Part shown: positions 1 through 49,740 of the stretch, in pieces
How positions within the stretch are numbered: position 1 is the first letter of the stretch
How the letters are laid out: each line of letters opens with the position of its first letter
Assembly (NCBI GenBank): GCA_024688885.1
Contig: JAILDV010000018.1
Span: 1-49,740 of the forward strand
Length of the DNA: 49,740 bases
Source of the DNA: Bacteroidaceae bacterium
GTDB lineage: Bacteria > Bacteroidota > Bacteroidia > Bacteroidales > Bacteroidaceae
Direction of reading: 5' to 3'
Made by a program: the position numbers and the translations under genes
The notes under the pieces: model-generated
The model's database searches: none
What the model was told of the DNA's origin: nothing
The model's input: only the letters and a program-made list of their open reading frames with translations

Positions 1-112
1 TTCAGGTGGCTTTGGCCCCGGTGTTCCACCTCTTCCCATCCCGAACAGAGAAGTTAAGCCCGGGCGCGCCGATGGTACTGCACCGCAATGCGGGAGAGTA
101 GGTCGCCGCCTT
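1..112 (+). rRNA. 5S ribosomal RNA
   Basis: The sequence carries the conserved 5S core: CCACCTCTTCCCATCCCGAA, then GAGAAGTTAAGCCC, CGCCGATGGTACTGC and GGGAGAGTAGGTCGCCGCC. This matches Bacteroidales 5S rRNA over about 110 bases. The 5' end lies at or very near base 1, so the 16S and 23S genes of this operon should be just outside the window. An intrinsic terminator follows at once. The 3' boundary is estimated to within a few bases. Confidence 0.93.
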
Positions 113-118
113 CTTGAG

Positions 119-154
119 GGAGTCTCATGCAGAAATGCAAGAGACTCCTTTTTT
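119..154 (+). terminator. Intrinsic terminator of the rRNA operon
   Basis: GGAGTCTC (119-126) pairs perfectly with GAGACTCC (141-148) and is followed by six T. It lies directly behind the 5S gene. Confidence 0.9.
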
Positions 155-171
155 GTTTTAAATAAATTGTG

Positions 172-179
172 TATCTTTG
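172..179 (+). promoter_or_regulatory. Promoter -7 box of the TfoX-like gene
   Basis: TATCTTTG matches the Bacteroidetes -7 consensus TAnnTTTG. It lies about 35 bases upstream of the ATG at 214, which gives a leader of roughly 30 bases. Confidence 0.7.
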
Positions 180-213
180 CCGATAATTAATAATCTAAGA
201 ACGTAAGGTATAT

Positions 214-537
214 ATGGCAAGTAGTGCAGATTTTGCTCGGTATGTGGCGGAGCAGTGTGCTGACGCTGGTGTGATTCTCACGAAGAAAATGTTTGGTGAG
301 TATGGTATTTATTGTGATGGTAAGATTTTTGGGTTAATCTGTGATGATTGTTTGTATGTGAAACCGACGGATGAAGGGCGTGCAGTGTTGCGGGAAGTAC
401 AGATGCGTCCTCCTTATGAGGGTGCGAAGGATTATTTTTACGTAGCTGATGTTGATGACAGAGTCTATTTGACACAATTGGTGAAGGTGACATGTGCTGC
501 TTTGCCTGAACCAAAGGTGAAGGCTAAGAAAAAGTAG
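214..537 (+). CDS. TfoX/Sxy N-terminal domain protein
   Basis: This 107-residue protein consists of a single TfoX N-terminal-like domain. The segment KKMFGEYGIYCDGKIFGLI and the later PPYEGAKDYFYV are typical of the fold, and the tail is Lys-rich (KVKAKKK). In gammaproteobacteria Sxy/TfoX is a competence coactivator that works with CRP. Stand-alone N-domain proteins in Bacteroidetes have no established role, so no competence function is claimed. It has its own -7 box and is followed 9 bases later by the Ogt-type alkyltransferase gene, probably in one transcript. Confidence 0.85.
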   Translation: MASSADFARYVAEQCADAGVILTKKMFGEYGIYCDGKIFGLICDDCLYVKPTDEGRAVLREVQMRPPYEGAKDYFYVADVDDRVYLTQLVKVTCAALPEPKVKAKKK

Positions 538-546
538 AGGCAAGGA

Positions 547-861
547 ATGGAAGATTCAAATCTTGATATTCGGCAACGGGTGCTCACTGCAACTCACATT
601 ACAGAGTTTCAGCGGCGTGTGTATTTGGAACTGCTGAATGTGCCTCGTGGCGAAACCATTTCTTATGGCGAGTTGGCTCGGCGTATAGGTTGTTGTAGTG
701 CACAGGCAGTTGGGCAGGCATTGCGAAGGAATCCTTTTGCTCCAGAAGTTCCATGTCATCGAGTCATAGCGAAAGATGGTTCTCTTTGTGGCTTTGGTGG
801 ACAACGGAGTGGTGAGAACTTGGAGAAAAAGAAAATGTTGTTGGATGCAGAGCGACGTTAA
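547..861 (+). CDS. ogt: Methylated-DNA--protein-cysteine methyltransferase (Ogt/MGMT)
   Basis: This protein repairs O6-alkylguanine by moving the alkyl group to its own cysteine. The active-site motif PCHRVI is intact (around residue 67), so it is not an alkyltransferase-like protein, where tryptophan replaces the cysteine. Other family features are the helix-turn-helix ISYGELARRIG, the arginine finger region AVGQALRRNP and GFGG. At 104 residues only the C-terminal catalytic/DNA-binding domain is present; E. coli Ogt has an added N-terminal domain. Its stop codon abuts the stop of the convergent UDG-family gene. Confidence 0.9.
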   Translation: MEDSNLDIRQRVLTATHITEFQRRVYLELLNVPRGETISYGELARRIGCCSAQAVGQALRRNPFAPEVPCHRVIAKDGSLCGFGGQRSGENLEKKKMLLDAERR

Positions 862-1551
862 TTATTCTCCAGATTTAGTCCCGTTGTGATATTGAGTTTT
901 CCCTTGATTGAGTTTTCCCTTGATGGTAAGAAGCATCTGTTCAAACATTCTTTTATATGCCTCCACTTTCTTGTCGAAGGCAAGAGGGTAGGCGCGTGAC
1001 GAGGACGGAAGGCGATAGAGAACCAACTGCTTTCCGTCTTTGTTGTAGGTGTTGGGGATGGGAACATACCTGTTGACTTTGGGAATTTCGGGTATGTTCA
1101 TGTAGGCGCAAATGGTGTCGGTGGCTTTCTCGCCGGTGGTGACGATGGCTTGACAATGAGGCAACTTATCCAGCAGAGCATGTATGTCGGTAGGTTCTAC
1201 CACTTCCAGAAATTTGTCTGAAGCATTATCCTTCAGTCGTTTGATGGCTGTGGAAGTGTCGAAGAAGGCGATGCCTTTTTCTTGACAATGTGCCACAATC
1301 TCCTCAATCTTGAAACGCTTTGCCTCTGTATCTACAAAGTAACTCTTATCTCCATAGAAGATTTGTCCTTCCAATCTCCAGTGATCGTTGATGAAATTCG
1401 GATAGAAAAAGTCAATACACCACCGTTTCCGTTGTGGCGGAAAACTGCCAAGGAAAAGCACTTTTGCATTCTCGGGCAAGAAGGGTATGAGCGGATGATA
1501 TTCCACTTCCGATGTGCTGCGTTCGATGTTTGCGGTGTTCAGATAAGTCAT
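862..1551 (-). CDS. Uracil-DNA glycosylase family protein
   Basis: This looks like a UDG-superfamily protein. An early strand carries LFLGSFPP, where the family has its catalytic water-activating loop. A late loop, RLPSSSRAYP, resembles the minor-groove intercalation motif. Such proteins excise uracil or mismatched bases, but the substrate here is unknown. The start was moved to the ATG at 1551, giving 229 residues. A longer reading begins with a TTG inside the -7 box at 1570-1577, so that start would precede transcription. The gene is divergent from glycerate kinase and convergent with ogt. Confidence 0.75.
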   Translation of the reverse strand: MTYLNTANIERSTSEVEYHPLIPFLPENAKVLFLGSFPPQRKRWCIDFFYPNFINDHWRLEGQIFYGDKSYFVDTEAKRFKIEEIVAHCQEKGIAFFDTSTAIKRLKDNASDKFLEVVEPTDIHALLDKLPHCQAIVTTGEKATDTICAYMNIPEIPKVNRYVPIPNTYNKDGKQLVLYRLPSSSRAYPLAFDKKVEAYKRMFEQMLLTIKGKLNQGKTQYHNGTKSGE

Positions 1552-1569
1552 GCCTGTATTTTTAGTAGA

Positions 1570-1577
1570 CAAAGGTA
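1570..1577 (-). promoter_or_regulatory. -7 box of the UDG-family gene
   Basis: On the minus strand this reads TACCTTTG. Transcription should begin near 1565, about 14 bases before the ATG at 1551. It excludes the upstream TTG start at 1572. Confidence 0.7.
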
Positions 1578-1599
1578 GGCATTTTTAGTGAAAAATCCT

Positions 1600-1607
1600 T
1601 ACCTTTG
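1600..1607 (+). promoter_or_regulatory. -7 box of glycerate kinase; predicts a leaderless mRNA
   Basis: TACCTTTG ends only 4 bases before the ATG at 1612. With this consensus centred near -7, the transcript should start at or next to the A of the ATG. The upstream GTG at 1588 lies before the promoter and is rejected. Confidence 0.65.
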
Positions 1608-1611
1608 TGGT

Positions 1612-2760
1612 ATGAAAATCGTTTTAGCTTTTGATTCTTTTAAGGGATGCCTTACGGCTGAAGAGGTATGTGAGGCAGCAAAGGCGGGCATTCTTTCGGC
1701 GAGGGAGGATGCTGAGGTGGTCAGTGTGCCGTTGAGCGATGGTGGCGAGGGGCTGGTGAAGTGCTTTCTTCGCATGGGGAAAGCAAGGGAGGTGAGTGTG
1801 AATGTGCATGGACCTCTGATGGAAGAGGTGGAGGCGATTTATGCTGTAAGTCATGATGGCGAGACTGCTTACATGGAGATGGCAAGTGCGTGTGGCTTGA
1901 CCTTGGTGCCTGAGGAGAAGCGGAATGTGATGGATGCCACCACATATGGTTTGGGCGAGATGATGGCGGATGCTTGGAAGCGGGGTGTGAAGCATATTGT
2001 GCTCGGCATCGGAGGTTCTGCTACCTGCGATGCGGGTATGGGAATGTTGGAGGCATTGCAGGGTCAGCATTTCCTTTTAGGCGATACTTCGAAAAGGGTG
2101 CTTCCACAACCTCTGAATCGATGTCGTCGACATCGGTTGACCGACATCGTCGACATCGACCAACCGACATCGACGACGTCGATTTTGACCGTTGCGTGTG
2201 ATGTCGATAACCCTCTTTACGGAGAGTCGGGGGCGGCATACGTGTTTGCCCCTCAAAAGGGAGCGACACAGGAGCAGGTGAAGAAGCTTGATGAGCGTTT
2301 GAGGACGTTTGCCAAAGAGACGGAAGAGCGGGGCATTGCCACTCGCGAAGATGCCTTTCATCCGGGAGCAGGTGCTGCTGGTGGATTGGGCTATGCGTTG
2401 CTGACGTATTTGGGAGCAGAGTTGAAACAGGGTGTTGATGTGGTGCTGGATGCTTGTGGGTTTGATGATGTGTTGAAAGGGGCAGATGTAGTCATCACTG
2501 GTGAGGGGTGCTCGGATGAACAAACCACACATGGGAAGGTGGCGGATGGAGTGCTGAGACGGGCGAAGCAGCAGGGAGTGGCGACTGTGCTGATGTCGGG
2601 ACAAATCAAGGAAAAGGATATATTGGAGACTTATGGATTTGATACACTATATGGCATCAATGAGGGTGATGAACGACCGCTTTCAGAGCTGATGAACCCT
2701 GATGTGGCGAAAGAGAATATCAGAAAGATGTGTCAGCGGATGATGAAGGAGGGCATATGA
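1612..2760 (+). CDS. Glycerate kinase (GarK/GlxK family)
   Basis: This enzyme phosphorylates glycerate with ATP, feeding it into glycolysis or serine metabolism. Family motifs are clear: MKIVLAFDSFKGCLTA at the start, VPLSDGGEG, GIGGSATCDAGMGMLEAL, VACDVDNPLYG, APQKGAT, GAGAAGGLGY and ITGEGCSDEQTTHGKV. The protein has 382 residues, which is normal for the family. The stretch of about 25 residues just before VACDVDNPL is unlike relatives and is encoded by a palindromic repeat (2115-2188). The last bases overlap the next ATG as ATGA, so the helix-hairpin-helix gene is translationally coupled. Confidence 0.93.
   Translation: MKIVLAFDSFKGCLTAEEVCEAAKAGILSAREDAEVVSVPLSDGGEGLVKCFLRMGKAREVSVNVHGPLMEEVEAIYAVSHDGETAYMEMASACGLTLVPEEKRNVMDATTYGLGEMMADAWKRGVKHIVLGIGGSATCDAGMGMLEALQGQHFLLGDTSKRVLPQPLNRCRRHRLTDIVDIDQPTSTTSILTVACDVDNPLYGESGAAYVFAPQKGATQEQVKKLDERLRTFAKETEERGIATREDAFHPGAGAAGGLGYALLTYLGAELKQGVDVVLDACGFDDVLKGADVVITGEGCSDEQTTHGKVADGVLRRAKQQGVATVLMSGQIKEKDILETYGFDTLYGINEGDERPLSELMNPDVAKENIRKMCQRMMKEGI
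2115..2188 (+). repeat. Palindromic repeat, family 1 copy A, inside glycerate kinase
   Basis: The left arm AATCGATGTCGTCGACATCG is nearly the inverse of the right arm ending TCGACGACGTCGATTTTGA, and the middle is itself palindromic. The element stays in frame and encodes roughly residues 168-193 of glycerate kinase. Copy B at 49039-49115 shares the ATCGATG start, the internal TTGACCGACAT and the end TCGATTTTGA. Confidence 0.75.
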
Positions 2761-3668
2761 AGAATCTGTTCAAAAACTATTTCTATTTCCGTAAGAGTGA
2801 CCGCCGAGTCATCGTAACATTTGGATGCATAGCTGTGTTTGCCATCGGTGTACTGATGATAGTGGATGGAAGAAGACCCTCTCCCCAGCCCTCCCCCGTA
2901 ATGGGGAGGGAGACTGTGCAGGATGTGGGGAACGAGCCGGATGGTCTCCCCATTGTGGGGGAGATGTCCGCAGAACAGAGAGGGTATGTCTCTTTCGACC
3001 CCAACACCGTTGATTCACTCACGCTGATTGGCTTTGGCATCAAACCTTGGAAAGTGAAGAACTTCCTGCATTACCGTGCTGCTGGAAAGGTGTTCCGTTC
3101 AGCAGAAGATTTGGGTGACACGTATGGGTGGACAGCGGAGGATGTGCAACGGCTTTCCCCTTATGTGAGTGTGGGCACAGCTTATCAGAAAAGGAAAGAG
3201 ACTCCTCGTTTTGAGGAAAGAAAGGAACACAAGGAAGAGGGTGCCAAACCTGTTGAAACGAAGAAATTCCATACTTTGACGAAAGTGGATGTGAACGAGG
3301 CAGACACGTCGATGCTGCGGCGCATTCCTGGCATCGGTGAAAAGATAAGTGTAGCCATTGTTCGCTATCGCCAACGATTGGGTGGTTTTCATTCGGTGGA
3401 GCAACTGAGGGAAATCTCCATTGTGTCCCCCGAACTCTTGGAGTGGTTCACCGTTTCCTCTTCTGCTGCTGTTCAGAAGATCCACCTCAACAAAGCCTCT
3501 TTCCAAGCCCTCAATAGCCACCCTTATATTTCTTACGAACAAACTAAGGCTCTGCTGCAGTACATTCGCCTATATGGGGAGGTGAAAGACGAAGAAACAC
3601 TACTTGCAACAGGCATTTTCACGAAAGAGGAAATGGAAAAGTTAAGACCATATATTGCTTATGAATAA
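2757..3668 (+). CDS. Membrane-anchored helix-hairpin-helix protein (ComEA-like)
   Basis: This 303-residue protein has one N-terminal membrane segment (about residues 17-36), a linker, and at least three helix-hairpin-helix units. The clearest is VDVNEADTSMLRRIPGIGEK (around residue 175), with others near LIGFGIKPWKV and IHLNKASFQALNSHPYIS. Such units bind DNA without sequence specificity, and the layout resembles ComEA-type DNA receptors. DNA uptake is only an inference. The start is the ATG overlapping the glycerate kinase stop. Residues about 40-77 are encoded by a repeat (2876-2985). The RAYT gene overlaps its 3' end. Confidence 0.85.
   Translation: MKNLFKNYFYFRKSDRRVIVTFGCIAVFAIGVLMIVDGRRPSPQPSPVMGRETVQDVGNEPDGLPIVGEMSAEQRGYVSFDPNTVDSLTLIGFGIKPWKVKNFLHYRAAGKVFRSAEDLGDTYGWTAEDVQRLSPYVSVGTAYQKRKETPRFEERKEHKEEGAKPVETKKFHTLTKVDVNEADTSMLRRIPGIGEKISVAIVRYRQRLGGFHSVEQLREISIVSPELLEWFTVSSSAAVQKIHLNKASFQALNSHPYISYEQTKALLQYIRLYGEVKDEETLLATGIFTKEEMEKLRPYIAYE
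2876..2985 (+). repeat. Palindromic repeat, family 2 copy 1, inside the HhH gene
   Basis: The 110-bp element is bounded by ACCCTCTC and GAGAGGGT, a perfect 8-bp terminal inverted repeat. Inside are two hairpins: CCCTCCCC with GGGGAGGG, and TCTCCCC with GGGGAGA (about 2945-2964). It encodes the linker between the membrane segment and the first HhH unit. Related copies lie at 12664-12717 and 31413-31440. Confidence 0.75.
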
Positions 3669-4593
3669 GGAGGAATTTGAGAAGCACAAGCCATTTGCAG
3701 GTGAGAAGAAACCTTCCATGTTGCGAAGGCGGGTGGGGCATGATTATGAGTCACGACGGATGTATCTGATTACGATGACGGTAGAGGACAGAAGACCACT
3801 CTTGGGAAGATTGGTGGGGAGGAGTGATGCGAAGGTAGGCTCTCCCGACTATCCGCATGTAGAGTTGTCGGAGTTAGGAAAGGTTGTTGAGTATGAATGG
3901 ATGGATGTGACAAGGTATCACCCGGAGGTGTCGGTCGTGGCATTGCAAATCATGCCCGACCATCTGCATGGCATCTTGTTTGTGCATGAGAAGATGCCCC
4001 AGCACTTGGGACATATCATCAAGGGCTTTAAAGCAAGCACCAATAAGCAATATCGGCGTCTCGTTCTTGGTGTTGAGTCTGCTGCGACGGCGTCGCAGCA
4101 AAGAAGACCGGAGGACAAAAGAGACCGAAGCCTCGATAACCGCCAATATGGGTTCTTGTGGAGTCTTGGCTACAACGACCACATCCTTTCTGGCAATGGC
4201 GAACTGCAACGGTGGATCAACTACCTTCGCGACAATCCCCTTCGCCTCACCGTGAAACGTGAACACCCCGACCTCTTCCGTGTTCGCTTCGGCTTGACCA
4301 TCGCAGGACAGACCTATGCCGCCATTGGCAATCAGTTTCTTCTTTCTGCTCCATCGAAAAAGCAGGTGCAATGCTCCCGAAGTTTGACTGAAGCAGACAT
4401 TCAAGCGAAAGTGGAATCTTTCCTGAAGGAAGCGCAACGAGGCACCGTCCTTGTATCTCCTGCTATATCTAAAGGCGAACAGGCCGTGATGCGGGCTGCT
4501 CTCGATGCCCACCTCCCCCTCATCTTCCTCACTCCTTGGGGCTTTAATGCCTTTTCAAAACCAGGACATCAGTTTTTTAACGCTTGTTCTTAA
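3661..4593 (+). CDS. REP-associated tyrosine transposase (RAYT), truncated by a nonsense codon
   Basis: This is a Y1 HUH-family transposase. The metal-binding motif is in LQIMPDHLHGILF (HxH), and the likely catalytic tyrosine is in SLGYNDHIL. The enzyme class makes single-strand cuts at REP palindromes. The start is the ATG at 3661, overlapping the end of the HhH gene. A C-terminal extension (SPAISKGEQAVMRAALD) is typical of the Bacteroidetes form. The reading frame ends at TAA (4591-4593), but the same frame continues for 36 more family-like codons, so the C-terminus seems lost by one substitution. The catalytic core is intact. Confidence 0.82.
   Translation: MNKEEFEKHKPFAGEKKPSMLRRRVGHDYESRRMYLITMTVEDRRPLLGRLVGRSDAKVGSPDYPHVELSELGKVVEYEWMDVTRYHPEVSVVALQIMPDHLHGILFVHEKMPQHLGHIIKGFKASTNKQYRRLVLGVESAATASQQRRPEDKRDRSLDNRQYGFLWSLGYNDHILSGNGELQRWINYLRDNPLRLTVKREHPDLFRVRFGLTIAGQTYAAIGNQFLLSAPSKKQVQCSRSLTEADIQAKVESFLKEAQRGTVLVSPAISKGEQAVMRAALDAHLPLIFLTPWGFNAFSKPGHQFFNACS
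4081..4099 (+). repeat. Perfect short palindrome inside the RAYT gene
   Basis: GCTGCGAC-GGC-GTCGCAGC forms an 8-bp stem with a 3-base loop. It lies between the HUH motif and the catalytic tyrosine and encodes part of the variable segment SAATASQQ. Confidence 0.55.
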
Positions 4594-4704
4594 GGTCGCC
4601 TTCTCATTCTCGCCCCTTGGGAACATCAGAACCAACGCATTCCCCTCACAAGAGAGATGTGCTTGGCTTTGAACGGGATGACAAAGAGCATCTGTGAGAG
4701 GTGA
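4591..4704 (+). pseudogene. Orphaned C-terminal remnant of the RAYT reading frame
   Basis: Downstream of the TAA at 4591-4593, and without any shift of frame, 36 codons stay open until TGA at 4702-4704. They begin GRLLILAPWEH and later include LTREMCLALNGMTKSICER, which resembles the normal C-terminal end of Bacteroidetes RAYTs. The simplest reading is a sense codon (for example GAA or AAA) changed to TAA. The rest of the gap to 4891 holds an AT-rich stretch and the next promoter. Confidence 0.7.
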
Positions 4705-4772
4705 AATGTTAAAAAGCTTCTTGTTGATGAAAAAAGTTTATTGTTTTATTTGGTTTATGTTATAAACTTATC

Positions 4773-4780
4773 TATCTTTG
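4773..4780 (+). promoter_or_regulatory. -7 box of the membrane protein/regulator pair
   Basis: TATCTTTG matches the -7 consensus and lies 110 bases upstream of the ATG at 4891, so the leader is about 105 bases. I saw no clear riboswitch in that leader. Confidence 0.65.
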
Positions 4781-4890
4781 CAGCGCAATCCGGATGAAGT
4801 GTGCCAAGTCTGACCTTGCTGCAGGAGGGAGGAGGAGGCACGAAAGAGAGTTTTACCAACATTTCTTGAATCATCAAAACAAAAACAACA

Positions 4891-5577
4891 ATGGAAGAAA
4901 AAATGAATATGACTGCTGAGCGCAGTTTGGAAATCATCACCGAGCAGATTGCGCAGAGCCGAAAGGCTGTGTCGAAGGATGTCGGTCAATCGCTCTATGT
5001 GTCAGGGCTTTGCACGATGGGTATGGCTGTCGTTGTGACCGTCATCAATATCGTTGCGGGCAATAATGGGTTCACTCCTTTTGGACATTGGCTTTGGATG
5101 GTGCTGCCTGTCATTATCTGGCTGTTTATGCGCAATATACATAAGGGAAATTCACATGCTCCCGTGAATTTTGTTGGTGCATTGGTTGGGAAGACATGGT
5201 GGACATTTGCAGTTGTCGTTCTTAGTTATTTTCTCTTGTGTAATCTTTTCAATTTCATTATGGCAAGATTGTTGCCGACCCAAGAATTTGTTATTAGAAG
5301 TATACGCATCATGCCTGTCATTATGTTGATGATGGCTATGGCTGTGAGCATAACGGGGCACATCTTGAAGATTCGATGGCTGGTGTGGTTTGGTATCATC
5401 GGGGGATTGATTGTTGGTATTGGTAGTTCTATCGACATCGTCTCATTCATATTGGGTCAATTGTATCCATTATCCACGGTTGCTGCTTGGCACTTCATCC
5501 AACCCTGCCCGTCTGTATTTCTTTTTGCCCTTGTCGGTCTGACGCTCCCAGGCTGGATGCTCAAAAAACAAAAATAG
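4891..5577 (+). CDS. Multi-pass membrane protein of unknown function
   Basis: This 228-residue protein starts with a polar helix (EEKMNMTAERSLEIITEQIAQ). About six hydrophobic segments follow, for example GLCTMGMAVVVTVINIVAG, WTFAVVVLSYFLLCNLFNFI, MPVIMLMMAMAVSITGHIL and VWFGIIGGLIVGIGSSIDIV. I do not recognise a transporter or enzyme motif. Three bases separate it from a small winged-helix regulator, and such membrane protein/regulator pairs are common in Bacteroidetes. The regulator may control the pair, but nothing in the sequence proves it. Confidence 0.75.
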   Translation: MEEKMNMTAERSLEIITEQIAQSRKAVSKDVGQSLYVSGLCTMGMAVVVTVINIVAGNNGFTPFGHWLWMVLPVIIWLFMRNIHKGNSHAPVNFVGALVGKTWWTFAVVVLSYFLLCNLFNFIMARLLPTQEFVIRSIRIMPVIMLMMAMAVSITGHILKIRWLVWFGIIGGLIVGIGSSIDIVSFILGQLYPLSTVAAWHFIQPCPSVFLFALVGLTLPGWMLKKQK

Positions 5578-5580
5578 CCT

Positions 5581-5874
5581 ATGTTTCAGCCATTAGATCC
5601 CTTGCTGCACGCCGAGTTGCGACTGGCTGTCATGTCGCTGCTCATCAGTGCTGACGAGGCCGAGTTCCCTTACATCAAGGAGCAGACGGGAGCCACGGCA
5701 GGCAACTTGAGTGTGCAGGTGGACAAACTCTCAACGGCTGGCTACATTGAAGTGGAGAAGACCTTTAAAGGCAAGCGCCCTTGTACTATTTGTCGTATCA
5801 CCGATAAGGGACGGCTGGCGTTCGAAGCATACGTTGAAGCACTAAAGAGTTATCTGCAAGTAAGTCGTGACTAG
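5581..5874 (+). CDS. Winged-helix transcriptional regulator (MarR/ArsR-like)
   Basis: This 97-residue protein is a compact winged helix. A helix-turn-helix spans about residues 24-50 (FPYIKEQTGATAGNLSVQVD), and the wing spans GYIEVEKTFKGKRPCTICRI. It ends TDKGRLAFEAYVEALKSYL, as in the family of short single-domain transcriptional regulators. Two cysteines do not form an evident metal site. It is cotranscribed with the preceding membrane protein gene and followed by a strong bidirectional terminator. Confidence 0.82.
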   Translation: MFQPLDPLLHAELRLAVMSLLISADEAEFPYIKEQTGATAGNLSVQVDKLSTAGYIEVEKTFKGKRPCTICRITDKGRLAFEAYVEALKSYLQVSRD

Positions 5875-5911
5875 TCTATGCGTTAAGTAATTATTTAACT
5901 GATAAAAAGAC

Positions 5912-5951
5912 AACACCCCTCGATTCCTACACGTTAGAATCGAGGGGTGTT
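5912..5951. terminator. Bidirectional intrinsic terminator
   Basis: AACACCCCTCGATTC pairs perfectly (15 bp) with GAATCGAGGGGTGTT around a 10-base loop. T-rich DNA follows the right arm and A-rich DNA precedes the left arm. It separates the winged-helix gene from the convergent trpS. Confidence 0.92.
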
Positions 5952-5971
5952 ATTATTTACTTAGTGTTTCT

Positions 5972-6964
5972 TTAATATACCTTGAAGCCAATAATTTTGC
6001 GCACTTCCTTGAGTGTGGCAGATGCACTTTCGCGGGCTTTCTCGGCACCCATCTTGGCAACTTTGTCGAGCAGTTCTTGGTTGTTCTTATATTCCTCGAT
6101 ACGCTCGCGGATAGGGGTGAGGGTCTTCACGATGTCCTCTGCGAGTTGCTTCTTCATGTCGCCATAGCGGATGGACATGTCGTTCCACTTTTCGTTGAAG
6201 TAGTCGTAAGTCTCTTTGGAGGAAGCAATCTCCATGAGCGTGAAGAGGTTCTGGATGACTTCGGGCTTTTCTTGGTTCGGCTCTGTTGGGCCTGAGTCGG
6301 TCACGGCGCGCTTCACCTTCTTCTCAATGGACTTAGCATCCTCGTAGAGGTAGATGCAGTTGCCCTCCGACTTGCCCATCTTGCCAGAGCCGTCCAGTCC
6401 TGGAATCTTGATGGCGTGGTCGCCGAAGTAGAAGTTCTGGGGTTCAGGGAAGAACTCCACACCATAGATGTTGTTGAAACGGCGGGCACATTTGCGGGCC
6501 ATTTCCATGTTCTGCTCCTGATCCTTGCCTACAGGCACCTTGGCGGCACGGTGCTGAAGGATGTCGGCAGCCATGAGGGTGGGGTAGGTAAGCAGACCTG
6601 CGTTGACGTTGTCGGGTTGCTTGCGCGCCTTCTCCTTGAAGGTGGTCACGCGCTCCAGTTCGCCAAGGTAGCAGTTCATGTTGAAATAGAGGTACAGCTC
6701 GATGGTTTCGGGCACGTCGCTCTGTATGTAGATGGTTGATTTCTCGGGGTCAATGCCACAAGCCAAGTATTCAGCCAGAATGGTGCGAGCCGACTGCTGA
6801 ATGTCCTCGGGTTTGGGGTGTGTGGTCAGTGAATGCCAGTCGGCAATGAAGTAATAGCAGTTATAGTCTTCCTGCATCTTCACGAAGTTCTGCACAGCTC
6901 CATAGTAGTTGCCGAGATGCAGGTTTCCTGTGGGGCGAATGCCGCTCAATACAATCTCTTTCAT
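5972..6964 (-). CDS. trpS: Tryptophan--tRNA ligase
   Basis: This class I aminoacyl-tRNA synthetase charges tRNA-Trp. Near the N-terminus GIRPTGNLHLGNYYGA contains the HIGH-equivalent motif, and GSGKMGKSEGN is the KMSKS-equivalent loop. The length of 330 residues matches bacterial TrpRS. The minus-strand -7 box at 6987-6994 gives a leader of about 20 bases. I found no T-box or Trp-rich leader peptide in front of it. Confidence 0.97.
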   Translation of the reverse strand: MKEIVLSGIRPTGNLHLGNYYGAVQNFVKMQEDYNCYYFIADWHSLTTHPKPEDIQQSARTILAEYLACGIDPEKSTIYIQSDVPETIELYLYFNMNCYLGELERVTTFKEKARKQPDNVNAGLLTYPTLMAADILQHRAAKVPVGKDQEQNMEMARKCARRFNNIYGVEFFPEPQNFYFGDHAIKIPGLDGSGKMGKSEGNCIYLYEDAKSIEKKVKRAVTDSGPTEPNQEKPEVIQNLFTLMEIASSKETYDYFNEKWNDMSIRYGDMKKQLAEDIVKTLTPIRERIEEYKNNQELLDKVAKMGAEKARESASATLKEVRKIIGFKVY

Positions 6965-6986
6965 GTCTTTGTGTTGAAATTTTGTG

Positions 6987-6994
6987 CAAAGGTA
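6987..6994 (-). promoter_or_regulatory. -7 box of trpS
   Basis: On the minus strand this reads TACCTTTG, with the ATG of trpS 22 bases downstream. Confidence 0.7.
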
Positions 6995-7076
6995 CGATTA
7001 AGCGAGAGAAAAACCAAATTAATTCGTGTTTTTCCGAGCGTGAGTACCTTCGGCGATAGCCAACGGTAGTGATTTT

Positions 7077-7104
7077 AATTAAGAATTAAGAATTAAGAAT
7101 TAAG
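7077..7104. repeat. Heptamer tandem repeat between trpS and the AlkD-like gene
   Basis: Four perfect copies of AATTAAG stand in tandem. Similar 7-base repeats fill other spacers in this window (46916-46946, 34040-34072) and one coding region (41156-41239). Confidence 0.85.
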
Positions 7105-7127
7105 AATGTGGATGGGAAAGTGAAATT

Positions 7128-7904
7128 TCACTTCCTCATCCACATTTTCCGTTCTCCTTCCGACATCTTTTCGATGGCATAGCGTAGTGCCGTTCGGGGC
7201 ATCTCGTGTGCATGCTGTTCCAGAAAGTCACGGAGGAGGTCCATGCTGATGCGTTTGCCCACCTCGCGGAGCATCCATCCGACTGCCTTGTGCATGAGGT
7301 CGTGGGGGTGGTGGAGGTGCATCTCGGCATAGCGGAGACACCAAGACGGGTCGCCTTGCTGAGAGGTCTTCCATGTGCAGACCATACTGATGCGCTGTTT
7401 CCAAAGGCAGGAACTATGAGCCAGCGTGTCAAGCACCTCTTGTTTGTATTCTCGATGCAATCCTGCTGTTTTGCCTCCTAAAAAAGTGGGGAGCAACAGC
7501 CAATGCCCGATGACTTTCGGGGCAGACATATCCACCAAATCCCAGTTGTTAGCTTGCTCGGCATGTTTCAGATAGAGCGTCACGATGGCATCTCTTTGAC
7601 GGATGGCATCAGGGTTGTTGATGAGGCGTTTCGTTGCCAATCGTTCAAATTGATTGACGAGCAGCAGCCATCCGCAGAGCCTCACTTCGTGCCAATGGTT
7701 CATCAGTAATGTGGGAATCTCGCTGAGTGAGGTGTCCTTTGCCACCTTCACCATCTCCCGTGTCAGTGGCACTTTGATGCCCAGGAACTCGTCGCCCTCA
7801 CCATATTCGCCTTTTCCTGTCTTGAAAAAGCCCATCAATACCTGTCGCTGCTCCTCGTCTTGCAGCGACTCCATATATTCTATAATGTCTTTGGCTGTTG
7901 TCAT
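7128..7904 (-). CDS. DNA alkylation repair protein (AlkD-like)
   Basis: AlkD is a HEAT-repeat DNA glycosylase that removes bulky or cationic alkylated bases. This 258-residue protein shows the family hallmarks: FLGIKVPLTREMVKVAK near residue 40, HEVRLCGWLLLVNQFE, NNWDLVDMSAPKVIG with the expected Trp-Asp pair, and a C-terminal MHKAVGWMLREVGKR followed by TALRYAIEKM. It lies 3 bases downstream of the AlkZ-related gene in the same orientation, suggesting a joint alkylation-repair operon. Confidence 0.92.
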   Translation of the reverse strand: MTTAKDIIEYMESLQDEEQRQVLMGFFKTGKGEYGEGDEFLGIKVPLTREMVKVAKDTSLSEIPTLLMNHWHEVRLCGWLLLVNQFERLATKRLINNPDAIRQRDAIVTLYLKHAEQANNWDLVDMSAPKVIGHWLLLPTFLGGKTAGLHREYKQEVLDTLAHSSCLWKQRISMVCTWKTSQQGDPSWCLRYAEMHLHHPHDLMHKAVGWMLREVGKRISMDLLRDFLEQHAHEMPRTALRYAIEKMSEGERKMWMRK

Positions 7905-7907
7905 TTC

Positions 7908-8627
7908 TTATTTCAGCAGTTTCTGTATTTGTTTCCCTGTTGCTCCTGGCAATAGTTGACGCAAGTGGTCGTACATCAGTTGGTAGGACTCTTCGGGGGT
8001 GTGGGAGCACTCGCAGGCCTCGATGCCGAGGAGTTCTTCGGGGGTGGTGAGGAGCGAGAGTCCCCAGCCGTACTCGCGACCATGCTTGTCAAGAGGATAA
8101 ACGAAATCTTCTGTGACGATGCGGCATGCCATCTGGAGACGGGTCACATAGCCATCGAACTTACTGCGCATCTTGCTGCCTGTAAATCCGCAAGCGTTGC
8201 GGAGGTCTCGGGTGATGAGGCTGCCTTCTTCGCGCAGGGTGGCGAGGATGGCATCTTCAATCGTTCCCTCTTCGGGGACAGGGTTTTGGCTACGTCGCCA
8301 ATTGAAGAAGTCGGGCCACCACTTGCGGCTGATGAAGCCCGCCTTGCCTGCAAAGAACTTACCATATACGCAACCGCCTTCCTGAATGACAGGTCCTTTC
8401 CATTGCCAAAGCGGCCACTCCCAACCTCCATCGGGAAACTCGACAAAACGGCACTCTTCCGCCATCAGACGCTCGGCGCTGTAGCCCCGTATGCCACTTT
8501 CCAGCAGGGGCAGGAAACCCACCTGCTGGATGCACTCTATCAGTTCGGGGCAAGAATGTATTTCATGCAGAGTCCCCTCACCGCCTTCTGTTTGCAGACT
8601 CTGAAAATAGTCGGTAAATGCGCTCAT
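7908..8627 (-). CDS. AlkZ-related winged-helix protein
   Basis: The protein has 239 residues. The middle contains FPDGGWEWPLWQWKGPV and KAGFISRKWWPDFFNWRR, followed by a winged-helix-like part (TLREEGSLITRDLRNACGF and KFDGYVTRLQMACRIV). The helix-turn-helix part resembles the tandem winged helices of AlkZ/YcaQ-type interstrand-crosslink glycosylases, but the protein is shorter than AlkZ. The gene sits 3 bases before an alkD-like gene, which supports a repair role. Calling it a glycosylase would be inference. Confidence 0.6.
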   Translation of the reverse strand: MSAFTDYFQSLQTEGGEGTLHEIHSCPELIECIQQVGFLPLLESGIRGYSAERLMAEECRFVEFPDGGWEWPLWQWKGPVIQEGGCVYGKFFAGKAGFISRKWWPDFFNWRRSQNPVPEEGTIEDAILATLREEGSLITRDLRNACGFTGSKMRSKFDGYVTRLQMACRIVTEDFVYPLDKHGREYGWGLSLLTTPEELLGIEACECSHTPEESYQLMYDHLRQLLPGATGKQIQKLLK

Positions 8628-8661
8628 GTAACTCTATCCAGTCTTTTTTGTTAATTTGCCA

Positions 8662-8669
8662 CAAAGGTA
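8662..8669 (-). promoter_or_regulatory. -7 box of the AlkZ-related/AlkD-like operon
   Basis: On the minus strand this reads TACCTTTG, 34 bases before the ATG at 8627. A divergent -7 box for nadD lies at 8713-8720. Confidence 0.65.
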
Positions 8670-8712
8670 CAACTTTTTTCATGAATCTTTGCTACCGAAA
8701 AGAAAAAGTGAT

Positions 8713-8720
8713 TACCTTTG
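8713..8720 (+). promoter_or_regulatory. -7 box of nadD
   Basis: TACCTTTG lies 47 bases before the chosen ATG at 8768. Confidence 0.65.
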
Positions 8721-8767
8721 CAACATCGAACGAATAAACGGACCCATCATATTGGGTGTTTTTCTTG

Positions 8768-9346
8768 ATGAGAATAGGGATTTACGGAGGAAGTTTCAAC
8801 CCCATCCATAAGGGGCACGCCGAGTTGGCAGCATCCATTGTGCAGCAGAGCTTGGTGGATGAATTGTGGCTGTTGGTGTCACCGTTAAATCCCTTGAAAA
8901 GTGGGGGCGTGAGCGACATTGCCGAATATGAACACCGTTTGCAGATGGCACTGCTGGCAACGGAAGGCATAGAGGGCGTGAAGGTGTCTGATTTTGAACG
9001 TCATCTCCCTTTGCCCTCTTACACCATCACCACGTTGGGTGAACTCCGCAAAGCCTATCCTGAGCATGAGTTTGTACTTGTGATTGGTGCAGACAACTGG
9101 GAACAGTTTCCTCATTGGTATCATGCACAAGAAATCATCGACACCTATTCCATCCTTATCTATCGACGTCCTGGTTGCCAGATGGATGAGACTTCTCTTC
9201 CTGCTTCTGTTCAAGTGGTCGATACCCCTCTGTACGATGTCAGCTCCACACAGATTCGTGACTCTGTGAAGAAAGGGCGCATGATGCGCCGATGGCTGGA
9301 TGCTCGTGTGGCACGATACATCAAGAAACATCAATTATATCATTAG
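8768..9346 (+). CDS. nadD: Nicotinate-nucleotide adenylyltransferase
   Basis: NadD joins ATP and nicotinate mononucleotide to form deamido-NAD in NAD biosynthesis. The nucleotidyltransferase signature GGSFNPIHKGH (HxGH) is at the N-terminus, and the second signature VSSTQIRDSVKKG is near the C-terminus. LVIGADNWEQFPHWY in the middle is typical of NadD. The protein has 192 residues. The ATG at 8768 was preferred over an upstream GTG at 8756 because it starts directly with the conserved strand. The stop overlaps the convergent gene by 4 bases. Confidence 0.95.
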   Translation: MRIGIYGGSFNPIHKGHAELAASIVQQSLVDELWLLVSPLNPLKSGGVSDIAEYEHRLQMALLATEGIEGVKVSDFERHLPLPSYTITTLGELRKAYPEHEFVLVIGADNWEQFPHWYHAQEIIDTYSILIYRRPGCQMDETSLPASVQVVDTPLYDVSSTQIRDSVKKGRMMRRWLDARVARYIKKHQLYH

Positions 9347-11418
9347 AACTTCCACCTCACCTGCACTTGCAAGTCCTCCCGATGACTTGCGTCAATCATC
9401 TCCAACCCACTTCCAATCACATCGCGGTTGAAATACTTGGTCATGCCCAATTTGGCATTGATGAAGAGTGACTGCTTGACGATGGGAACTGAAGCGAGGA
9501 GGGTGGTGCGAATACCTTCGTAATAGTAGGATGTGGAGCCAAAGGAGTAGAGGAGGGTAGGCTCGTAGTTGTACACACGGGCATTGTAGCTGTCAGTGTT
9601 GAAATAAGTGATGCCGAAATCAATGCGGCATTTGTTCTTAGGGTTTTGCCAACGGACATTCTCACCAATGGCAAAGCCTTTTTCGTTGGGGTCAAAGCCG
9701 AAGCTGACGAGGGTGCCTGTCGCTGAGGTGCGTAGAGAAACAGACGATGAGAGGTTGCAGTTCAGTTGTAGTTTCACACTTTGATTGGTGTTGTAGTCAA
9801 GCAGGGTGTACGTGTTGCTGTACCCCTCATACGTGAAGTCTTTCTGCTTCGCCTTGATGCGGTAACGTGCCAAGAGGTTCCACTTTCTGTTGACAGCATA
9901 AAGTGCTTGCACCATCCCCTCATAGCCTTTCGAACTTTCAGACACCCCTTGCTTCCACCACGGAAAATACATGGCATCCACATATGCTTCCAACTCCACA
10001 TTCCTGATGGCTTTCGATGTCCATCCCAAGAGGATGCCCTCCTCATTCTGCACTGTCGAGTTTTCGCCAAAGGCTTTTCCGTTGAGGCTGATGAACTTGG
10101 CACCATAGTATCTGCCAATGAGCATAAAACTATTGGTACTATTGGCTCGCCAACGAAAAGTGTTGAGACTTGCCACACCATTCTGCTTCTCGGTGTTGCT
10201 GAATGCGGTTTCTCCACTGAAAGACAGCCGCTTATATCGGTAGGCATATGCCACACTCCCCACCATGAAATCCTTTCCGCTGGCGTTATAATAGCGGTAA
10301 GCGCTGGCTTTTGTGTTGTGCTTGGGCATCAATGGCACGTCCAGATGGGTGAAAACGAATGTGGCTGACAGTCGCAGTTCCTTGTGTTCCCAATGCACGT
10401 TGCCTCCCATATTGCTGATGCCCAGATTCCCCTTCTTGCTTCGTTCCAGTTGGGTGCGGTGCATACCGTCTTTTTTCAGTGATGACATGCCTGTCGAGTC
10501 GTTGTTGTAGGTGCCCTCCTCTTTCCTGTAAGAGCCAAATGCAGACACTTGCCAATCTTTTAGCTGAAGGGTGACAGCTCCTCCCGTGAAATAGCCCGTT
10601 TCTGCTGTCGAAGAGTGCTTCGTGATGCCCGCATCCATCCTGTCCATCGCACTCAGTGTCATCATCTTTCCGTACTTCATGCCGCTATTCACTGCCAAAC
10701 CCTTTCCGAAACTCACCTTATAATTGCCTAGTACCGCACGTTTCATCCATCCGATGTCTTTCAGCATCACATATCCTGCTACATAATCCACCCCTTTTTC
10801 TCCGGCATCCTTCTCCATCTGCAATCCTGCCAAGACATGGTTCGTTCCTGAGAAATTATATCTGAACGCATGGTGATACTTGTCTCCACGATATACCTTG
10901 TTGGGTGATTCCTCCAACACCTCAGGTGCCACATCCTTATATCCCTCTTTCTCGTAAAATGGCACATCGGTTCTCCACACCAACTCATGCTTCGCATATT
11001 TCAGCATCTTCCTTATTGTCGGTATTTGTGCATCACGATTCGCACGTGATGCCCTTACCTCCAAAAACAATCGCAACATCTCCCTCTCTTTCTGCCCCAA
11101 TTCTCTTACAAACAGCAACTCTCCTAAACTCTCCACGCGCCCATTCTCCTTCACATACTTCACAATCCCCTCCACCTGCTCCTCATTCAGAAAGGGCAAC
11201 ACCTCCAAATCCTCCTTCCTCACCTCGTTGATGTCGAAAGGGTGTGCATACAGCTCCTGCAATTGCTCCATCAAATCCTCATCCACCACTTCTTCTTCCT
11301 CAGCCATCAGTTCCACAAAATCCTCCCATGCCATGGCTCTCTCTTCCCTCTCCGTTTGGCAAAACGCAGCGTTTGCCATACACCATATATATAATAATGT
11401 AAATAGAAATTTTCTCAC
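9343..11418 (-). CDS. Helix-hairpin-helix protein with a predicted outer-membrane beta-barrel
   Basis: The chosen GTG at 11418 gives about 691 residues and begins with a signal peptide (RKFLFTLLYIWCMANAAFCQ). A longer reading to 11487 would start upstream of the -7 box at 11437-11444. After an acidic stretch come helix-hairpin-helix-like units (HPFDINEVRKEDLEVLPFL and GRVESLGELLFVREL). About 500 residues follow with alternating aromatic strands, as in a beta-barrel, ending in VRWKF with the terminal Phe common to outer-membrane proteins. The family is conserved in Bacteroidetes, but its function is unknown to me. Surface DNA binding is a guess. Confidence 0.75.
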   Translation of the reverse strand: MRKFLFTLLYIWCMANAAFCQTEREERAMAWEDFVELMAEEEEVVDEDLMEQLQELYAHPFDINEVRKEDLEVLPFLNEEQVEGIVKYVKENGRVESLGELLFVRELGQKEREMLRLFLEVRASRANRDAQIPTIRKMLKYAKHELVWRTDVPFYEKEGYKDVAPEVLEESPNKVYRGDKYHHAFRYNFSGTNHVLAGLQMEKDAGEKGVDYVAGYVMLKDIGWMKRAVLGNYKVSFGKGLAVNSGMKYGKMMTLSAMDRMDAGITKHSSTAETGYFTGGAVTLQLKDWQVSAFGSYRKEEGTYNNDSTGMSSLKKDGMHRTQLERSKKGNLGISNMGGNVHWEHKELRLSATFVFTHLDVPLMPKHNTKASAYRYYNASGKDFMVGSVAYAYRYKRLSFSGETAFSNTEKQNGVASLNTFRWRANSTNSFMLIGRYYGAKFISLNGKAFGENSTVQNEEGILLGWTSKAIRNVELEAYVDAMYFPWWKQGVSESSKGYEGMVQALYAVNRKWNLLARYRIKAKQKDFTYEGYSNTYTLLDYNTNQSVKLQLNCNLSSSVSLRTSATGTLVSFGFDPNEKGFAIGENVRWQNPKNKCRIDFGITYFNTDSYNARVYNYEPTLLYSFGSTSYYYEGIRTTLLASVPIVKQSLFINAKLGMTKYFNRDVIGSGLEMIDASHREDLQVQVRWKF

Positions 11419-11436
11419 TTTCTCCTGATTTTGACA

Positions 11437-11444
11437 CAAAGGTA
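11437..11444 (-). promoter_or_regulatory. -7 box of the HhH/beta-barrel gene
   Basis: On the minus strand this reads TACCTTTG. Transcription should begin near 11432, 14 bases before the GTG at 11418, and AGGAG lies just before that GTG. This decides the start. Confidence 0.7.
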
Positions 11445-11498
11445 GGGCTTTTTTGTGTGTTGGACAAACTTTGCAACCCGATTGCAAAACAATCTCCG

Positions 11499-11506
11499 TA
11501 ACTTTG
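11499..11506 (+). promoter_or_regulatory. -7 box of the Cu/Zn permease gene
   Basis: TAACTTTG lies 28 bases before the ATG at 11535. It is divergent from the promoter at 11437-11444. Confidence 0.68.
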
Positions 11507-11534
11507 CAGCGGAAATCAAAAAGAAAGTAACAAT

Positions 11535-12902
11535 ATGGAAAGTGTTTTACATGTATTGCAAGCAGTGTTGGACATTGTCAATGAGATGTCCCCTTACTTG
11601 CTGTTAGGTTTTCTCTTGGCGGGCATCATGCATGCCTTCATCCCCGACGGATGGTACACGAAATATCTTAGTGGCAACACGATGCGCTCTGTCATTAACG
11701 CTGCCATCTTCGGCATACCGCTTCCCCTCTGCTCTTGTGGTGTGATACCCACTGCCATGTCTCTCCGACGTGAAGGTGCCAGCAAAGGTGCTGTGGTCTC
11801 CTTTCTCATCGCCACGCCACAAACGGGTGTCGACAGCATCTTCGCCACCTATTCCCTAATGGGGCTTCCCTTCGCTGTGGTACGTCCTATTGCAGCGTTG
11901 TTCACCGCGATGATTGGAGGCACGTTCGTGAATTGGAATGGAAAAGAAGTGGAAGCAATAATGCCGACTGACGAATCTCGTGCCTACTCGGAAAGGCCTC
12001 ATCTTTCTTTCGGCGATAGATGTGTTGAAGCCCTCAAGTTCGGTTTTGTAGAAATGATGGAAGACATCGGAAAGTGGCTCGTGGTAGGTCTTATCGTGGC
12101 AGGTCTCATCACGGTGCTGGTGCCCGATTCCTTCTTTGAAATTTTCAAGGACAACACACTTTTGAGCATGCTTCTTGTGCTCTGCATCAGTGTACCCATG
12201 TACATCTGCGCTACAGGTAGCATTCCCATTGCTGTGGCACTCATGATGAAGGGGTTGACACCCGGAGCTGCCCTCGTCATGCTTATGGCAGGTCCTGCCT
12301 GCAACGTGGCAAGCATTCTCGTGGTCAACAAAGTGTTAGGCAAGAAAACCCTCATGCTCTATCTTGCAGCCATCGTGGGAGGTTCCATCCTCTTCGGCTT
12401 TGGCATCGACTATCTCTTGCCTCGCGAGTGGTTCACCGACCATCTGAACAGCACCCATGCCTGCTGTCATGAAGTGGCGAGCTGGTTCGAATGGACATGC
12501 ACAGCTATCCTCACCCTCCTCCTCCTCAATGTGCTTCGCATGAAACTGCAGCACAAGTCAGCATGCTCTTGTGGACACGACCATTCAGATCATTGCCATT
12601 GTCACGATTTTCACGACCATTGCCATTGCCACGATGAGGCTTGTTCCTCACCAGCAAACACCCCGGACGGTTCTCCCCATAGAGGGGGAGATGTCCGCAG
12701 GACAGAGAGGGTCTTTTATATCAAAGGCATGACTTGCAACCATTGCCGCGCCAATGCCGAGAAAGTCATCCGCACTGTCAAAGGTGTGGAGTCCGTCACT
12801 GTTGATTTGCAGAGTGGTGTGGCTACCGTGACAGGTGATGACATTGACGAAACAGCCATTCGTGAAGCAGTGGAAAGCATCGGTTTCACGTTGAAACAAT
12901 AG
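11535..12902 (+). CDS. SO_0444-type Cu/Zn efflux permease with C-terminal HMA domain
   Basis: This 455-residue membrane protein belongs to the DUF318/ArsP-like permeases. It has eight or more membrane helices and the motif GIPLPLCSCGVIPTA (CxC, around residue 60). A second half-repeat holds MLMAGPACNVASI. Then comes a cytosolic His/Cys-rich loop (CGHDHSDHCHCHDFHDHCHC) and a heavy-metal-associated domain with the GMTCNHCRANAEK motif. It should export copper or zinc across the inner membrane. Residues about 377-394, linking the His loop to the HMA domain, are encoded by a repeat (12664-12717). An intrinsic terminator follows. Confidence 0.88.
   Translation: MESVLHVLQAVLDIVNEMSPYLLLGFLLAGIMHAFIPDGWYTKYLSGNTMRSVINAAIFGIPLPLCSCGVIPTAMSLRREGASKGAVVSFLIATPQTGVDSIFATYSLMGLPFAVVRPIAALFTAMIGGTFVNWNGKEVEAIMPTDESRAYSERPHLSFGDRCVEALKFGFVEMMEDIGKWLVVGLIVAGLITVLVPDSFFEIFKDNTLLSMLLVLCISVPMYICATGSIPIAVALMMKGLTPGAALVMLMAGPACNVASILVVNKVLGKKTLMLYLAAIVGGSILFGFGIDYLLPREWFTDHLNSTHACCHEVASWFEWTCTAILTLLLLNVLRMKLQHKSACSCGHDHSDHCHCHDFHDHCHCHDEACSSPANTPDGSPHRGGDVRRTERVFYIKGMTCNHCRANAEKVIRTVKGVESVTVDLQSGVATVTGDDIDETAIREAVESIGFTLKQ
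12664..12717 (+). repeat. Palindromic repeat, family 2 copy 2, inside the Cu/Zn permease
   Basis: This segment matches about 50 bases of the right half of the repeat at 2876-2985. It includes the hairpin TCTCCCC/GGGGAGA, then GATGTCCGCAG and ACAGAGAGGGT. Here it is read in a different frame (PDGSPHRGGDVRRTERV) from copy 1 (PDGLPIVGEMSAEQRGY). Confidence 0.8.
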
Positions 12903-12928
12903 CCTTATCCTCCATATTACGCTTTTAG

Positions 12929-12957
12929 TGGCATCCCTCACGGGGTGCCATTTCTTT
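12929..12957 (+). terminator. Intrinsic terminator behind the Cu/Zn permease
   Basis: TGGCATCCC (12929-12937) pairs with GGGGTGCCA (12942-12950), with one G-U pair, and is followed by a T-rich run. Confidence 0.8.
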
Positions 12958-12982
12958 TTGTGTCCCGTCATCTCCAAAATGT

Positions 12983-13133
12983 GTTGCTCGCAACCTCCAA
13001 ACAATTTGGCTTGAATACAACTTTCATTTTGGCTTGATTACAACTTTCGATTTAGCTTGATTACAACTTTCAATTTGGCTTGAATACAAAAACCGATTTG
13101 GCTTGAATACACAAACGTGTCATCAAGCCAAAT
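12983..13133. repeat. 151-bp flanking repeat, copy A (23-bp unit array)
   Basis: This segment matches 15344-15494 at 150 of 151 positions. It begins with the hairpin GTTGC-TC-GCAAC and holds five direct 23-bp units of the type TTGGCTTGAATACAACTTTC. Inverted units follow to about 13183 (TCAAGCCAAAT, TATAAGCCAAAG, TACAAGCCAAT). GATTTGGCTTGA (13095-13106) pairs with TCAAGCCAAATC (13123-13134). It lies in the 456-bp gap upstream of the unknown gene at 13359. Confidence 0.95.
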
Positions 13134-13309
13134 CAAAAGTTGTATATAAGCCAAAGTTTATGTTATATACAAGCCAATTACTCTGCAGTTTATTGGCGAC
13201 GCATAGTGGAGATGGCGGAAGACACATGACCTTTTTGGCTTCATGAAAGAAAATGTTATGATGTTTGAATAAATTTTGAATAAAATGTACGTAATTCTGA
13301 AAAATGTTG

Positions 13310-13317
13310 TACATTTG
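13310..13317 (+). promoter_or_regulatory. -7 box upstream of the RT-linked gene
   Basis: TACATTTG fits TAnnTTTG and lies 41 bases before the ATG at 13359. It may drive the unknown gene, the structured RNA and the reverse transcriptase together. Confidence 0.6.
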
Positions 13318-13358
13318 CAATCGAATCGCTAAGATATTCATTTCTAAAGTAGCAAACT

Positions 13359-13880
13359 ATGGATTTTGGTAAATTGATCTCAAAGATTGTGGATGTTGCA
13401 AAGGACTATATTGAGAACTCAAATAGCAATGCGCACCCCACACAGCAGGCACCTTCTGCACAGCGTCCCGTTTCTTCTCCAGCCGCTTCTGCTGTGAAGC
13501 GGGAAAAGACTGATGCTGAATGGAATGCTTATTTCAAGGAAATTTTGCAGGGCACATTCTCCATGTACTCCATTCGTGAGAACGTGCCAGTGACTGACTT
13601 GGTAGGATTTGCCAACGACGAATTCAAGCTTTACTCGACACGTCCGATGCAGGCTTACAAAGCAGAGTGGGGCAAACCCTACACCTTCGTTCTCGAAAAG
13701 GACGGTGCTGCCAAGGCTATGGTGATGCTTGGCAATGGACATAGCCACGACAGCAATGTGAAGTACTTGATTGCAAGGGTGTATGCCAAGAAAATGGGCA
13801 TCCCTTACATCAACTTCTACACTCAGATGCCCAACGAACGCGATTACGTCATTGGACGCATTCGCAAGTTTTTGGCGTGA
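13359..13880 (+). CDS. Unknown protein encoded upstream of the reverse transcriptase
   Basis: I do not recognise this 173-residue protein with certainty. Residues 1-22 form an amphipathic helix (MDFGKLISKIVDVAKDYIEN). A Ser/Pro/Gln-rich linker follows to about residue 50. The globular part is rich in alternating strands: KPYTFVLEKDGAAKAMVML, then KYLIARVYAKKMGIPYINFY and RDYVIGRIRKFL. That order loosely resembles small endonuclease-like folds, but no complete catalytic motif can be named. It ends 7 bases before the structured RNA and 154 bases before the RT start. It may be part of the RT unit or an independent gene. Confidence 0.7.
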   Translation: MDFGKLISKIVDVAKDYIENSNSNAHPTQQAPSAQRPVSSPAASAVKREKTDAEWNAYFKEILQGTFSMYSIRENVPVTDLVGFANDEFKLYSTRPMQAYKAEWGKPYTFVLEKDGAAKAMVMLGNGHSHDSNVKYLIARVYAKKMGIPYINFYTQMPNERDYVIGRIRKFLA

Positions 13881-13887
13881 TATGAAC

Positions 13888-14022
13888 TGAAAAAGGGGAG
13901 GCAGCATGCTGCACCTGCAAAGGAGGCAGCCTTGTCCACCATTTGATGTTTTGCAGGTAACAGGACAAGGTGTCCTCTTGTGAACAGCAATTTTGCTGAT
14001 TCAAAATCTTTCCCCTTTTTCA
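13888..14022 (+). ncRNA. Structured RNA upstream of the reverse transcriptase (candidate RT-associated ncRNA)
   Basis: A perfect 12-bp stem, TGAAAAAGGGGA (13888-13899) with TCCCCTTTTTCA (14011-14022), closes the segment. Inside are GCAGCATGCTGC (13901-13912); ACCTGCAAA (13913-13921) with TTTGCAGGT (13950-13958); CCTTGTCC (13930-13937) with GGACAAGG (13963-13970), interleaved with the previous stem and so a pseudoknot; and the hairpin CAGCA-ATTT-TGCTG (13985-13998). GGACA-AGG-TGTCC is an alternative to the pseudoknot. Position and closed ends resemble the RNAs that precede retron and some defence-type RT genes. It could instead be a cis-acting leader of the RT mRNA. Confidence 0.65.
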
Positions 14023-14034
14023 TTTCTTTTTCTT

Positions 14035-15273
14035 ATGATGGAAAGCATCTTAACGCAACTCACCCGTCAAGACGTTTGGGAGGAATTCCTTGCCTACCGA
14101 CTGCTGAAGGGGCGTTTCACATGGCATGAATTTGAAGAAGCCGACAGTTACGTGGAGCGCGAAGAATACCTCCCTTTGGCACAGAAGATAGCGCATGGAG
14201 AGGGTTTGGGTATCCCTCAAAAGAAAATGGTCAACAAGATGGGAACGGGCAAGAAACGTGTGGTTTACAGTTTCGCACCCGACGAGATGACGATACTCAA
14301 GCTCCTTGCCTACAAGCTCTATGACTACGATGCCTGTTTCGCTCCCAACTGTTACGCTTTCCGTAGGGGCATCAAAGCCAGCGATGCCATCTTTCACATT
14401 GTCCATGCAATTGGTGACAAGAAGATGTGGGCATACAAACTCGACATCCACGACTATTTCAACTCCATTTCCATCGAAGTCTTGTTGCCCATTCTGGCAG
14501 ACATGATGGCAGCTGACAAACCGCTTTACCATTTCTTCGAAAAGATGCTCACCAACCCTGCAGTCATCTATAATGGCGAGATGCTCAATGAGTGTCATGG
14601 CGTGATGGCTGGCACCCCCACCTCTCCCTTTTTGGCAGATGTTTATCTGAAAGAAGTGGATCAATATTTTTACGACGCCCATGTCATCTATGCCCGCTAC
14701 TCAGATGACATCATCCTTTTTGCCCCTGACTTTGACACGCTCTGCCACTATAAAAGCAAGATGGCAGCCTTTCTCAAGCAATACCAGCTTGAAGTCAACC
14801 CCGACAAGGAAAAAATCTATTCACCCGATGAACCCTTCGAATTTCTCGGCTTCAAATGTCATGACCACCACATAGACCTCTCGGAAGCTACCAAGAAGAA
14901 GATGAAGGGTAAGATCAGACGGGCTGCTAAGTCACTCATGCGCTGGAGCAGCAAGAACCACCTCGAACCTGAAAAAGCGATGAAGGGACTCATCAACCAG
15001 TTCAACCGCACCTTTTTCGAGGGTGCAGATGACGCATCCCTCACATGGTCGCGCTGGTTCTTCCCCGTCATCAACAGCACCGACGGACTTCGTGAAATTG
15101 ACCACTACCTCCAGCAGAACATCCGCTTCCTCAGTACCGGCAAGCACAATAAAGCCAACTTCAAGACAGACTATGCCCATCTGAAACAATTAGGCTACAG
15201 AAGTCTTGTGAACGAATACTATAGGAATTCCAAGGATTTTCATTCATGTGTCTTTCCTGATTCTGATAGTTGA
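14035..15273 (+). CDS. Reverse transcriptase (unclassified, not a canonical retron or DGR type)
   Basis: This is an RNA-directed DNA polymerase of 412 residues from the ATG at 14035. A longer TTG reading from 13993 would start inside the upstream RNA hairpin. RT motifs in order: GTGKKRVVYSFAPDEMTILK (about 70-89); NCYAFRRGIKASDA; YKLDIHDYFNSI with the first catalytic Asp (137); GVMAGTPTSPFLADVYL (189-205); YARYSDDIILF with the YSDD box (222-225); VNPDKEKIY; FEFLGFKC. A C-terminal domain of about 130 residues contains LREIDHYLQQNIRFL and HLKQLGYRSLVNEYY. There is no maturase endonuclease domain, and the retron NAxxH and VTG motifs are not evident. Function is inferred, possibly defence. Confidence 0.92.
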   Translation: MMESILTQLTRQDVWEEFLAYRLLKGRFTWHEFEEADSYVEREEYLPLAQKIAHGEGLGIPQKKMVNKMGTGKKRVVYSFAPDEMTILKLLAYKLYDYDACFAPNCYAFRRGIKASDAIFHIVHAIGDKKMWAYKLDIHDYFNSISIEVLLPILADMMAADKPLYHFFEKMLTNPAVIYNGEMLNECHGVMAGTPTSPFLADVYLKEVDQYFYDAHVIYARYSDDIILFAPDFDTLCHYKSKMAAFLKQYQLEVNPDKEKIYSPDEPFEFLGFKCHDHHIDLSEATKKKMKGKIRRAAKSLMRWSSKNHLEPEKAMKGLINQFNRTFFEGADDASLTWSRWFFPVINSTDGLREIDHYLQQNIRFLSTGKHNKANFKTDYAHLKQLGYRSLVNEYYRNSKDFHSCVFPDSDS

Positions 15274-15324
15274 CGAGCAGCTAAAATGATTCCATTTTTT
15301 TCATGCAAAAAAACGTGTGTTGAT

Positions 15325-15356
15325 GTAAGGGCAAAAAAAATGGGTTGCTCGCAACC
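15325..15356 (-). terminator. Terminator-like repeat, copy 1
   Basis: On the minus strand GGTTGC-GA-GCAACC is followed by CATTTTTTTT, so it can end transcripts arriving from the YopX-like gene at 15620-16402. The 24 bases 15325-15348 are identical to 18484-18507. Confidence 0.6.
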
Positions 15357-15494
15357 TCCAAACAATTTGGCTTGAATACAACTTTCACTTTGGCTTGATT
15401 ACAACTTTCGATTTAGCTTGATTACAACTTTCAATTTGGCTTGAATACAAAAACCGATTTGGCTTGAATACACAAACGTGTCATCAAGCCAAAT
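15344..15494. repeat. 151-bp flanking repeat, copy B (23-bp unit array)
   Basis: This copy is identical to 12983-13133 except for one base in the second unit (CACTTTGG versus CATTTTGG). After 15494 the match decays, leaving only weakly similar units (TTGTATTCAAGTGAAA, TATATTCAAGTGAAAT). Together the copies bracket 13134-15343, which holds the unknown gene, the structured RNA and the RT. The 346-bp gap 15274-15619 contains nothing else I can name. Confidence 0.95.
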
Positions 15495-15619
15495 ATTGAG
15501 TTGTATTCAAGTGAAAAGTAAGACTATATTCAAGTGAAATAGGAGAATGTATATAAGCTAAGTATTTTGGAGGCGATGGAGGACACATGAGGGAGGTAGT
15601 GGAAGAAAGGGTTTTGTGT

Positions 15620-16402
15620 TTATGGAAGACGGATGGGTAAGTCCTCGTATATTGGCTCATCTTTCAGATATTTCAAGGCTCGCTCTTGCCATGTCTTGCA
15701 AATAAAATAGGGTGCGTGTGCCATCTTGATGTGGAGATTACGTAGATTGATTTTGTATGGAAAAGCTAACATGGCACAATGATCGCTAATGTTGACAGTC
15801 AGTTTGTCGGGGTCTAAGTCATAGAAAACGTTGCCAATGACTTTGACTTTCTTTGTGTTTCGCATGGGGACGGGGCATTGGTCAAGGATATAATAGTAAT
15901 CATCATTTCTATGACCAAAACTGTTCACACCTGCAATGGTAGTATAGCCGCTATGGGGTCTTTCATTGATTATTTTGGCACGACTCATTCCTCCATTCGA
16001 AGGGATGTCCGCTTCCATAAACATGGTGGCTTTCACTACATCACCCGTGTAGATTTTCTTCCCTTTGTCATCACGGTAGCCCGTATAGAAGCCAGCGAAG
16101 ATGACAGGGAAGATTTTGATGTCTTTGAACACCTCCAGATTCTGAAGCCTTCCTGTCAACTTGAAGTCATCTAACGTCAAATAATGCTCGGCTTTTTCAT
16201 CTTGTGTCCAGAAGAACAGAAGGTCACGATAAAAGAATAGGCTGTCTACGCTGGCATAACCAAATGTGCAGTCACTTTTGATAAACCTTACTTCGATTTC
16301 GTCAAAGTAGTGGTCGGTATCAACATCCATTAAAAAATCATCCAAGAACTGTTCAATATTCTCTTGGAAATCTGCATTAGAACACATTACCTTTGCTTTC
16401 AT
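15620..16402 (-). CDS. YopX-like domain protein
   Basis: This 260-residue protein has a C-terminal half resembling the YopX domain found in phage and plasmid proteins. AGFYTGYRDDKGKKIYTGDVV (about residues 103-123) matches the usual start of that domain, and VKVIGNVFYDLDPD matches its usual end. The acidic N-terminal half (EQFLDDFLMDVDTDHYFDEIE) is not recognised. YopX function is unknown. The ATG is preceded by a -7 box at 16429-16436 and a 19-bp motif (16448-16466) shared with the next gene and the WYL regulator. Confidence 0.6.
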   Translation of the reverse strand: MKAKVMCSNADFQENIEQFLDDFLMDVDTDHYFDEIEVRFIKSDCTFGYASVDSLFFYRDLLFFWTQDEKAEHYLTLDDFKLTGRLQNLEVFKDIKIFPVIFAGFYTGYRDDKGKKIYTGDVVKATMFMEADIPSNGGMSRAKIINERPHSGYTTIAGVNSFGHRNDDYYYILDQCPVPMRNTKKVKVIGNVFYDLDPDKLTVNISDHCAMLAFPYKINLRNLHIKMAHAPYFICKTWQERALKYLKDEPIYEDLPIRLP

Positions 16403-16428
16403 ATCTACTTGTTTTAGTGAATATGATG

Positions 16429-16436
16429 CAAAGGTA
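16429..16436 (-). promoter_or_regulatory. -7 box of the YopX-like gene
   Basis: On the minus strand this reads TACCTTTG, 26 bases before the ATG. The conserved 19-bp motif sits exactly 11 bases upstream of it. Confidence 0.7.
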
Positions 16437-16447
16437 ATGCGAGATAC

Positions 16448-16466
16448 GGCAAAAACGTTGCACAGT
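16448..16466 (-). promoter_or_regulatory. Putative WYL operator, copy 1
   Basis: On the minus strand the sequence is ACTGTGCAACGTTTTTGCC, identical over 19 bases to 17435-17453. In both places it ends 11 bases before a -7 box, so it covers the -33 region. It contains the palindrome AACGTT. Confidence 0.65.
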
Positions 16467-16534
16467 GGAGGGGAGTTTACGCAAATAGTGGTATTCCCTT
16501 ATTTATGTTCATATCAGAAATCTGGTGTTGGTTT

Positions 16535-17386
16535 TTACTTCTGTTTGCTTAAAAAATCGACTAAATCTTCATATTTGCCATCTTCAAAGTTGGGTGGAGT
16601 GATGTATTGACTTATCATACTTGACTTCTTTTTCCGAATGATAAGGCTCTCATATTTATCAAAAAAATCTTTTTTAGATAAAAGATTCTGCCACTTATCC
16701 TCTGATCTCATAATTAGGAAGCGTACGTCCTCTTTTTTGTTTTCAGCAATATACCAAAGCATATCTTTAATAAATCTCTGTGATTCTAAAAAGGCTCCTC
16801 TTAGTGGGAATGTGCGATTAGCCTTTTGTGAACTATATCCATGATATTCAACCATTGCTATCTGTTTGAAGAATTCTGTGTCCTCAATGAATTGATTTTT
16901 TTGTTTCACATCGTCTTTCAATTGTTTCAATTTGTTCTCCCAATACTGGTCTTCTAACAGACAAACAGCTTCCCTGCACGTTATGGGATAATTATCATTC
17001 TTGTCATCCTCTTTCTCAGGGAAAAAAGAATGTGTTTCAAAAAGCAGTGTTTTCTTCTTGAATTCAATCACCTTTTTTCGGATATTGATGTTAGTTTGCA
17101 TTAGCTTCGCTAGTGTTTCATTAACCTTTGGCACATATCCAGGATTAAGGCTTAGAATTATTAATCGAGCTTCGAAAGGATTTCCCCACCATGGTTCTGC
17201 TGGTATCCTTGTGATAATCTCGTCTTTAGTGCCTTGTGCTTTCTCGTTGTACTTTTTAATTGCATCTTTGTCACAGGAGCAAACATAGTTATTATCTTCG
17301 CCATACAGACAATTATCTTTGTTGGGATTATACATGTCTGCAACCTCTTTCCAAGGATTCTTGCTTTTTAATTGTTTTTCTGTCAT
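16535..17386 (-). CDS. UDG-superfamily-like protein of unknown function
   Basis: This 283-residue protein has EPWWGNPFEARLIILSLNPGY near residues 63-83. The LNPG loop after a hydrophobic strand resembles the first motif of uracil-DNA-glycosylase-like folds. Later parts (MVEYHGYSSQKANRTF and VRFLIMRSEDKW) could form the remaining strands. An N-terminal pair CSCDK is present. No catalytic assignment is safe. The gene is visibly richer in A+T than its neighbours, which suggests later acquisition. It is transcribed divergently from the WYL regulator across a shared operator. Confidence 0.6.
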   Translation of the reverse strand: MTEKQLKSKNPWKEVADMYNPNKDNCLYGEDNNYVCSCDKDAIKKYNEKAQGTKDEIITRIPAEPWWGNPFEARLIILSLNPGYVPKVNETLAKLMQTNINIRKKVIEFKKKTLLFETHSFFPEKEDDKNDNYPITCREAVCLLEDQYWENKLKQLKDDVKQKNQFIEDTEFFKQIAMVEYHGYSSQKANRTFPLRGAFLESQRFIKDMLWYIAENKKEDVRFLIMRSEDKWQNLLSKKDFFDKYESLIIRKKKSSMISQYITPPNFEDGKYEDLVDFLSKQK

Positions 17387-17415
17387 AATTATGATGGTTT
17401 ATGTTATAGTAGTTG

Positions 17416-17423
17416 CAAAGATA
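17416..17423 (-). promoter_or_regulatory. -7 box of the UDG-like gene
   Basis: On the minus strand this reads TATCTTTG, 29 bases before the ATG at 17386 and 11 bases downstream of the operator at 17435-17453. Confidence 0.7.
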
Positions 17424-17434
17424 CGCAATCTTTT

Positions 17435-17453
17435 GGCAAAAACGTTGCACAGT
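17435..17453. promoter_or_regulatory. Putative WYL operator, copy 2, between divergent promoters
   Basis: The 19 bases are identical to 16448-16466. They lie between the leftward -7 box (17416-17423) and the rightward -7 box (17468-17475). Binding here could control the UDG-like gene and the WYL gene together. Confidence 0.65.
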
Positions 17454-17467
17454 CTCGATTATTTCCG

Positions 17468-17475
17468 TACTTTTG
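17468..17475 (+). promoter_or_regulatory. -7 box of the WYL regulator
   Basis: TACTTTTG fits TAnnTTTG and lies 16 bases before the ATG at 17492. It rules out the longer reading that starts at 17372. Confidence 0.65.
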
Positions 17476-17491
17476 CGAAAATAATTGGATT

Positions 17492-18403
17492 ATGGCTAAG
17501 AATTTGTTTGCACGCTACATTTGGGAACTGACCACCATCTATCGTGTTGGGCGTATCACGCTGAAAGAGTTGAATGAGCGCTGGCAGGATTGTTATTTGT
17601 ATGATGGAAAAGATATTCCTCGGCGCACGTTTGACTATCATCGCAAGGAGATAGAAATGCTGTTTAATTTGAACATCATTTGTGACAAGCACGATAACAC
17701 CTACCGTGTAGAAGATGACGATGGCTATCGCAATGGGGAACTGCGCCAATGGCTCGTCAATAGTGTGGCTGTGAGTTCTATTGTGCGTGAGGCAGAGGAT
17801 TTGGGTAGCCGCATTGCCTTGGAGCACATACCATCGAGTGAGCCATTTTTGCCTAACGTCATTCAAGCTCTGCGTGAGAATAAAGTCATCTCGTTTGTCT
17901 ATCAGAGTTTCGATAGGGATACACCAACACAACACACGCTCATGCCTTATGCACTCAAGTTGTTTCGTCAACGTTGGTACATTGTGGGCAAGCCTCTGGA
18001 TGATGAAAAGATTCTTATTTTTGCCACGGATCGTATCAGCACGTTGACCCTCGAAGAGAAGACTTTCAAATATCCTAAAGACTTTGACATCAACGACTAT
18101 TACAGAGATTCCTTTGGCATCATCATCGAAGAAGGTGTGCCATGTGAGCACATTGTGATTAAGGTGGCAAGTAGTCAAGTGAAATACCTACGTTCCCTGC
18201 CTCTTCATTCATCCCAACGTGAAACAGCCACGACACCTGAACACTCCATTTTTGAATATGACTTGAAGCCAACTTATGACTTTGAGCAGGAACTTCTCTC
18301 GCATCGCGAAGATTTTGAAGTCCTCCAACCCGAGTCTTTGAGGAACAGGATGAAAGTTATCGTGCAGGATATGTACGAAAGGTATTGTGCTGATGCATCT
18401 TGA
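17492..18403 (+). CDS. WYL-domain transcriptional regulator
   Basis: This 303-residue protein has an N-terminal helix-turn-helix region (YRVGRITLKELNERW, then IPRRTFDYHRKEIEML) and a central WYL domain. The signature segment is HTLMPYALKLFRQRWYIVG, a WYI variant of the Trp-Tyr-Leu core. A C-terminal WCX-like part ends in DFEVLQPESLRNRMKVIVQDMYERY. WYL proteins bind nucleic-acid or nucleotide ligands, and several (BrxR, CapW) repress phage-defence genes. A repeated operator suggests it controls itself and the two genes to its left. Confidence 0.9.
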   Translation: MAKNLFARYIWELTTIYRVGRITLKELNERWQDCYLYDGKDIPRRTFDYHRKEIEMLFNLNIICDKHDNTYRVEDDDGYRNGELRQWLVNSVAVSSIVREAEDLGSRIALEHIPSSEPFLPNVIQALRENKVISFVYQSFDRDTPTQHTLMPYALKLFRQRWYIVGKPLDDEKILIFATDRISTLTLEEKTFKYPKDFDINDYYRDSFGIIIEEGVPCEHIVIKVASSQVKYLRSLPLHSSQRETATTPEHSIFEYDLKPTYDFEQELLSHREDFEVLQPESLRNRMKVIVQDMYERYCADAS

Positions 18404-18490
18404 TTCAGTCTATAAGACCTACTGATCCCAACAAAAAGAACTAAAAATTTGCTTGTTTTCGTTTGTTTTTCGAGGCACTAAACGTAAGGG

Positions 18491-18558
18491 CAAAAAAAAT
18501 GGGTTGCCGCTGCAACCCGAACCTTTGTTAACCTTAAATCTAATACTATGAAAAACAC
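18491..18558 (-). ncRNA. Candidate small RNA with its own promoter and terminator
   Basis: On the minus strand a -7 box TATCTTTG (18563-18570) stands 20 bases from an upstream TTGACA, a good -33/-7 spacing. About 68 bases later GGGTTGC-AGCG-GCAACCC (18518-18501) is followed by ATTTTTTTT. No reading frame of note lies between. Promoter plus intrinsic terminator over about 70 bases suggests a small RNA. It may belong to a Bacteroidales small-RNA family already described, which I cannot test here. It lies in the 350-bp gap between the WYL gene and recJ. Confidence 0.5.
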
Positions 18559-18753
18559 GTTGCAAAGATAGAGGGTTTTTTTGTTACTGTCAAGAAAAAA
18601 ATAAAAAAACATAGATTTTTTTAAATTTTATTGACATACATCAATAGAAATAACGAAAAAGGGGTGAAAAACACAAAACTTTGGTGAGAAATAGTGCGTA
18701 TGTCATTTTTTATTCTTAATTTTACATCGAAATAGAAAAATGATAACTTTATA

Positions 18754-20493
18754 ATGAATTACAGATGGAATTACGAACCACCTACAACCGAAAACGAGGC
18801 ATGTGCTCAGGCGCTGGCTGAAGAGGTCAGGGTCAATCCTGCCATTGCACAGATGCTCGTGGCTCGTGGTGTAAACACGGCCGAGCAGGTGCGTAAATAT
18901 TTTCATCCACAGCTGCTGGATTTGCACGACCCTTATCTAATGAAAGATATGGACAGGGCAGTGGAGCGTCTGAATGAGGCGATGGGGCAGCGTGAGCGCA
19001 TCATGATTTATGGTGACTACGATGTGGATGGATGTACGGCGGTAGCGTTGGTTTATAGATGTATCACGCAATACTACTCCAATGTGGAATGTTATATCCC
19101 CGACCGCAGCGAGGAGGGATATGGCGTTTCGATGAAAGGAGTTGATTATGCGGCGAGCCAGGGTGTGAAACTGGTGATTGTGCTGGATTGTGGCATCAAG
19201 GCAATCGATGAAATTCAGTATGCCAAGGACAAGGGCATTGACTTCATCATCTGCGACCACCATGTGCCTGACGAGGTGCTGCCTCCTGCAGTGGCGATTC
19301 TGAACGCCAAACGGGTGGACAACACGTATCCTTATCTTGATTTGTCTGGTTGTGGCGTGGGCTTCAAGTTCATGCAGGCTTTTGCCATCAGCAATGGCAT
19401 CCCGTTCAGCCGGTTGATACCGTTGCTGGACTTGTGTGCTATCAGCATCGCGAGCGACATCGTGCCCATCATGGGTGAGAACCGCATCTTGGCATATCAT
19501 GGTCTGAAGCAGTTGAACAACAATGCGAGCACGGGTGTGAAGGCTGTGCTGGAGGTGTGTGGACTGACAGGTAAGGATTTGACGATGAGTGACATCATCT
19601 TCAAGATTGGTCCGCGCATCAATGCGAGCGGACGTGTGCAGAACGGCAAGGAGTCTGTGGATCTGCTCGTTGAACGTGACTATGACAAGGCACTGAAGAT
19701 GGCGCAGACCATCAACCACTATAATGAGGAGCGCAAGGAATTGGACAAGCGCATGACGGAGGAGGCGAGTCAAGTGGTGGCTCAACTGCCTCGCATGGAG
19801 GATAAGAGTGCCATCGTGATATACAATGCTGATTGGCATAAGGGTGTGATTGGCATTGTGGCTTCGCGACTGACAGAGGAATTCTTCCGTCCGGCTGTGG
19901 TGCTGACGTTGGATGGTGAAATTGTGACGGGCAGTGCGAGGAGCGTGAGTGGTTTTGACGTGTACAGAGCCATTCAGAGTTGCGAGGATTTGCTGGACAA
20001 TTTTGGCGGTCACACTTATGCGGCAGGTTTGTCGATGAAGGTGGAGAATGTGGAGGAGTTCAGCCGACGTTTTGAGGCTTATGTGCATGAGAACATTGAC
20101 CCGGAGCAGACTCGTCCCAACCTCGACATTGATGCAGTCATCAACTTTAAGGACATCACACCGAAGTTCTTCAATGACCTCAAACGCATGCGTCCATATG
20201 GACCTGAAAATCCCAAACCTCTTTTCTGCACGAAGAACGTGTTTGACTATGGAACGAGCAAGGTGGTGGGGCGTCAGCAGGAACACATCAAACTGGAATT
20301 GGTTGACAGCAAGTCGAACAATGTGATGAACGGCATCGCTTTCGGTCAGAGTTCGGAAGCGCGCTATATCAAGACTAAGCAGGCGTTTGACATTGTCTAT
20401 ACCATTGAGGAAAACACCCGCAAGCATGGCGAGGTGCAGTTGCAGATAGAGGATATCAGAACACATGAAGAGGAGTTGACAGTTGAGAATTGA
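18754..20493 (+). CDS. recJ: Single-stranded-DNA-specific exonuclease RecJ
   Basis: RecJ degrades single-stranded DNA 5' to 3' in recombination and mismatch or base-excision repair. DHH-family motifs are intact: IYGDYDVDGCTAVAL (about residue 85), VLDCGIKAIDE, ICDHHVPDE with the DHH triad, and GPRINASGRV. The DHHA1 part contains SGFDVYRAIQSC and FGGHTYAAGLS. The protein has 579 residues, near the usual length. Upstream, TAACTTTA is a weak -7 match that would leave almost no leader. It ends within a heptamer-like spacer shared with the start of recQ. Confidence 0.96.
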   Translation: MNYRWNYEPPTTENEACAQALAEEVRVNPAIAQMLVARGVNTAEQVRKYFHPQLLDLHDPYLMKDMDRAVERLNEAMGQRERIMIYGDYDVDGCTAVALVYRCITQYYSNVECYIPDRSEEGYGVSMKGVDYAASQGVKLVIVLDCGIKAIDEIQYAKDKGIDFIICDHHVPDEVLPPAVAILNAKRVDNTYPYLDLSGCGVGFKFMQAFAISNGIPFSRLIPLLDLCAISIASDIVPIMGENRILAYHGLKQLNNNASTGVKAVLEVCGLTGKDLTMSDIIFKIGPRINASGRVQNGKESVDLLVERDYDKALKMAQTINHYNEERKELDKRMTEEASQVVAQLPRMEDKSAIVIYNADWHKGVIGIVASRLTEEFFRPAVVLTLDGEIVTGSARSVSGFDVYRAIQSCEDLLDNFGGHTYAAGLSMKVENVEEFSRRFEAYVHENIDPEQTRPNLDIDAVINFKDITPKFFNDLKRMRPYGPENPKPLFCTKNVFDYGTSKVVGRQQEHIKLELVDSKSNNVMNGIAFGQSSEARYIKTKQAFDIVYTIEENTRKHGEVQLQIEDIRTHEEELTVEN

Positions 20494-22442
20494 AAGTTGA
20501 AAGTTTAGAGTTGGAGACTGAAGGAGTGAAACCTCTTGACATACTGAAGAAATATTGGGGTTACGACTCTTTTCGGGGCATTCAGAGTGACATCATCGAG
20601 AGTGTCCTTAGTGGTCGTGACACAATGGGCTTGATGCCTACGGGCGGTGGAAAGAGCATCTGTTTTCAGGTGCCAGCACTGATGATGGAAGGGTTGTGCA
20701 TTGTGGTCACACCGCTCATTGCACTGATGAAGGATCAGGTGCGGCAGTTGAAGAATCGTGGCATCATGGCTGAGGCTGTCTATTCCGGCATGATGCGTGA
20801 AGACATCATCCGTGTGCTCGACAATGCTGTGCTGGGTGCTTATAAACTATTGTATGTCTCTCCTGAACGTCTTTCTACGGAAATCTTTTTGGCGAAGCTT
20901 GAACGGATGCGTCAAGTGAGCATGATTGTGGTGGATGAGGCGCATTGCGTCTCGCAATGGGGTTATGATTTTCGTCCTTCATATCTGCAAATCGCAAAGA
21001 TAAGACGACTGCTCCCATCAGAGGGCGTGCCTTTCTTGGCATTGACGGCTACGGCTACACCTAAGGTGGTGGATGATATACAGGAACAGTTGGGCTTTCG
21101 TGAGAAGAATGCCTTTTCAATGAGTTTTGAACGCAAGAATCTTATCTATGTGGTGCGTGAAACGGAGGACAGGGCAGGGGAGATGCTGCATATCTTGCAA
21201 GGAGTGCCTGATGGCAGTGCGATTGTCTATACACGTACCCGTCAGCAGACAGCGGAACTTGCCCGATTCTTGGAGGAGAATGGCATCACTGCCAGCAACT
21301 ATCATGCAGGTCTGACCGATGCGGAAAAAGACTACCGACAGGTGAACTGGACGAAAAACCGTGTGCGTGTGATGGTGGCGACGAATGCGTTTGGCATGGG
21401 TATTGACAAGCCTGATGTGCGAATGGTGATTCACTTCAACATGCCAGACTCGTTGGAGGCATATTTCCAAGAGGCAGGACGTGCAGGGCGTGATGGAAAG
21501 ACGTCATACGCAGTGCTGCTTTACAATCGTCGTGACATCCAAACACTGAACCGACGAGTTCCGGAGACTTATCCTGACCTTGACTATGTGAAGCAGACGT
21601 ATGAGAATGTGGCATACTTCTTGCAAGTGGGAGTGGGCGAGGCTTTGGGACGCACGTTCTATTTCCCGATGGAGATGTTCTGTGCTCGTTTCCATCAGTT
21701 CCCAGTACAGACCAATGCCGCCCTTCATCTGCTCAACAATGCGGGGTATATCGAATACCACGAGGAACAGGATTTTAAATCTGCCCTTCACTTCATTCTC
21801 CGAAAGGAGGAACTCTATCGCATCCATGAAACGGATGAAGACACTGAATTGCTCATTCAGACCATCTTGCGTACATATTCAGGCGTCTTTTCCAATTTTG
21901 TCTATATAGAAGAGACGCTGCTCTCTCACCTGACGGGACTATCTGCCGAACGGGTGTATCAGATGCTCAAAGACTTGCACCATAACCGTATCATCGACTT
22001 TATTCCACATCGTACGACTTCGACTGTGGGCTATACAGTTGCCCGTGTTGACACGGATTTGATAAATTTGCCAGATGCTGTTTATGCTGAACGTAAGGCG
22101 GACTATCAGGAGCGCATTGACCAGATGTCTAACTACGTCACCTCCACTGACAAATGCCGCAGCCGCATGTTGCTCAATTATTTCGGAGAACAGAATGATC
22201 ACGACTGTGGACAGTGTGATGTCTGTCTGGCACACAAGAATACTGCTGCCACTCATGCAGACACCATCATGAAGGCTGTACAGACTATAAAGGACTTTCT
22301 ACAAGACGGGAAGGCACATAAACTGATTGAACTGAAAAAGCTTTCCCTCAAAACGGAAGTCCTTGATGAAGCTATCAGCTACATGCTTGATGAAGAAATG
22401 CTGGTGACCGAAGGGGCGAAAGTGACATTGAATAATGAATAG
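20490..22442 (+). CDS. recQ: ATP-dependent DNA helicase RecQ
   Basis: RecQ unwinds DNA 3' to 5' and acts with RecJ on gapped or broken DNA. Superfamily 2 motifs: LMPTGGGKSICFQ (Walker A), VVDEAHCVSQWG (DEAH), LTATATP, ATNAFGMGIDKPDVR and QEAGRAGRDG. The zinc-binding cysteines are in CRSRMLLNYF and HDCGQCDVC. A winged-helix RQC part follows, and the C-terminal 60 residues do not look like a normal HRDC domain. The start is uncertain: TTG at 20490 overlaps the recJ stop, while GTG at 20526 (VKPLDILKKYWGYDSFRG) fits the conserved region better. No ATG is available. Confidence 0.96.
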   Translation: MKVESLELETEGVKPLDILKKYWGYDSFRGIQSDIIESVLSGRDTMGLMPTGGGKSICFQVPALMMEGLCIVVTPLIALMKDQVRQLKNRGIMAEAVYSGMMREDIIRVLDNAVLGAYKLLYVSPERLSTEIFLAKLERMRQVSMIVVDEAHCVSQWGYDFRPSYLQIAKIRRLLPSEGVPFLALTATATPKVVDDIQEQLGFREKNAFSMSFERKNLIYVVRETEDRAGEMLHILQGVPDGSAIVYTRTRQQTAELARFLEENGITASNYHAGLTDAEKDYRQVNWTKNRVRVMVATNAFGMGIDKPDVRMVIHFNMPDSLEAYFQEAGRAGRDGKTSYAVLLYNRRDIQTLNRRVPETYPDLDYVKQTYENVAYFLQVGVGEALGRTFYFPMEMFCARFHQFPVQTNAALHLLNNAGYIEYHEEQDFKSALHFILRKEELYRIHETDEDTELLIQTILRTYSGVFSNFVYIEETLLSHLTGLSAERVYQMLKDLHHNRIIDFIPHRTTSTVGYTVARVDTDLINLPDAVYAERKADYQERIDQMSNYVTSTDKCRSRMLLNYFGEQNDHDCGQCDVCLAHKNTAATHADTIMKAVQTIKDFLQDGKAHKLIELKKLSLKTEVLDEAISYMLDEEMLVTEGAKVTLNNE

Positions 22443-22472
22443 TATATTGTAAATTATCAAATAGGAAATATC

Positions 22473-22790
22473 ATGACACCTATCGAAATCATCATCCAAA
22501 CCACTCAAGACATTGCCTCCAATCCTTCTGATGCGGAGGCATACAAGCGTCGTGCCATCACTCTCTGCCAGATGCGGCAGTATGATGAGGCGATGAAAGA
22601 CCTTGATACACTCATCGACACTCTCCACTCTGACGATGCGGAAGTCTATCAACTTCGTGGTACACTCCGTATGGATCGGGACGACAAGATTGGTGCTCTC
22701 AACGACATGCGCAAGGCTTTAGACCTTAATCCCCAATTGCTTGAGAAACTCAATGGAGAGTTCAAAACCACAGAAAAAGGGCATTGCTAA
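22473..22790 (+). CDS. Small tetratricopeptide-repeat protein
   Basis: This 105-residue cytosolic protein appears to consist of about two and a half TPR units: DAEAYKRRAITLCQMRQYDEA, DAEVYQLRGTLRMDRDDKIGA and a C-terminal helix. TPRs mediate protein contacts, and the partner is unknown. It has no signal peptide. It follows recQ by 30 bases, probably in one transcript, and its stop codon lies within a terminator hairpin. Confidence 0.82.
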   Translation: MTPIEIIIQTTQDIASNPSDAEAYKRRAITLCQMRQYDEAMKDLDTLIDTLHSDDAEVYQLRGTLRMDRDDKIGALNDMRKALDLNPQLLEKLNGEFKTTEKGHC

Positions 22791-22810
22791 TTGTATAGCG
22801 ATGCCCTTTT
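22776..22810. terminator. Bidirectional terminator between the TPR gene and tyrA
   Basis: AAAAGGGCATTGCTA pairs with TAGCGATGCCCTTTT (one mismatch) around a short loop. It overlaps the stop codon of the TPR gene and lies just beyond the tyrA stop. Confidence 0.85.
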
Positions 22811-22828
22811 CCATATCATGATTCTGCC

Positions 22829-23602
22829 TTACTTGATGTTCTTTCGAATTTTTGTCAAGTATTGCTGCATGTGTTCCTCATCACGGGTGTCAATGATTTC
22901 GATAATCTCTTTCATCTCCTTGCGAATCTGCTCCACCTGCCCTTTAGTGTAAGGGTTGAAGAGGATTTCACGCAGGAGGGTGTCGTCCTCAGAAAGTACA
23001 CCTTTGGCAATCTTCATGTGGCGCTTGAAGGTGGTGCCTGGTGCATCTTGATGCTTCATCACGGCTGCAAAGGCGAAAGTGGAGATGAAAGGAATGGAGA
23101 GTGAATATGCTACTGTTTGGTCATGCTCTTCGAAGGTGTATTCGAAAATGTTGAGACCAAGACGGGAGTAGAGGTCCTTGAAAAAACAACGCCCCATGTA
23201 GTCACCCTCGTTGATGATGATGGCGTTTTCGTCATTCAGTTTGCCGAGATTGGCAAAAGTGGGGCCAAACATCGGGTGGGTGCTCACATAGTGGAACCCA
23301 CTTGCCTCATAGTACTCCTTGAATCCTGTCTTTACTGACGAAATGTCGGAAAGAATACAAGACTTGGGAAGATGGGGTATCACCTCGTCAAACACTTTTA
23401 GTGTATATTTGAGGCTGACGGCATTGATGACCAGCTCTGGCTCAAATGCACTAATTTCCTCCATCGTGGTGAAACGTTGGGTATTGTACATGAAGCGCAA
23501 TTTCTTTGGGTCGATATCGTACACAGCCACCTCGTGGTCAAACGATAAAAGGTCTGTGAAGAACGAACCCATCTTGCCGGCTCCTAATATCAGTATTTTC
23601 AT
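22829..23602 (-). CDS. tyrA: Prephenate dehydrogenase
   Basis: TyrA oxidises prephenate to 4-hydroxyphenylpyruvate, the tyrosine branch. The NAD-binding strand is MKILILGAGKMGSFF, and the ISSVKTGFKEYYEASGFHYV and STHPMFGPTF segments are typical of the family. The length of 257 residues covers the catalytic domain only; a C-terminal ACT domain is absent, so feedback control may rest on the attenuator or on other enzymes. It is the last gene of the leftward operon that begins with pheA. Confidence 0.92.
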   Translation of the reverse strand: MKILILGAGKMGSFFTDLLSFDHEVAVYDIDPKKLRFMYNTQRFTTMEEISAFEPELVINAVSLKYTLKVFDEVIPHLPKSCILSDISSVKTGFKEYYEASGFHYVSTHPMFGPTFANLGKLNDENAIIINEGDYMGRCFFKDLYSRLGLNIFEYTFEEHDQTVAYSLSIPFISTFAFAAVMKHQDAPGTTFKRHMKIAKGVLSEDDTLLREILFNPYTKGQVEQIRKEMKEIIEIIDTRDEEHMQQYLTKIRKNIK

Positions 23603-23631
23603 TTGTAAACTAATAGTTGTTAGTTTTTAAC

Positions 23632-24696
23632 TTACTTGTTGATGATTTCTATCTGCTGATGAACGCTCTCCTCGTGGATGCTTTCGAACACCTTGGCGAC
23701 AAAGTCTGGACTCATGCCACAGAGTGAGCCTTGCACACCGCGCTTCGACAGAATCTCGTTATAGCGGACAGCCTGAAGCACAGTCATGTTATGTTCTTTC
23801 TTGTAGTGACCAATTTCACGGCAGACACGCATACGTTTTGCCAAGATGTCCATGAGCTGGTTGTCCAGTTCGTCAATCTGTTTACGCATGCTGGCAAGTC
23901 CTTCGGTGGTGGTGTGCTCATCGCGGATGACGAGCAGGGAGAGGATGTAGTCTAGCACTTCAGGTGTCACCTGCTGCTTGGCATCGCTCCATGCCTTGTC
24001 AGGATCGCAGTGAGCCTCTACAATCAGACCATCAAAACCAAGGTCCATTGCCTGCTGGCAGAGTGGAGCAATCAGTTCGCGACGACCACCAATGTGAGAG
24101 GGATCGCAGATAATGGGCAAATTTGGAATACGACGGTGCAGTTCGATTGGAATCTGCCACATTGGTGCATTGCGGTAAATCTTCTGCTCGTAAGAGGAGA
24201 ATCCGCGATGGATGGCTCCCATGCGTTTGACACCTGCCTGATTGATGCGCTCCAAGGCACCAATCCACAGTTCAATGTCGGGATTGACAGGGTTCTTCAC
24301 GAACACGGGTATGTCCACACCTTTCAGTGCATCAGCCAGTGCCTGTACGGCAAACGGATTGGCAGTGGTGCGGGCGCCTATCCAGAGGATGTCCATGTCG
24401 TACTTCAGTGCCAGTTCCACATGTTCTGGTGTTGCCACCTCTGTGGAGATGAGCATGTGGGTTTCTTCCTTCACCTGCTTCATCCAAGGCAGTGCCTTCT
24501 CGCCGTGACCTTCAAAGCCTCCGGGTTTGGTGCGTGGCTTCCACACACCAGCACGGAAATTGTGACAGCCCTTCATGGCCAGTTCACGTGCAGTTTCCAT
24601 CACTTGCTCCTCTGTTTCGGCGGAGCATGGTCCAGCAATCACGAACGGACGTTCGTTGTCGCTTGGCAAATTTAGGGGTTCGAGTTCGAGTTCCAT
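23632..24696 (-). CDS. Bifunctional DAHP synthase (type I-beta) / chorismate mutase
   Basis: The N-terminal part forms DAHP from erythrose-4-phosphate and phosphoenolpyruvate: PFVIAGPCSAETEEQ, FRAGVWKPRTKPGGFEG, GARTTANPFAVQ, HRGFSSYEQKIYRN, ICDPSHIGGRRELI and VEAHCDPDKAWSDA. The C-terminal part, from about residue 265, is an AroQ-type chorismate mutase (MRKQIDELDNQLMDILAKRM, then EIGHYKKEH). This fusion is known in Bacteroidetes. The ATG at 24696 (MELELEPL) is preferred over a longer reading to 24750, which would overlap the aminotransferase gene. It has 354 residues. Confidence 0.95.
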   Translation of the reverse strand: MELELEPLNLPSDNERPFVIAGPCSAETEEQVMETARELAMKGCHNFRAGVWKPRTKPGGFEGHGEKALPWMKQVKEETHMLISTEVATPEHVELALKYDMDILWIGARTTANPFAVQALADALKGVDIPVFVKNPVNPDIELWIGALERINQAGVKRMGAIHRGFSSYEQKIYRNAPMWQIPIELHRRIPNLPIICDPSHIGGRRELIAPLCQQAMDLGFDGLIVEAHCDPDKAWSDAKQQVTPEVLDYILSLLVIRDEHTTTEGLASMRKQIDELDNQLMDILAKRMRVCREIGHYKKEHNMTVLQAVRYNEILSKRGVQGSLCGMSPDFVAKVFESIHEESVHQQIEIINK

Positions 24697-24712
24697 ATTG
24701 TGTATTGTTTTA

Positions 24713-25882
24713 TTAGTTCTTGAATACTTCTTTGATTCTTTCCAATGCAAGTTTCATCTTCTCGTCTTTCGCACAGAGCGAGATGCGGATGTAGCGCTTA
24801 CCGTTCGAGCCGAAGATGAATCCTGGGGTAATGAAGACACGGGCTTCATGTAACACCTTCTCAGTCAGGTCCTCCACATCGGCAATGCTGTCGGGGATGC
24901 GTCCCCAAAGGAACATGCCCTGCTGTGTGGGGTCAAATGTGCAACCCAGCGTGGTCATGATGTCCTCAGCTATCTTGCGGCGAGTGGCATAGGTCTCGAT
25001 GTTGGCGTTTGTGTGCCATGCCTCTGTGTTCTCGTATGCCTGTGCGGCAGCCAGTTGCAGGGGACGGAAAGTTCCTGAGTCGATGTTGCTCTTAATCTTC
25101 AGAATCCATTGTACGAAGGTGCTGTTTGTAGCCAGCATGCCTACACGCCAACCAGGCATATTGTGGCTCTTCGACATGGAGTTGAATTCGATGCAGCACT
25201 CCTTCGCTCCTGGCACTTGCAGGATGCTCAGGTGCTCGTCGCGGTTCAGGATGAACGAGTAGGGATTGTCATTCACCACCACGATGTCATGCTTTCGTGC
25301 GAATGCTACAATCTTCTCATACAGCTCCCGTGTGGCACGTCCACCTGTGGGCATATTGGGGTAGTTTGTCCACATCAGTTTTACACCGCTTAAGTCCATC
25401 GCCTCCAACTGCTCGAAGTCGGGTTGCCAGCCGTTGCTCTCCATGAGGTCGTAGTTTACGATTTCCTGTCCCAGAATCTTGCTCAGCGAGGTGTAGGTGG
25501 GGTAGCCAGGATTGGGCACCAACACCTTGTCACCAGGGTTGCACAATGCCAAAGTCACGTGCAGGATTCCCTCCTTGCTGCCGATGAGGGGCTGAATCTC
25601 TGTGGCAGGGTCGAGTGTTACGCCATACCAGCGTTGGTAGAAGTTAGCCATCGCCTTGCGCAGTTCGGGAATGCCCACTGTGGGTTGGTATCCATGGGCA
25701 TCGGGACGGTGCGCATGCTCACAAAGCACGTCGATGGTTTCTGCACTGGGCGGCATGTCAGGACTACCGATGGCAAGGGAGATGATATCTTTACCTTCGG
25801 CATTGAGTTTTGCCACCTCTTTCAGTTTTCTCGAAAAGTAATACTCGCTCACAAGCGAGAGTCTGTCTGCTGGTTGTATCAT
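24713..25882 (-). CDS. PLP-dependent aminotransferase (class I/II), probably for aromatic amino acids
   Basis: This 389-residue fold-type I aminotransferase shows SLAIGSPDMPPSAETID near the N-terminus, WTNYPNMPTGG, VVNDNPYSF and the PLP lysine in FNSMSKSHNMPGWRVG. The C-terminal arginine region is KRYIRISLC. General relatives act on aspartate, aromatic or LL-diaminopimelate substrates. Its position between prephenate dehydratase and DAHP synthase/chorismate mutase suggests the final transamination to Phe and Tyr, or transamination of prephenate. The first four bases overlap the end of pheA. Confidence 0.9.
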   Translation of the reverse strand: MIQPADRLSLVSEYYFSRKLKEVAKLNAEGKDIISLAIGSPDMPPSAETIDVLCEHAHRPDAHGYQPTVGIPELRKAMANFYQRWYGVTLDPATEIQPLIGSKEGILHVTLALCNPGDKVLVPNPGYPTYTSLSKILGQEIVNYDLMESNGWQPDFEQLEAMDLSGVKLMWTNYPNMPTGGRATRELYEKIVAFARKHDIVVVNDNPYSFILNRDEHLSILQVPGAKECCIEFNSMSKSHNMPGWRVGMLATNSTFVQWILKIKSNIDSGTFRPLQLAAAQAYENTEAWHTNANIETYATRRKIAEDIMTTLGCTFDPTQQGMFLWGRIPDSIADVEDLTEKVLHEARVFITPGFIFGSNGKRYIRISLCAKDEKMKLALERIKEVFKN

Positions 25883-26727
25883 TGTTCTATGGTGCTTTTT
25901 CCTTCCTTGTATTCTCCTAACACTTTCATTTGTTTGGTCAGTGGTCTCACCGCATCGATGCTCTGGCGGTAACGGGTGTAGTCATCGTACATCACGTCGA
26001 TGTAGAACATATATTCCCATTCCCGTCCGATGATGGGCAACGATTGAATCTTGGTCAGGTTGATTTTGTAAAATGAGAAGATGCTCAGCACTTGTGAGAG
26101 GGAACCCTCGCTGTGAGGCAAACTGAACACGATGCTTGACTTGTTAGACTTGGTTGGCACACTCAGTTCTTCTGCCAACCAAGGGTCTGCCAGCACCAGA
26201 AAGCGCGTGAAATTGTGTTTGTTCGTCTCAATGCCTTCCTCCAGCACCTTCATGCCGTAGAGTGGGGCAGCGTACTTCGAGCAGATGGCGGCATGTCCTC
26301 TCAGTCCGTTTTCGCTGATGTTCTTGGCAGAACCTGCCGTGTCATCCGTCTCCACAATTTTCAGTTGAGGGTGCTGCTTCAGGAAATGCCTGCACTGCAT
26401 CAATGCAACAGGGTGTGAGTTCACCTCTGTGATATCCTCCCAATTGTCTTCGGGCAGACACATGATGCTGTGTGAGATGCGGAGTTTGTGCTCACCTACA
26501 ATCTGCATGCCGCTGTCGCGCAGCAGTTCGTAGTTGTGCAGCAGAGATCCTGCGATGGTGTTCTCGATAGCCACCATACCAATTACGTTTGAGTCCTTCT
26601 TCATCTCCTCAAACACCTCTTCGAACGTGCCACAGCAGATCAGTTCCACCTCTTCGTTCTCAAAGTAATAGTGGCTTGCCACATCGTGGTAACTCCCCAC
26701 CTCTCCTTGTATTGCTACTCTTCTCAT
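25879..26727 (-). CDS. pheA: Prephenate dehydratase
   Basis: This enzyme converts prephenate to phenylpyruvate, the phenylalanine branch. The catalytic domain opens with VAIQGEVGSYHDVASHYYF. The active-site motif with the essential Thr is HNFTRFLVLA (about residue 173). A regulatory ACT domain follows, with HSEGSLSQVLSIFSFYKINL. The protein has 282 residues and no chorismate mutase, which is fused to DAHP synthase two genes downstream. It is the first gene of the operon. Its leader has a Tyr/Phe-rich peptide and a terminator, so transcription should respond to charged tRNA-Phe and tRNA-Tyr. Confidence 0.95.
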   Translation of the reverse strand: MRRVAIQGEVGSYHDVASHYYFENEEVELICCGTFEEVFEEMKKDSNVIGMVAIENTIAGSLLHNYELLRDSGMQIVGEHKLRISHSIMCLPEDNWEDITEVNSHPVALMQCRHFLKQHPQLKIVETDDTAGSAKNISENGLRGHAAICSKYAAPLYGMKVLEEGIETNKHNFTRFLVLADPWLAEELSVPTKSNKSSIVFSLPHSEGSLSQVLSIFSFYKINLTKIQSLPIIGREWEYMFYIDVMYDDYTRYRQSIDAVRPLTKQMKVLGEYKEGKSTIEQ

Positions 26728-26755
26728 ATATTATATAATGTATGTCGTGTTCACT

Positions 26756-26783
26756 AAAAAGCCCCACTCTTTGGAGCGGGGCT
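26756..26783 (-). terminator. Attenuator terminator upstream of pheA
   Basis: On the minus strand AGCCCCGCTC pairs with GAGTGGGGCT (one G-U pair) around CAAA and is followed by TTTT. It lies about 30 bases before the pheA ATG. Its 5' arm contains CCCGCTC, which can instead pair with GAGCGGG (26841-26835) directly behind the leader-peptide stop codon. That gives an antiterminator. Confidence 0.88.
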
Positions 26784-26841
26784 ATATTGTTGTTCTCTAC
26801 GTATCTATTGCAAATTTGTTGAAACACATAACTACCCGCTC

Positions 26842-26898
26842 TTACTCGTTGCCAAAGTAAAAGTAAAAATAGTAATATGCGTTAAACAATGATTTCAT
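26842..26898 (-). CDS. Aromatic amino acid leader peptide (attenuation)
   Basis: The 18-residue frame reads MKSLFNAYYYFYFYFGNE. Residues 8-15 are eight consecutive Tyr/Phe codons and residue 5 is also Phe. The frame lies between a -7 box (26918-26925) and the attenuator hairpin (26756-26783). GAGCGGG starts at the base after the TAA. A ribosome stalled in the Tyr/Phe run would leave GAGCGGG free to pair with CCCGCTC and block the terminator. A ribosome reaching the stop codon would cover it and let the terminator form. This is the classical pheL/trpL logic, placed before Phe/Tyr biosynthesis genes. Confidence 0.88.
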   Translation of the reverse strand: MKSLFNAYYYFYFYFGNE

Positions 26899-26917
26899 CT
26901 TTCTTTCAATTTCGCTG

Positions 26918-26925
26918 CAAAAGTA
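26918..26925 (-). promoter_or_regulatory. -7 box of the aromatic amino acid operon
   Basis: On the minus strand this reads TACTTTTG, 19 bases before the leader-peptide ATG and about 190 bases before pheA. Confidence 0.75.
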
Positions 26926-27118
26926 CACACATTTCTCGAAACCACCAACACTTTTCATGAAAAAATGCGGTTTCAGCTGAAAAAAGTTCATCGTCTTCAT
27001 AGTTCTTTCTCTGATATGACAGGGTTAATGTACTTTTCAGGAAGAAATAGAGGTACATTGTGTCACTACTGAACCAAGAAAAAAACGGCTACATGTGTGG
27101 TTTCTTGAAAAAATGTTG

Positions 27119-27126
27119 TATCTTTG
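27119..27126 (+). promoter_or_regulatory. -7 box of the alarmone hydrolase/synthetase gene
   Basis: TATCTTTG lies 96 bases before the ATG at 27223. Upstream, AATGTAC and GTACATT (about 27026-27057) form an inverted repeat of unknown meaning. The rest of the gap 26926-27118 shows nothing else I can name. Confidence 0.65.
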
Positions 27127-27222
27127 CATCGGATAGCCGAGGGCGGGAATCGTCTGTCTGTTGCCAAGGTGATGAAGAAATAATTAGGTGAACAAAATCG
27201 ACAGGAATCAAAAACAACCAGT

Positions 27223-28911
27223 ATGGCAAATCAACCATTAAACACGGAACTTCTGGATCGCGCCATTGTGTTTGCAGTACGTGCCCATGCTGGCACTGAG
27301 CGTCGAGCCAAGGGCTTTCCTTATATCGTGCACCCGATGGAGGCTGTGGCAATTGTTGCTACGATGACAAGCGACCAAGAATTGCTGGCAGCAGCCATCC
27401 TTCACGACACGGTAGAGGATACAGACGTGACTGTGGAACAAATCCGGGAAGAATTTGGCGAACGTGTCGCCTCGCTGGTGGCTATGGAGAGTGACGCTGT
27501 GGTGGAAGGTGTGTGTAAGGAGGACAGTTGGCATGCTCGCAAACAAGCTGCCATTGACAGAATTGCCAGTGCCCCGTTGGATGCCAAGATGGTTGCCCTT
27601 GGTGACAAGCTTTCCAACATGCGAGCCATTGCCCGTGACTATGCTGTGCAGGGTGATGCCCTTTGGAGCATCTTCCGCATCAAAGACCCCAAAGAGCATG
27701 AGTGGCACTATCGGGGACTTGCGGATTCGCTTCATGAACTTCATGGCACCTTTGCATATCAAGAATTTGAACAGCTTGTCAATCAAGTGTTCGGTGAGCG
27801 GAAGAATCAGGGGGAAAAGATTCAAAAAATAGTTAGACCAATGAAAAATACTATTAAACTGGATGCCCATGGTGAACAACTCATGCAACAGTTCCATGAG
27901 TTGCAGCCCACGTTGGAGGTGTTGGCGAAGGATGCATACGACCAGCTTCGTCATGCCTTGCGCGAACAGGGCATCTATGTCACTGCCATCGAGTGTAGGG
28001 TGAAGACCGAGAGTTCGTTGGCTGGCAAACTTGAACTGAAGGGGGCGAAATATAAAAGCATCGATGACATCACCGATCTGGTGGGGCTTCGCGTGATTAC
28101 TTTCTACACCGATGAGGTGGACAAGGTGGCTGTCATTGCCAAGAGCATCTTCGATGTTGACTGGCAGGAGAGTGTGGACAAGCGTAAACTGCATGAGCTT
28201 GATTCCTTTGGCTATAACTCGCTTCACTATATTTGTCGACTTAAAACTGGCGGTCCTCGATTTGAACTGCAGATGCGTACAGCCTTGCAGCATGTATGGT
28301 CCACCATTGAGCACGACACAGGCTATAAGGGTGAGGTTAAAATTCCTAAGGAATACCGTCGTCAGTTCAGCAGGTTAGCTGGCATGTTGGAATTGATTGA
28401 CGATGAGTTCAGCCGTCTTCGTCTTGCGCTTAGTGACTATCGTCGGCGATTGAAATCCCTGGTGGAGGACGGACATCTTGGAGAAGTTCCATTGTCTGCG
28501 GACTCCTTCCGCAACTACCTTGACCTGCACCCATTTGATCGTCTGAATAGACGTATTGCCGCTGTCAACCAAGCTGAAATCTATCCTGTCTCACTGATGC
28601 CTTTCCTGCCTGTGTTGGAATCGTTTGGATTGGAAACATTGGACGATGTGCAGCACTTTATTGATGAGAACAGTGATGATGCCTATCAGTTGGCTGTCTC
28701 GCAGTTAGCGGTCACCGATTTTGACATTCTGTCTTCTGGCGCAGCCCTGCAGAACCTCTGTATGGTACATGTGTTGAAGCAAGGTGATGGACGCGACGGA
28801 TTGAAGGCTATTTTTGATACCATCAATGGTGAGAGCGATGCCAATGGTTTGCTGGCAGACATGATTTGGAAACAGGCTGCGACACTGCCTTTCTTGGCAA
28901 CCATTGTATAA
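27223..28911 (+). CDS. HD hydrolase / RelA-SpoT synthetase fusion lacking TGS and ACT domains
   Basis: Residues 1 to about 190 are a small HD alarmone hydrolase (PYIVHPMEA, AAILHDTVEDTDVT, ALGDKLSNMRAIARD). Residues about 225-400 are a (p)ppGpp synthetase core (CRVKTESSLAGKL, DITDLVGLRVITFY, DSFGYNSLHYICRL, FELQMRTALQHVWSTIEHD). The last 150 residues are helical and unrecognised. Long RelA/SpoT proteins carry TGS, helical and ACT parts after the synthetase; none is visible in these 562 residues. The synthetase core looks most like the small alarmone synthetases. Both active-site signatures appear intact, so the protein may make and destroy alarmone. It has its own promoter. Confidence 0.85.
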   Translation: MANQPLNTELLDRAIVFAVRAHAGTERRAKGFPYIVHPMEAVAIVATMTSDQELLAAAILHDTVEDTDVTVEQIREEFGERVASLVAMESDAVVEGVCKEDSWHARKQAAIDRIASAPLDAKMVALGDKLSNMRAIARDYAVQGDALWSIFRIKDPKEHEWHYRGLADSLHELHGTFAYQEFEQLVNQVFGERKNQGEKIQKIVRPMKNTIKLDAHGEQLMQQFHELQPTLEVLAKDAYDQLRHALREQGIYVTAIECRVKTESSLAGKLELKGAKYKSIDDITDLVGLRVITFYTDEVDKVAVIAKSIFDVDWQESVDKRKLHELDSFGYNSLHYICRLKTGGPRFELQMRTALQHVWSTIEHDTGYKGEVKIPKEYRRQFSRLAGMLELIDDEFSRLRLALSDYRRRLKSLVEDGHLGEVPLSADSFRNYLDLHPFDRLNRRIAAVNQAEIYPVSLMPFLPVLESFGLETLDDVQHFIDENSDDAYQLAVSQLAVTDFDILSSGAALQNLCMVHVLKQGDGRDGLKAIFDTINGESDANGLLADMIWKQAATLPFLATIV

Positions 28912-28965
28912 GGCTAAAGGTGGCAGCTTGGTAGTACAGGATTAGGAAGACCGATGTACGCAATG

Positions 28966-30285
28966 TCAGTCTTCTGAAATGGAATGTCCCTGATAGAATT
29001 GGAGTATTTTTCTGCGGAACATGAAGGTGTAGCGTGACTGGAGTGCTGTTGTTTCAGCCTTCTGTAAGTTGGTTTTGGACTCCTGGTATTCTGTGGCAGT
29101 GACTTTCCCGTTCTCGTATTTTTTCTGCATGAGATTGAAAGCGGTGCGTGAGGCAGTAAGGGCTGCATCGCTGCTGATGCATTGCTTTTGGGCAGCGAGG
29201 GCGTTGTAGTAGGCTTGCTGTATTTCCTTGTAAAGCGTTTTCTGAGTCTCTTCAAGTTGGAACTGACGTGCTTCCACCTGAAGCCGTGCTTGGCGCACTG
29301 CATTTCGAGTGGCGTAACGATTGAAAATGGGAATAGAGAGGGCGATGCCAAGGGACTGATTGAAGTTGTCTTCCATCTGTTTACCGAAAGAGGCTGCCTC
29401 GAAGCCAGAGGTCTTGTAGTAGTTGGTGCCCATGCCGGCTGAGAGATGGAGGGAAGGGTAGTGTCCTGCTTGTGCAATACGGACACCTCTCTCTGCACTG
29501 AGCACGTTCAGTTTCCCTGCACGTATTTGTGGCTTAGTGTTGAGCGCTTCTGCATAGATGGCATCGGGTGCCGTAAGTATGATGGCAGACGGGTCTGCTG
29601 CTTCTGGTTGCAGGATGTCGAACTGCTCGGGGGTGGAAAGCTCAAGCAATTGGGAGAGTTCGAGTAAGGCAAGCATGGCGGAGTTTTTCTGTTGTGTGAG
29701 TGATAGTTCATCGGCTGCCACGTGTGATTGGGCTTCTGCCAATTCTGTTTCCGATACTTTACCGTTCTGAAATAACAATTCCACACGGTGTGCCTGAGCT
29801 TGGCTGAGTTCCTTTTGTCGTTCTGCCACAGCCACAAGGTCTTTCTGATAGACAGCTTCAAGGAAGGCTGATGCCACTTGCATGCAAATATTCTCCTTGG
29901 CTTTCTCAAGGTCGGCTATGGCAGCTTGCAGGTTGAGTTTGTTCTGACGTATTTGATTGGAAATCTGTCCGCCTGTGTAAAGAGGAACGTCGGAACCCAA
30001 ATTGAAAGAAGTGCTTTGGGTGTTGCGGTCTGCATAGGTGTTGTCTATGGTCAATCCGCGACCGAATCCGAAACTTTCGTTGGCGGATGCCTGCAAGTTG
30101 GGCAGACGACTGTTCTTGGCAGTACTAAGCGACACTTCCTGGTTCCTTACGTTGTTTTCCTGCAACTTGATGTCGATGTTGTGGGCAATGGCATAGTCTA
30201 TGCATTGGCGCAGACTCCATTGCTCTTGTGCAACCACTGTGGTAGCCAGGAGCAAACATATTATATATATTATGGAGTGTTTCAT
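28966..30285 (-). CDS. TolC-family outer-membrane efflux protein
   Basis: This 439-residue protein has a signal peptide (MKHSIIYIICLLLATTVVAQ). It then shows the two-repeat TolC pattern, starting WSLRQCIDYAIAHNIDIKLQ with long helices and strand segments such as ASANESFGFGRGLTIDN and LHLSAGMGTNYY. It should form the trimeric outer-membrane channel for the MacA-like adaptor and MacB-like permeases encoded just upstream. It is the last gene of the ten-gene leftward operon, 22 bases after the adaptor gene. Confidence 0.93.
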   Translation of the reverse strand: MKHSIIYIICLLLATTVVAQEQWSLRQCIDYAIAHNIDIKLQENNVRNQEVSLSTAKNSRLPNLQASANESFGFGRGLTIDNTYADRNTQSTSFNLGSDVPLYTGGQISNQIRQNKLNLQAAIADLEKAKENICMQVASAFLEAVYQKDLVAVAERQKELSQAQAHRVELLFQNGKVSETELAEAQSHVAADELSLTQQKNSAMLALLELSQLLELSTPEQFDILQPEAADPSAIILTAPDAIYAEALNTKPQIRAGKLNVLSAERGVRIAQAGHYPSLHLSAGMGTNYYKTSGFEAASFGKQMEDNFNQSLGIALSIPIFNRYATRNAVRQARLQVEARQFQLEETQKTLYKEIQQAYYNALAAQKQCISSDAALTASRTAFNLMQKKYENGKVTATEYQESKTNLQKAETTALQSRYTFMFRRKILQFYQGHSISED

Positions 30286-30307
30286 ATCGCAATTTTCATT
30301 ATCATTT

Positions 30308-31411
30308 TCATTCCTTCATTTTCTCTATTCCTCTCACTTTACTGCCCACTTGCAGTCCCTTCTTAATCTCGATGTTGAGACCATCGCTGATGCCAGTCGT
30401 TACAGCACGACGTTCGAAAGTTTGTTTGGAAGACGTTGTGTCGGTGAGCACATACACATAGGTGGAGTCTCCTGCAAATTCAAGAGATGCTTCGGGCACA
30501 CAGATGGTCTTGGTGGCACGTTCGAGCACAATCTCTGCGTTGGCACTATAACCGGCACGTATTTTCACCCCTTCGGGCAACTGGATGGCAGCCTTGATTT
30601 CGAAGAGGTTGGCGCCATTCTCTTCCGCTGCCTTAGGAGCGATGTATTCGAGGGTTGCATCAAGTGTGAGCTCTTGGATGGCACCTACGAAGATTTTGAC
30701 AGGCATGCCGGCAACAATACGTCCAACCTCTGTTTCGTCAATTTTGCCACGGAAGATGAGATCTTGCATGTTGGCAACTGTGGCGATGGTGGTACCATCG
30801 TTGAAAGAGTTGCTGAGGATGACCGAGTTACCTACTTTGACTGGTACATCGAGCACGATGCCATCGATGGTGGAACGAATGAGGGTTGTGCTCATCTGGG
30901 CATTGTTGAGAGAAATACCATCTCTGACAATGTGAAGGGCATCCTTGGCATTGTTCATTTCCATCTTGGCATTTTTCAGTGCAACTTCCGATTTCTCGTA
31001 ATCTTCAGCACTCACCACTTTCTCGGTATAGAGATTCTTCATGCGGTCGAAGTCTGTCTGTGCTTGCTTGAGGGAAATCTCTGCCAGTTTCACACGATTC
31101 TCGGCGCTGCTGAGGCTGGACATGTCAGGAATGACCTTCACTTTGGCTATCACCTCGTCCTTCTTCACCAGATCACCAGCTTCTTTGTAGAGTTCAGCGA
31201 TGATGCCTGAAATTTGAGGCTTGATGTTCACTTCGTCACGTGGCTCAATCTTGCCAGTGATGATGGTGGTCTTCTCGATGTCGAGAATTTTCGCAGTGTT
31301 GATTTCGTAGGTGGTCACTGTGGGTGTGGACTTCAGATAGAGGAACACAAACGTGCCAAAGAACACTGCTGCTATGAGGCCAATGCCTGCCCATTTGAAA
31401 AACTTTTTCAT
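30308..31411 (-). CDS. MacA/HlyD-type periplasmic adaptor
   Basis: This 367-residue protein has one N-terminal membrane anchor (WAGIGLIAAVFFGTFVFLYL). A lipoyl-like half follows (GKIEPRDEVNIKPQISGIIAELYKEAG), then a coiled-coil hairpin, a second lipoyl half (LIRSTIDGIVLDVPVKVGNSV) and beta-barrel parts. Such adaptors bridge ABC permeases and TolC. It lies between two FtsX-type permease genes and the TolC-like gene. The 82-bp gap before it carries a family 2 repeat (31413-31440), which supplies the purine-rich region in front of the ATG. Confidence 0.92.
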   Translation of the reverse strand: MKKFFKWAGIGLIAAVFFGTFVFLYLKSTPTVTTYEINTAKILDIEKTTIITGKIEPRDEVNIKPQISGIIAELYKEAGDLVKKDEVIAKVKVIPDMSSLSSAENRVKLAEISLKQAQTDFDRMKNLYTEKVVSAEDYEKSEVALKNAKMEMNNAKDALHIVRDGISLNNAQMSTTLIRSTIDGIVLDVPVKVGNSVILSNSFNDGTTIATVANMQDLIFRGKIDETEVGRIVAGMPVKIFVGAIQELTLDATLEYIAPKAAEENGANLFEIKAAIQLPEGVKIRAGYSANAEIVLERATKTICVPEASLEFAGDSTYVYVLTDTTSSKQTFERRAVTTGISDGLNIEIKKGLQVGSKVRGIEKMKE

Positions 31412-31412
31412 A

Positions 31413-31440
31413 AAGACCCCCCTCCCCGCTCCCCCAAAAG
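31413..31440 (-). repeat. Palindromic repeat, family 2 copy 3, in the leader of the adaptor gene
   Basis: On the minus strand CTTCCCCTTTTGGGGGAG is followed by CGGGGAGGGGGGTCTTT, resembling the hairpin-rich ends of the repeats at 2876-2985 and 12664-12717. It lies immediately before the ATG. A separate hairpin, GTAGAAT/ATTCTAC, lies at 31448-31474. Confidence 0.5.
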
Positions 31441-31493
31441 GGGAAGAGTAGAATGTTAGTGGGGAGGATTCTACTTATTGTATTGTTATTCTT

Positions 31494-32744
31494 TTATTCG
31501 TCTCTAATTGCATCCACAGGCTTAATAGCCATAGCGCGAATGGTGGGTGCTAATCCTGCCAACACACCTAAGAGTGCCAAAAGGGTGGCGGCACCGATGG
31601 CGATGCCAAAGGAGATTTGGAAGGTGGCGCCAGAGGTGTCGTCCTGCAAAGCGTTTTCCACCATTTGCAGCACCATCACGGCGAAGGTCATGCCGCTCAG
31701 ACCTGCCACGAGGGTAAGCACGATGCTTTCGCTCATGATCATGGTGAGTATGTCGGTGGGAGTGGCACCGATGGCACGGCGAATACCGATTTCTGTGGTG
31801 CGTTCTTTTACTGTGACCACCATGATATTGCTCACACCGATGGCGCCTGAAAAAAGGGTTCCTAAGCCAATCAGCCACACGAGGATGCTCACTCCTTGGA
31901 AGAGGTTGTCTATCATGGAGAAGATGGCTTCGGCATTGACGGTGAGCACTGCTTGAGTGTCATCGGGATGGATGGTGTGGATGCGTTTCACCACAGCCTC
32001 CACTTTTTTTTGTATGTCGGACATCCTGTAACCTTCGCGTGCGGTGAGGCAGAGGATATCGACTTTGTTGCCTCGGTTATATGCTTGTTGCATGGTGGTG
32101 TAGGGGATATGAACAGTGGTGGTGGCGTTGCCGCCAATGCTGACACCTCCCTCACTCTTGCCGCTGATGCCCACCACTTGGTAGTGGATGCCATCGATGA
32201 TGATGAATTTGCCGAGGGCGTTCTCGTCGGTGGTGAAGAGTTCTTCGACGATGCGGCTACCAATGGTGCAGACTTTCCTGCTTTTGTTCACATCCACATC
32301 GTTCAGCCCACGCCCTTTCCGTATCTTGGGATTGTCGATTTTATCGACATCGGGAAACTCGCCCTTGACCGTGACGCTTGACTTGTTAGTGCCATAGGCT
32401 GCGGTGCCTCGCCAGTTGGAGATGGTGGGGGACACGATTTCCAGTTCTGGAACGGAGGAACGAATCAGTTGCACGTCGCGTGTTTCGATAGACCACATGC
32501 GCCCCTTCTTGAAGCCTTTGTATGCCTCGCTGGTGGGGGCTGCCATCATGAAGCCTGAGTTGTTGGCAAACCCTGCAAAGTTGTTGGCAAGCGTGGATTC
32601 CAATCCTCTACCGCCACCCATGAGCAGCAGGAGCATGAACACGCCCCAGAAGATGCCGAACGCAGTCAGGAACGTGCGGGTCTTGTTGCGGGAGAGTGCG
32701 CTGAAAATCTCACTCCATTGGTCGCTGTCTAATCTGAACTTCAT
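31494..32744 (-). CDS. MacB-like ABC transporter permease (FtsX family), second of a pair
   Basis: This 416-residue protein starts with SALSRNKTRTFLTAFGIFWGVFMLLLLMGG (anchor helix). A large periplasmic MacB-type domain follows, with NFAGFANNSGFMMAAPTSEA, then three C-terminal membrane helices with FSGAIGVSNIMVVTVKERTTEIGIRRAIGA, the usual FtsX signature. It should pair with the neighbouring permease and the separate ATPase to drive export, probably of a lipid, peptide or toxic compound. It overlaps the preceding permease gene by 4 bases. Confidence 0.93.
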   Translation of the reverse strand: MKFRLDSDQWSEIFSALSRNKTRTFLTAFGIFWGVFMLLLLMGGGRGLESTLANNFAGFANNSGFMMAAPTSEAYKGFKKGRMWSIETRDVQLIRSSVPELEIVSPTISNWRGTAAYGTNKSSVTVKGEFPDVDKIDNPKIRKGRGLNDVDVNKSRKVCTIGSRIVEELFTTDENALGKFIIIDGIHYQVVGISGKSEGGVSIGGNATTTVHIPYTTMQQAYNRGNKVDILCLTAREGYRMSDIQKKVEAVVKRIHTIHPDDTQAVLTVNAEAIFSMIDNLFQGVSILVWLIGLGTLFSGAIGVSNIMVVTVKERTTEIGIRRAIGATPTDILTMIMSESIVLTLVAGLSGMTFAVMVLQMVENALQDDTSGATFQISFGIAIGAATLLALLGVLAGLAPTIRAMAIKPVDAIRDE

Positions 32745-33997
32745 CCTCTCAATGCTTCGATGGGTTTCACTTGGGCTGCCTTGCTGGCTGGGAAGAAACC
32801 AGCCAATGCACCGGCAATAATCATGACGATGGTGGCATGGATGCAGGTGGCGATGTCAACGGTGGGGTCAACGAAAATGGAGGATTGGAAGAATCCCATG
32901 TCCATTGTCTGGTTGCCGTAGTAGACGTCCATCCCTTCACAGAAAATGATGCCGAGCAGCATGCCGATATAGCCGAAAATGGTGGTGATAACAATGCTTT
33001 CGAGCACCACCATGCTGATGATGTTCCAGGGAGTGGCACCGATTGCCTTGCGGATGCCGAATTCGTGGGTACGCTCCTTCACGGTGATGAGCATGATGTT
33101 GCTCACACCTACGATGCCGCTGAGCAAGGTGAGCAGACCGAGAATCCAAAAGGAGGTGTGGAGGATGTTTTTTGCTTTGGTCATGTCGGCATTTTCGCTG
33201 GCAGAGTTCCAAATCCAGAGTGCAGAACGGTCGTCGGAGGCAAATTCGTGACGATTGCCCATCACTTTTCGGAAGGCTTTCTCAAAGGCTTCGTTCTTCT
33301 CTTCGGTATCAAGCCCTTTCGATTTTAATTGTAATTGGTCGATGTCGTAACCTTTGCCGTATATGGTCTTGAGGGTGGTGAGGGGGGCATAGAAATCGTT
33401 GCCTGACATCATGCCGTCGTCTTTGTAGATGCCGACCACGGCGAAAGTGATGCCGTCGATGCGCACTTGCTGGTTGATGGCTCGTTCACCGTGCTTGAAG
33501 AGGTCTTCACGGTTCTTGTCGCTGATGACAATGACTTTGCGCTGTTCGCGGAGGTCGATGGGATTGATGAAGCGTCCTTCGAGTAATTGGAGGGCTTCCA
33601 TCTCTTGAGTGGATGGTTGTGCGCCTTGCAGGGACACGTTGCTCAGATAGTTCTTGCCAAAAGAGGCAGAATTGGCGGTGTGGCTGATTTGTGCAATGAC
33701 GGAACTGAGTTCGTTGGGGAAGTTGCGTTGGGTCACTTCGCTGTCGCTGTCGTCGAGTTTGATGCGTCGTCCCTCCTTGATGCCGTTGTAGGGTTTGGAG
33801 GTGAAGCCGGGGAAGACGTGGATGGCATCGAAAGAGAAGCCTTCGCTTGCCCGTTCGAAGGTATGGATGATGCCGTTGCTGGTTCCTTGCAGAATAATCA
33901 GCAGAAAAATGCCGCAAGCCACAGCGAATCCTGTAGCGAGCGAACGTAGTTTGTTACGGCTCAATGAACCAAATATCTCTCTGAATATCTCAATCAT
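32741..33997 (-). CDS. MacB-like ABC transporter permease (FtsX family), first of a pair
   Basis: This 418-residue paralogue of the next gene has the same layout: anchor helix LRSLATGFAVACGIFLLIILQG, periplasmic MacB-type domain, and a C-terminal FtsX region with LLSGIVGVSNIMLITVKERTHEFGIRKAIGA. Two unequal permeases next to one ATPase gene suggest a heterodimeric MacB-type exporter. The substrate is unknown. The spacer in front (33998-34066) is made of CCCTAAC and CTCAACT-like heptamers and has no promoter I can see. Confidence 0.93.
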   Translation of the reverse strand: MIEIFREIFGSLSRNKLRSLATGFAVACGIFLLIILQGTSNGIIHTFERASEGFSFDAIHVFPGFTSKPYNGIKEGRRIKLDDSDSEVTQRNFPNELSSVIAQISHTANSASFGKNYLSNVSLQGAQPSTQEMEALQLLEGRFINPIDLREQRKVIVISDKNREDLFKHGERAINQQVRIDGITFAVVGIYKDDGMMSGNDFYAPLTTLKTIYGKGYDIDQLQLKSKGLDTEEKNEAFEKAFRKVMGNRHEFASDDRSALWIWNSASENADMTKAKNILHTSFWILGLLTLLSGIVGVSNIMLITVKERTHEFGIRKAIGATPWNIISMVVLESIVITTIFGYIGMLLGIIFCEGMDVYYGNQTMDMGFFQSSIFVDPTVDIATCIHATIVMIIAGALAGFFPASKAAQVKPIEALRG

Positions 33998-34066
33998 GAC
34001 TTTAATGTTGACCCTAACCCAAACCCTAACACATCCCCCTAGGCTCTCAACCCTTAACTCTCAACT

Positions 34067-34726
34067 CTAAACAATCACCCCGTCCACAATGTGGATGGTC
34101 CTGTTTGTTTGTGCAGCCACGTCAGCCTCATGTGTCACTACGATGATGGTGAGTCCCTGTTGATTGAGTTCTTTCAGCAATTCCATCACTTCGACGGTGG
34201 TCTTGCTGTCGAGGGCTCCTGTCGGTTCGTCGGCAAGGATGATTTTAGGGTGTGTGATGAGGGCACGAGCGATGGCGACACGCTGTTTTTGACCACCCGA
34301 CATCTCGTTGGGCAGGTGGTGTGCCCAGTCGCGCAGTCCCACCTTGTCAAGGTATTCCATCGCAATGGTGTTGCGCTTGCGGCGGCTCACACCTTGATAG
34401 AAGAGGGGCAGGGCGACGTTCTCCAGCGCATCCTTGTAGGGAATGAGGTTGAAAGACTGAAAAACGAAACCAATCATACGGTTTCGGTAGCCCGCTGCTT
34501 TGGTTTCGCTGAGGTCTTTGATGAGGGTGCCGCCCAAGGTGTACTTACCCTCGTCATAGTCGTCGAGGATGCCGAGAATGTTGAGTAGCGTCGATTTCCC
34601 TGAACCTGATGCACCCATGATGGCGACAAACTCGCCTTCTTCTATGTTGAGGTCTATACCCTTCAAGACGTGCAAGGGTTGTGCGCCCTTGTACGTCTTG
34701 TGGAGTCCTTTCAGTTGAATCATCAT
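34067..34726 (-). CDS. ABC transporter ATP-binding protein (LolD/MacB type)
   Basis: This 219-residue ATPase has Walker A GASGSGKSTLLNIL (about residues 34-47), Q-loop FVFQSFNLIP, signature NEMSGGQKQRVAIARAL and Walker B IILADEPTGALD, followed by the His switch VVTHEAD. The sequence type is that of LolD/MacB ATPases serving FtsX-like permeases, which follow directly. Two adjacent ATG codons start it. Confidence 0.95.
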   Translation of the reverse strand: MMIQLKGLHKTYKGAQPLHVLKGIDLNIEEGEFVAIMGASGSGKSTLLNILGILDDYDEGKYTLGGTLIKDLSETKAAGYRNRMIGFVFQSFNLIPYKDALENVALPLFYQGVSRRKRNTIAMEYLDKVGLRDWAHHLPNEMSGGQKQRVAIARALITHPKIILADEPTGALDSKTTVEVMELLKELNQQGLTIIVVTHEADVAAQTNRTIHIVDGVIV

Positions 34727-34729
34727 AAC

Positions 34730-34984
34730 TTATATGCTGTCAGATTTCTCTGAAAGTGCTTGGTCAATCACTTTCATCAGAGAGTCAGCCTTGAATGTGA
34801 GTACGCTGTCCACATTCATTTTAACCCCCTTCATGTATTCCTTTGCCTTTTGTGGGTCACCAGCATTCAATGCGTCTTCTGCACAATAATAGTAACTCCA
34901 TGCAATGGTCTTGGGACTGTCACACGATGTGAATGACAGAGTTGCGATAATCACTCCTGCCAATAGTTTCGTGTTTGCTTTCAT
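34730..34984 (-). CDS. Small lipoprotein of unknown function
   Basis: From the ATG at 34984 this gives 84 residues. A lipoprotein signal peptide ends at the lipobox LSFTSC, so the mature chain should be a lipid-anchored envelope protein. The mature part is one short helical hairpin (YYYCAEDALNAGDPQKAKEYM) reminiscent of a single TPR-like unit, followed by a second helix. It sits between the GIN-domain gene and the LolD-like ATPase gene with 3 bases to the latter. Two codons upstream another ATG is possible (34990). Confidence 0.7.
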   Translation of the reverse strand: MKANTKLLAGVIIATLSFTSCDSPKTIAWSYYYCAEDALNAGDPQKAKEYMKGVKMNVDSVLTFKADSLMKVIDQALSEKSDSI

Positions 34985-35003
34985 CGTCACTTTTGTCTGG
35001 TTT

Positions 35004-35840
35004 TTATTGAATCTTGATGTTTCCGGTCACCTGAAGTCTGCGTGAATCAAGGCTGGCTTTGCCAAAACTTTGTTTGGTCAAGTTATGGCATTTGCCCTTC
35101 AACTTCACGTCGCCACTGCCGCCAGCGCTGACGATGAGATTGTCGCACTTGACATCGAGATTGGCTTCTCCATCGCTGGTAAGTTGGAGATTGATGTTGT
35201 TGGCTTTGAGGTCGGTGGTGATGTCACCGTTCCCGTCCATTTGGATGGTAACATCTTCACAATTGAACTTCTTGGCAACCACATCGCCATCCCCATTGAT
35301 AATGATGCGAAGTTTACCACAATCTACGTGGGGAGCCTCAAAGTCGCCGTCGCCATTTATTTCGATGTCGAGATCGCCTGTAAAGAAATCATCACCCTTG
35401 ATTTCCAGGTCTCCATCACCGTTCACCTTCACGCTACGGAGGTCAGGTACGATGATTTTGAGTTTGATGCTGGGCAAGTTTCGTGTGGCATTCTTGGTAA
35501 CGACATGAAGGGTGTTGTCACCTTCTTTCTCAGCTTTCTCCACTTTGATATCGTTGGCTTTAATGGCTTTCTCATTGCCCGTCACCTCCACACTGAAGTC
35601 TTCGCCTTGACGCAGGTCGATGTCGGCATTGCCATCCATTACGATGTGGGCGAATGGTTCGAGATCGAGGGCTTGGGTCACAACTTTTCCCCATTTCTCA
35701 CTGTCACGGAAATAATCTTTACCGTTTCTCGACTTAATCATTTGCTCTTTCTGCTCCAGCGTGAAATTGCAGGAAGTGAAGGAGAATACCGCCCATCCGA
35801 AACAAAGGATGGTGATGATGCGCAGATGTTTCATGCTCAT
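35004..35840 (-). CDS. GIN-domain (DUF2807) envelope protein
   Basis: The 278-residue protein from the ATG at 35840 has a lipoprotein-type leader (IITILCFGWAVFSFTSCN). A beta-helical domain follows, with the recurring pattern of short strands and NGDGD-like turns (KVNGDGDLEIKGDD, EINGDGDFEAP, IINGDGDVVAKKF, QMDGNGDITT). This is the head-GIN/DUF2807 fold, common in Bacteroidetes as a secreted or surface protein and often next to GntR/ABC operons. Its role is unknown. A longer start at 35858 is possible but would precede the signal peptide with polar residues. Confidence 0.85.
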   Translation of the reverse strand: MSMKHLRIITILCFGWAVFSFTSCNFTLEQKEQMIKSRNGKDYFRDSEKWGKVVTQALDLEPFAHIVMDGNADIDLRQGEDFSVEVTGNEKAIKANDIKVEKAEKEGDNTLHVVTKNATRNLPSIKLKIIVPDLRSVKVNGDGDLEIKGDDFFTGDLDIEINGDGDFEAPHVDCGKLRIIINGDGDVVAKKFNCEDVTIQMDGNGDITTDLKANNINLQLTSDGEANLDVKCDNLIVSAGGSGDVKLKGKCHNLTKQSFGKASLDSRRLQVTGNIKIQ

Positions 35841-35861
35841 TGTTGTTTCAATTATCATTTG

Positions 35862-36233
35862 TCAATTATCATTTCTCATTTGGAATGAGATGATACCTTT
35901 CGTCAATTCGTCCATGCTGATGTTGAGATTCGCCATCTGACGTGCCACGCCGGGCAGGGTTTCATTCATGAACTCCTCGCGTTTCATCTGCAGGATGGCA
36001 GTTTTTGCGCCCACTGATACGAAGTAGCCAAGTCCACGTTTCGTGTAGATGATTTCTTTGTTTTGCAACCAGTCGTAGGCACGTGCACAGGTGTTGGCAT
36101 TCACCTCTACTGTGGCGGCGTACTCTCTCACGCTGGGGACGCGCTCGTCTTCGAGCAGCTTTCCTTGCAAGATGTCGTCGCAGATGAAGTCTGCGATTTG
36201 CAAATATATAGCTTTATTATCTTTGAATCGCAT
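35862..36233 (-). CDS. GntR-family transcriptional regulator (YtrA-like)
   Basis: This 123-residue protein has an N-terminal winged helix-turn-helix (YLQIADFICDDILQGKLLEDERVPSVREYAATVEVNANTCARAY, in part) and a short helical C-terminal tail, as in the YtrA subfamily that controls ABC transporters. The start at ATG 36233 (MRFKDNKAIYLQ) is chosen; a longer reading overlaps the permease gene and lacks similarity. It lies third in the operon behind an ABC ATPase and a permease. A palindrome of the expected kind (38010-38033) overlaps the operon promoter, so it probably represses its own operon. Confidence 0.9.
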   Translation of the reverse strand: MRFKDNKAIYLQIADFICDDILQGKLLEDERVPSVREYAATVEVNANTCARAYDWLQNKEIIYTKRGLGYFVSVGAKTAILQMKREEFMNETLPGVARQMANLNISMDELTKGIISFQMRNDN

Positions 36234-36243
36234 AATTTTCACA

Positions 36244-37200
36244 TTATTTATTAAAAGATGAAGTAATTTGTGCTTTGGTGTAACGATTATAGCTCCACCA
36301 GATGAAAAGGGCACTTGCAACAAGTGTGATGAAGGACAGCACATAATAGAAGATGGTGAGCGCTTGACCAACATCTTCGATATCGGGGGCTGTGACGTCC
36401 ATGACAGTTGGAATATTGGCACCCAATGCAACGCAGATGAAGAATACGAAGCTCAGGATGGTACCAAGCACCTGCAGGGCTGCGTAGGTGAGGATGATGT
36501 TGTACTTGTATTTGAAGGCATTGCCCAAGAAGTAGATGGTGCTTTGGAAGAATGCGCTACAGAAGACGAGGAGGGTGAAGGCGTTGAAGTATTGTATGGC
36601 ATCGTCATTTGTGATGCTTCTTTCAGCGTTGTGCCCAATACCACGCATGAAAACAATTTCTGTAATGCCTCTCATGGAGCACATCTCGCCAACAGAAACC
36701 GTCAGAGACTTGATGCCGTTTTCTGTACCATAATTGATGAGGGTGAGCAGGGCGTTGAATCCGTCAGCTAAGAGCAGGGAGAGGATGCAGAGGATGAATC
36801 CACCCACGAGCACGAGCAGGGCGTGCCACGTGAATTTCTCCAGATTGGTGGCAGGTAGGGTGAGCTCGGTGATGCGTCCCTGCTTGTTTCGCAGGTTGTG
36901 TGCCCAGCAGCCAGCAAAAATCTGCAGCATGATGAAGAAGAAGCCCAGTTCGTATAGAGCTGTTAAATACATCCAGTTGTAGTCTTCGAAGGAATTTGCC
37001 TCGGGTACGTATGAAAAGGCTGGCCCACTCATGCCGCCATTCACGACAGAATCGTACATGGTGTAGCGTGCGATGAAACCTAGTAGGGCGATGCAGACAG
37101 CTCCAGCAATAGTGACTAACGTCATGTTGCGATAAAACGACTTGTTGATAGTCAGGTCGTATGTTGCGAAGTTCGTAAATCTTTCTTTCATGAAGTTCAT
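36244..37200 (-). CDS. ABC transporter permease-like membrane protein
   Basis: This 318-residue protein has about six membrane segments, among them NMTLVTIAGAVCIALLGFIARY, YELGFFFIMLQIFAGCWA, WHALLVLVGGFILCILSLLLADG and YVLSFITLVASALFIWW. A cytosolic part near LRNKQGRITELTLPATNLEKF resembles that of ABC-2 type export permeases in GntR-linked operons. It follows the ATPase gene by 4 bases and precedes the GntR gene by 10, so it is taken as the membrane partner of that ATPase. Confidence 0.8.
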   Translation of the reverse strand: MNFMKERFTNFATYDLTINKSFYRNMTLVTIAGAVCIALLGFIARYTMYDSVVNGGMSGPAFSYVPEANSFEDYNWMYLTALYELGFFFIMLQIFAGCWAHNLRNKQGRITELTLPATNLEKFTWHALLVLVGGFILCILSLLLADGFNALLTLINYGTENGIKSLTVSVGEMCSMRGITEIVFMRGIGHNAERSITNDDAIQYFNAFTLLVFCSAFFQSTIYFLGNAFKYKYNIILTYAALQVLGTILSFVFFICVALGANIPTVMDVTAPDIEDVGQALTIFYYVLSFITLVASALFIWWSYNRYTKAQITSSFNK

Positions 37201-37204
37201 AATC

Positions 37205-37951
37205 TTATCCTCCTATTTGTGCTTTGGTTAATGCTTGAATGAAGAGCTCCTCTAAGTTGACAGGCTCTTCCATGTTCATTCTCTCGTTGAGCAGGACCGC
37301 ATTCTGCTCGATGATGGTCACGTGGTCGAGCAGAGTCTCCACATCGCGTACCTGATGGGTGGAGATGACCACAATCTGATCGTCTCTCATGCCCTGTGCC
37401 ACCACCTTGCGGAACTGGCTCTTGCTGGGAATGTCGAGTCCGTTGGTGGGCTCGTCCATCAGGAGGAGCTTCGTGCGTGCTGCGAGCGCGATACACATAT
37501 ATACCTTCTTCTTCTGACCCATGGAGAGGGCACCGAGATTGATCTGAGGCATGCCATTCGCATCGAGAGTGGCACCATTCACGTTGAGCATGTCGAACAT
37601 GTCGAGTAGTTCCACCATCAGCTGCTCGTCAAAGTTAGGATAGAAAGGACGAAGCACCTTCAAGTAGTCGGGCAGGGGGATGGAGGGGAGATTGTACTCT
37701 TCAGGCACGATGAACATTTCCTGAAGGGTTTCGGGCAGACGCTTCTGGGTGTTCGCACCGTTGAGGGTGATTTCTCCCTGCTTGGGGCGCAGGAGTCCCA
37801 TGATGAGGTAGAGCAGGGTGCTCTTACCTGTACCGTTCTTGCCTAACAGACCGTATATGCCAGGCTCCTCGTACGATAGCGAGAAGTTCTCCAGCACGTT
37901 GTGCATGGCGTTGTAGCCATAGGTGATGTTCTCAATCTTTAGCATAGTCAT
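37205..37951 (-). CDS. ABC transporter ATP-binding protein (YtrB/CcmA type)
   Basis: This 248-residue ATPase has Walker A GLLGKNGTGKSTLLYL (about residue 35), signature LGALSMGQKKKVYMC and Walker B LLLMDEPTNGLD, then a His switch VVISTHQ. It is the drug- or lantibiotic-export type typical of GntR (YtrA) operons. It is the first gene of the ten-gene leftward unit, behind a -7 box at 38035-38042. Confidence 0.93.
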   Translation of the reverse strand: MTMLKIENITYGYNAMHNVLENFSLSYEEPGIYGLLGKNGTGKSTLLYLIMGLLRPKQGEITLNGANTQKRLPETLQEMFIVPEEYNLPSIPLPDYLKVLRPFYPNFDEQLMVELLDMFDMLNVNGATLDANGMPQINLGALSMGQKKKVYMCIALAARTKLLLMDEPTNGLDIPSKSQFRKVVAQGMRDDQIVVISTHQVRDVETLLDHVTIIEQNAVLLNERMNMEEPVNLEELFIQALTKAQIGG

Positions 37952-38009
37952 TTTTAGTTTTAGTTGATGTAAATAGTGTTATATATAACGTTTGTTTTAT
38001 TGCTTTATT

Positions 38010-38033
38010 AGTGTACTACTTTAATAATACACT
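38010..38033 (-). promoter_or_regulatory. Putative GntR operator
   Basis: AGTGTA (38010-38015) and TACACT (38028-38033) are perfect inverted arms, and the inner bases are partly symmetrical as well (9 of 12 per arm). The site lies just downstream of the -7 box and over the expected transcription start. That is a repressor position, and the operon encodes a GntR/YtrA-type regulator. Confidence 0.6.
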
Positions 38034-38034
38034 G

Positions 38035-38042
38035 CAAAGGTA
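38035..38042 (-). promoter_or_regulatory. -7 box of the ten-gene export operon
   Basis: On the minus strand this reads TACCTTTG, with the start codon of the first gene 84 bases downstream. Confidence 0.7.
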
Positions 38043-38130
38043 GAGCAATTTATTTGTAACTTCCAAATGTTTGCTAAAGAAAATGCGAATATTTAACATT
38101 TTTTTAACATTGAGTGTCGAAATAAAGTTG

Positions 38131-38138
38131 TAACTTTG
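38131..38138 (+). promoter_or_regulatory. -7 box of the Nif3-like gene
   Basis: TAACTTTG lies 36 bases before the ATG at 38175. It is divergent from the export-operon promoter. Confidence 0.68.
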
Positions 38139-38174
38139 CACCCGAAATGTGTATAACCCCACATTTCCGACATC

Positions 38175-38978
38175 ATGAAAATTAAGGATATCATAGGTGC
38201 CCTTGAAGAGTTTGCACCTCTGGCCCTGCAAGACGGCTACGATAACGCGGGATTGCAGATTGGACTAGCAGAGGATGTAGAGGCTACAGGGGTTTTATTG
38301 TCTCTGGACGTCACTGAAGAAGTTGTTAACGAGGCTGTCCTCCGTGGTTGCAACCTCATCGTAAGTCACCATCCGCTCATGTTCCATCCCGTGAGTTCCT
38401 TTACAGGGAAGACCCATGTGGAACGTGCCATACTGAAGGCCATCAAGAACGACATTGCCGTCTATGCCTCCCACACCAATCTCGATGTGGCTGATGGTGG
38501 TGTGAATTTCAAGATTGCCGAGAAGTTGGGTTTGCAGAAGGTGGAGTTCCTCTCTCCCAAAGGAACCTACACCAGTGGTAACAAGGAACTGACATCAGGA
38601 GAGGGTGTCATTGCATCACTGCCAGCAGCGATGTCCACCAGAGAATTCATGGAGCATGTGAAGGAAGTGTTCCATCTCAAGTCACTTCGTGTCAACAATG
38701 CTAATCCTAAGACCGTTAAGCGTGTAGCGCTTTGTGGCGGCAATGGTGCATCGTTGATTCCGCAAGCCATCGAAAAAGGCGCAGACGTGTTCATCACCGG
38801 TGAAATTGGCTATCATCGTTTCTTTGGTTTTGAGAAAGAAATCCTGTTGTTGGAAACTGGACATTATGAGAGCGAACAATACACCATTGAACTGTTGCGT
38901 GACATCATTACCAAGTTTGCTCCTTCGCTTCACGTTTGTAAGGCAGAAACGAACATCAATCCAATCATATATCTATAA
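38175..38978 (+). CDS. Nif3-like dinuclear metal-centre protein
   Basis: This 267-residue protein belongs to the Nif3/YbgI family. Metal-ligand segments are in place: NLIVSHHPLMFHP (two His), YASHTNLDVADGGVN, and the late VFITGEIGYHRF and LLETGHYESEQ. DNAGLQIG near the N-terminus is another family mark. The proteins form hexameric rings with two metal ions per subunit, and their substrate is not settled. It is followed 15 bases later by the zinc-ribbon gene, an arrangement common across bacteria. Confidence 0.95.
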   Translation: MKIKDIIGALEEFAPLALQDGYDNAGLQIGLAEDVEATGVLLSLDVTEEVVNEAVLRGCNLIVSHHPLMFHPVSSFTGKTHVERAILKAIKNDIAVYASHTNLDVADGGVNFKIAEKLGLQKVEFLSPKGTYTSGNKELTSGEGVIASLPAAMSTREFMEHVKEVFHLKSLRVNNANPKTVKRVALCGGNGASLIPQAIEKGADVFITGEIGYHRFFGFEKEILLLETGHYESEQYTIELLRDIITKFAPSLHVCKAETNINPIIYL

Positions 38979-38993
38979 TCATTTAAAATAATA

Positions 38994-39812
38994 ATGGCAA
39001 AAAAGAAAGAGAATCCAGCAGAGATGCCTGTGGAAGAAAGATTGAAGAATCTTTTCCAGTTGCAGACCATCTTGACTGAGATTGACCGCATTCGCACTTT
39101 GCGTGGTGAACTTCCCCTTGAGGTGGAAGACCTTGAGGACACGATTGAAGGTCTGAAAACCCGCATCAGTAAGACAGAAGCCGAGATGGCAGATCTTCGT
39201 GCAAAGATTAATGAACATAAGGGTAAAATAGAGTTAGCTAATTCACAGCTTGCCACCTACAAGGAGCAGATGGATAACGTGCGCAACAATCGTGAGTACG
39301 ATTTGTTGAACAAGGAAATTGAATTCCAGACGTTGGAAATTGAACTTTGCAACAAGCGTATTCGTGAAGCACAATCTCTCGAGAAGAACCGGGAGGAGGC
39401 ACTCGCCCGCAGTCAGGAAGAACTGGAAGGACGTATGCAGGACCTTGAAGTGAAGAAGAACGAACTCGATGAAATCGTGGCAGAGACAAAAGCTGACGAG
39501 GAGAAACTTCGTGAGAAGGCAAAGAATCTGGAAACGCTCATCGAACCACGTTTGCTCCAAAGCTTCAAGCGCATCCGCAAGAATAGCCGTAATGGTCTCG
39601 GCATCGTGTACGTGCAGCGTGATGCTTGTGGTGGTTGCTTCGCTAAGATTCCACCACAGCGTCAACTTGATGTGCGCATGCGCAAAAAGGTGATTGTTTG
39701 TGAATATTGCGGTCGCATCCTGATTGACCCAGAGCTGGCAGGTGTGAAGCCCGATGCTCCTGTAGAGGAAAAGCCAAAACGCCGTTCACGCCGCAAGAAG
39801 GAAGAAGAGTAA
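38994..39812 (+). CDS. Coiled-coil zinc-ribbon protein (C4-type)
   Basis: This 272-residue protein has long charged helices from about residue 15 to 180 that would form an antiparallel coiled coil. A C4 zinc ribbon follows with DACGGCFAKIPPQ and VIVCEYCGRIL (CxxC...CxxC), and the tail is Lys/Arg-rich (KPKRRSRRKKEEE). Such proteins regularly accompany Nif3 homologues. A role in nucleic-acid binding is suggested but unproved. It is in an operon with the Nif3-like gene. Confidence 0.92.
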   Translation: MAKKKENPAEMPVEERLKNLFQLQTILTEIDRIRTLRGELPLEVEDLEDTIEGLKTRISKTEAEMADLRAKINEHKGKIELANSQLATYKEQMDNVRNNREYDLLNKEIEFQTLEIELCNKRIREAQSLEKNREEALARSQEELEGRMQDLEVKKNELDEIVAETKADEEKLREKAKNLETLIEPRLLQSFKRIRKNSRNGLGIVYVQRDACGGCFAKIPPQRQLDVRMRKKVIVCEYCGRILIDPELAGVKPDAPVEEKPKRRSRRKKEEE

Positions 39813-39843
39813 GTTCTGATGGGCGATACTCTCGCTCCGGAAC

Positions 39844-40302
39844 TTATAAGATTTCTCCATACAAGGGTATGTCTTTCATGAAGGCATACCCTCCGTTTTT
39901 TATGTCCACTTGACAGCAGTAGTGCTTCAATCCATTGCTTACCACCAGCCACTCCACCTCCAGCACCATGTTGTACCGGCAAATTTGTTCAAACACCCGT
40001 TGCGTGATCTCCACATCGGGACGTTTGTATTCCACAATCATTAAGGGTTTCATGCCTTCCTGCCGATACACCACAGTGTCGCATCTACGGCTCATGCCAT
40101 TAAGCGTCACAGCCACTTCATTCGCCATCAATGTTTTGGAATAACCTTTCTGTTCTATCAGGAAATGCACAAAATGCTGTCGCACCCATTCCTCTGGAGT
40201 GAGTGCAACAAATTTCTGGCGAAGTATGTCCAATATCTTCACCATTCCATTCTGTTTTTTGATATTCGCCTCAAATGGCGGTAAATTCAGTGGCTGCATC
40301 AA
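39844..40302 (-). CDS. Stand-alone HsdR N-terminal-like nuclease domain protein
   Basis: This 152-residue protein matches the type I restriction R-subunit N-terminal domain. The segment EEWVRQHFVHFLIEQKGYSK leads into a PD-(D/E)xK-like core, with Asp in CDTVVY and Glu-Tyr-Lys in MIVEYKRP. No helicase, HsdM or HsdS genes are present, so it is not a restriction system. Such lone domains are widespread in Bacteroidetes and their function is open. It is convergent with the zinc-ribbon gene. Confidence 0.82.
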   Translation of the reverse strand: MMQPLNLPPFEANIKKQNGMVKILDILRQKFVALTPEEWVRQHFVHFLIEQKGYSKTLMANEVAVTLNGMSRRCDTVVYRQEGMKPLMIVEYKRPDVEITQRVFEQICRYNMVLEVEWLVVSNGLKHYCCQVDIKNGGYAFMKDIPLYGEIL

Positions 40303-40353
40303 ACAAGGATTCTTACATCTTGTAGAATGAACAACAAGGAATGTGTTGTCATG

Positions 40354-40704
40354 TCACCACTGGATTTTGATGGCAGAGAATTTCTCGGGATAGCGTGTGT
40401 AAATCATGTTGATGAGGTCGGAGGTGAGATGAAGTTCGGTTTGGCGACCAGGTGTGTAGCCCTCTCGCCATATCTGTCTGAAGCTGACATATACTCCCGA
40501 ATCATGTACATAGAACTTGATGTGCTTGTTGTCATCATTGGGGTCTTTTTCTGTGTAATGATAGATGCAGGAACACTCCGCACCCTTAACGGGGCGTAGG
40601 CAATGATACCATGTATCCACCTTCTTCCCGCTGACATCGTCGAGAATTTCATTTGCCAACTCAGTTGCAGCCTGTTCGCTCTCTGTTTCCAGTAAAATCT
40701 TCAT
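40354..40704 (-). CDS. Hypothetical protein
   Basis: I do not recognise this 116-residue protein. It is probably a small soluble alpha/beta protein. It starts MKILLETESEQAATELANEI, and the middle is HCLRPVKGAECSCIYHYTEKD with two close cysteines. The later part alternates strands and aromatic residues (KFYVHDSGVYVSFRQIW). A -7 box (40726-40733) precedes it, giving good support that it is expressed. It is divergent from the ATP-grasp-like gene. Confidence 0.7.
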   Translation of the reverse strand: MKILLETESEQAATELANEILDDVSGKKVDTWYHCLRPVKGAECSCIYHYTEKDPNDDNKHIKFYVHDSGVYVSFRQIWREGYTPGRQTELHLTSDLINMIYTRYPEKFSAIKIQW

Positions 40705-40725
40705 GGTTTATAGGTTTTGTTATTG

Positions 40726-40733
40726 CAAAGATA
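40726..40733 (-). promoter_or_regulatory. -7 box of the hypothetical gene at 40354
   Basis: On the minus strand this reads TATCTTTG, 21 bases before the ATG at 40704. Confidence 0.65.
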
Positions 40734-40796
40734 TAGCTTTTCAATTTAAATAAAGAAAAAAAGTGAAGATTTTTGTCACTAATCACTTAAATTTCT

Positions 40797-40804
40797 TATC
40801 TTTG
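40797..40804 (+). promoter_or_regulatory. -7 box of the ATP-grasp-like gene; predicts a leaderless mRNA
   Basis: TATCTTTG ends 4 bases before the ATG at 40809, the same spacing as at glycerate kinase (1600-1607, ATG 1612). The transcript should begin at or next to the start codon. Confidence 0.65.
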
Positions 40805-40808
40805 CCGT

Positions 40809-41813
40809 ATGAAACTACCCAATTTGTTCAATCCATCCAACGATATGGCACTGGCATCCCATGTGCGAGAATATGTGCCTCCTAAACGTATCCAGCAGAT
40901 GGAAGCAGATTTAGAAGCGCTGGCTGCTGTGTGGGAAGGCACAATGTATTCAGGTCCATGGGGATGGAGCCTTGCCACCAAACGTCGGTATGAACGGATG
41001 GGGGTGCCTGTGGAAATGTTACCGTCAGACGCGTGGATAGAGGAGGTGAGGAACTTGTCGAGCAGGGAATATGCTTGTGAGTACATCAAGGAGCTGTTAG
41101 AAGAATTCCAAGATGAGAGATTGTTGGGCGATGGGATGTTTTTTTGCAAAGATGTGTCAACTCTCAACTCTCAACTCTCAACTCTCTGCCCTCAACTCTT
41201 AACTCTCAACTGTCAACTGTCAACTGTCAACTGTCACCTCATCTTCAAATCCCCTTGGTCATCATCAGGAAGAGGTGTGTTTGTGGATAAGATGGCAGAT
41301 GGTAAATGTCAGATGTCCACACTCAAGCGACTGCAAGGTTTCCTTTCCTCGCAAGGAGGCTTTGTGGTGGATAGGTTTTATGAAGATAAGGTGCTTGACT
41401 TTGCGATGGAGTTTTTTGTGCATGAAGACCATACTGTGGAGTTCTTGGGATGGTCTGTGTTTCATGCAGGGGAGAATGGAGCGTATGGGTATAATTATGT
41501 GGAGAGTCAGGAGGAACTGCTGCGACGCATCGATGTGGATGACACCTTGCTGCATAGGCTCATTGCCTATCACAAGGAGCACCTTGCAAAGACTGCCTAT
41601 CGCGGTCCCGTCGGTATTGACATGCTCAAGACAATGGATGGCAGCATCCATCCTTGTCTCGAAATCAACTTCCGCATGAACATGGGCATCCTTGCCTTGC
41701 TGCTGTTTGAACAATATGGTTCGAATGCAACTGTGGCATTGACACCTGAACGTGAGCACGGGTTTCAAGCACAAGTGGATGAAGGACGGCTGATGATAAC
41801 ATTCCGGTCTTGA
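40809..41813 (+). CDS. ATP-grasp-like protein with an in-frame heptamer repeat insertion
   Basis: This 334-residue protein starts MKLPNLFNPSNDMALAS, which I know only from uncharacterised Bacteroidetes proteins. The second half resembles an ATP-grasp fold: LIFKSPWSSSGRGVFVDK as the nucleotide-binding lysine strand and glycine loop, and GPVGIDMLKT then CLEINFRMNMG as the metal-binding Glu/Asn strand. A carboxylate-amine ligase is possible, substrate unknown. Residues about 117-144 (STLNSQLSTLCPQLL and onward) come from twelve tandem heptamers and look foreign. They directly precede the KSPW strand. Confidence 0.72.
   Translation: MKLPNLFNPSNDMALASHVREYVPPKRIQQMEADLEALAAVWEGTMYSGPWGWSLATKRRYERMGVPVEMLPSDAWIEEVRNLSSREYACEYIKELLEEFQDERLLGDGMFFCKDVSTLNSQLSTLCPQLLTLNCQLSTVNCHLIFKSPWSSSGRGVFVDKMADGKCQMSTLKRLQGFLSSQGGFVVDRFYEDKVLDFAMEFFVHEDHTVEFLGWSVFHAGENGAYGYNYVESQEELLRRIDVDDTLLHRLIAYHKEHLAKTAYRGPVGIDMLKTMDGSIHPCLEINFRMNMGILALLLFEQYGSNATVALTPEREHGFQAQVDEGRLMITFRS
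41156..41239 (+). repeat. Twelve heptamers of the CTCAACT type inside a coding region
   Basis: The 84-bp run consists of GTCAACT, CTCAACT x3, CTCTGCC, CTCAACT, CTTAACT, CTCAACT, GTCAACT x3 and GTCACCT. Because twelve heptamers make exactly 28 codons, the frame is kept, and the peptide repeats every seven residues. Gain or loss of one unit would shift the frame. Confidence 0.9.
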
Positions 41814-41850
41814 TGAGTGATTGATTCATAAACTGAAATAAGAACACAAT

Positions 41851-42828
41851 ATGAAAAAGAACCTGTTGATGCTCCTTTGGGGAGCGTGTTTGCTGACAGC
41901 TTGCAGCGGTCAGCCAATTGGTGAGAACGCCAGCGTGACCACCTATGTGTATGCTGAAAAGGATGGCTCGGAATTGAAACTGGATGTGTATATGGATTCC
42001 ACAGCCTTGATATCCAACACAAAATATCCCGTATTCATTTTCTCCTTTGGTGGTGGTTGGGAAAATGGCAAGCGTGAGGATGGGGCTGCACTACTCAATG
42101 ATTTTGCTCATCATGGCTACATAGGTGTGGGCATCGACTATCGGTTGGGCATTCGTCAACTGAAAGAAGAGGGCGTGAATGTGCTCGATTCCACCCAGTT
42201 TGCTTCGTCTTACTCGAAAGCCATCACGATGGGCGTTGAAGATATCTTTGATGCCACCCGTTACATCATTGACCACGCTGCTGAGTGGAATGCCGACACC
42301 AGCCGCATCGTTGTCTGTGGTTCGTCAGCGGGAGCTACCAACTCCCTCACAGCTGAGTATCTCATCTGCAATCAACATTCGATGGCAACATCCCGATTGC
42401 CTAAGGGTTTCAATTATGCTGCAGTCATTCCCATTGCTGGTGGTGTGTGGTTGAAGGATACCGACACACTCATCTGGCAGCAGAAGCCCTGTCCCGTTTT
42501 GGCATATCATGGCACGGACGACCAACTCGTTCCTTATGACCATTTGGTGCTCCCGGAGGGGGCTTTTGGTGGCTTCGGTCCCCTCTACTATATGCCGCAA
42601 CTGCAGCAGATGCAGGTGCCCCATTTGTTCCACACATATCTGAAAGGCGACCACCTAGTGTCTGCCATGCATAATAGTCCTACGGCTCGAACAGAGATGC
42701 TCGCCACATTGGAACGCATCCTTGACCATCACGCACCTCTGTCGCTTACCATCACAGAGGAACATTATGGCGAAGCACCTACCTTTGGCAATCTCTTTGG
42801 TGCAATGGGACAATTAGGCATCAAGTGA
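41851..42828 (+). CDS. Alpha/beta-hydrolase lipoprotein (carboxylesterase-like)
   Basis: This 325-residue protein has a lipoprotein signal peptide ending LLTACSG. The fold is that of esterases/lipases: oxyanion strand PVFIFSFGGGWENG, nucleophile elbow VVCGSSAGATNS (GxSxG type), acid region YHGTDDQLVPYD and likely catalytic His in LKGDHLVSAMH. It should hydrolyse an ester or short acyl substrate at the envelope. It follows the ATP-grasp-like gene by 37 bases, and the pair may share a transcript. Confidence 0.85.
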   Translation: MKKNLLMLLWGACLLTACSGQPIGENASVTTYVYAEKDGSELKLDVYMDSTALISNTKYPVFIFSFGGGWENGKREDGAALLNDFAHHGYIGVGIDYRLGIRQLKEEGVNVLDSTQFASSYSKAITMGVEDIFDATRYIIDHAAEWNADTSRIVVCGSSAGATNSLTAEYLICNQHSMATSRLPKGFNYAAVIPIAGGVWLKDTDTLIWQQKPCPVLAYHGTDDQLVPYDHLVLPEGAFGGFGPLYYMPQLQQMQVPHLFHTYLKGDHLVSAMHNSPTARTEMLATLERILDHHAPLSLTITEEHYGEAPTFGNLFGAMGQLGIK

Positions 42829-42868
42829 TGCTTGTTCTGTTACTCAACTTTCGCAAGAAATGATTCCC

Positions 42869-44476
42869 TTATTTCTTCTTCTTTTTCTTGCTTTTTCCAG
42901 ATGCTTTTGACGTGCCCTTCACATCACGGTTGATGAGTTGTGGCACATTGATGTGCTTAGGTAGTTCAAAAGTGGGCTTTTCCTCTTGAACAGCCGTGCT
43001 TTCGTTGCCCAGACGGTCAATGGCGGTGACAGCATAGTGGCGCACTTTCTGTGCACGGGCATTGAGTTGCCACTGGGTATCTGTGAGACGTGCTGCCAGT
43101 AGGGTTTCTGCTTTTGTCACATCGACGGGATATACGTTGGAACCATAGACATTATACAACAGATAGTTGGAACGGTCTGATGGAGTAGAAAGGGGACTTT
43201 TCCAATGGAGAATGCCACCTTCATATTTAATGGAAGTGGGGGCAGACGGTGCGATGGTGTCACCCATCCATGTCATGCGGGCAGTGAGGGCAGGATAGGG
43301 GAAGAACTCGTCGCAGGTGGTGTCGTAGATGCCCTTGCAGTTGTTGGTGAAAAATTCGCCTCGATAAAAGGCGATGCCACCAATGCAGGAGTTGCGTGCA
43401 GTGTGCATCTCGGCACGCACTTCGTTGAGCGTCCAACGTCCCTCGCGAGGGTCGAGAAAGTAGATGCCAAGTCCTGGGCAGATGGGGTGTCCGTTAGCCA
43501 TTTCTGCCCATTGGAACAGGAAGGGGTAGTAGTTGTTGCCCGTGAAATACATCATGGGGAAAAGGAGATCCTGCCAGTCCTCTTTCAGCCATAAGATGGG
43601 GTCTTGCCACACGGCATTGTATCCGTTCCAACCTCCAGCACTGTAACGGCTTGTATCTTTGTATTTCCCGATAGGCGAACTGCTCAGTTTCACCCATGGC
43701 TTGATGGGCTTGACCACATCGTGAACGCGGCGGACAATACGGGTGATATTTTCTCGCTTCCAATCAGCCTTGCTCTGAGAAGAAGAACGTGGGTAGAGGT
43801 TCTCGTCAGAGAAATTGTAGATGGATTCTGGATAGCGGATGTAGTCAAGAGAGATGCCATCCACATCGTAATTCTCCACAATCTCCTTGCAGATGCTGGC
43901 AATGTAGTCGGCAGTCTCAGGCTTTCCTGGAATCATGAACATCTCACCTCCCTTGGCAGTCTTGACAAGCTCTGGATGCTTCTTCATGATGGAGGCTGAG
44001 CCATAGCCTCGTTGCCGTTCTTGTGTGCCGATGGGAATGCACACCACCCAGGCATGCAGTTCCATACCTCGTTTGTGACATTCCTCGATGCAGAATGCCA
44101 GAGGGTCATAGCCAGGACTCATGCCGTGCTTGCCTGTGAGGGAGAGTTCCCAAGGCTCGATTTTAGAAGGGTAGAGGAGGGCTGCACGTACACGTGTTTG
44201 GAAAATGACAGTGTTGATGTTGGCACGCTGATAGTTGTCAAGAATGCGGATCAGTTCCTGCTTCTGTCGTTCACGGCTTGCCGTGTCGGTCGCTTTGATG
44301 CGAGGCCAGTCAAGACCTCCGATGGTGGTGAGCCACACGGCACGGGTTTCGCGCAGCGGATGTTCTTTTTCGTAGAGGTGTTGGGGACGAATTTCTTTTG
44401 TTGGTTGTGCAAGGAGAATTGTAGTGACAAGACTCAAAAATGCCCACAAAAGAAATGCTTTATATTGATTAGTCAT
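42869..44476 (-). CDS. YngK-like family 10 glycosyl hydrolase-type protein
   Basis: This protein of about 535 residues has a signal peptide (YKAFLLWAFLSLVTTILLAQ). A TIM-barrel of the GHL10/YngK type follows: ETRAVWLTTIGGLDWP, ANINTVIFQTRVRAALLYPS, GMELHAWVVCIPIG, YDVDGISLDYIRYP and WVKLSSSPIGKY. A C-terminal fibronectin-like part and a Lys-rich tail (SKKKKKK) follow. Homologues act on cell-wall or extracellular glycans. The start at 44476 (MTNQYKAF) leaves a leader of about 16 bases after the -7 box; the ATG at 44485 is also possible. Confidence 0.88.
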   Translation of the reverse strand: MTNQYKAFLLWAFLSLVTTILLAQPTKEIRPQHLYEKEHPLRETRAVWLTTIGGLDWPRIKATDTASRERQKQELIRILDNYQRANINTVIFQTRVRAALLYPSKIEPWELSLTGKHGMSPGYDPLAFCIEECHKRGMELHAWVVCIPIGTQERQRGYGSASIMKKHPELVKTAKGGEMFMIPGKPETADYIASICKEIVENYDVDGISLDYIRYPESIYNFSDENLYPRSSSQSKADWKRENITRIVRRVHDVVKPIKPWVKLSSSPIGKYKDTSRYSAGGWNGYNAVWQDPILWLKEDWQDLLFPMMYFTGNNYYPFLFQWAEMANGHPICPGLGIYFLDPREGRWTLNEVRAEMHTARNSCIGGIAFYRGEFFTNNCKGIYDTTCDEFFPYPALTARMTWMGDTIAPSAPTSIKYEGGILHWKSPLSTPSDRSNYLLYNVYGSNVYPVDVTKAETLLAARLTDTQWQLNARAQKVRHYAVTAIDRLGNESTAVQEEKPTFELPKHINVPQLINRDVKGTSKASGKSKKKKKK

Positions 44477-44496
44477 TATTAACATTAAATTTTTTG

Positions 44497-44524
44497 CAAA
44501 GGTAAGTATTTTTCCTTACTTTTG
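44497..44524. promoter_or_regulatory. Divergent -7 boxes of the YngK-like gene and cstA
   Basis: Leftward, TACCTTTG is read on the minus strand at 44504-44497. Rightward, TACTTTTG lies at 44517-44524, 27 bases before the cstA ATG. Confidence 0.68.
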
Positions 44525-44551
44525 CTCTCAAATTGAAAGAATAAAATTAAA

Positions 44552-46054
44552 ATGTTTACATTTATTGTATCTTTATTGCTCCTCGTTTTGGGATATGTTC
44601 TCTATGGAGCATTCGTAGATAAAGTTTTTGGTGCAGACCCGCAACGACAGACTCCTTGTTACACCTCTCGGGATGGTGTGGATTATATGCCAATGCCAAC
44701 TTGGAAGGTGTTTCTTATTCAATTTCTGAACATTGCAGGCACAGGCCCTATTTTCGGTGCCATTCAGGGCATTCTGTTTGGTCCTGCCGCTTACATATGG
44801 ATTGTGCTGGGTTGTGTTTTTGGAGGAGCTGTGCACGACTATATGTCGGGTATGATTAGCTTGCGCAAAAACGGTGCCAGCCTGCCTGAGATAGTGGGTG
44901 ATGAACTGGGCTCGGCTGCCCGTCTTTCCTTGCGTGTCATGTCACTGGTGCTGATGATTTTGGTGGGAGCAGTGTTTGTGACCACTCCCGCAGGATTGCT
45001 TGCCAACATGATTGGTGGCGATACCATGTTGGGACAGAATGTCTTTTGGATTGTCATCATCTTTGTTTATTATCTGCTGGCAACCTTGGTGCCAATCGAT
45101 AAACTGATTGGACGCATTTATCCTATCTTTGGTGTGGCACTGCTCATCATGGCTGTGGGACTTTGCTACGGCATCTTTGCCAATGCGGGTAACATGCCTG
45201 AAATCACTGATGCCTTCATGAATCACCATCCTACCAGCACGATGCCTATCTTCCCCGGACTTTGCATCACGATTGCCTGTGGTGCTGTGAGCGGTTTCCA
45301 TGCCACACAAAGTCCGATGATGGCACGATGCCTGAAGAACGAGAAACACGGACGTCCTATCTTCTATGGTGCCATGATTACAGAAGGATTTGTGGCATTG
45401 ATATGGGCAGCGGCTGCCATCAAGTTTGCTGATTCCTTTGATGTGACCAAGTTTGGTATGACAGGCGATGAGGCTCCTTACGCTAAGCTTTGGGCGCTGA
45501 TGACCAATGGCGGCACCAGCAATCCTAATCCAGCTGTGTTGGTCAATGTCCTTTGTTCCACATGGCTTGGCAAGGTTGGAGCCGTGTTGGCTGTCTTGGG
45601 TGTTGTGGCTGCTCCTATCACCAGTGGTGACACCGCTTTGCGCAGTGCTCGCCTGATTGCTGCTGACTTCATGCGCTACAAGCAAGACAAGATTTACAAG
45701 CGCCTCATTCTTTCCTTGCCCATTTTTATTTTAAGCGGTGTGCTTATGTTCATCAATTTCGATGTTCTGTGGCGTTACTTTGCATGGTTCAATCAGAGCC
45801 TTTCCGTGTTCACCTTATGGGCCATCACGGTGTGGCTGACCAAACGTGGTGCAACGGAGGGCACATTCAAATATGGTTACCTCGTGTCGCTGGTTCCCGC
45901 TGTGTGGATGACGATGGTTTGCTCCACTTACATACTCATTGCCCCTGAAGGTTTCCAACTTCACAACTTCATTGCCTATTTGCTCGGTGGCATCGTCACG
46001 GTGGGTGTGTTGGTGTGGTTTATTCTTTGGGCTAAAAAACAGTATGTACGATGA
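44552..46054 (+). CDS. cstA: CstA-family carbon starvation protein (peptide/pyruvate transporter family)
   Basis: This 500-residue membrane protein is shorter than E. coli CstA (about 700). It has many membrane helices and the family signatures FLNIAGTGPIFGAIQGILFG, VFGGAVHDYMSGMISLRKNG and SGFHATQSPMMARC. CstA members import peptides or pyruvate, usually during nutrient limitation. In E. coli a small protein (YbdD/YjiX) is encoded directly downstream and aids transport. Here too a 59-residue ORF overlaps the stop codon. Confidence 0.95.
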   Translation: MFTFIVSLLLLVLGYVLYGAFVDKVFGADPQRQTPCYTSRDGVDYMPMPTWKVFLIQFLNIAGTGPIFGAIQGILFGPAAYIWIVLGCVFGGAVHDYMSGMISLRKNGASLPEIVGDELGSAARLSLRVMSLVLMILVGAVFVTTPAGLLANMIGGDTMLGQNVFWIVIIFVYYLLATLVPIDKLIGRIYPIFGVALLIMAVGLCYGIFANAGNMPEITDAFMNHHPTSTMPIFPGLCITIACGAVSGFHATQSPMMARCLKNEKHGRPIFYGAMITEGFVALIWAAAAIKFADSFDVTKFGMTGDEAPYAKLWALMTNGGTSNPNPAVLVNVLCSTWLGKVGAVLAVLGVVAAPITSGDTALRSARLIAADFMRYKQDKIYKRLILSLPIFILSGVLMFINFDVLWRYFAWFNQSLSVFTLWAITVWLTKRGATEGTFKYGYLVSLVPAVWMTMVCSTYILIAPEGFQLHNFIAYLLGGIVTVGVLVWFILWAKKQYVR

Positions 46055-46230
46055 AACGCTACATCTGGCAACCCATTGCCTTCTTTGCCGCAGGATTCGG
46101 ATTCTACATCTACAACGGCATCACATGGAACACTTGGCTCACCTATCTGCCACATATCCTCGGCTATGCAGCCATTTGCGGAGCATTGGCGTGGGCACTT
46201 TACAGGAAGGACAAATATACATCTAATTGA
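46051..46230 (+). CDS. Small membrane protein encoded directly behind cstA
   Basis: The ATG overlaps the cstA stop (ATGA), so translation is probably coupled. The 59-residue product has two hydrophobic segments, IAFFAAGFGFYIYNG and LPHILGYAAICGALAWAL, with a positively charged start (MKRYIWQ) and end (YRKDKYTSN). It is not recognisably YbdD, but its position is that of the small CstA partner in E. coli, so it may be a Bacteroidetes counterpart. Confidence 0.72.
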   Translation: MKRYIWQPIAFFAAGFGFYIYNGITWNTWLTYLPHILGYAAICGALAWALYRKDKYTSN

Positions 46231-46258
46231 ACACTGAACAATTGATAATTCTAAAGAT

Positions 46259-46786
46259 ATGAAGAAAATCGTTTTTACACTCATCTTTGCCCTAGTTGGC
46301 ATCAGCAGTGCATTCGCACAGTTTGAAAAAGGCAAGTACTATCTGGCAGCTACCACCAATTCGGGCGGCTTCTCCTACAGCAAGGCCCATAAGGCTCGCT
46401 TCAACCTTGGTGTAAACGGAGGCTATATGTTCGAAGAAGCATGGATGGGCATTGCTGAGGTAGGCTTTGACTATCACAACTCCGACATGCAGACCTTCTA
46501 TGTGGGTGGTAAGCTCCGCTATCTCATTGAGCAGAACGGACTCTTCCTTCAAGCTGGTGCCAAGTTCGTGCATGGAGCGCCAAACTTTAATGATGTGCAG
46601 ATTACTCCAGAAGTGGGATATTGCTTCTTCCTCAATCGCCACTTGACGATTGAGCCATCTCTCTACTACGATGTGTCGCTCTCCGATTTCTCCGAAAAGA
46701 GTGAGTTTGGTGTGAAGGTAGGTCTTGCTTGGTATTTCGAAAACAGCAAAAAGCCTTCTGACTATATTAAGAGAAAAAAGAAGTAA
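46259..46786 (+). CDS. Outer-membrane beta-barrel protein (porin-like family)
   Basis: This 175-residue protein has a signal peptide (KKIVFTLIFALVGISSAFAQ). Alternating strands follow, typical of small 8-stranded barrels: KYYLAATTNSGGFSYS, ARFNLGVNGGYMFEEAWMG, TFYVGGKLRYLIE, GLFLQAGAKFVHG and FGVKVGLAWYF. The Lys-rich end (YIKRKKK) is unusual for a barrel, whose last strand normally ends in Phe. It lies 28 bases behind the small CstA-linked ORF. Function is unknown. Confidence 0.82.
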   Translation: MKKIVFTLIFALVGISSAFAQFEKGKYYLAATTNSGGFSYSKAHKARFNLGVNGGYMFEEAWMGIAEVGFDYHNSDMQTFYVGGKLRYLIEQNGLFLQAGAKFVHGAPNFNDVQITPEVGYCFFLNRHLTIEPSLYYDVSLSDFSEKSEFGVKVGLAWYFENSKKPSDYIKRKKK

Positions 46787-46915
46787 CCCAAATCCTGGAG
46801 TGACGAAGTGAAAGAAGTTAACGACGATACTCTAGAAATGAAAGAATGAAAAATGAGTAATAGATACTCCATGATAACTGCCACAATTCATTCCTCATTC
46901 CTAATTCAGAATAAC

Positions 46916-46946
46916 TCTCAACTGTCAACTTTCAATTGTCAACTAA
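46916..46946. repeat. Heptamer repeat in front of nadC
   Basis: The run CTCAACT, GTCAACT, TTCAATT, GTCAACT ends directly before the nadC ATG. It is the same repeat type as at 41156-41239. The rest of the 46787-46947 spacer contains no clear promoter or hairpin. Confidence 0.8.
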
Positions 46947-46947
46947 T

Positions 46948-47823
46948 ATGTTAAGCGTAGAAGAACTCAACGATAGACTCATCGACCTCGCATTTGCAGA
47001 AGACATCGGCGATGGCGACCACACCACGCTCTGCTGCATCCCTGCCGATGCCTACGGCGAGAGCAAGCTTCTCATCAAGGAGGAAGGCATCTTTGCTGGC
47101 GTGGAGATAGCCAAGGAAGTGTTCCGCCGCTTCGACCCCACGATGGAGGTGGAAGTGTATATACAGGATGGCGCCCATGTGAAGCCCGGTGACATCGTTA
47201 TGTCCGTCAAGGGTAAAGAGCAGAGTCTCCTTCAGACAGAACGTCTCATGCTCAACATCCTGCAGCGCATGAGCGGCATCGCTACGATGACTCACAAGTA
47301 TCAGCAGGCACTCATCGATGCAGGCACTAAGACCCGTGTGCTCGACACGCGCAAGACCACGCCCGGTATGCGTATGCTGGAGAAGGAAGCCGTGAAGATT
47401 GGTGGTGGCATGAACCACCGCATCGGACTCTTCGACATGATTCTGCTGAAGGACAACCACATCGACTTTTGCGGAGGTGTTCACAACGCCATCTCCCGTG
47501 CTAAGCAATACTGCAAAGACCATGGGAAAGACCTCAAGATAGAGTGTGAGGTGCGCAACTTCAAGGAACTTGACGAAGCCCTTGCCGAGGGTTGCGACCG
47601 TATCATGTTCGACAACTTCACCCCTGCTGACACCGAGAAGGCAGTCAAAATAGTGGCAGGTCGTGCTGAAACCGAATCCTCTGGCGGCATCACCTTCGAC
47701 ACGATGATTCCTTACGCCAAGGCTGGTGTTGACTTCATCTCCTTCGGAGCCTTGACACACAGCGTCAAAGGACTCGACATGAGTTTCAAGGCAGCAGGGA
47801 GCGATAAACTCATTATAAAATAA
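46948..47823 (+). CDS. nadC: Nicotinate-nucleotide pyrophosphorylase (carboxylating)
   Basis: NadC converts quinolinate and PRPP to nicotinate mononucleotide in de novo NAD synthesis. Motifs include EDIGDGDHTT near the N-terminus, LLQTERLMLNILQRMSGIAT, LDTRKTTPGMRMLEKEAV, GGGMNHRIGLFDMILLKDNH and IMFDNFTP. SGGITFDTMIPYAKAGVDFIS forms the phosphate-binding end. The ATG at 46948 (MLSVEELNDRL) is taken; the longer TTG reading lies in the heptamer repeat. It has 291 residues. Confidence 0.96.
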   Translation: MLSVEELNDRLIDLAFAEDIGDGDHTTLCCIPADAYGESKLLIKEEGIFAGVEIAKEVFRRFDPTMEVEVYIQDGAHVKPGDIVMSVKGKEQSLLQTERLMLNILQRMSGIATMTHKYQQALIDAGTKTRVLDTRKTTPGMRMLEKEAVKIGGGMNHRIGLFDMILLKDNHIDFCGGVHNAISRAKQYCKDHGKDLKIECEVRNFKELDEALAEGCDRIMFDNFTPADTEKAVKIVAGRAETESSGGITFDTMIPYAKAGVDFISFGALTHSVKGLDMSFKAAGSDKLIIK

Positions 47824-47920
47824 GTGAAAAGTGAAGAGTGAAAAATCTAAGTTACTTTTGCTAACGAGAGACTATCCGAATGGCAGGTAACTTGGATTTT
47901 TCACTTTTTATTTTTCACTT
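47822..47920. terminator. Large inverted repeat between nadC and the acetyltransferase gene
   Basis: Arms 47838-47855 and 47887-47904 pair at 17 of 18 positions, and pairing continues outward less perfectly to 47822 and 47920. The loop is 31 bases. Each arm is built from GTGAAAA-like heptamers. T-rich runs on the right and A-rich runs on the left suit a bidirectional terminator for the convergent genes. Confidence 0.6.
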
Positions 47921-47921
47921 A

Positions 47922-48536
47922 TCATTCTTGGATTCTCCTTTGCAGTTCCTCCAAGAATTGTGCAGCATGTCCGCCATCCATCTGGGCATGGTGAAACTGG
48001 AAAGAGATGGGGAGGGTTGTCTTGAACCAACCATGCTTGTAGCACCCCCATGCGAGGAAGGGATTGTTGAAGATGCCGCTGTATTGGTTCACGATGCAAT
48101 CAAGTTCCGTTTCCACCATCGCAGATGTGCCGACAATCATCGCCTCCTCATTCGTGATGTCGCTGCAAGTCTCAGCTGCCTTCTGAGTAAGTGCATCATA
48201 TTCGTGGCTGAACTGCGTTAAATCATCGCTGAAGGGGATGTCGCAAGTGCTGATGCCCCCTTTGCTATTCTTCACAATCACATTGATGGCCAGACGGTCG
48301 TATCTGAACAGTTTCCCCTGTTCGGGCAAAAGATGGAACTTATCCATCTGGCTTGCTGCCTTGCCGATGCACCAGCACAAGAGCATGTTGAACTTCAAGC
48401 CCCTCCGTTTGCTTACCTTATATAGATGCGTCACATCGAAAGTCTTGACAAGCGTCACCATCGGCATCGGCGACTGCATCCACATCTCGAAAGCCTGCGC
48501 CCTGCCTGTGTCCTTGGGATTAATCTCCTGTTTCAT
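47922..48536 (-). CDS. CatA-like O-acetyltransferase
   Basis: The 204-residue protein has the chloramphenicol-acetyltransferase fold. The catalytic His motif is in PISFQFHHAQMDGGHAAQFL (HHxxxDG, about residue 180). The N-terminal part is AFEMWMQSPMPMVTLVKTFDVT and the middle INVIVKNSKGGISTCDIPFS. CAT itself detoxifies chloramphenicol, but many Bacteroidetes relatives are chromosomal and their acceptor is unknown, so resistance is not claimed. The start at ATG 48536 overlaps the end of the HU gene by 17 bases. Confidence 0.85.
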   Translation of the reverse strand: MKQEINPKDTGRAQAFEMWMQSPMPMVTLVKTFDVTHLYKVSKRRGLKFNMLLCWCIGKAASQMDKFHLLPEQGKLFRYDRLAINVIVKNSKGGISTCDIPFSDDLTQFSHEYDALTQKAAETCSDITNEEAMIVGTSAMVETELDCIVNQYSGIFNNPFLAWGCYKHGWFKTTLPISFQFHHAQMDGGHAAQFLEELQRRIQE

Positions 48537-48930
48537 CGTTGATTGCCTCCATGTCCTCAAAATCCATCTCCTTCAGTGTCTTCTGAAACTCCTTGTGGGG
48601 GTAGAACTGAACCTTTACCTTATACACGCTCTGGCTTCCCAACTCGTCGGGCGTTGCCGCACAATGTGCATTAAAGGTAGGTTTGAGGGTACCGATGCCT
48701 GCCACCTGCACGCTGTGCCCCAACATCAAATAAGAGCGTAGCCGGTTAGACATTGCTTCGACGATTCCTTTCACTTGGGCAGAGGAAACACCCTGTGCCA
48801 CAACGCACTCTTTCACAAAGTCTTCAAAGGGGATTGGTTCATAACTGAACTGTTGCATGACCCAGGCCTCCTGCATGGTGCCATCGGGTTTGAGAATCTT
48901 CTTTCTCCTTTTTCTGTATGGTATTGACAT
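48520..48930 (-). CDS. HU-family DNA-binding protein (HU-like, Bacteroidetes type)
   Basis: This 136-residue protein begins MSIPYRKRRKKILKPDG. An HU-like fold follows: FEDFVKECVVAQGVSSAQVKGIVEAMSNRLRSYLMLGHSVQVAGIGTLKPTF in parts, matching the helix pair and the glycine-containing strand before the DNA-binding arms. The basic N-terminal extension and acidic tail (EMDFEDMEAINDETGD) are as in Bacteroidetes HU-like proteins. It likely binds DNA without strong specificity. It is in an operon with the acetyltransferase gene. Confidence 0.88.
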   Translation of the reverse strand: MSIPYRKRRKKILKPDGTMQEAWVMQQFSYEPIPFEDFVKECVVAQGVSSAQVKGIVEAMSNRLRSYLMLGHSVQVAGIGTLKPTFNAHCAATPDELGSQSVYKVKVQFYPHKEFQKTLKEMDFEDMEAINDETGD

Positions 48931-49038
48931 GGTTTAATAATGGAGTTTATGGTTGAACATTCTGTTTCGTTCTGCAAATCTACTCATAAATCGTGACATG
49001 TGCAACACTTTCATTCGATTTTCCCTTATTCCAGTGTC

Positions 49039-49115
49039 TCAAAATCGATGTGCCCCACACCGATTGACCGACATGCCCCACATCGATTGACCGATGTGGG
49101 GCATGTCGATTTTGA
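49039..49115. repeat. Palindromic repeat, family 1 copy B (intergenic)
   Basis: The arms TCAAAATCGATGTG and the inverse ending TGTCGATTTTGA bound the element. The inner stem CGACATGCCCCACATCG (49069-49085) pairs perfectly with CGATGTGGGGCATGTCG (49092-49108) around ATTGAC. The spacer word TTGACCGACAT and the ends match copy A inside glycerate kinase (2115-2188), while the core differs (GTGCCCCAC versus GTCGTCGAC). Confidence 0.85.
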
Positions 49116-49267
49116 GCCTATGCCTTTTCTCCTTGAGTATTGGCTTAACTACTTAACTACTGACTATTTAACTACTTCAGAAAGTCGAGTATTACACGTG
49201 GTGCTCCATTAGGGGTTAGCACTCAACCATTCCAGCCGCACCCCGTCTTCTCGCCCATTGCTATCGA

Positions 49268-49380
49268 GGTGTCTCACCCATACAGGTGTTGGTGTCTCAC
49301 CCATACACGTGTTGGTGTCTCACCCATACACCCAACGGTGTCTCACCCATACACACAATGAGGTCTCACCCACAGAATAT
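49268..49380. repeat. 23-bp tandem repeat upstream of the TetR gene
   Basis: Four units begin GGTGTCTCACCCATACA and differ only in their last six or seven bases; a fifth, decayed unit begins GAGGTCTCACCCACA. It lies in the 585-bp gap between the HU gene and the TetR gene together with palindromic copy B. The remaining bases of the gap are AT-rich with no further feature. Confidence 0.9.
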
Positions 49381-49490
49381 GTAGGGGCATTAATAATAAT
49401 TATATGTACACGCAAGGCTGGATGTTCTGTGTTTTTGGGTGTAAAAAATAAAAAAAATAGGGAAAGGATGCTTATCGTTATATTTTTTTG

Positions 49491-49498
49491 TAACTTTG
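49491..49498 (+). promoter_or_regulatory. -7 box of the TetR gene
   Basis: TAACTTTG lies 17 bases before the ATG at 49516. Confidence 0.68.
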
Positions 49499-49515
49499 TA
49501 CCAAAATACTTTCCC

Positions 49516-49740
49516 ATGTACAAGAACAACCGAAAAGAACTCCTGTTCAAGGCTGCCTTCAAGCAGTTTGTCACAAAACAGTTTGACGGAGTGTCCATTA
49601 GTGACATAGAGGAGGAGAGTGGTCTCAGCCGGGGCGCCATCTTCTACTACTGCAAGTCCAAGCTTGACCTGTACAAGCAGGCGGTGGCGCATTATATTGT
49701 AAATGCGCAAGATCCCCGGCAGAAGATATCGGCAATTGAA
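49516..49740 (+). CDS. TetR/AcrR-family regulator, N-terminal part (runs off the window)
   Basis: Seventy-five codons are present and the frame is open to the last base. The sequence KELLFKAAFKQFVTKQFDGVSISDIEEESGLSRGAIFYYCKSKLDLYKQAV (in parts) is a classic TetR DNA-binding domain: helix, then the helix-turn-helix SISDIEEESGLSRGAIFYY and the KxxLY segment. The ligand-binding domain lies outside. Many such regulators control efflux genes. Confidence 0.9.
   Translation, partial: MYKNNRKELLFKAAFKQFVTKQFDGVSISDIEEESGLSRGAIFYYCKSKLDLYKQAVAHYIVNAQDPRQKISAIE

Follow-up and report, generated by a model that had tools for sequence, protein, structure and literature searches.

We report that a Bacteroidaceae genome carries what appears to be a three-part reverse transcriptase (RT) system, in which a structured RNA of the RT-5 family is encoded between the gene of a small companion protein and the gene of an RT of the UG26 group. 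The window, by which we mean the whole stretch of DNA analysed, comprises 49,740 nt of Bacteroidaceae bacterium (assembly GCA_024688885.1, contig JAILDV010000018.1, positions 1-49,740, forward strand). On its + strand a 173-aa companion gene (13359-13880) is followed by a 135-nt RNA segment (13888-14022) and by the RT gene, which ends at 15273. With somewhat better than even confidence we regard this locus as a complete class-2 UG/DRT-type system that works as proposed below, with a templating RNA and a likely part in phage defence. The RNA and RT families are already catalogued; as far as the literature searched, the three-part system is uncharacterised. This links two catalogued and unexplained entries, RT-5 RNA and the UG26 RTs, to a third gene in a single unit that can be tested; its features are as follows.

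13310-13317 (+): TAnnTTTG, -7-like element 5' of the companion gene (pattern match)
13359-13880 (+): companion gene, 173 aa, with a predicted amphipathic N-terminal helix, a flexible linker and a putative degenerate PD-(D/E)XK / COG2852-like domain
13888-14022 (+): RT-5 structured RNA, closed by stem P1 (13888-13899 with 14011-14022)
13901-13912 (+): hairpin P2; 96.5% of cells paired, 2 of 4 pairs covary
13913-13958 (+): pseudoknot with a 6-bp conserved core (13913-13918 with 13953-13958); 99.8% paired, 3 of 6 pairs covary
13922-13978 (+): stem P3, made up of P3a, P3b and P3c
13922-13926 with 13974-13978 (+): P3a; 4 of 5 pairs covary
13930-13937 with 13963-13970 (+): P3b; 7 of 8 pairs covary
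13947-13950 with 13959-13962 (+): P3c, a small hairpin; 3 of 4 pairs covary
13981-14003 (+): hairpin P4 (covariation counts), candidate template-boundary element
14000-14011 (+): loop J4/1, candidate template: UCAAA (14001-14005) and six variable bases before the C run of P1
14035-15273 (+): UG26 reverse transcriptase, starting at ATG 14035 or 14038
14695-14709 (+): RYSDD catalytic box of the RT

The RT was assigned to UG26 by profile. The protein matched the UG26 profile with 534 bits over residues 3-399 of 411, and the next best, UG27 and UG17, reached 116 and 106 bits; UG4, Drt9 and Drt3a were the nearest UG profiles after these. The UG26 grouping reportedly goes back to Mestre et al. 2022 (PADLOC RT_UG26). 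All NCBIfam models that matched the RT (group II, Drt3a, a retron and others) stayed below their own cut-offs, and the group II maturase model gave 120 bits of the 300 needed, as high as the next UG profiles. Eleven UG26 rows formed one clade (support 100/99) in a tree whose comparison rows were nine generic RTs, an annotated group II RT, a DGR, a phage RT, one UG17 and one Drt3a; nine of the ten rows counted as 'generic' are RTs known by the general RT profile alone. In this small tree, in which the DGR, Drt3a, UG17 and two other rows sit on long branches, UG26 was not joined to UG17 or Drt3a. Retron, DGR and group II identities were rejected on motifs, profiles and the tree. A preliminary description of this DNA had called the unit a candidate undescribed RT system that may belong to a class it could not assign; neither part of that claim is supported, the RT being UG26 by profile and clade and the RNA being RT-5 (85.9 bits).

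The 411 aa of the RT comprise an RT fold and a helical C-terminal part only. Its AlphaFold model (pLDDT 90.2) was structurally closest to the group II RT GsI-IIC (TM 0.76), followed, among others, by G2L4 (0.68), DRT9 (0.66) and DRT2 (0.55). The YSDD box reported earlier is the RYSDD at 14695-14709. We placed the start of the protein differently, most probably at ATG 14035 or 14038 and thus outside the RNA, as the RTs of relatives begin at the same place. The earlier unit of 13888-15273 also lacked the companion gene, which proved as constant as the other two. In an alignment of 39 RTs, the window's own and those from 38 of the 80 loci described below, Tyr387 is invariant; it lies inside the loop before the last helix, within a conserved C-terminal GYxSLV segment.

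The RNA segment folds at -56.3 kcal/mol, as compared to a mean of -37.3 for shuffled sequences (z -5.55; none of 200 shuffles was as good). It matched Rfam RF03026 (RT-5) over the full length of the model (1-104) with 85.9 bits, against a gathering score of 45.7, and is the sole RF03026 match in the window's genome. The window has three Rfam matches in all, none of them a group II intron RNA. The RT-5 RNA is said to have been described by Weinberg et al. 2017. Neither 'RF03026' nor 'RT-5 motif' was found in the literature searched, and no RNA, product or function of UG26 either; the founding RT-5 and UG26 papers lie outside that literature, so that a prior link between the two is possible.

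The helices of the preliminary description, namely a 12-bp closing stem, interleaved helices of 9 and 8 bp and two more hairpins, are all present: they are P1, the pairings of 13913-13921 with 13950-13958 and of 13930-13937 with 13963-13970, and the hairpins P2 and P4. In the 9-bp helix the three outer pairs are weaker than the core, and one of their bases is common to the covarying P3c. We examined these pairings in an alignment of 78 RNAs: the window's own, the two of genome G240 and those of 75 among the 80 loci. L046, L049 and L084 were deliberately omitted from it, and L043 and L090 were absent as they had been missed by our RNA pattern. Comparison of homologues, which had been put forward earlier as a check, showed that the stems do covary: 24 of the 46 pairs in P1-P4 and the pseudoknot had two-sided changes, 92.7% of cells were paired, and on none of five covariation measures did any of 500 shuffles score as high, a significance that is overstated since the 78 RNAs are related. 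Sliding the partners by 1-3 columns lowered pairing to 43-55%, a comparison biased towards the unshifted structure, which had been drawn from one of the aligned RNAs. In a second count restricted to the pseudoknot core, P3c and P4, the value for the knot was reached by 3 of 500 shuffles on one of the five measures and by none on the others. The structure line of RF03026 holds only P3, P3c and P4; P1 lies outside the model, P2 is absent from it, and a nested model is unable to hold the covarying pseudoknot that we find here. P1, P2 and the pseudoknot are thus additions to the structure of the Rfam model, which the original RT-5 description may already show.

To assess how constant the association is, we scanned 84,980 species genomes with the UG26 alignment and took the best 80 of 557 candidate loci. 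The titles of these name Prevotella, Bacteroidaceae, Bacteroidales, Bacteroidia or Salinivirgaceae, and many are from ruminant hosts. With our pattern the RNA was identified ahead of the RT in 78 of these 80 loci; L043 has only the 3' part, at a contig edge, and L090 has the whole RNA about 3 kb before the RT. TBLASTN detected the companion in 79 of the 80, the exception being L043, whose contig ends before it. Each of the three parts was detected in nine of 399 genomes of the family, always the same nine, with E-value limits of 1e-60 for the RT and 0.001 for the companion; one companion, that of G240, was found at 1.1e-4 only. Across the order, 6 of 295 genomes had RT-5 matches, 5 of them over the cut-off. 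A divergent UG26 enzyme (L143, genome G563; 363 bits, 31% identical to the window's RT) is also accompanied by an RNA, which scores 41.2 bits and so lies below the RT-5 cut-off. The suggestion made earlier that the RNA is the partner of this RT is therefore borne out, and the RNA is strongly supported as a constant partner of UG26 RTs throughout the genomes compared.

Wherever measured, the order companion-RNA-RT was constant and tightly packed, with median gaps of 8 nt between the companion stop and P1 and of 11 nt between P1 and the RT match, and a tail of up to 173 nt. In 33 of 78 loci a TTG-N17-23-TAnnTTTG element was present in the 200 nt preceding the companion, and none of the 78 had one in the 180 nt that immediately precede the RNA; the window itself has the TAnnTTTG half only, which resembles the Bacteroidetes -7 element. 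This distribution of promoter-like elements suggests that the three parts are probably carried on a single transcript. Two genomes depart from the usual layout. In L090, whose genome is also that of L140, the companion is still together with the RNA, and the RT follows on the same strand after about 3 kb, beyond a gene that is presumably TrkA-like. G240 has the order companion-RNA-companion-RNA-RT, with two RNAs (L017 1501-1602 and G240:C92:5006-5109) that differ in their loops, UCAAAAUCAUU vs UCAAAAAAAUUU, and a single RT. The displaced RT of L090 and the doubled RNA of G240 suggest that the RNA probably acts in trans.

UCAAA, at the beginning of loop J4/1 between P4 and P1, is the longest invariant run of the alignment, present in all 78 RNAs, and we also found it in all nine RNAs outside the alignment, among them those of L141, L142 and L143; these nine remained from 12 stretches read, after removal of three that repeat rows of the alignment and of L140, which duplicates L090. 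Its first bases are able to pair at the foot of P4 and the remainder runs into J4/1. UCAAA is followed by 6 variable bases in 65 of the 78 RNAs and by 5 in 10, and the commonest of the 38 distinct loops is UCAAAAUCA. By eye, a repeat of the A-B-A' kind known from DRT10 looked convincing in the loop, and it failed shuffle tests. Patterns anchored with at least 2 bases occurred in 32 of the 38 distinct loops (27.6 expected, P 0.035), with at least 3 in 12 (9.6 expected, P 0.22) and with at least 4 in 3 (1.8 expected, P 0.26), and unanchored patterns in the same loops gave P values of 0.07-0.57. Without clear enrichment of the pattern, repeated copying of the loop is suggestive at best, and single copying or slippage on the AAA would be equally possible.

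Comparison with described class-2 enzymes gives these observations a framework. DRT2, DRT3 and DRT9 are named as UG members with an ncRNA in the available text of PMC12489045, and class-2 DRT systems are linked to the origin of telomerase in that of PMC12632851. The same part of PMC12632851 places the template loop of DRT10 directly after the last stem-loop and derives its repeats from the A-B-A' pattern. DRT10 (UG17; ncRNA, SLATT and RT), as far as it is described there, resembles our locus in being tripartite, in its closed multi-hairpin ncRNA, in a loop after the last hairpin and in a small partner protein. It differs in that its RT falls outside the UG26 clade, that our companion is nuclease-like and not SLATT, that the RNA here lies between companion and RT, and that A-B-A' is not significant. 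DRT9 (UG28) and DRT3a (UG3) likewise combine a class-2 RT with an ncRNA that has a short conserved loop placed analogously to J4/1. According to the portions available, the template of DRT9 is a conserved poly-U tract (PMC12483538) and that of DRT3a is ACACAC, in a loop 'positioned analogously' (PMC13174585), whereas UCAAA is the conserved element here; we saw no second RT next to that of the window. In view of these analogies it is likely that the RNA loop templates DNA synthesis by the UG26 RT. DRT9 and DRT10 are described, in the accessible parts of PMC12483538 and PMC12632851, as priming from a C-terminal Tyr or Ser, and for that reason we consider Tyr387 a candidate protein-priming residue, no more.

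The companion protein was more difficult to classify. The PADLOC profile RTasCOG2852 matched 41 of 43 companions at E up to 0.01 (best 5.5e-7), the 43 being the window's protein and those of 42 of the 78 loci with an extracted companion; the profile's name implies that an RT-linked COG2852 gene was already known by 2023. Pfam returned nothing convincing for the companions, and neither PADLOC nor Pfam identified any as SLATT, which is a membrane protein. With the companion profile PDLC03793 we obtained no match in 198 genomes of the order, the window's own included; since it was too weak to establish distribution, we used the alignment of the 43 companions instead. The structure model is confident over about residues 51-172. 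Foldseek returned no significant fold for it, the best solved neighbours being weak TnsA matches (E 0.07), and the companion alignment has no clear acidic triad (D-ExK) at the PD-(D/E)XK motif positions. The companion would be a degenerate nuclease fold, probably inactive.

We infer a link to the membrane from the N-terminal part of the protein. The N-terminal helix is amphipathic, with a median moment of 0.54 and a moment of at least 0.45 in 62 of 78 companions; against shuffles of the same residues 68 of 78 had P < 0.05, a figure subject to the bias of choosing the best segment. Both G240 companions have zinc-ribbon-like cysteines. The first of them lacks a transmembrane stretch as well as a strong amphipathic helix; the other contains the domain twice and is strongly hydrophobic, and transmembrane-like, in its N-terminal part. 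In L143 the companion is replaced by a DUF155 (RMND1-like) neighbour with a hydrophobic, transmembrane-like C-terminal stretch.

From these elements we propose the following mode of action. The RNA would be released from the shared transcript and bind the RT as a scaffold that holds the protein through P1-P3 and the pseudoknot. J4/1, that is UCAAA and the six variable bases, would occupy the active site and serve as a short template bounded on its 5' side by P4. Synthesis would be protein-primed from a C-terminal residue, for which Tyr387 is the best candidate, and the product would be a T-rich single-stranded DNA with TTTGA in it, which realignment might iterate, for instance as (TTTTGA)n on the commonest loop. 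The companion, as a membrane-tethered, probably inactive nuclease fold, would act as effector or regulator in the place that SLATT has in DRT10. We are distinctly tentative about a stronger version in which UG26 is a repeat-synthesising, telomerase-like RT that works on the UCAAA loop and hands T-rich tandem-repeat DNA to a membrane-tethered pseudo-nuclease effector; under that version, the single RT that serves two template RNAs in G240 would make the system naturally multi-template. Should the proposal hold, class-2 DRT systems would gain a new type of companion and a strictly conserved template core, and J4/1 is a named stretch of RNA to seek in the DNA product.

Alternative roles for the RNA have to be weighed against this proposal. 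It might be a cofactor or scaffold and not a template, with UCAAA as a protein-recognition loop and with the DNA of the RT untemplated or copied from other RNAs. Class-1 Abi enzymes do make untemplated DNA, the loop repeats are not clearly above chance, the invariant UCAAA could be a protein-binding site instead, and the other half of the loop varies widely. We nevertheless judge this rather unlikely given the nearly fixed length of the loop and the fact that the class-2 UG relatives studied so far, as far as the available accounts of them go, template from a loop in the same position. Much less probable is a cis-acting leader that controls expression of the RT by attenuation or by protein-binding autoregulation. 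The position of the RNA, on the same strand and a few nucleotides before the RT match, would suit such a leader, but in L090 the RNA stays with the companion when the RT is displaced, one of the G240 copies precedes a companion gene and not the RT, and a closed pseudoknot in which every helix covaries is more than a leader needs. A retron, in which the RNA would be an msr-msd and the RT would make branched msDNA, might equally be thought of where an inverted repeat closes an RNA encoded just before an RT. We give this hardly any credence: the NAxxH and VTG motifs, which had already been noted as missing, are absent from the window's RT, the retron St85 model scores 62 bits against a cut-off of 235 while UG26 reaches 534, and the 135 nt contain no separate long msd hairpin.

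The benefit of the proposed system to the cell was approached through its genomic context. In the window it lies between what we take to be a permease-type gene (11535-12902) and a FopS RNA/recJ region, the genes being named from their sequence. The same junction was present in eight stretches from the genus: in G169 it measures 0.27 kb, in G014 it holds this system only, and in six others it holds different cargo. Scanning the cargo proteins of four of these six (L131-L134; L135 and L136 were left out) revealed UzuA (L132), PDC-S11 (L133) and parts of a type IIG restriction-modification system (L134); L131 had no PADLOC match and encodes Nmad2/Nmad3 domains. G141 has 19 kb at the junction, with transport and outer-membrane genes by eye. 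From this shared hotspot, which is our one ground for it, phage defence is perhaps the likely benefit. A domesticated host function, for example as a maker of stress-related or regulatory single-stranded DNA, seems to us unlikely, if a serious contender. Such a function would fit the loci, several among the 19 of the best 80 whose neighbours we viewed, in which the system is solitary between housekeeping-type genes, with the same neighbour, presumably glmS, beside it in L061, L062 and L093. It would also fit the phage and viral collections searched, which contain no close UG26 and a single 25% match (L100). On the other hand, the presence of the system is patchy, in the 9 of 399 family and 6 of 295 order genomes given above, and the other cargo of the window's hotspot includes known or candidate defence genes. 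UG26 is moreover listed in cold-seep viruses, as a bare listing, in the available text of PMC10504277.

Several further features of the region were observed. A direct repeat of ∼198 bp flanks the three-part system on both sides (12976-13173 and 15337-15534, 91% identical); each copy holds an array of a 23-bp unit (4.8 copies), and related sequence occurs at many places in genomes of the genus. These repeats could help cassette exchange. At the recJ side of the hotspot is a match to the BTncRNA_FopS sRNA (18489-18558, - strand, 76.2 bits), and short matches to this segment recur widely in related genomes. On the 3' side of the RT, 15620-18403 encodes a YopX-like gene, an unassigned 283-aa gene and a WYL regulator. 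Three relatives keep the WYL gene and, by eye, a YopX-like gene and carry UzuA, PDC-S11 or Nmad2/Nmad3 genes between them, and for this reason the gene at 16535-17386 may be an undescribed defence gene.
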